Part shown: positions 1 to 25,399 of the stretch, piece after piece
Layout of the letters: every line of letters begins with the position of its first letter
Position numbering within the stretch: position 1 is the stretch's first letter
IMG/VR virus record: IMGVR_UViG_3300035698_002972
Coordinates: 1-25,399 of that record
Strand: one strand, 5' to 3'
DNA from: a virus
DNA length: 25,399 bases
Notes under the pieces: generated by a model
What the model was told of the DNA's origin: nothing
Seen by the model: only the letters and a program-made list of their open reading frames with translations
Databases searched by the model: none
Made by a program: the position numbers and the translations under genes

Positions 1-2
1 AA

Positions 3-350
3 GCAAGTATTGCAAAAGAGGTTAAAGAAAAGGAAGATGCGAAGGCAGAGATAGCTGCTGATAAAGAAAAGATTTTCCTTTTTGAAAAAAAAGAAGAAGA
101 AAGACAGGAAAAGGCTAAAACAAAAAAGGCCAAAGCCGAAAAAGATAAAAAGGTCAAAGCCGAACAAGATAAAAAAGCTGAAGCTGATGCAGATGCCAAG
201 GCTAAGGCAGAACTCTTGGTAAAAGACAAAGAAGAAGCTGATGCCAAAGAGAAAGCCGAAGCTGAGAAAAAGACCGATGTAAAACCTGAACCAAAAAAGA
301 AACCCGCTGTTAGAAAAAAAACAGTGAAGAGAAGCAAACCTTTAAAGTAA
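3..350 (+). CDS. C-terminal end of a Lys/Glu/Ala-rich coiled-coil protein (5' truncated)
   Basis: The reading frame is open from the left edge of the window to TAA at 348-350, giving about 115 residues. The start lies outside the window. The composition is extreme: almost only K, E, A and D with short recurring units such as KAKAEKDKK and KAEADADAKAKAE, ending in a basic Pro/Arg/Lys tail (KPAVRKKTVKRSKPLK). This predicts a long charged helix or coiled coil with a disordered basic end. It sits just before a run of virion surface proteins, where tailed phages often keep capsid-associated or scaffold-like proteins, but this part has no recognisable catalytic domain. It could be the tail of a head protein or of a host-like TonB/TolA-type linker. 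Real coding sequence is likely; function is unknown. Confidence 0.7.
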   Translation, partial: ASIAKEVKEKEDAKAEIAADKEKIFLFEKKEEERQEKAKTKKAKAEKDKKVKAEQDKKAEADADAKAKAELLVKDKEEADAKEKAEAEKKTDVKPEPKKKPAVRKKTVKRSKPLK

Positions 351-363
351 CACTTTAACCAAT

Positions 364-382
364 CTGCCCCTGGGGATGGCAG
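364..382 (+). other. Small intergenic hairpin
   Basis: CTGCC (364-368) and GGCAG (378-382) form a 5 bp stem with a 9-base loop in the 76-base gap before the first lectin-like gene. There is no T tract, so it is not a terminator. It is short enough to be chance. An AGGAG site at 414-418 serves the ATG at 427. Confidence 0.25.
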
Positions 383-426
383 CACTGCGCCTCAACCCAT
401 GAGCCAGTGAAATAGGAGTATTAAAG

Positions 427-1158
427 ATGGGAAATACAAGATCAAAATGGGAAAGCAGACAATTAGCTTTCTACGATGGAACAACCTTCGAGACAGTCAA
501 ACCTTTAGCCCCTATCGTCATGTTAGACGACTTTTTCGGGACTGTAACAAACACGGATATCTGGACAGTGATAAATGTCGGTGCCGGATCTACGGGCCAG
601 GCTATAAGCAACCTAACATTCACTCAGAACGTTGGTGCAGCCACGGACGAAAACGGAATCTATCAGAAAGACGATAAAGCATGGAACATTGATAAGGGAT
701 TTATATTTGAATGTCGTGCAAAGCTCACAGTTGCACCCACCCTTGGGTCTGAGTTTGTAATGGCTGTCCAGAATGACAACTTAGCGGCTGGTGCAAATAG
801 AATGTTTGTAGCAGATGAGATTGATGTATTCGCCGCCTTTGGTTTTTATACCACAGTCGGTGCTGGTTTGGTCGCTCAGATTAGGACTGATGATAATTCA
901 GTAAACAGTGGAGTTGTAACCACAGGGGTTACATCTGTTGTTGGCACTTATCAGGTATTCAGGATTGATTTCACCGATGTAACAGATGTCAAGTTCTTTA
1001 TTGATGGCGTTGGAGTAGCTACGTCAACCACGTTCGTTATGTCAAACGGTACAAATGTAATGTTTCAACCATATGTGGCGACACAGAAGGTCGGAGCGAA
1101 TGCTGGATTAGGAACTGTCGCTGTGGATTATGTCCGTATGTGGCAACCAACGAGATAA
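427..1158 (+). CDS. Lectin/LamG-fold virion surface protein, copy 1
   Basis: This 243-residue protein has no signal peptide or membrane segment and is rich in beta-strand-type sequence. Stretches such as DKAWNIDKGFIFECR near residue 90, FGFYTTVGAGLV near 140 and IDFTDVTDVKFFIDGVGVA near 180, with a final YVRMWQ strand, resemble the concanavalin A-like (LamG) sandwiches found in phage decoration proteins. The ATG at 427 is preceded by AGGAG at 414-418. The next gene is a tandem paralogue that keeps the same opening (MGNT.SKW...QLAFYDGTT). In this context the likely role is a capsid-decorating or host-contacting virion protein that may bind glycans. Family resemblance is by eye; the decoration role is inferred from position. 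Confidence 0.7.
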   Translation: MGNTRSKWESRQLAFYDGTTFETVKPLAPIVMLDDFFGTVTNTDIWTVINVGAGSTGQAISNLTFTQNVGAATDENGIYQKDDKAWNIDKGFIFECRAKLTVAPTLGSEFVMAVQNDNLAAGANRMFVADEIDVFAAFGFYTTVGAGLVAQIRTDDNSVNSGVVTTGVTSVVGTYQVFRIDFTDVTDVKFFIDGVGVATSTTFVMSNGTNVMFQPYVATQKVGANAGLGTVAVDYVRMWQPTR

Positions 1159-1170
1159 AGGAGGCTAAAA

Positions 1171-1911
1171 ATGGGAAACACGAAATCAAAATGGAAAAAT
1201 GGTCAATTGGCCTTTTATGATGGAACAACTCAAGAAACCACACAACCGTTGGCACCAACAATGTTGTATGATGATTTTCTTGGAACTGTATATAACTCAG
1301 ATGTCTGGACATCACTTGATCTTAACAGTGCGACGTTAACAGTCCCTGCGGCAAGTGTTGGGGCAGCATCTATCGGTGCTGTCAATGAGAATGCTGCCGC
1401 TGGTCTTTACGGTCAGGACGACAAAGCCTGGAATATCGACAAGGGATTTATCTTTGAATGTCGTATGACCGTTGCTGCCGCTCCCACTCTGACCACAGAA
1501 ATTGGGTTTGGTATGATGAACGATTCATATGGTGCTGATAGCATGAGGTTTATGCTTGCTGATGAAATGGCCAAGTACGCATTTTTTGGGTTTTACACAA
1601 CATCCGGAGCAGGACTTGTTCCTATAATCAGGACAGATGATGGAACTGCGGCAAGCGGAATTGTCTCAACTGGCGTTACTGCTGTAGTAGGTACACACAA
1701 TATTTATAGAATTGATTTTACAGATTCGTCAGATGTCAAGTTTTATATTGACGGAGTTGGTGTTGCAACGTCCACAACTTTTAAGATGGACACCGCAGCT
1801 AATTTGATGGTTCAACCTTGGATGGCAGTGTATAAGCATGATGATGCAACTACATCAGCAGCGGGTACAATTAACTTTGATTATATCCGTATATGGCAGG
1901 CTACCAGATAA
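1171..1911 (+). CDS. Lectin/LamG-fold virion surface protein, copy 2
   Basis: This 246-residue protein is a diverged duplicate of the gene before it, separated by 12 bases with an AGGAGG-type ribosome site (AAAGGAGGC). The conserved blocks are the N-terminal MGNTKSKW...LAFYDGTT, the core DKAWNIDKGFIFECR, the FGFYTTSGAGLV strand, SSDVKFYIDGVGVATSTTF, and the closing YIRIWQATR. Between them the loops differ, as expected if the fold is kept while exposed surfaces vary. The first long variable stretch (about residues 45-80) differs most. The likely role is a virion surface protein parallel to copy 1, perhaps with different ligand preference. No enzyme motif is visible. Confidence 0.7.
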   Translation: MGNTKSKWKNGQLAFYDGTTQETTQPLAPTMLYDDFLGTVYNSDVWTSLDLNSATLTVPAASVGAASIGAVNENAAAGLYGQDDKAWNIDKGFIFECRMTVAAAPTLTTEIGFGMMNDSYGADSMRFMLADEMAKYAFFGFYTTSGAGLVPIIRTDDGTAASGIVSTGVTAVVGTHNIYRIDFTDSSDVKFYIDGVGVATSTTFKMDTAANLMVQPWMAVYKHDDATTSAAGTINFDYIRIWQATR

Positions 1912-1917
1912 ACTCAC

Positions 1918-1937
1918 GGTGGGTGTAAAAACCCACC
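1918..1937 (+). other. Intergenic RNA hairpin before a GTG-start gene
   Basis: GGTGGGT (1918-1924) and ACCCACC (1931-1937) form a perfect 7 bp stem with a 6-base loop (GTAAAA). The downstream bases are purine-rich rather than T-rich, so it is not an intrinsic terminator. It lies 10 bases before a very strong ribosome site. It may protect or punctuate the mRNA between the lectin-like genes and the next gene. Confidence 0.5.
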
Positions 1938-1947
1938 TGACCGAAAA

Positions 1948-1955
1948 AAGGAGGT
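1948..1955 (+). promoter_or_regulatory. Strong ribosome-binding site deciding a GTG start
   Basis: AAGGAGGT is an almost complete anti-16S match. It lies just upstream of GTG at 1959, with a short spacer of 3-4 bases. No ATG lies near the N terminus in this frame, so GTG is taken as the start. Confidence 0.7.
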
Positions 1956-1958
1956 CAA

Positions 1959-2495
1959 GTGAATACCTTAATAACAACAGTACAAAGATTCATAGGATTA
2001 TCAACAGATACAAAATCAACCACATCCCCATCAGGTTCGACTTTCTTTGAAACCAATACAGGGTTTATGTATATTTATAATGGATACGCATGGGTTCCAA
2101 AAAGTTACATGCCTGAAACAACGGTAAATTATAAACAGATTTCTCTCAATCAGGTAACAGCAGCGTATAGTGTGATGACAGCAACAACGCAAGCACTTTT
2201 TATTGATGCCGTTATTATCCATGTTCCCGATGACCTTTCAGCAGTCGCCACCTTTACGGGGATATCGGTTGCGACAGATGATATAGCACCCATTGAAATA
2301 TTGTCAGCAGCAGCAGGCGCGAAGGCAAAATTGACAGGTAATTTTTATCATGTTTACCGTGGTCCTGTCGTAACAGCATCATCAAAGATAATCGAATTGA
2401 CAATCGGTGGTGCCACAGCAGGCGCTGGTAAGATTGCAGATGTAACTGTCCTATGGCGACCGTTGGTTGCTGGCGGATATTACTTGAACGCATAA
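1959..2495 (+). CDS. Putative virion structural protein with N-terminal attachment-like module
   Basis: This 178-residue protein starts at GTG. The first 50 residues contain FIGLSTDTK followed by G......E...FMYIYNGYAW, a module that recurs at the start of the next gene's product (FSGLSSETK...). The remainder (about 55-178) is beta-rich and Ala/Thr-rich, ending ADVTVLWRPLVAGGYYLNA, with no catalytic motif. The shared N-terminus followed by different C-termini resembles a docking module carrying exchangeable heads. The most likely role is a minor capsid or decoration protein; I do not recognise a named family. Confidence 0.6.
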   Translation: MNTLITTVQRFIGLSTDTKSTTSPSGSTFFETNTGFMYIYNGYAWVPKSYMPETTVNYKQISLNQVTAAYSVMTATTQALFIDAVIIHVPDDLSAVATFTGISVATDDIAPIEILSAAAGAKAKLTGNFYHVYRGPVVTASSKIIELTIGGATAGAGKIADVTVLWRPLVAGGYYLNA

Positions 2496-2504
2496 GGGTT
2501 TTTA

Positions 2505-2849
2505 ATGTCTGATACTTTTGAAACAGTAGTAAAAAACTTTTCTGGATTAAGTTCAGAAACTAAACCGACTATCGCTGCCGGGTATAAGATTCCTAATGGT
2601 TCCCGGTGGCGAGAACTCAATCCTATTTCCAAAGAAGTCAAGATTTTTATTTTTAATTTATCTGATGATAACTGGTATGAAATGCCTGGTCTTGGAGCCT
2701 CTGTAACTGAAGGCAACGCTAAAAAGCAACTCGTTCAGGATAACAATACAGAGTCACTTTTAACCGGTATTTTAAAAGAACAAAAAAAGACCAATTTATA
2801 TTTAGCAATTATGACAGACAATTATATACAAGATACAGAGGTGGAATAG
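2505..2849 (+). CDS. Small virion-region protein sharing the N-terminal module
   Basis: This 114-residue protein starts at ATG 2505 after AAGGG at 2494-2498. Residues 1-60 repeat the pattern of the preceding protein (TV..F.GLS..TK.T, then a KIFIFNLSDDNWYEMPG strand pair). Residues 70-114 are different: a charged helical segment (LLTGILKEQKKTNLYLAIMTDNYI) ending in an acidic tail, a pattern I associate with small oligomerising phage structural proteins. The stop directly abuts the next ATG, so the two are translationally coupled. Function is unknown beyond a probable structural role. Confidence 0.55.
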   Translation: MSDTFETVVKNFSGLSSETKPTIAAGYKIPNGSRWRELNPISKEVKIFIFNLSDDNWYEMPGLGASVTEGNAKKQLVQDNNTESLLTGILKEQKKTNLYLAIMTDNYIQDTEVE

Positions 2850-3434
2850 ATGTCAGATTTTTTAAAGGGTGGGACAGGAAAAGGTTTTCTTGCCGGAGTA
2901 AATGCCTTCAATAGGTTGGATTCAAGTTGTGCCACGTCTCCAAGGATTTATTACGAATCCAGAGACAGAAAAAATGCATTTGGTGTATCAACTCCGTATC
3001 TTACTGTCACAACTGGTGGTGAAAAAGTCTTATATATGAAAAATACAAGTTCAACTCAAAACATGGTCTTAACTGATTTGAGAGTGAATTGGAATGGTGG
3101 TTCAACAACCTGGATTAAATCTTTAAAGGGTTCAATATGGTTTGCATCTGAAGCACCAACCGCCAATAACACAACGGGTGCTGCCGGTAATTTAAACAGA
3201 AGCAGCACCAAACCATTCGATATAGATGTTGAATATTGGGATGGTGTTGCAGGTGGTATGACAAGTGCAGGTGGAGCAGCAGCACTTAATACTATAGTTG
3301 GTCAAGGAAGTTTATTATTTCCAATAGGTGGTGCAATTATACTTGGAGCAAACGATACAATATTGTTTCAATTAACAGGTGAAGAAACTGGTGAAGCTTC
3401 AATACAAATACTTGGCTTTATGGAGGCTATATAG
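2850..3434 (+). CDS. Putative virion decoration protein, paralogue A
   Basis: This 194-residue protein begins at the base after the previous stop, with GAGGTGG upstream. It has a Gly-rich start (FLKGGTGKGFLAGVNAFNRL) and a long beta-rich body including VLYMKNTSS near residue 70 and a Gly/Ala-rich stretch (AGGMTSAGGAAA). It ends in strands around LFQLTGEETG. The NRL and YMKNTS motifs are shared at matching positions with the next gene's product, so the two look like diverged duplicates. No signal peptide or enzyme motif is seen. A trimeric or fibre-like decoration role is inferred from context only. Confidence 0.55.
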   Translation: MSDFLKGGTGKGFLAGVNAFNRLDSSCATSPRIYYESRDRKNAFGVSTPYLTVTTGGEKVLYMKNTSSTQNMVLTDLRVNWNGGSTTWIKSLKGSIWFASEAPTANNTTGAAGNLNRSSTKPFDIDVEYWDGVAGGMTSAGGAAALNTIVGQGSLLFPIGGAIILGANDTILFQLTGEETGEASIQILGFMEAI

Positions 3435-4004
3435 ATGGGAATAGGAATTGAAAGTTCGGCTGGTTATCCCTACGGAGCAAAAGTTGATGAAGAAAACCGA
3501 TTACAAACATTGGCAATCACAAGGTCAATGGAACATCATTGTAATCAAGAACATGGTGATGCTTATTCAATACCGTTTTCAGTATCAGCAAATGCAGCAG
3601 ATGATTGTGTGTTTTATATGAAGAATACTTCTGAGATTGATGTTGTAATTGAGGGGATTACATATGGCTATCACACAGCGACAGCAAACGATTCAATTTA
3701 TTTTAAGCTAGGTGATTCTGGCACAAGAGACAACGCGGCAACTGTAACCCCTGTTAATCTTAATACAGATAGTGGGCATACGGCAACTGGAGATTTCGAA
3801 ACTGGAATCCATTTAAACGATGGGACGTTAGCTGGTGGATCAGAGTTTGAAAGAATACTTTTAACAGCAACAGAAAAACCTTCAAGTGATTTTAACTTTG
3901 GTCAGGATGTCATAGTAAAAAAGAGTGGCGTGTTTACCATTTATATTGGTGGAAGCGGAACCGGAACTTATTTTTTGACTATTAACCTACACTATCATGA
4001 CTAA
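3435..4004 (+). CDS. Putative virion decoration protein, paralogue B
   Basis: This 189-residue protein starts immediately after the preceding stop. It shares with its neighbour the early NRL (residues 21-23) and VFYMKNTS (about 59-66) and has a similar beta-rich organisation. It ends in a GGSGTGTYFLTINLHYHD strand. The C-terminus overlaps the next gene by 8 bases. Presence of two related copies in a row suggests duplication followed by specialisation on the virion surface. There is no visible catalytic or metal site, and I do not recognise a named family. Confidence 0.55.
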   Translation: MGIGIESSAGYPYGAKVDEENRLQTLAITRSMEHHCNQEHGDAYSIPFSVSANAADDCVFYMKNTSEIDVVIEGITYGYHTATANDSIYFKLGDSGTRDNAATVTPVNLNTDSGHTATGDFETGIHLNDGTLAGGSEFERILLTATEKPSSDFNFGQDVIVKKSGVFTIYIGGSGTGTYFLTINLHYHD

Positions 4005-4239
4005 ATGCAAGCAATGCGGAACATGCTGTTTATATGTAGAAGTCAAAATGCAAAACAACGCATTTGATAAACAGTGGAGGGATTTTTTAAAAGTGACCAG
4101 ACCAGACAATTTTATTTTTACAAACGGAAACAAAAACTTGAAGATTGTCGTGCCTTGTGTACACTTGAATAGAAAAACTAATAAATGTAATATTTATGAT
4201 AATCGGCCTAAAACGTGTAGGGAATATCAATGTCAGTAA
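3997..4239 (+). CDS. YkgJ-type CxxCxxCC cysteine-cluster protein
   Basis: This 80-residue protein opens with CKQCGTCC (residues 4-11), the hallmark of the YkgJ zinc- or iron-chelating family, and ends with C-(6 or more)-KCNIYDNRP.TCREYQC, the family's second cysteine set. That gives eight cysteines in all, enough for a metal or Fe-S cluster. It overlaps the upstream gene by 8 bases and the downstream gene by 10, so it is translated as part of the structural run. At 80 residues it is close to a minimal core domain. What such a protein does between virion genes is not known. It could act as a metal-dependent maturation or modification factor, but that is speculation. Confidence 0.8.
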   Translation: MTKCKQCGTCCLYVEVKMQNNAFDKQWRDFLKVTRPDNFIFTNGNKNLKIVVPCVHLNRKTNKCNIYDNRPKTCREYQCQ

Positions 4240-5345
4240 ATAGTCTCATAACAGATAAAGGAACTAAGCTATCAGCACAAGTTGTTCACAAAGATGACTG
4301 TGATTGTGACGCTTTAATAGTTACAACTGTTCCGTTGAGAACATATGATAATTCCTTGCAGTTTTTTGCGAATGATGATTATGGCGCAAACATGAATATA
4401 GACGTTGTTGCTTCAGGAACACCGGTAAAAGTCTATAATGCCGACGACGCTTTATGGACTGCAACTGATATTGTGGGTGGAGGTAAAACAACCTTTGCGA
4501 GTGGTGATCAAGATCATACGACGGGTGGAGGGGATAGTTTGAAAGTCGATAATGCCCCTGTTGATGATGTTTATCAATTAGATAAAGGCAGTGATTTAAA
4601 TTGTACTTTGTATTCAAGCATAACCATGTGGGTTTATGTCGATAAAGATTGGAAAGCTTTGGATGCGGTTGATTTATATGGGTGGGACACAGGGTTAGGT
4701 TTGCAAATTGGGGATGCTGTTGATTTAAGTAATTATTTTAATTTTTTAGATTACGATGTTTGGCAAAAATTAGTTATCCCTCTTACAGACATGGGTGCAT
4801 TAGCTGCTTCAACTACTCTTGATGCTTTAAGGGTCAGGCAAGCTGCAAAAGAAGGCAAAGCACCAAAATATTACTTAGACGATATACAATTTGAAGAAAC
4901 CGGAACGGTAACGCCCGTTGAGTTTTGCATTGAACCAGAAAAAGGAACTTGGATGTATGTGGAAGGTTTTAAGGTAATAATGGCAGACGCTTATGACTCA
5001 ACGTTAGCAAACGGAACCATGCCAAAGATACCATATAATACGCTGCTTGGAGTTTCTAAATTAGCAAGCGGAATTATTTATAAAAGAGTTGAGGGTGGAG
5101 AGATTAGAAATTCAAGTTCTATAAAACAGTTCTTGGATTTGTTAAGTTTTAGTAATTCAGAAATAGCTGGATCGGGTTCAGACGGTACGAATACTTGGGT
5201 TACTGTTAAAATAAGTTTTAGTGTTCCAATATTATTAAAGCCAGAAAACGAAGACAAGTTATGCCTAATAGTTAATGATGATTTGTCAGGATTGCTCGAA
5301 TTAAAAGTAGCAGCAGGAACTAAGGTTGAAATAAGGGATTTATAA
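4230..5345 (+). CDS. Virion structural protein with jelly-roll (carbohydrate-binding-like) insert
   Basis: This 371-residue protein starts at ATG 4230 inside the end of the YkgJ-type gene. Residues 35-72 (LRTYDNSLQFFANDDYGANMN) and 230-371 look like the two parts of a phage structural backbone. Between them, about 73-222, lies a segment with the logic of a galactose-binding or CBM-type jelly roll: DSLKVDNAP, SITMWVYVDKDW, a WQKLVIPLTDMGA strand, and a closing YYLDDIQFEE strand typical of the last strand in such modules. A CDCD cluster occurs at residues 24-27. The likely role is a capsid- or neck-associated spike that can bind sugars. It is the last of the surface-protein run; two tiny genes follow. 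Confidence 0.6.
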   Translation: MSVNSLITDKGTKLSAQVVHKDDCDCDALIVTTVPLRTYDNSLQFFANDDYGANMNIDVVASGTPVKVYNADDALWTATDIVGGGKTTFASGDQDHTTGGGDSLKVDNAPVDDVYQLDKGSDLNCTLYSSITMWVYVDKDWKALDAVDLYGWDTGLGLQIGDAVDLSNYFNFLDYDVWQKLVIPLTDMGALAASTTLDALRVRQAAKEGKAPKYYLDDIQFEETGTVTPVEFCIEPEKGTWMYVEGFKVIMADAYDSTLANGTMPKIPYNTLLGVSKLASGIIYKRVEGGEIRNSSSIKQFLDLLSFSNSEIAGSGSDGTNTWVTVKISFSVPILLKPENEDKLCLIVNDDLSGLLELKVAAGTKVEIRDL

Positions 5346-5360
5346 TACGAGGAAGAAAAA

Positions 5361-5507
5361 ATGGGACAAGGAAGAAAAAAAGATGGTAGTGGTAATGGTG
5401 TGGGGAATAAAGATAAGGACGGAAACTGCCCATATAACAAAAGTGGTATGGGAAATCGTTCAAATAGAAGAATAGGAAATCGCAAAAGAAACCGTTGTAA
5501 AAATTAA
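5361..5507 (+). CDS. Small basic Gly/Asn/Arg-rich protein (48 aa)
   Basis: The ATG at 5361 has a GAGGA site at 5349-5353 with a 7-base spacer, and the frame runs 48 codons to TAA. The product is dominated by G, N, K and R (MGQGRKKDGSGNGVGNK at the start, NRSNRRIGNRKRNRCKN at the end), with cysteines at positions 23 and 46. It is strongly positively charged and probably disordered. It fills what would otherwise be a gap and has good translation signals, so I treat it as real. Nucleic-acid binding or a capsid-internal role are possibilities; it faintly recalls short Gly-rich prokaryotic proteins of the DUF5320 kind, without a firm match. Confidence 0.55.
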   Translation: MGQGRKKDGSGNGVGNKDKDGNCPYNKSGMGNRSNRRIGNRKRNRCKN

Positions 5508-5520
5508 TAGGGGGCATGTT

Positions 5521-5691
5521 TTGAATCGAATAGTTGATAATGCGGCTGGCCCAACTGGAGTTGTCGGAATAATAATCGGGATGTCTCCAGACTGCCCACA
5601 GGGATGGTTAATTTTATTTTCAATTGTGCTTGTGCTGTGTCAATTGATACATTGGTTTTATAGACTTTATAAATGGATTATAAATAAATGA
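5521..5691 (+). CDS. Small membrane protein (56 aa), holin-like in size
   Basis: The TTG at 5521 is preceded by AGGGGG (5509-5514) with a 6-base spacer, and the TGA at 5689-5691 overlaps the next gene's ATG (ATGA). The 56-residue product has a moderately hydrophobic N-terminal stretch (VVGIIIGMSP) and a clear membrane segment (GWLILFSIVLVLCQLIHWF, about residues 28-46), followed by a short basic tail (RLYKWIINK). One or two membrane passes are possible. Size, charge distribution and coupling fit a phage small membrane protein such as a holin or spanin partner. No endolysin is adjacent, so that name would be a guess. Confidence 0.6.
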   Translation: MNRIVDNAAGPTGVVGIIIGMSPDCPQGWLILFSIVLVLCQLIHWFYRLYKWIINK

Positions 5692-6485
5692 AAACAACAC
5701 TCGTAACAGCACCAACCGGAATGCTTATAAGCCTTGACGAAGCGAAGACCCATCTTCGTGTTGATCATACCGAAGATGACGGATACATCCAAGCTCTTAT
5801 TATGTCAGGCACTGCGATGGCTGAAACTATCACAAATAGACGATTACTAACTCAGACATGGAAAGCCTATGCTGATGAATGGCCTGCTGAGTTCTTTACA
5901 ATCCCTTTTGGTAATCTTCAATCAGTAACAAGTGTTTTGTATAAAGAATCAGATGCTACTGAAAGCACCATGACAGCGAGTGAATATATTGTTGATGTAG
6001 ATTCGGACCCAGGCAGAGTAGTTCTCGGATATAATGAGACATGGCCTAACGAAACGCTTTATCCTTCTAATCCAATTTACATTCAGTTCGTATGTGGGTA
6101 TGGCGCACACACTCTTCAAACAGTGACTGGTGCTACCAACGCAGGGCCGATAGTAATCACACTTGCTGCCCATGGATACGTTACAGGCAACCGAATCTTA
6201 ATTGCAAATGTTGTCGGGAATACAAATGCAAACGGGGCGTGGAATATAACAAAGGTAACAGACGCTTCTTTTAGCCTTGATGGATCAACAGGTAACGCAG
6301 CTTACATTTCAGGTGGAACAGCAGTTAAACTTGATGTGCCAGATCCTATCCGGGCAGCTATTTTATTAATGATTGGAAATGCTTATAAAGCCAGAGAATC
6401 TATTTTCTTTGGGGGTCAAGATGTAAGCGAAATCCCAGAATACATTATGAACCTTTTATGGTCGTATAGATTATGGAAATTTTAA
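5688..6485 (+). CDS. Head-tail connector (HK97 gp6-like) with inserted FCCH-like beta domain
   Basis: This 265-residue protein has the gp6/YqbG adaptor pattern. The N-terminal helices contain LISLDEAKTHLRVDHTEDD (13-31), with AMAETITNRRLLTQTW following. A strand region covers about 70-140 (IPFGNLQSVTSVLYK, then IYIQFVCGYG). The C-terminal helix begins VPDPIRAAILLMIGNAY (217-233). The family usually goes almost directly from the GYG strand to the VP..I helix; here about 70 residues (144-214) intervene. That insert includes AAHGYVTGNRILIANVVG and NGAWNITKVTDASFSLDG, the pattern annotated in phage proteins as an E1 FCCH-like domain. The protein should form the dodecameric ring below the portal. 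The gene overlaps the small membrane protein gene and is followed directly by head closure. Confidence 0.8.
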   Translation: MKTTLVTAPTGMLISLDEAKTHLRVDHTEDDGYIQALIMSGTAMAETITNRRLLTQTWKAYADEWPAEFFTIPFGNLQSVTSVLYKESDATESTMTASEYIVDVDSDPGRVVLGYNETWPNETLYPSNPIYIQFVCGYGAHTLQTVTGATNAGPIVITLAAHGYVTGNRILIANVVGNTNANGAWNITKVTDASFSLDGSTGNAAYISGGTAVKLDVPDPIRAAILLMIGNAYKARESIFFGGQDVSEIPEYIMNLLWSYRLWKF

Positions 6486-6486
6486 T

Positions 6487-6810
6487 ATGATTAATGCCGG
6501 AAAACTTGACCAACCAATTACAATTAAATCAGTCGCATTAACTGACGATGGCATGGGCGATGTGACAGAAACGTGGGCCGCACTATCAGGTTCACCTAAA
6601 TGGGCCGAATACATACCCTTACGGGGGCTTGAGAGGATGGAGGCCGGAAAGCTTGCAATGGTAACTACAATGAAGCTTAGAATTAGACGATGTACCAGCG
6701 TAACACCTGAATGCCATGTTGTGCATAAAACAAAAACATATCGGATAACAGGTGTGGAAGATAACCAACGGGACATGGACATGGTTTTAAGTTGTGGGGA
6801 GGTATTATGA
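6487..6810 (+). CDS. Phage head closure / head-tail joining protein
   Basis: This 107-residue protein fits the SPP1 gp16 / HK97 head-tail joining family (Phage_H_T_join). It opens with INAGKLDQPITIKSV and continues with GDVTETWAALSGSPKWAEYIPL, the typical 'rim' strand (W.eyiPl.G.E...a), then a central RIRRC strand and KTYRITGVEDNQRDMDMVLSC near the end. Length is normal for the family. It normally caps the connector after DNA packaging and provides the platform for tail docking. It begins one base after the connector's stop and ends in an ATGA overlap with the gp10-like gene, so all three neck genes are coupled. Confidence 0.85.
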   Translation: MINAGKLDQPITIKSVALTDDGMGDVTETWAALSGSPKWAEYIPLRGLERMEAGKLAMVTTMKLRIRRCTSVTPECHVVHKTKTYRITGVEDNQRDMDMVLSCGEVL

Positions 6811-8213
6811 CAGCAAGAGTAGAATTAGATTTTACAGCTTTTAATTTGGAGCTTGAAGAATTCCTTGATGAAAATGCCAAAGCTATTTGTGTCCAAATCA
6901 AGAAGGATGCCAAAGCCGGAGCATATTTTTCGGGTAGTTCAAAGTTCAAGGATAAAACAAAAAGGTTAAGGCAATCTATCAAGGTTAGGAAAAGTAAGTT
7001 TGAGGGCGGGGGGTATATTACGAGGGCTGGTGGGCGTGGTGCGATGCAATGTATATTTGGTGGGGACACAAGAGTTGTAACAGAACATAGAGGTCCTCTT
7101 GGGATGTCTTCTATTAAAGTTGGCGATATGGTTTTAACGCAAACTGGGGAGTACCGTAAAGTTGTTGATAAACAGTCTTTTCCAGCTATTGAAAAACCCG
7201 ACTTGGTTGAGATAGTTGCCTATGACCCGAACAAATGTAAAATAAAACAACACAAGCTTACCGTTACAGAAGACCATAAAATGCTTGCCATGAGAAATGG
7301 AAAAAATCAATGGATAAAAGCTGTTGATCTTGTTCTTTCAGACAAACTTATTATTAGAAAAAGAATAGCACCCAATAAGGGAACTGGTTGTGTTAAAAAG
7401 TGTGCTTTTTGTGGGGAAATGTTTGGGTCTGGTGTCAATGGAACAAGAGCAAGAAAAGAATCTGTATATTGCAATATTAAATGCAGAGATTTAGCATACG
7501 CAACAGATATGAATCCTAACATCGGTTCAAAACGAAGTGAAGAGTCTAAAAAAAGAATGTCAAAAAGGCGGATTGAAATGATATCTGAAAATCCAAGTTT
7601 GCATCCAAACAGGCTTGCTGGTTCTAAAAAGCAAACACGTATAGAAAACGAAGTTGAGTGTTGGTTAAAAGATAGTGGCAGAAAGTACGTTTTTCAACAT
7701 GAAATAGGTTCTTTGTTTTTGGATTTTTACCTACCAGATGAAAATATTGTTTACGAAGTAGACGGAGGATATTGGCACAAAGACCAGAACAAGGATATCA
7801 AAAGAGATAGAAAAATTTTAAAATTAATTAAAGGTGTTAAAATATTTCACATACATTTTATTGTTGGTGATTCAGCAAAGGGGTTTAAAACAAATCCTAT
7901 TGATAATGTTTTTTATATTCCATGCAATCCAGGGATGTCAACATTTGTCAATGCTGATCTTTTTATACCAACAAATATAATTTCATTAACTAGAAAGGAA
8001 TATACCAAAGGGCAAACAAGGCTTTATGATTTGTCTATTGAAGGTGTCCATTCATTTTTTGCAAACGGACTCCTTACATCAAATTCATGGCTGGTTGAGC
8101 ATGGTCATGCAGGTCCAACCCCTTCATCAAGGCGTACTCCAGCACATCCATATTTAAGACCAGCTCTTCACAAAAACATTGCTTATGCAAAAGAAAAATT
8201 CGGGGTGAAATAA
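6807..8213 (+). CDS. HK97 gp10-like neck/tail protein interrupted by an intein
   Basis: The precursor is 468 residues. I chose ATG 6807 (GGGGAGG at 6796-6802, ATGA overlap with head closure) over a TTG five codons upstream. Residues 1-81 are the N-extein, with a helix rich in acidic and basic residues ending ITRAGGRGAMQ. Residues 82-426 are an intein. Residues 427-468 are the C-extein, SWLVEHGHAG...RRTPAHPYLRPALHK, which carries the gp10 family signature (a hydrophobic-VE.G strand and a P.LRPA helix). Joined exteins give 123 residues, a normal length for gp10-like proteins. Without splicing the conserved core would be split, so a functional protein should require splicing. Role in the neck or tail completion is from family knowledge and position. 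Confidence 0.85.
   Translation: MTARVELDFTAFNLELEEFLDENAKAICVQIKKDAKAGAYFSGSSKFKDKTKRLRQSIKVRKSKFEGGGYITRAGGRGAMQCIFGGDTRVVTEHRGPLGMSSIKVGDMVLTQTGEYRKVVDKQSFPAIEKPDLVEIVAYDPNKCKIKQHKLTVTEDHKMLAMRNGKNQWIKAVDLVLSDKLIIRKRIAPNKGTGCVKKCAFCGEMFGSGVNGTRARKESVYCNIKCRDLAYATDMNPNIGSKRSEESKKRMSKRRIEMISENPSLHPNRLAGSKKQTRIENEVECWLKDSGRKYVFQHEIGSLFLDFYLPDENIVYEVDGGYWHKDQNKDIKRDRKILKLIKGVKIFHIHFIVGDSAKGFKTNPIDNVFYIPCNPGMSTFVNADLFIPTNIISLTRKEYTKGQTRLYDLSIEGVHSFFANGLLTSNSWLVEHGHAGPTPSSRRTPAHPYLRPALHKNIAYAKEKFGVK
7050..8084 (+). mobile_element. Intein with Vsr-like (EDxHD-type) homing endonuclease
   Basis: 345 residues within the gp10-like protein. Block A starts at Cys82 (CIFGGDTRVVT) and continues to SIKVGDMVLTQTGEYRKVV. 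Block B is LTVTEDHKML with His157. Blocks F and G are RLYDLSIEGVHSFFANGLLTSN ending at Asn426, with Ser427 as the +1 nucleophile; the usual penultimate His is Ser. The middle holds paired cysteines (CAFCGEMF, then YCNIKC), a NUMOD3-like stretch (GSKRSEESKKRMSKRR), and an endonuclease with RIENEVECW, FLDFYLPD and YEVDGGYWHKDQNKDIKRDRK. The D...E.DG.YWH..D...RD pattern matches Vsr/EDxHD homing endonucleases rather than LAGLIDADG enzymes. It splices itself out and would spread to intein-less copies of this gene. Confidence 0.88.
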
Positions 8214-8470
8214 TGGGAAAACGTATAAAAATTAAATCGGGTATAAGTACAAAGACAGCAGAGTTTTTAAATGAGGATGGCACTCCAATAGGTGGTATCC
8301 GTTCTTGTGACATTAAGATGAGAGTTGGCGAAATAGTAACAGCTACAATCGGATTAAGTGTGGACAAAATAACTATTGAGGCAGAACCATTATTATCTCT
8401 TGCAACAGTGGAACAGACTGCAAGCCATTATGGGTATGAACTCAAACCAATAGAAGATGGGGTGAAATAA
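8213..8470 (+). CDS. Small conserved-type phage protein, unknown
   Basis: This 85-residue protein starts in a TAATG overlap with the gp10-like gene. It is mainly beta-type: a basic start (GKRIKIKSG), then GIRSCDIKMRVGEIVTATIGLSVDKITIEAEPLLSL, then a Gly/Tyr/Pro tail. Small proteins of this pattern occur in phage neck or tail gene runs, but I recognise no named family or active site. It ends in the same GGGGTGAAATAATG junction that begins it, coupling it to the next gene. Confidence 0.6.
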   Translation: MGKRIKIKSGISTKTAEFLNEDGTPIGGIRSCDIKMRVGEIVTATIGLSVDKITIEAEPLLSLATVEQTASHYGYELKPIEDGVK

Positions 8471-8742
8471 TGAGAATGTCAGTAAAACAAGATGACCCAG
8501 GTTATCATAAACATGCCAAAGATTACACAGTCTTTATTGATCAGAAAGAGCTTAAAGAGTGCCATACGGCGGATGAAGAACTTGGAAAAGCATGGATTAA
8601 TGATATTAAAAGGTTTAATGCAGAACTTGAAAAAGCACCGTGGGCAAAATATGACGATGACGGAAATATAACAAATGATCTTGAATTGCATTCAAAAGAA
8701 CTTATAGGGAAAGTTGAGATAAGAAAATGGATAAGATCCTAA
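8470..8742 (+). CDS. Small charged protein, unknown
   Basis: This 90-residue, soluble, highly charged protein has one His/Lys/Asp-rich N-terminus (DDPGYHKHAKDY) and a helical middle (DEELGKAWINDIKRFNAELEKAPWAKYDDDGNI). It has no cysteine cluster and no membrane segment. The start is in a TAATG overlap; the end overlaps the next gene by 16 bases. The tight packing supports a real gene. No family is recognised. Confidence 0.55.
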   Translation: MRMSVKQDDPGYHKHAKDYTVFIDQKELKECHTADEELGKAWINDIKRFNAELEKAPWAKYDDDGNITNDLELHSKELIGKVEIRKWIRS

Positions 8743-9119
8743 CAGGTATATGGAATTTATATAACGGCAACGCAGCATTAAAAACCGCCTTGCCTGGTAA
8801 GATGTATCTCGAAGTTGCACCTCAGTCAACAGCAATGACTTATGCAACGTATAATGTCATTGACGGTAGACCAGAATACATGCTTAAAGGAACCAGTTAT
8901 GAAATAGTCTACATTCAGTTCGATATTTATGCCGCCACAAATGCTTTGAGACTAACCGCTTACAACGCCTTAATAGCACTGTATGATGATGCTCAACCAG
9001 CGGCGACAGGTTACACATCTATCCTCATGGAAAGGGAGTTAGAACAGCTTGTAAGGGACGGAGAACAAGACGAGATTAGACGAGCAGTTGTGGATTATAA
9101 TGTGAGGTATTTGAAATGA
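8727..9119 (+). CDS. Tail completion / tail terminator-type protein (DUF3168-like)
   Basis: This 130-residue protein is at the position where siphoviruses encode the tail completion protein, between gp10-like and tail tube genes. The pattern agrees with the DUF3168 group: an N-terminal helix ILTGIWNLYNGNAALKTAL, then YLEVAPQSTAMTYATYNVI (a PQ.t..PY-like segment), then strands YIVYIQFDIYA and helix NALRLTAYNALIALYDD, with a final RAVVDYNVRYLK strand. Such proteins close the top of the tail tube for joining to the head. It overlaps the preceding gene by 16 bases and the receiver gene by 4 (ATGA). Confidence 0.65.
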   Translation: MDKILTGIWNLYNGNAALKTALPGKMYLEVAPQSTAMTYATYNVIDGRPEYMLKGTSYEIVYIQFDIYAATNALRLTAYNALIALYDDAQPAATGYTSILMERELEQLVRDGEQDEIRRAVVDYNVRYLK

Positions 9120-9553
9120 AAGATACTTCAAATAATTTCACCATGGCTCAAATGAATAGACTTATCTATCCACAAAAGCATATATTGGTGGTAGAAGACA
9201 ATCTTTCCTGTCAATATGAAATAGCTTCACATTTTAATGATATCTTTGAAGCAGAAGGTTCAGTCATCGTATCGTTTGTAAGCAACGCAATAACAGCCGC
9301 CGCGATACTAATGCACAAGATTCCAGTCCATTTGATATTACTTGACCATGATTTGCAATGGGGAAACGGTACTGAATTGTTAACGATGATGAAAAACATG
9401 GGGATTAAAATTCCGGTTATAACATTTTCTGGTATTCCATATAATAATAAAAAAATGGTTGAATTTGGGGCTGATTACGAGTACCAAAAACAAGATGTCA
9501 TTAACGGTAAGGCAGACCATTTAATAAAAGATATTATTGAGGGTCAGAAATGA
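9116..9553 (+). CDS. Stand-alone response-regulator receiver (CheY-like) protein
   Basis: This 145-residue protein is essentially one receiver domain after a 20-residue lead. The first strand is HILVVEDN with the acidic pair E27/D28. Strand 3 is VHLILLDHDL with probable phosphoacceptor D77, followed by G.G.ELL. Strand 4 is KIPVITFSG with the Ser/Thr switch at S105. Strand 5 is FGADYEYQKQ with the conserved Lys at K125. All the residues needed for phosphoryl transfer are present, so it should be able to accept phosphate. There is no output domain and no kinase in the window. It is coupled by ATGA overlaps to the tail completion gene before it and the nucleotidyltransferase after it, so it is made with the glycosylation genes. 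What it signals to is unknown. Confidence 0.85.
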   Translation: MKDTSNNFTMAQMNRLIYPQKHILVVEDNLSCQYEIASHFNDIFEAEGSVIVSFVSNAITAAAILMHKIPVHLILLDHDLQWGNGTELLTMMKNMGIKIPVITFSGIPYNNKKMVEFGADYEYQKQDVINGKADHLIKDIIEGQK

Positions 9554-10266
9554 TTGCAATTTTAGCAGGAGGCAGAGCGCAAAGGATGGGCCGTGGAGTC
9601 AAGTCGATTAATATGACCAAAGGCTTGATGGAAATACCTATCTTCGGTGGTGGATCTGAAACTGTTATTGACAGATTGATTCGGCAACTTAAAAAAGCAA
9701 AAGCAATAAACGGGCCAGAAGATATTTTATTATGTGTTGGATATAAGGAAAATCTTGTAAGGGAAAAATATCCTGAATGTAAATTTCTTACCACGTTTGA
9801 TATTAACGATCCCTCCGAAGCACTGGTTGCCTTTCACAAAACTATTGAAACTTTTTGTGACAACGAGTTTGTTTTTATAATGGGCGATTCCGTATGGTCG
9901 CAAACAGCAATGGATAATTTCATAGCAGTATCTGATAACGCGCCAATGGTTGTATACCATGGCACAGATCCAAATTATTGTGAGATATTCGGAGTATCAC
10001 TTAATGGTTCAGTTGGTTTTGATCTTGTGAGAAAAGTAAACGCCTGCAAGTCGATGCCAGTCGTTCCCGGCGAAATAAGATGGGAATTAGAAAATAAAAA
10101 AACCATCCCCCCACGTGACTGCCGGACATCATGTATGGAAAAGTTTATTGACGACAATAAATTACCTGGAAAGTTACGAGTGTATCAATCTGGTAAGGTA
10201 GATGATATTGATTGGGATGAAGACCACAAAAGAATTTGTGAACACATAAAAGCCGGGAGATTCTAA
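9550..10266 (+). CDS. MobA-like / sugar nucleotidyltransferase
   Basis: This 238-residue protein starts with AILAGGRAQRMG (residues 3-14) and K24, the nucleotide-binding loop of GT-A fold NTP transferases. FIMGDS places a metal-binding Asp at 113. The C-terminal part contains VDDIDWDEDH, comparable with the terminal w.dI.t.eD motif of sugar nucleotidyltransferases. The expected reaction is transfer of NMP onto a sugar phosphate, giving an activated sugar for the glycosyltransferases that follow, though the sugar and nucleotide cannot be read from the sequence. Its start overlaps the receiver stop and its stop abuts the next ATG. Length is typical of the family, with no membrane segment. Confidence 0.8.
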   Translation: MIAILAGGRAQRMGRGVKSINMTKGLMEIPIFGGGSETVIDRLIRQLKKAKAINGPEDILLCVGYKENLVREKYPECKFLTTFDINDPSEALVAFHKTIETFCDNEFVFIMGDSVWSQTAMDNFIAVSDNAPMVVYHGTDPNYCEIFGVSLNGSVGFDLVRKVNACKSMPVVPGEIRWELENKKTIPPRDCRTSCMEKFIDDNKLPGKLRVYQSGKVDDIDWDEDHKRICEHIKAGRF

Positions 10267-10971
10267 ATGAAGTTGACTGGGATTACCAGAATAAGAAACG
10301 AGCAAACCATTATTAAAGATACACTTGATTTCTATTCTTTTTGTGACGCTCTTTACGTTTATGATGATATGTCAACAGACAGTACCGTAAAAATCTGTAA
10401 ATCTCATCCTAAAGTCAAGGGGTTAATTGAAGGTAAGATTTGGGATACAAACAGATTAAAGGCAGAATATCAAACACGTCAATCTGTTTTGGAATTAGCA
10501 CAAAAAGATAACCCGGAGTGGATTATTTATTTTGATGCCGATGAAAGAATTGATTATGATTTTAAAAATTATGAATCCTATGATGGCGTTGTGATGAAAT
10601 TGTTTGACTATTACATAACCGAAGAAGATAAGAACCTGTCATACAACGAGAGAAAATGGCTTGGCCCTGAGTATAGAAATATTTTAATGATGTTCCGTAA
10701 CACACCAGAAGTTTGTTACTGGGCAATGGATCAAAGAGAGGCCACTCTTAAAAATGGTGCTAAACTTCTTGGTGCTGGATATGTTAAACACTATGGGAAA
10801 GCAATCTCAGAAGAAGAATGGGAAACAACATGCGATTATTATTATAAAAATTTCCCACAGTACAGTCAGAAATGGTTCAGCCGAAAAGGAAAAGCTATTC
10901 ACACAAAATCGGATTTTGACAGACCTTTAATTCATTGGGACGAAAAAGAGACGAAAGGAACACCGCTTTGA
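10267..10971 (+). CDS. GT2-family glycosyltransferase
   Basis: This 234-residue GT-A enzyme opens with GITRIRNEQTIIKDTLDFY, a GT2-type start, then YVYDDMSTDST (residues 30-40) and the DXD-type metal site FDADER (D90, D92). It should transfer a sugar from a nucleotide donor to an acceptor in the cytoplasm, as there is no membrane segment. A conserved-looking core (GAGYVKHYGK, then WETTCDYYYKNF) follows. It starts directly after the nucleotidyltransferase stop and ends in a TTGA overlap with the next gene. The acceptor is unknown; in this setting virion proteins or host surface glycans are the main options. Confidence 0.8.
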   Translation: MKLTGITRIRNEQTIIKDTLDFYSFCDALYVYDDMSTDSTVKICKSHPKVKGLIEGKIWDTNRLKAEYQTRQSVLELAQKDNPEWIIYFDADERIDYDFKNYESYDGVVMKLFDYYITEEDKNLSYNERKWLGPEYRNILMMFRNTPEVCYWAMDQREATLKNGAKLLGAGYVKHYGKAISEEEWETTCDYYYKNFPQYSQKWFSRKGKAIHTKSDFDRPLIHWDEKETKGTPL

Positions 10972-12839
10972 AAATATTAATTTTTGCACTTAATGTCGGT
11001 GGTGATGTAAAATTTGGAGGGTCGGGCAGATTTATGAAATGTGTTGCCAATACTCTTAAAGATTTGGGCCATGAAGTAACTACTGATATCGAGAATGATT
11101 GTGACCTAATTATTGCAAGTCACAATACGAATCAGATAAAAGATAAGAAAGCAAGGAAAATATTTATTTCTCACGGGATTGTTCCGGAAGAAGTTTTTAA
11201 AGAAGGGGCAGATAAATACATTTCCATAAGTGAAGAAGTCAAACAAGCACAATTAAGTGTTGATAGTGATGTTATCGCCCAACCCGTTCCGATGGGACTT
11301 AGAAATCAACCGGCTCCCTCTTTGAAAAACATTTTAATAATCAGCAGAAAAGAACAGCAAGCACCCGGTAATCCATTTGATTTTTTATCACAACATTACA
11401 ATATTAAATATAGCGATCAAACAGAACCTATCGAGAATCAAATTAATTGGGCTGATCTTTGCATTACTTTGGGCCGGGGCGCACTTGATAGTATGGCACA
11501 AGGTAAACCAGTTCTAATCGCTGATAACCGATACTACATGGGTGCCGTTGGTGACGGGTATGTGAACCATGCTAACATTAAAGAGATCGCTCTTAACAAC
11601 TTCTCAGGAAGACGATTCCGGATACCAGTAACAGAAGAATGGCTCTTGTCAGAGTTGGAAAAATATAACCCAGACGATTCTATTTTTTTATATAATTATG
11701 TTTTGGAAAACCATGACCCAATTAAAATAATTCAGAAGTATCTCCATATACCAACTAAAAAGAATATCCATCTCGTAATGCCATTTTGGAGGCATGAGAA
11801 TAAAGAGACATTGATCAACGCTTATCAACCAATGAATATAATCTTACATCCGATTATGTTTCAGGACGAAGTTGCAGAATTTGATAAGGAATGGATATTC
11901 CCATTGATTATTCCAATGGATTCAAAAGATTGTAATGCTAATCTGATAGAATGCTTTAAACGGAATTATTACATCCAGAATGCAACAATTGAGGACGAAG
12001 ATTATTACGTCATGGCAGATGATGATGACCTTTACGAATCAGGTGTTTTCGATGCCATAAAAAAACTTGATTCTGAAGTTGTAATTATTTCAATGAAGCG
12101 CGGTGATTCCATTCCGGATAGTGTTAAAGAAGCAAGAGCATATCCTACAACCACATTATATGCTCATCCAAATAGTGTTTTTGTTGAATACATAAGCGCA
12201 CAGCAATTAATTGTGAAAGGTAAAATATTCAGGCGGCACGAACACAAAGATAAATTATGTTGGGATGGTGAGCTTGCAGAACAATATAAAAAATTATACG
12301 AGATTGAATATAAACCTAATCTATACGCGCTGTTTAATTTCTTTGAGCCTGGCAGATGGGATAGGCCTGTTAAAATTAATCTTGGATGCGGAAATAAAAA
12401 ATTGGATGGGTACACCAACATTGACATTCAGGAACGAGTAAATCCTGATATTGTTTGTGATGTGCTTAAAGGGCTACCATACGAAAATAACTCTGTTGAT
12501 GAAGTGAGAGCATGGGATTTTTTAGAACATATAAAAATTGGAAAAACCATCGGTGTTATTGAGGAAATCTGGAGAGTTTTAAAACCGGGCGGAAAGTTTG
12601 AAAGCTTCACACCTGATGCAGAATATGGGCAGGGTGCATTTCAAGACCCCACCCACGTTTCATTTTGGGTTGAAGATTCGTGGCTTTATTTTTCAGTTCC
12701 AGTATATAGGGACTTATATGATATTAAAGCAAGTTTTAAAATTGAAATGCGAAGGATCAATACAGATCCAATGCGTAGAATTTTTCATATACATGTTGTT
12801 GCAATAAAAACTATAACAGAAAAGGAATTACCGTTATGA
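10968..12839 (+). CDS. Three-domain fusion: GT-B-like, GT-A-like and SAM methyltransferase
   Basis: I start this at TTG 10968, giving 623 residues (AAAGGA at 10954-10959, 8-base spacer, TTGA overlap), not the ATG 11 codons upstream inside the previous gene. Residues 1-265 resemble a GT-B glycosyltransferase: MKILIFALN...GGSGRFMKCVANTLKDLGHEV, later FISHGI and LCITLGRGALDSMAQGKPVLIADN. About 266-465 is GT-A-like with a Asp-rich metal site ADDDD (350-354). The C-terminal part is a class I methyltransferase: INLGCGNKKLDGYTNIDI (motif I near 472-476), WDFLEHI and EEIWRVLKPGGKF. The protein could add and cap a glycan. No signal or membrane segment; acceptor unknown. Confidence 0.8.
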   Translation: MKILIFALNVGGDVKFGGSGRFMKCVANTLKDLGHEVTTDIENDCDLIIASHNTNQIKDKKARKIFISHGIVPEEVFKEGADKYISISEEVKQAQLSVDSDVIAQPVPMGLRNQPAPSLKNILIISRKEQQAPGNPFDFLSQHYNIKYSDQTEPIENQINWADLCITLGRGALDSMAQGKPVLIADNRYYMGAVGDGYVNHANIKEIALNNFSGRRFRIPVTEEWLLSELEKYNPDDSIFLYNYVLENHDPIKIIQKYLHIPTKKNIHLVMPFWRHENKETLINAYQPMNIILHPIMFQDEVAEFDKEWIFPLIIPMDSKDCNANLIECFKRNYYIQNATIEDEDYYVMADDDDLYESGVFDAIKKLDSEVVIISMKRGDSIPDSVKEARAYPTTTLYAHPNSVFVEYISAQQLIVKGKIFRRHEHKDKLCWDGELAEQYKKLYEIEYKPNLYALFNFFEPGRWDRPVKINLGCGNKKLDGYTNIDIQERVNPDIVCDVLKGLPYENNSVDEVRAWDFLEHIKIGKTIGVIEEIWRVLKPGGKFESFTPDAEYGQGAFQDPTHVSFWVEDSWLYFSVPVYRDLYDIKASFKIEMRRINTDPMRRIFHIHVVAIKTITEKELPL

Positions 12840-14068
12840 TATCCGGGAAAATATCAGTCATCATACCAGTAGTAAGACCAGACAAGGCAAAAGTTTGTAT
12901 TGAATCTATCAAGAAATATCTACCCAATGCAGAGATTATTTCAGAAGTTGATGTTGATGGTATTGGTTGTCCAAAAATGGTCAATGCATTAACCCTAAAA
13001 ACGACAAGAGATTGGGTTCTATTCCTTGGTGATGATACTGAAATTCAAGAAGGGTTTGAATTAGCTTTAGAAAAGGCATTTGATAAATTGCCCAAAGATT
13101 GGTGGGGTTTGGTATCTATTGAAACAGAGAACGATAATTATAAAGCGCATTGGATGGCGCACAAGAACATGCTTTCAATCTTGCCGGACGAACAGTTTTT
13201 CAATGAGGCATACCAGCATTGTTATTGCGATGATGAACTTGCAGACATAGCTGAAGAACATGGGCGTAGGCTTATCACAAATGAAACAAAGATACTCCAT
13301 CATCATCCTTGCAATGAAGGGGAAGAATCTGATGACGAGTTTTATCAAAAAGCTTACCATGATGATAAATATCTTATCGACAAAGCGATTTATATTAAGC
13401 GAAAAAGAAAAAGACTTGGTAATCTCGCAATAGGATTTCCTTTAGTTGACCCGACAGTTCCTGTTCAATTTTTTACAAGTTATGCATGTATGGACAAGCC
13501 ATCTGAATATACCTTGCTTACGCCTCAGTTCCCGCACGGTCCGTTTTCAGAGAACATAGCTTCTGCAAGAAACAGCTTGGTAGAACAGGCACAAAAAGAA
13601 GGTGCTAAATATCTCCTTATGTTAGATACAGATCAAGTCTATCCACATGATACTTTAACAAAACTGATGTCTCACAAGGTAGATGTATGCGGAGTAAGGG
13701 TTCACAGGCGTTGGATGCCGTTTGACCCTATATTCTTGAGGGGTGATATCGGAGCCTATGAAAGCGTTCCCGATGAAGAAATGTATTCTGGGAACTTAAT
13801 TGAAATAGACGCAACGGGCGCAGGGTGTTTGTTGTTTGACATGGAGGTGTTCGATAAGGTACAATATCCATGGTTTAAGTTAGATGTACAGGATGGTAAG
13901 CCGGTTGGAGAGGATATTTACTTTTGTAGCGAGGCACGAAAGGCAGGTATAAGGATATTTGTTGACACATCTATTGAGGTGGGTCACTTAACAATGATGG
14001 AAGTAAATAGGTATTTGCACCAGATTTGTAAACGTATAAAACCCAAAAAGGAAATTAGATCACTTTGA
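12836..14068 (+). CDS. Double GT-A glycosyltransferase
   Basis: This 410-residue protein appears to hold two glycosyltransferase-like halves. The N-terminal half has KISVIIPVVRPDKAKVCIESI and a GDD motif (VLFLGDDTEI, residues 61-70). The C-terminal half has an NSLVEQAQKEGAKYLLMLDTDQVYP stretch with D264/D266, then IDATGAGCLLFDMEVF, VGEDIYFCSEARKAG and a closing DTSIEVGHL, the pattern of phage-type GT2 proteins with a late E/D-D base. A basic patch (KRKRKRLG) lies at the join. Its start overlaps the methyltransferase fusion by 4 bases. Two active sites could add two sugars in sequence. It is the last gene before a terminator-like hairpin. Confidence 0.75.
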   Translation: MISGKISVIIPVVRPDKAKVCIESIKKYLPNAEIISEVDVDGIGCPKMVNALTLKTTRDWVLFLGDDTEIQEGFELALEKAFDKLPKDWWGLVSIETENDNYKAHWMAHKNMLSILPDEQFFNEAYQHCYCDDELADIAEEHGRRLITNETKILHHHPCNEGEESDDEFYQKAYHDDKYLIDKAIYIKRKRKRLGNLAIGFPLVDPTVPVQFFTSYACMDKPSEYTLLTPQFPHGPFSENIASARNSLVEQAQKEGAKYLLMLDTDQVYPHDTLTKLMSHKVDVCGVRVHRRWMPFDPIFLRGDIGAYESVPDEEMYSGNLIEIDATGAGCLLFDMEVFDKVQYPWFKLDVQDGKPVGEDIYFCSEARKAGIRIFVDTSIEVGHLTMMEVNRYLHQICKRIKPKKEIRSL

Positions 14069-14135
14069 TTTAAATAACAAAAATTCGGGTGTGACTAAAA
14101 ACTGGCCGGTTTAATAGTCGCCGCAAGATTTAAAG

Positions 14136-14180
14136 AGGGATGCCGTTACGGGCGTAACACCGTAGCGCGTCCCTTTTTTT
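14136..14180 (+). terminator. Intrinsic terminator-like hairpin upstream of the tail tube gene
   Basis: AGGGATGC (14136-14143) pairs with GCGTCCCT (14167-14174, one G-T pair). A second arm GTTAC/GTAAC (14145-14149/14154-14158) can form inside. Seven Ts follow (14174-14180). It closes the glycosylation island; the tail tube ATG is only 35 bases downstream, so read-through, antitermination or mRNA protection must be considered. No convincing promoter was seen in the 14069-14214 gap. Confidence 0.7.
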
Positions 14181-14214
14181 ATGCCCGGATTCAAACCGTA
14201 CAAGGAGAAAAAAA

Positions 14215-14676
14215 ATGGCTAAAGTAGGAAAGGACGGAAAAGTAACATTAGGTGCTAGCACAGTAGTTGGCATGGGAACGTGGAGCCTTGATGGTATTAC
14301 CACCGAGGAATTTGATTCAAGCGCATTCGGAGACGATTGGAAAACCTTTGAGTACGGTATGAAAGATGGTGGTTCTGTGACTTTCAACGGTCATTATGAT
14401 CCTACCGATGTAACCGGACAGCAAATGCTTCAGCTTGCAAATTTTTATAATTCAAAGCTGACTAACCTCCGTTGTTATGTAGACGACACATCATACTGGA
14501 CCCCAAGCCAGTCAACCAGTTACTTTGCACCAGGAGCATATTCAACGGGTATGCCAGGGAAAGTAAGCACGGTGACAATCACATCGTTTAACATTGGAGC
14601 TGATAAGAGTGGCCTTGAAACCATCTCTTTCACTGCAAAGGTATCGGGCTTGATGGTTTTTGCGGCTGGTACATGA
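14215..14676 (+). CDS. Major tail tube protein
   Basis: This 153-residue protein has the size and position of a siphovirus tail tube subunit, just before the frameshifted chaperones and tape measure. It is beta-rich. It begins AKVGKDGKVTLGASTVVGMGTWSLDGITTEEFDSSAFGDDWKTF, with the N-terminal strand/helix order common in the family. DGGSVTFNGHYDPTD and GKVSTVTITSFNIGADKSGLETISFTAKVSG follow. The ribosome site AAGGAG (14201-14207 region) is strong. Many copies are needed per virion. The gene is isolated between two RNA structures, unlike all its tightly coupled neighbours. No catalytic motif. The family name rests on pattern and gene order. Confidence 0.8.
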   Translation: MAKVGKDGKVTLGASTVVGMGTWSLDGITTEEFDSSAFGDDWKTFEYGMKDGGSVTFNGHYDPTDVTGQQMLQLANFYNSKLTNLRCYVDDTSYWTPSQSTSYFAPGAYSTGMPGKVSTVTITSFNIGADKSGLETISFTAKVSGLMVFAAGT

Positions 14677-14685
14677 TCCTTAATT

Positions 14686-14746
14686 GCTTGCCTGGGCCGC
14701 CATGGTGGAGACTGAGTGTACCCGGCACTCACCTGGGCAAGCTTTT
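14686..14746 (+). terminator. Large branched hairpin with T tract after the tail tube gene
   Basis: An 11 bp outer stem joins GCTTGCCTGGG (14686-14696) to CCTGGGCAAGC (14732-14742), including two G-T pairs, followed by TTTT. Inside it, TGAGTG (14713-14718) and CACTCA (14726-14731) form a perfect 6 bp hairpin. It may be a weak terminator or a 3' stabiliser that lowers expression of the chaperones relative to the tube. Confidence 0.6.
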
Positions 14747-14773
14747 CATTACCGGGGATAACGGGAGAATATT

Positions 14774-15247
14774 ATGTTTTTAGGAAAAATTTATACAAGT
14801 AAAGAAAGAGAATGGCCAATTTCAGAAATGGAAGGCGCACCAGAAGATACCAAAGCTGTTATTAACATCAGATTGCTGAAGCCTGGTGAACGTAGGGACT
14901 TGTTTTATACTGGATTTAAAACCGTATACGCACCAGACGAAAGTGGTGGAATGCACCCAGAAATGCAGTCAGAACAGCACAAGACTTCTGAGAACCTTTT
15001 TTACAAAGCTGTCACAGGTTGGGATGGGATCTATGAAGATGCTGAAGGTAACGTACCGTTGAAATACGGACAGGCTGGTAAAGCTAAATTACTTTCACTT
15101 GTCCCAGAATTGGCTGACTACGTTGCAGCTTGCCATCTGACAATGGTTGAAGAAGCGGAGGCCGAAAAGGAAGAAGTCTCAAAAAACTTACAGAGAGGGT
15201 CCAACGCATCAAAGAAAAGCCCTCCTGTGAAATCTGCAAAAAGTTAA
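14774..15247 (+). CDS. Tail assembly chaperone (lambda gpG-like), zero-frame product
   Basis: This 157-residue protein lies directly between the tail tube and tape measure genes, the normal place for the gpG-type chaperone. It has MFLGKIYTSKEREWPISE, a strand-rich KAVINIRLLKPGERRDLFY, an acidic middle, a helical LLSLVPELADYVAACHLTMVEEAEAEKEE and a basic Ser/Lys tail. The codons near its end contain A AAA AAC (15181-15187), where a fraction of ribosomes should shift by -1 into the next frame. The normal frame ends at TAA 15245-15247. The chaperone coats the tape measure protein during tail assembly and is not kept in the virion. ATG 14774 has GGGAGA upstream. Confidence 0.7.
   Translation: MFLGKIYTSKEREWPISEMEGAPEDTKAVINIRLLKPGERRDLFYTGFKTVYAPDESGGMHPEMQSEQHKTSENLFYKAVTGWDGIYEDAEGNVPLKYGQAGKAKLLSLVPELADYVAACHLTMVEEAEAEKEEVSKNLQRGSNASKKSPPVKSAKS
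15167..15227 (+). promoter_or_regulatory. -1 programmed ribosomal frameshift cassette
   Basis: The slippery heptamer A AAA AAC is at 15181-15187, in the zero frame as A-AAA-AAC. An SD-like AAGGA (15167-15171) lies 9 bases upstream. Downstream, CAG-A-GAGGG (15191-15199) pairs with CCCTC-CTG (15220-15227) with one bulged A and a loop of 20 bases; the main stem starts 7 bases after the heptamer. The layout recalls the E. coli dnaX signal. Confidence 0.85.
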
Positions 15248-15510
15248 AGGGTGATAGATTTGATCCCGCACAATGCAAAATATGCTTACCCGACTGTTTA
15301 CCGGAAAATGAAGATGCAGAAAGGATATATTTTATGGTCAGCGATCAATTTATCATGGGGGGGATGGGAGCGGTTTCCTTGAATCAACTCGCAATCCATG
15401 AAATAATGAGGCTTTACCATATTGATAATAAGCAAGATACCTTTGAAAAAGTGACCTTGTTAGGACGGCATTTTATAAAGAAAATGAATGATGATGCTAA
15501 GAATAAATAA
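15187..15510 (+). CDS. Tail assembly chaperone frameshift extension (gpT-like), zinc-type cysteines
   Basis: After the -1 shift the frame is open from 15151 and continues 107 codons from 15187 to TAA 15508-15510. It has no usable start codon of its own, so it should appear only as the C-terminal part of a fusion of about 245 residues with the upstream chaperone. Its sequence contains CEICKK, then CKICLPDC, a four- or five-cysteine zinc-type cluster, followed by LPENEDAERIYFMVSDQFIMGG and GAVSLNQLAIHEIMRLYHID, a pattern I know from phage tail-chaperone second frames. The fusion recruits tube subunits to the tape measure in lambda-type assembly. Confidence 0.8.
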   Translation, partial: LTERVQRIKEKPSCEICKKLKGDRFDPAQCKICLPDCLPENEDAERIYFMVSDQFIMGGMGAVSLNQLAIHEIMRLYHIDNKQDTFEKVTLLGRHFIKKMNDDAKNK

Positions 15511-15521
15511 GGGGCGGCATA

Positions 15522-15746
15522 ATGGTGAAAAAAAAAGACAATGCAAAACGTAAAAGGCGTTGTGATTTTTGTTTTGATGATGCGACAACGGTTTTAATTC
15601 CGATGACAGGTGACGTACCATATAATCAATATAGACCATTCCATAAAGCCCCATTAGTCATGACATATTATTGTTGCGATGAGCATAAACTTAGTTATAG
15701 ATATGTCGAGATAGAGGGTTATAATGAGACTGAGAAGAATGGGTAA
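15522..15746 (+). CDS. Small cysteine-rich zinc-type protein
   Basis: This 74-residue protein starts at ATG 15522 with GGGGCGG upstream, 11 bases after the frameshift extension. A basic start (VKKKDNAKRKRR) is followed by CDFCFDD and, 30 residues later, YYCCDEHK, giving a CxxC...CC..H set suited to one zinc ion. It resembles small treble-clef or zinc-ribbon proteins, but no family is named. It may relate to the endonuclease gene after it, which also uses zinc-type cysteines, or be an independent small phage gene. Confidence 0.55.
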   Translation: MVKKKDNAKRKRRCDFCFDDATTVLIPMTGDVPYNQYRPFHKAPLVMTYYCCDEHKLSYRYVEIEGYNETEKNG

Positions 15747-15854
15747 CAAACTTAATAATTCTGAATGTTTGTAGTGAGGGTTACGCTTGTGTTTGCATGG
15801 TTAAAATAGTAAAATGTAGAAGACAAATAATGGACGTTTAGGGGAATAATTGGA
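15747..15854 (+). other. Intergenic gap before the GIY-YIG gene
   Basis: 108 bases. It holds only a 14-codon reading frame (15797-15841) with no clear function, and the AGGGG site at 15840-15844 that serves ATG 15855. No terminator or promoter could be supported. Confidence 0.5.
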
Positions 15855-16613
15855 ATGAGAAAACTTGACCAGAAAACAGTCATTGAGAGATTTAAAAAGG
15901 CTCATGGTGATTTGTATGACTATTCTCTGGTTGAGTATAAAAATAAAAGAACTAATGTTGATGTGATTTGTAGAAAGCATGGTGTTTTTAAAACACCACC
16001 GATGACACATGCAGCAGGCCATGGTTGTAGAAAATGTTACGATGATAGATCAGTAGAAAGGTTAAGAGCGTATAACACAACCAGGGTAGAAAAAGCTGCC
16101 ACAAGCTTTATCAACAGAGCAAAAAAAGTACACGCAGGAAAAGGCTATGACTATTCATTGCTTAAATATAAAAAAGGCAAGGGTAAGATAACAGTTATTT
16201 GCCCAGAACATGGAAAATTTTATCCAACAGCAAATAATCATCTTGCAGGTCAAATGTGTCCATCTTGTTCAGAAAGTGGCTTCAACCCGCAAAAACCAGC
16301 TATCGTTTATTATATAAGGATAGACAACGGTGACGGTGAATACCTATACAAAATTGGAATAACTAATAAAACAGTGCAGGAAAGATATAGGGTAAATGTT
16401 GATAGAAATAAAATAAAAGTTTTAAAAATATGGGACTTTTTACTTGGGTCAGATGCTCAAGAAAAAGAATTTAAAATAAAAAAGATATACAAAAAATTCC
16501 TGTATAAAGGAAAATCTCCATTGGTACTCGCCGGGATAACTGAAATTTTTACATACGATATTCTTGGCTTAGACCGCAAGAACGTTGATGGGAGGGCCTT
16601 GTGGGGAGTGTAG
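15855..16613 (+). CDS. Free-standing GIY-YIG homing endonuclease
   Basis: 252 residues. Two tandem N-terminal repeats (about 12-61 and 88-138) share YDYSL..YK, VICPEHG.F or VICRKHG.F, then H..G..C..C; such repeats occur as DNA-binding modules in phage homing endonucleases. The C-terminal 150-235 is a GIY-YIG nuclease: VYYIRI, then YKIGIT, the Arg of ERY (R177) and the catalytic Glu of GITEIF (E230). It should nick or cut DNA and spread itself into related phages. It sits between chaperone and tape measure genes and its last 13 bases overlap the tape measure start. This is a second mobile nuclease of a different class from the intein. Confidence 0.82.
   Translation: MRKLDQKTVIERFKKAHGDLYDYSLVEYKNKRTNVDVICRKHGVFKTPPMTHAAGHGCRKCYDDRSVERLRAYNTTRVEKAATSFINRAKKVHAGKGYDYSLLKYKKGKGKITVICPEHGKFYPTANNHLAGQMCPSCSESGFNPQKPAIVYYIRIDNGDGEYLYKIGITNKTVQERYRVNVDRNKIKVLKIWDFLLGSDAQEKEFKIKKIYKKFLYKGKSPLVLAGITEIFTYDILGLDRKNVDGRALWGV
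16590..16596 (+). promoter_or_regulatory. Ribosome-binding site for the tape measure gene, inside the endonuclease gene
   Basis: GGGAGGG lies 4 bases before GTG 16601. It supports a GTG start for the tape measure protein and means that the endonuclease coding end carries the signal. Confidence 0.65.
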
Positions 16614-19600
16614 GTTCGATTTATGTCCAGGTAAAAACTGATACCACTGAATATACCAAATCACTTGCTAAATTAAGGAGTGAAGCCACAAAATCAGGTA
16701 GAGAAATATCAGAAGCTTTAAACAGTGCCATAATACCCGCCACTGCTAAAAGGGCACTTGGTGATTTAACGACAGGCTTAAAACAAGTTTCGCAAGCAAC
16801 AAAATCTTACAGCCAAGATTATAGTGTTTCTGCCCATGCTATCAACCGAGCAAATTTAAAATTAAGGCAAGACCTTGGGCTGACAAGAAAAGAATTTGTA
16901 TCCTTAAACCAAAAAATGCTTGAACAGCAAGCATTCAACACCACAGCAAAGAATTTAAAATTAGTGGGTAGAACAGCAGGGTTGACAGCTACAGAGATGA
17001 CCGCGTTAGCATCAAAAATGGGACACACGGATGCAGAGGCAGTGAAGCTATCCGGTGAGTTTGGAAAGTTACAATCAGAAGCCTATGGCCTGAACAGAGC
17101 ATTCGACCAATCAGCAGCCGCTACCAAGAAATTAGCATACGAGTTTGACAAAGCGCATAGCGAAGCATTGCAGATGGCTGCTGGTATAGAAAAATCATAT
17201 GATAAGATGCGACATGAAGCATTACAGGCGAATAAAGCATTTAACAATATGAAGTTCGACAAAATGCGTAGCGAAGCCCATCAGATGAATGCTGAATTTA
17301 CCAAGTCTGCTGCCAAGACTAAAAAAATGGCTTACGAGTTCGATAAGGCCCGTCACCAAGCAGACAAGATGAACAAAGAGTTTGACCAAGCAAGAATCAA
17401 AGCTGCCAAGATGTTCCCGAATGGTATAATGTCCGCCTTTTCATCAATAAAGGGGCATCTTTTAGCGATTGCTATTGCAGCCGCGACCACAGTGTACGCC
17501 ATAAAACAAATGAGTGAGGCCATTTGGGACGCAGGGCAAAGAACACTCGTTGCTGAAAATGCCTATAAATCAATTACAGGCTCAACCGCAGCAGCTAATA
17601 AGCAATTTGAATTTTTAAGCAAAACGGCTGACGAATTAGGGTCGAATTTCTTTACTCTGAGAGAAGGATATAAAGGGTTTCTTGCCGCCGCCCAATCTTC
17701 CAAACTGCCAATGATAGAAATCCAAGAGATATTTAAGTCAGTATCAAATGCCGGTGCTATTTTAGGATTGTCAAACGAGAAGATGTCATTAACGTTCCTC
17801 GCGCTCGAACAAATGTTGTCAAAAGGTAAGGTGTCTATGGAAGAAATACGTAGGCAGATGGGCGATTCGCTTCCTGGCGCATTTCAAATTGGCGCAAGAT
17901 CAATGGGGATGACAGTCGAGGCTTTTGACAAAGCTGTAAGTGCCGGAAGAGTTTACGCCGATGATTTTTTGCCTAAATTTAGATTAGCCCTTGATAAGAC
18001 TTTCCAAGGGACAATAGCCGAGTCTGTCAAGGCCGTTAACAAGTTGACTGAATCGTGGGAAGCGTTCAAGGTCAAGTTGTCAGACGGTGAGTTTATGAAG
18101 ACTATTGCAAAAGCAATGGGAGAAATAACCACAATGCTCAAAGACCCCGCAGTTCAAGAAGGTGTTCAGGGTCTTGCACAACTGATGGCTGATTTAGTGT
18201 TACTTTCTGCAAAGGCTGCCGTAGTTGTCGGAACGGTCTATTCTGACGCAGAAAATCAGAAAACCATAAGGGAAGCATATAAAAAAGGATTAATTGAACT
18301 TAAAGAAGTGATTAGTTTGTTTTATAGCCCTGAAGATAGACGGAAGGTTGCGCAATATTATCGAGACATGGAAACTTTATCGGCGAGTGCAAACGAAAAG
18401 ATTAAGAATAACTCTGAGGCATTAACTGATTCAACAATGAAATATATGCAATTAAGCGTTGGAGAAGTTACCTCCGCAATAACAATGCTTAGTGCAAAGC
18501 ATGATGAGTTGGCAGAAAAGACAAAAAGATTTCATGATGCAGGATTTATAATAAGTATTGGAGATGAAAAACAACTATCTGATTATACTAAGGAGTTAAA
18601 GAAATTAAACCAACGCTTAGAAGAGACTGTCAACGTAGCAGCATGGGCAGCACAAGGATTTGATAGGATAAACCAAAGTTTAGATAATACGATATTAGAT
18701 GGATACTCCATTCAACTCGGCAAGGTACAAACAAAATTGGAGGCCATGGCGGCAGAAGAAGCAAAGGTTACTGAAGGTTTTGCGGATAAAATGATAAAAC
18801 TATTCAATGATACAGATGCAGAAAAATTAAAAAGTCTAAAAAGGCAACTTGCATTTACCGAAGCCGCCGGTAACGTAGATTTTAGAGTACGGTCTGAGGC
18901 ATTAAAAGCGATTGCAGCATTGGAAGGAAAGATAGCTGATGCCTCACTTAAATTAATTTCTGATTCAGAAAAAGCAACAAAAGAAAAATACGACAAAGAA
19001 TTAAAGCTGCTCCAAGAAGCAAACCAAGCTAAATATGCCTTAACGATTGCAGCCGCTAATGATGTCGAAAAAGACACATGGATGCTTACTGAAAAATATG
19101 CAGAGGACAAAAAGAAGGCAGAGGAACTTGCGATAGACAATCAGATAAAATATGATGCTGACGCATGGCAGAAAGGACTTGATGACAAGGCAAAAGCAGA
19201 CCAGAAAGCCATAGACGATAAAGAAAAAGCCATCCAAGAAGCAGCAGACAAAGAACAAGAAGCCTACCAGCACATGTACGACAATATCCATGATATTGCT
19301 GCCGATTTCTGGGGTGATATGTTGGATGGTCAGATAGATTCCTGGGACGACATGCTCGACCATTTGAAAGATTCATTTAAGAGTGTTTTTGCTGAAATTT
19401 TAGCAAAAGCCACTACAGATATTGTAATTGATATTGTAGGTAGCGTTTCGGGTGGCATTTCTTCTGCTGTTTCAGGATCATTAGCGGGTTCATTGGGCCT
19501 TGGTTCTGATGCTGATAGTGGTGGGGGTGGATGGGGCGGCCTAGGTTCTATTGGGAGTAGTTTATGGGGGGCTTATTCTGGGTCTACGTCTTCTGCCGCA

Positions 19601-22600
19601 ATGGGTGTTTTCACCTCTGACTTAGGTTCTTCAATTGGGAGTGCTATTGTTGGTGAATCTGCTTGGTTGGGAACAATGGGAGCGTCTCAATTTGCTGCTG
19701 ATGCTGCTTATTCTACTGCTTCAACATTGGGGATAGGTGCTACTGCTGCGGGTGGTGGGGCTACTATTCCAGTGGCAGGAACTGCTGGTATGGCTGCCAA
19801 GCTTGCTGCTGCCGTACCATATGTTGCCCTTGCCGTAGGTGCTTTTGCATTATTATCAAGCTTTATGGGAGATGACCCTGATCCACGGGTTGGCCTTACA
19901 TTCGGTAAAGCGGAAGAAGATGTTGCAACAGAGGGTTATTGGACAACATCAGACATGGGAGATCCACAAGATGCACAACAAGTTTGGGTTCCAGGGACAA
20001 CAGTACAACCGGGAGAAGAAACTTCAGCAAATTTTGATTATTACCCGTACCTCTCAGATGTTTCAACGGAATGGGGAGCAGCAGTAAACGATTATTTTGA
20101 TAATACATTTCTTGCTCTTGACGAAGCTTTAGATATTTCTGTCGCTGATGTTATTGCCAATACTGAAGGCTCTGCAATGGTTAATCCGGATACTTGGAGC
20201 AGCGATACTGATGAAATGATGAAACAATTAAACGATGGTATATTCAATGTTCTTAGACCTAATTTACTTTATGCACTTGACTTAGCATATGAAGATTTTG
20301 ACAAAGAATTTTTCAGCGATTTAGCAACTCAGATTGGTGGTGACTATACATCTGAATTAGATGCCTTCCTATATTTTGGAACAGTGGTTGAAGACACGAC
20401 TGATTTTATGGATAAAATGACCAGGCAGATGGAAGAATTCGGTGAAACCACATTAGACGCATTTAATAATATTGTTACCGTTGCAACCTACATGGAAGAA
20501 ATTGGAGTTGGCTTGGATGAAATTGTTGATTCAGCGATGACAACTAATTTAAACACGTTAAAGGATACTTGGGAAGAATTAATTGAAGTCCTTGAAGATG
20601 CCAATATCAGTGTTGAAGATTTAACAGAAATCGAGTCTGCAAGGAATGTGGCTCTTGGTGCCTCTGTCACAGGGTTGAGCACAACTGCTCTACAATCAGC
20701 AATTGTCGGTGGTGGGGATATCAATTCCATCCTTTCCGGATCGGTCTCAAATATCATGGCTTCGGCTGTTGCTGAGGCTATTTCAGAATATTATATTATG
20801 CCGCTAAATGAGGCTGTTGGCGCGGCTATTGCTGCCGGAGATGATTTATGGTCAATTACTGCAATGGTTGGTGCATATGATCTGTCTGGAGCACAAGATA
20901 TTGTTGATCTTTATACGGGGTTGTTTGAGACTATTGATGAAGTTGACACTGAAAAAGTCAAAACACTCTCGTCTGGTATTTTAGCTTACAATAAAGCTCT
21001 TGATGCAGATTACCTTGCCCCTGGGGAACTGCTTGCAAAAACCCTTATTGATACGGGGTCGAATTCTGTTTTTGATTCATATCAATATTTGGTAGATAAA
21101 ACAGCCCAAGTGGTTGCTAAATACGGAGATGCTTCATGGACATTAGATAGTGTGTTTCAGGCTATAACTGATGCTGGGATGACACTGGAAGAACATTGGA
21201 ACACTTATGGCTATTTAGAAGGCATTTCTGATCCTTATTCTATGGCCGAGGATACAGGACCAGACCTAAGCACATGGGCCGCATCCATTGATCTTATTAA
21301 TGCTTCAATCAAATCAGATGATAATGACATACTTGACTTTGCAAACGCCTTAATGGGGGTTTCAGCAGCTTACACTAATTTAAATGTTTTATTTCAATCC
21401 GGTGAAATTGCAGCAGACGAATATAATTCTCTTTTGAGTGAAACTCTTAATATTTATGGTGATTCGGTATCAGCAATAACAGATGCAAAAAATACCTATA
21501 AAGATTTTATTGATTCAATCGGTGATTATTTAGGTGGGTTAACTCAAGACTCAGAAATAATAAATCTATCTTATGAACGAGCAAAAAGAACATTCCAAAC
21601 AACATTAAGGGCAGCAGCAGGTGGTGACGTTGATGCCCAAGGTAATTTGATTGATACGGCTGGTGATTTTTTATCAGCAAGCAGTAAATATCAATCTTCT
21701 CAATACGAATACCAAAAAGATATCGGAATTGTCAGACGTTCGTTAACAGCTATGGAAGATTCAAGCGAAGATCAGATCAGTGAAATGGACGCTCTAATTG
21801 AACAAGCAATCATAACAAATTTTAATCTTGATGATTTGACATCTGCTGTTTATGACGATACCAAAACCTTCCTTGCCATTCGTGACACCTTAGATAAAAA
21901 CAGTACCACCGAAGGTATATTGATGTCTGATCTGTTTTATCAGTATTCAATCGGTGAGCTTGATGCTGTGACATTTTTAGGTGGCCTTGCTGAAGTGTCA
22001 GGCCTGGAAATGGAATCTCAAACATCATTGTTTGATCAATATCTTGGGTCTTCTTCTATCCTTGCAGGAATTTTAAGAAATCTTGATTTTTCAGTACCAG
22101 CCGTATTGCCTGGTGGTGGTTCTGTAGTGCCTGATTCTGGTGGAACAACCATAATACCTGATGTTATTGACAATATTCCTATTGTTGATCCTAATCCTTT
22201 CATCAATACTGCTCTTGATATTGACACAACCCCTGTTGTGCCAGGAAGCACAAGTGATCTTGTGAATCAAATTTTAAGTTATGTTGATGAAATAGAAACA
22301 GCACGAATTGGTTATCTATATAATTTTGAAGAACTTGACCCTTTGGGCTCATTCGGAAAAGATTATAAACTTAGATTGAGTGATATTGAAAGGATTGCAC
22401 CATCACTCGCAAGCACTCTTGGCATCCCTGGATATGCTGATGGTGGAATATCATCTGGGTCTACATCAGGGTATCCAGCTATGTTACATGGAACTGAAGC
22501 AATAATACCATTAAACTCAGGAGCAATTCCCCTTGTAATAAAAAATGACCAAACAGCAAATGAGATAAGGGAATTAAAAGAAGATTTAAGGGCAGCAAAT

Positions 22601-22693
22601 ATTGAAATTATCAAGACTAATAAAAAGATATTCAAAATACTTGACCGGGTGAACCAGGGTGGGACAACAATAAGAACAACGGCGGTGGCATAA
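16601..22693 (+). CDS. Tape measure protein (2030 aa)
   Basis: The largest gene in the window, starting at GTG. The N-terminus is a helical region with repeats: the unit AYEFDKA.(S/Q)A...M occurs about residues 180-195 and 244-258, with related DKMR.EA..M units between. A hydrophobic segment (HLLAIAIAAATTVYAI) falls near 288-303. Residues 320-470 match the tape measure N-terminal domain (NAYKSITGSTAAANKQFEFL; TLREGYKGFLAAAQ; EEIRRQMGDSLPGAFQIGAR). A Gly/Ser-rich stretch is near 960-1010 and a second hydrophobic segment near 1064-1090. The C-terminus has GYADGGISSGSTSGYPAMLHGTEAIIPLNSG. It sets tail length and helps DNA entry. By the usual 1.5 Angstrom per residue rule the tail would be about 300 nm. 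Confidence 0.92.
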   Translation: MGSVGSIYVQVKTDTTEYTKSLAKLRSEATKSGREISEALNSAIIPATAKRALGDLTTGLKQVSQATKSYSQDYSVSAHAINRANLKLRQDLGLTRKEFVSLNQKMLEQQAFNTTAKNLKLVGRTAGLTATEMTALASKMGHTDAEAVKLSGEFGKLQSEAYGLNRAFDQSAAATKKLAYEFDKAHSEALQMAAGIEKSYDKMRHEALQANKAFNNMKFDKMRSEAHQMNAEFTKSAAKTKKMAYEFDKARHQADKMNKEFDQARIKAAKMFPNGIMSAFSSIKGHLLAIAIAAATTVYAIKQMSEAIWDAGQRTLVAENAYKSITGSTAAANKQFEFLSKTADELGSNFFTLREGYKGFLAAAQSSKLPMIEIQEIFKSVSNAGAILGLSNEKMSLTFLALEQMLSKGKVSMEEIRRQMGDSLPGAFQIGARSMGMTVEAFDKAVSAGRVYADDFLPKFRLALDKTFQGTIAESVKAVNKLTESWEAFKVKLSDGEFMKTIAKAMGEITTMLKDPAVQEGVQGLAQLMADLVLLSAKAAVVVGTVYSDAENQKTIREAYKKGLIELKEVISLFYSPEDRRKVAQYYRDMETLSASANEKIKNNSEALTDSTMKYMQLSVGEVTSAITMLSAKHDELAEKTKRFHDAGFIISIGDEKQLSDYTKELKKLNQRLEETVNVAAWAAQGFDRINQSLDNTILDGYSIQLGKVQTKLEAMAAEEAKVTEGFADKMIKLFNDTDAEKLKSLKRQLAFTEAAGNVDFRVRSEALKAIAALEGKIADASLKLISDSEKATKEKYDKELKLLQEANQAKYALTIAAANDVEKDTWMLTEKYAEDKKKAEELAIDNQIKYDADAWQKGLDDKAKADQKAIDDKEKAIQEAADKEQEAYQHMYDNIHDIAADFWGDMLDGQIDSWDDMLDHLKDSFKSVFAEILAKATTDIVIDIVGSVSGGISSAVSGSLAGSLGLGSDADSGGGGWGGLGSIGSSLWGAYSGSTSSAAMGVFTSDLGSSIGSAIVGESAWLGTMGASQFAADAAYSTASTLGIGATAAGGGATIPVAGTAGMAAKLAAAVPYVALAVGAFALLSSFMGDDPDPRVGLTFGKAEEDVATEGYWTTSDMGDPQDAQQVWVPGTTVQPGEETSANFDYYPYLSDVSTEWGAAVNDYFDNTFLALDEALDISVADVIANTEGSAMVNPDTWSSDTDEMMKQLNDGIFNVLRPNLLYALDLAYEDFDKEFFSDLATQIGGDYTSELDAFLYFGTVVEDTTDFMDKMTRQMEEFGETTLDAFNNIVTVATYMEEIGVGLDEIVDSAMTTNLNTLKDTWEELIEVLEDANISVEDLTEIESARNVALGASVTGLSTTALQSAIVGGGDINSILSGSVSNIMASAVAEAISEYYIMPLNEAVGAAIAAGDDLWSITAMVGAYDLSGAQDIVDLYTGLFETIDEVDTEKVKTLSSGILAYNKALDADYLAPGELLAKTLIDTGSNSVFDSYQYLVDKTAQVVAKYGDASWTLDSVFQAITDAGMTLEEHWNTYGYLEGISDPYSMAEDTGPDLSTWAASIDLINASIKSDDNDILDFANALMGVSAAYTNLNVLFQSGEIAADEYNSLLSETLNIYGDSVSAITDAKNTYKDFIDSIGDYLGGLTQDSEIINLSYERAKRTFQTTLRAAAGGDVDAQGNLIDTAGDFLSASSKYQSSQYEYQKDIGIVRRSLTAMEDSSEDQISEMDALIEQAIITNFNLDDLTSAVYDDTKTFLAIRDTLDKNSTTEGILMSDLFYQYSIGELDAVTFLGGLAEVSGLEMESQTSLFDQYLGSSSILAGILRNLDFSVPAVLPGGGSVVPDSGGTTIIPDVIDNIPIVDPNPFINTALDIDTTPVVPGSTSDLVNQILSYVDEIETARIGYLYNFEELDPLGSFGKDYKLRLSDIERIAPSLASTLGIPGYADGGISSGSTSGYPAMLHGTEAIIPLNSGAIPLVIKNDQTANEIRELKEDLRAANIEIIKTNKKIFKILDRVNQGGTTIRTTAVA

Positions 22694-24207
22694 TGAAAGT
22701 AATTATACCAAAAATAACAGATTTAATTGCCAGTAATATAACAGAGCCATTAACGGATTGGGCAGTTGGAACAGCTTATGTAGCTGGTGATAAGGCTTAT
22801 GTTCTAATTTCTGACTTTGATGATCTTATAACTGATGGAGATTGTTTTTCTGCTTCTTTTACAGGGGATGGTGCAGAGTGGGCGCACAATCCAACAACAT
22901 CTGCCTATGATTGTGATGCGAGTCAAGCTGGTAATTCTAAATTATACCAAACTGTTCAAGCCTCAAAAGTTGTTTCAGGGGATAAATATCTTGTGCAATT
23001 TGAAATAACCACATACACGGCTGGAAATGTTGCTGGATATGTTGGTGGAACATCAGGAGCAAATGTTGCAGTTGCAGGATACTATCAACAGGAAATAGTT
23101 GCTGGTAGTACAGATGCCAAAATTGGGGTGATTGCTGATTTGAACTTTGATGGGTCGATCTCAAATGTTTTGGTTAAAAAGTTAGGTGGGAATGTTCAAA
23201 AAGATATTTATGAATCTCAAACCGGGCAGACCGGGAATTTTCCACCCCCCGACGATTTTACAAATTGGGTCAGGAGGGAAGCTTCAAATAGATGGAAAAT
23301 GTTTGATGATTATACCAGTACCCAAACTGAATTAATTGATATCATCCATGTTAAAGTTGATTCTTCTAAGTGTGATGCTCTTGCTCTTTTCAATACAGAG
23401 GGAACCACAAGCAGAATAATTGTAACAGAAAATTCAACAAATTATGCTGGAACATCTGCTGACAGCATTACAATAGGAACTGGTGCAAAGAGTTTTCCAA
23501 ACGCTACGGTAGGTAAACTTTGGGTTGCTGATGATAAAATAGAAATTGAATCGGATGCAGACCCATTAAAATTTATGGTTGGTACAGTTACATCATATAA
23601 CTCTACAACTGGTGCTTTGGTTGTTAATGTAACATCTGTTCAAAGTGATGGCTCTGGGCCGTATACTGATTGGTCTATTAGGTATGTATGGGTTAATACA
23701 ACTCATGCTTTTACTCTGTCTGAATCATTATCTTGGAGTGATTACTTTTTTACAGAAATCCGATTTTCAGATTCAAATACACAAGAATTTAATTTGTCAT
23801 TTGATACTTCATGCAGAGTGATTATTACAGGGGCTACAAGTCAAATAATCAGATGTGGCCATATGATAGTTGGCAATACCAGAGCATTAGGCAGCACACA
23901 ACCTGATATAAGTGTATCACTCTCTGATTATTCAGTAAAGGAAACTAACACATATGGCGAAACATATTTGTCTCAAGGGGCTTATGCTCAAAATATGAGC
24001 TTTGATTTTTATGTTGAATCAGGTGGAACAGATCAAGTTTATCAAACAATAGCACAATTGAGAGCAATCCCTTGTGCATGGGATTCAAATGAAAATGACT
24101 CTGATTTGGCAACATTAGTTTCTTATGGAGTTTATGACGGATTTACTGAATTGATTAGAACACCAACATATACAATAGTCTCTTTGGATATTAAAGGTTT
24201 AACATAG
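22693..24207 (+). CDS. Distal tail/baseplate protein with inserted carbohydrate-binding-type domain
   Basis: 504 residues, coupled to the tape measure by TAATG. Residues 23-39 (WAVGTAYVAGDKAYVLI) and 168-205 (VQKDIYESQTGQTGN and later NRWKMFDD) look like the two halves of a module common just downstream of phage tape measure genes. About 40-167 intervene with jelly-roll traits (QAGNSKLYQTVQA, GDKYLVQFEITTYTAGNVAGY, TDAKIGVIADLNFDGSISNVLVKKL), resembling CBM4/9-type domains. The C-terminal 210-504 is beta-rich, with ITGATSQIIRCGHMIVG and a final TYTIVSLDIKGLT. It probably forms part of the tail tip and may contact host glycans. No enzyme motif. Confidence 0.65.
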   Translation: MKVIIPKITDLIASNITEPLTDWAVGTAYVAGDKAYVLISDFDDLITDGDCFSASFTGDGAEWAHNPTTSAYDCDASQAGNSKLYQTVQASKVVSGDKYLVQFEITTYTAGNVAGYVGGTSGANVAVAGYYQQEIVAGSTDAKIGVIADLNFDGSISNVLVKKLGGNVQKDIYESQTGQTGNFPPPDDFTNWVRREASNRWKMFDDYTSTQTELIDIIHVKVDSSKCDALALFNTEGTTSRIIVTENSTNYAGTSADSITIGTGAKSFPNATVGKLWVADDKIEIESDADPLKFMVGTVTSYNSTTGALVVNVTSVQSDGSGPYTDWSIRYVWVNTTHAFTLSESLSWSDYFFTEIRFSDSNTQEFNLSFDTSCRVIITGATSQIIRCGHMIVGNTRALGSTQPDISVSLSDYSVKETNTYGETYLSQGAYAQNMSFDFYVESGGTDQVYQTIAQLRAIPCAWDSNENDSDLATLVSYGVYDGFTELIRTPTYTIVSLDIKGLT

Positions 24208-24216
24208 GAGAAAAAT

Positions 24217-25038
24217 ATGGCTATTACACAAACAATAACAGCATTAAGTACACCACCATCCAGGACTGATCCTGATACATTTGACAGCAGGGCAGATACT
24301 TTTTTAACGGAAGTGCCTACTCTCGGAACTGAGATCAATACATGGGCTGGTCAGGCCAACGCTCTCGCTGTCGCTACCAATGCTAATCAAACAGCAGCAG
24401 AATTGGCAGAAGCAAATGCAGAGGCAGCACAAACAGCAGCAGAGGCAGCAGCAAATGCAACAGAATGGCTTATCGGAACAACGTATGATGATGGTGATGT
24501 TGTATGGGGTTCTGATTCAAAGTCTTACAGGGCAGCGCAAGGCACCAATGTTGGGCATGATCCTGTTGGTGATGGTGGGACATGGTGGGTTTTATTGGGT
24601 GGCACAACCGGCATAATTTATTCAGCCCTTGGGAGCGATGAATCATGGACAGGTCTAACCGAAACTATAACAGCCGGGGAAATACTTACAATCGGTGAAA
24701 CTGCATATCTCAAATCAGACGGTAAATATTGGCTTGCAGATGCAGATGCAGAAGCCACAGCAGATACCAAACTTGTAATGGCAACCGCAACAATCTCAGC
24801 AGATGGCACCGGTGTTGTATTGCTCCCGAGTTCATTATCTTACATGAGAGTTGATGCCACAACAGAGTGGACAGTAACAGCAGCCGGTGACGTGATGTAT
24901 CTGTCAACCACAGCCGGGGAGCTTACAAATGATCCGTCAGGTTACACAACTGGAGACATAGTCCGGGTTTGTGGTTATATGGAAACAGCTACAGTTCTTT
25001 GTTTTGATGTTTCAGGAACTTTCATTGAGGTGGCATAA
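24217..25038 (+). CDS. Tail fibre / receptor-binding type protein
   Basis: 273 residues, ATG 24217 with TAGGAG at 24205-24210. The N-terminus carries the phage fibre signature P.RTDPDTF.SRAD.FL...P....EIN. Residues 48-82 are an Ala-rich heptad-like helix (ATNANQTAAELAEANAEAAQ and onward), suited to a trimeric stalk. Residues 84-127 form a chitin-binding-like module (WLIGTTYDDGDVVW...SYRAAQGTN.GHDP). The remaining beta-rich, Thr/Ala-rich part ends in a hydrophobic strand. The role is attachment at the tail tip or side fibre; receptor unknown. Confidence 0.7.
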   Translation: MAITQTITALSTPPSRTDPDTFDSRADTFLTEVPTLGTEINTWAGQANALAVATNANQTAAELAEANAEAAQTAAEAAANATEWLIGTTYDDGDVVWGSDSKSYRAAQGTNVGHDPVGDGGTWWVLLGGTTGIIYSALGSDESWTGLTETITAGEILTIGETAYLKSDGKYWLADADAEATADTKLVMATATISADGTGVVLLPSSLSYMRVDATTEWTVTAAGDVMYLSTTAGELTNDPSGYTTGDIVRVCGYMETATVLCFDVSGTFIEVA

Positions 25039-25399
25039 TGGCTGATAATCCTACAGTTGGAAATAAAACATGGGTCGATACTGCAATTGATATACAAGTT
25101 AAATTGTATGAAGAATCTTCAGAGGATGAATTTAAAAAACATAAAACCAGAAGGTCTAAACCAGACCAGGAAAAATTTGAAGATAGAAAAATTAATATCT
25201 TTGACAAAGCCTCAGTAAAACGTCAAATCTTTAATGAAATGCGCCCAGCAAAGGTATCAAAGGTTGGTCTTGATTTTGAGTTAAAAGGTTTCAATTTCAA
25301 AACATTACTCAAAGAAGATGCCCAAAACTCTGAACCCTGGGGATACATTGAAGGAGATAAGAAATTAAACTTCACCCACAAGCAAATGCGATGGGATAA
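25038..25399 (+). CDS. Unknown tail-region protein (3' truncated by the window edge)
   Basis: ATG 25038 lies in a TAATG overlap with the fibre gene, with GAGGTGG upstream. The frame stays open for 120 codons to the right edge, without a stop. The visible part is soluble and basic: WVDTAIDIQVKLYEESSEDEF, KKHKTRRSKPDQEKFEDRK, then KASVKRQIFNEMRPAKVSKVGLDFELKGF and WGYIEGDKKLNF. No recognised domain. Its location suggests a tail or lysis-adjacent product, but nothing in the sequence decides this. Confidence 0.6.
   Translation, partial: MADNPTVGNKTWVDTAIDIQVKLYEESSEDEFKKHKTRRSKPDQEKFEDRKINIFDKASVKRQIFNEMRPAKVSKVGLDFELKGFNFKTLLKEDAQNSEPWGYIEGDKKLNFTHKQMRWD

Follow-up and report, generated by a model that had tools for sequence, protein, structure and literature searches.

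A predicted homing intein with a Vsr/EDxHD-type nuclease core in the gp10/Neck1 gene of a tailed phage

The class 1 inteins, such as those of Mtu RecA, gp41-1 and Npu DnaE, share the Hint fold, the conserved blocks A, B, F and G, the Cys1 residue, a TxxH motif, a terminal Asn and a nucleophile at position +1 of the C-extein. Among them, the intein of Npu DnaE is well studied and splices fast. As to the Vsr-like nucleases, Dassa reportedly described them in 2009 together with split inteins in fractured genes. The nucleases named in a review of inteins belong to the LAGLIDADG, HNH, His-Cys and GIY-YIG types (PMC7765530), and homing by way of double-strand break repair is established for those inteins that carry active nucleases (PMC7765530, PMC8966425). 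The EDxHD nucleases form a phage homing family of the I-Bth0305I type, and phage homing nucleases usually possess separate DNA-binding modules, for example NUMODs and zinc fingers (PMC3943268). Most phage inteins described so far interrupt terminases or other enzymes that act on nucleic acids; in a survey of mycobacteriophages, 13 host groups were found, mostly terminases and nucleic-acid enzymes but also the portal protein, all of which were classed as nucleic-acid-binding proteins, and gp10 is absent from that list (PMC5050341). For inteins of the terminase, the existence of empty sister alleles is known (PMC3706429).

In the stretch of viral DNA analysed here (25,399 nucleotides, hereafter the window), we find what is almost certainly a homing class 1 intein that interrupts the gene for gp10/Neck1 in a tailed phage. 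It resembles the inteins of terminase, portal, RecB-like and primase genes (PMC5050341) in being phage-borne, in lying at a conserved motif and in its predicted homing, but it differs from them in that its host, a structural protein, is not among the 13 mycobacteriophage groups. It differs from Mtu RecA, gp41-1 and Npu DnaE in that the host is a phage neck protein of merely 123 residues and in that the nuclease insert is Vsr/EDxHD-like rather than LAGLIDADG or HNH. We found no earlier report of a gp10 intein in the literature, of which our coverage was partial, so one may exist.

The host open reading frame runs on the + strand from the ATG at 6807 to 8213 and encodes 468 amino acids; the parts of the intein gene, the head-tail adaptor, the cargo genes and the free-standing 252-residue protein described below lie on that strand as well. 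The ATG of the host gene and the stop codon of the gene upstream share the tetranucleotide ATGA at 6807-6810. That upstream neighbor encodes a head-closure protein (phrog_25, 7e-15), and the tail terminator (phrog_347) is encoded downstream at 8727-9119, which is the normal place of gp10/Neck1 in a siphophage-type module. The N-extein (6807..7049) comprises residues 1-81 of an HK97-gp10-like (Neck1 or tail completion) protein and exhibits 60-78% identity to its counterparts in contigs L001, L002 and L004, while the C-extein (8085..8213) begins with Ser +1 (SWLVEHGH...) and comprises 42 residues and the stop codon. When joined, the exteins match phrog_5 ("tail completion or Neck1") at 1.7e-11 and, over the cut-off, PF04883 (HK97-gp10) at 2.1e-4, and both matches improve once the intein is removed. 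The profile match and the place between the head-closure and tail terminator genes together identify the host as HK97-gp10/Neck1, as the initial annotation had proposed from the letters of the sequence. Elsewhere in this neighborhood, the head-tail adaptor (5688-6485) has 265 residues versus about 197 in L006 and L001, and its residues 142-200 match the major-tail-protein family phrog_584, so that an extra domain seems to have been inserted or fused. The tail module also carries cargo at 9116-14068, including a response-regulator receiver domain, a MobA-like NTP transferase, a methyltransferase and a family 2 glycosyltransferase (10267-10971), the last being 77% identical in L011.

The intein itself (7050..8084) comprises 345 residues, from Cys1 to Ser344-Asn345, and is thus nearly three times longer than its host protein. 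Its ends are where they had been placed initially, with Cys82 of the precursor at 7050 and Asn426 at 8084 followed by Ser427, and the block B motif TEDH with His157 is likewise as described. The N-terminal half of the Hint domain (approximately residues 1-103, 7050..7358) includes block A with Cys1 and block B with T73-x-D75-H76; it is followed by a zinc-finger-like CxxC...CxxxC array (residues 118, 121, 141 and 145; 7401..7484), a NUMOD3-like stretch (residues 155-171, 7512..7562; PF07460 at 0.006, below the cut-off, and a NUMOD3 match in the window ORF at 0.009), a Vsr/EDxHD-type nuclease core (approximately residues 192-270, 7623..7859) with E199, D225, E236, D238, H243, D249 and D253, and the C-terminal part of Hint (approximately residues 305-345, 7962..8084) with block F (D327, H334) and block G (S344, N345). 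The Hint profiles match both ends of the insert, as had been anticipated: PF14890 (Intein_splicing) does so at 3.5e-8 (33.8 bits, slightly below the curated cut-off of 35.8) and at 1.5e-8 against the intein alone, TIGR01443 (intein C-terminal region) at 6e-5, over its cut-off (23.1 versus 15.6), and TIGR01445 in the window copy at 0.014. Blocks A and G thus delimit the Hint fold precisely where the insert starts and stops. Since the joined exteins also match gp10 profiles, neither of the two outcomes that the initial annotation had named as refuting it was observed.

The nuclease core of the window copy matches DUF559 (2.5e-4, over the cut-off), the TIGR vsr model (0.01) and phrog_559 (7e-8), and its best match in the PDB by sequence profile is I-Bth0305I (3r3p, 3.2e-6). 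An AlphaFold model of the intein built from 14 relatives has a mean pLDDT of 80 and a pTM of 0.66, with low-confidence linker parts at residues 109-112, 155-161 and 181-192; the corresponding model of the intein-free gp10 reaches a pLDDT of 46, too low for placing the insertion site on it. The splicing domain of the Mtu RecA intein superimposes on the intein model with a Z-score of 19.5 and 1.8 A over 133 aligned residues, strands E8-E103 of the model lie in the N-terminal Hint half, and Foldseek matches the model to E. coli Vsr (1cw0) and to the catalytic domain of I-Bth0305I (3r3p) with a probability of 1.00. Thus, the profiles and the predicted structure both support the presence of the Hint and Vsr-like folds. 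The core shares sequence and fold with I-Bth0305I, with the difference that the latter was deposited as a mobile-intron protein, whereas the nuclease of the window is built into a contiguous intein. Vsr/DUF559-type inteins with zinc-type cysteines also came up, in the family scan described below, in Mu-F-like head morphogenesis genes of L033 (3-2552) and L031 (1-3543), the latter with apparently two Hint elements in a single ORF; these differ from the window intein in host gene and site, and exhibit 29-36% identity over the matched nuclease part.

When 2.9 million viral contigs were scanned with intein-only queries, from which the extein was left out, full-length relatives of 34-87% identity emerged, which after removal of duplicates amount to 16 distinct copies, the window included. 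All of them come from metagenomes, and every host is a short ORF for a gp10-like protein, interrupted at one shared site directly ahead of a strand of the S-x-[VL]-E-x-G type; phrog_5 is the best match for each of the 10 joined exteins scanned (1e-10 to 5e-22), and TIGR01443 matches 14/14 members above the cut-off. Across the copies, the insertion point falls in the same alignment column or in one adjoining (within one codon), and the one-codon shift in the clade of the window and in L019 may be a local alignment indel. An alignment of 35 gp10s upholds the initial view that the site directly precedes the best-conserved strand, VE.G: two of the three columns that vary least hold Gly +5 and Glu +3. 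Among cultured phages (50,697 records), no full copy of the intein was found, tblastn with the whole protein and with the joined exteins gave no match, and of two diverged inteins used as queries one had no match and the other matched only a 52-residue segment of Thermus phage phiLo. Bacterial and archaeal genomes, scanned twice, contained no intein copy at the sensitivity used and only three short nuclease matches, and in plasmids the only match was part of a Hint domain within a DNA ligase gene of Natrinema.

Copies lacking the 1035-base insert, which the initial annotation suggested looking for in related phages, are present in L001, L002 and L007, and these, together with 16 gp10s of cultured phages, provide the uninterrupted homologs of an in-frame insertion. 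The uninterrupted gp10s of L001 and L002 exhibit 61-62% identity to the joined exteins of the window, and the DNA of L001 joins flush as GCGATGCAA|TCATGG, with codons identical to those that flank the insert in the window. Chance is excluded as the cause of the insert pattern, because 16 distinct copies occupy one site with invariant catalytic residues and the empty alleles are flush at CAA|TCA. L006 has the intein and L002 has none, and most of their neighboring proteins are 90-98% identical; similarly, the joined exteins of L012 (on the same contig as L005) are 90.8% identical to L001. The intein was thus recently gained or lost between sister phages. Between the window and L006, the intein is 81% identical and most conserved neighbors 55-65% (with the exceptions of 1959-2495 at 79% and 8470-8742 at only 38%), and an intein that outconserves nearly all its neighbors fits spread by homing. 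In host pairs with extein identity below 35%, the exteins average 22% and the inteins 42%, and in 119 of 120 pairs the inteins are more alike than the exteins, although these patterns, including that between the window and L006, could stem in part from fast evolution of short structural proteins or slower evolution of the intein. With the closest clade left out, the distances of inteins and exteins correlate weakly (Mantel r 0.24, p 0.07), which is compatible with transfer between lineages.

It is conceivable, if unlikely, that the element is a splicing-competent intein with a degenerate nuclease, which is inherited with its gene and has lost homing. In its favor, Glu199 is kept in 14/16 copies and replaced by Gln or Lys in two, some of whose nucleases may be impaired, and homing cleavage rests on prediction. 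However, the window copy keeps all core nuclease residues, and D225, E236, D238, H243, D249 and D253, like the zinc-type Cys 118, 121, 141 and 145, are invariant in 16/16 copies; DUF559 matches 14/14 members, and Vsr models match 4/14 (Pfam) and 9/14 (NCBIfam). The E, D, H, D active-site set and the predicted Vsr-type fold place the nuclease among the EDxHD/Vsr-like homing endonucleases, and the nuclease type, the zinc cysteines and the NUMOD3-like stretch recognized initially are all upheld by profiles, structure matches and conservation. The dN/dS ratio of the nuclease part is about 0.06-0.10 by the Nei-Gojobori method (NG86) for pairs with computable dS (0.08-0.10 for the window versus L004 and L011), with dS saturated in some other pairs, and for the exteins of the window versus L004 dN is 0.14 against a dS of 1.4, so that both the exteins and the nuclease part are under purifying selection. 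The differing presence of the intein in sister phages and the weak correlation of distances outside the closest clade also argue against the loss of homing. In the family member L019 (3269-4387), a second zinc-finger-like stretch of about 30 extra residues lies between Hint and the nuclease.

Considerably less probable is a Hint domain that cleaves without ligation, in the manner of bacterial-intein-like (BIL) or Hog-like domains, which would yield gp10 in two separate pieces or make the neck protein conditional and subject to regulation. BIL and Hedgehog domains do share the Hint fold and reach equally high scores when structures are compared, and the penultimate residue is Ser, which had initially been regarded as a possible problem for splicing. 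That concern did not hold: the penultimate residue is Ser in 15/16 copies and Ala in one, and the Npu DnaE C-intein in the PDB likewise ends in ...IASN, so the missing His is no sign of damage and the Ser is a trait of the family rather than a defect. Cys1, T73, D75, H76, D327, H334 and N345 are invariant in 16/16 copies, and together with Ser +1 they complete the class 1 residue set in every one. Ser occupies position +1 in all 16 intein-bearing alleles but in only about 2 of 19 intein-free gp10s (L001 and Dryad, in register from the alignment), where Pro, Ala, Leu, Ile and others are found instead; 16 of the 19 come from phage database records, and since the sequences are related, no formal probability is attached to this bias. 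Such a bias is expected of a +1 ligation nucleophile and therefore counts against cleavage only, as does the end-to-end match of the joined exteins to an uninterrupted protein; gp10 itself does not need Ser +1, whereas a splicing intein does. Finally, one could suppose that the insert has disabled gp10 and that the gene is decaying as a pseudogene, since all that is known of this phage is a fragment of 25.4 kb. This is hardly credible given a frame open throughout, exteins under purifying selection, intact catalytic residues and recurrence of the same arrangement in 16 phages.

We therefore return to the homing class 1 intein; its anatomy and evolution lead us to predict that it splices and homes. 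The 468-residue precursor would fold and Cys1 would attack the Gln81-Cys82 bond (N-S acyl shift), upon which the N-extein would be transferred to Ser +1, Asn345 would cyclise to release the intein, and a final acyl shift would yield the neck protein in its native form of 123 residues. The intein, whether freed or still unspliced, could then bind and cut DNA by means of its zinc finger, NUMOD-like helix and EDxHD nuclease core, the target presumably being the intein-free gp10 gene of a co-infecting phage, cut at the conserved codons that surround the insertion point, and repair of the cut gene would copy the intein with its flanks. The sequences establish the anatomy, the empty alleles, the constancy of the catalytic residues across the family, the purifying selection and the fidelity to one site, whereas we infer both efficient splicing and cutting of the gp10 site by the nuclease.

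We rate the intein and its relatives as a family that is new by its insertion site, among elements of a known kind; it is recurrent and site-specific and has empty sister alleles. Going further, we lean slightly towards the view that it represents an old, dedicated EDxHD intein family, specialized on one gp10/Neck1 codon position and moving between very distant tailed phages, for which a small non-enzymatic virion protein serves as the conserved homing target. The occupation of one site in gp10s that are mostly about 22% identical offers a natural way of testing which feature determines where an intein sits (conservation of the target DNA rather than catalytic motifs), and splicing could even time or meter the assembly of the neck. 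The family also supplies further EDxHD-type inteins of compact size, and it is a warning that in viromes a gp10 gene may be overlooked or wrongly annotated as an endonuclease.

The window contains what is probably a second, separate homing endonuclease: directly ahead of the tape measure gene, a free-standing 252-residue protein (15855-16613) matches DUF723 at 2.4e-4 and includes, by eye, a GIY-YIG-looking stretch (YYIRI...YKIGIT), and a 48% identical copy is encoded in L001 (6161-6877). Other inteins were recognized by eye from their Hint ends in a helicase-like gene of L099 (2855-4900) and in the large terminase of L094 (49-3255).
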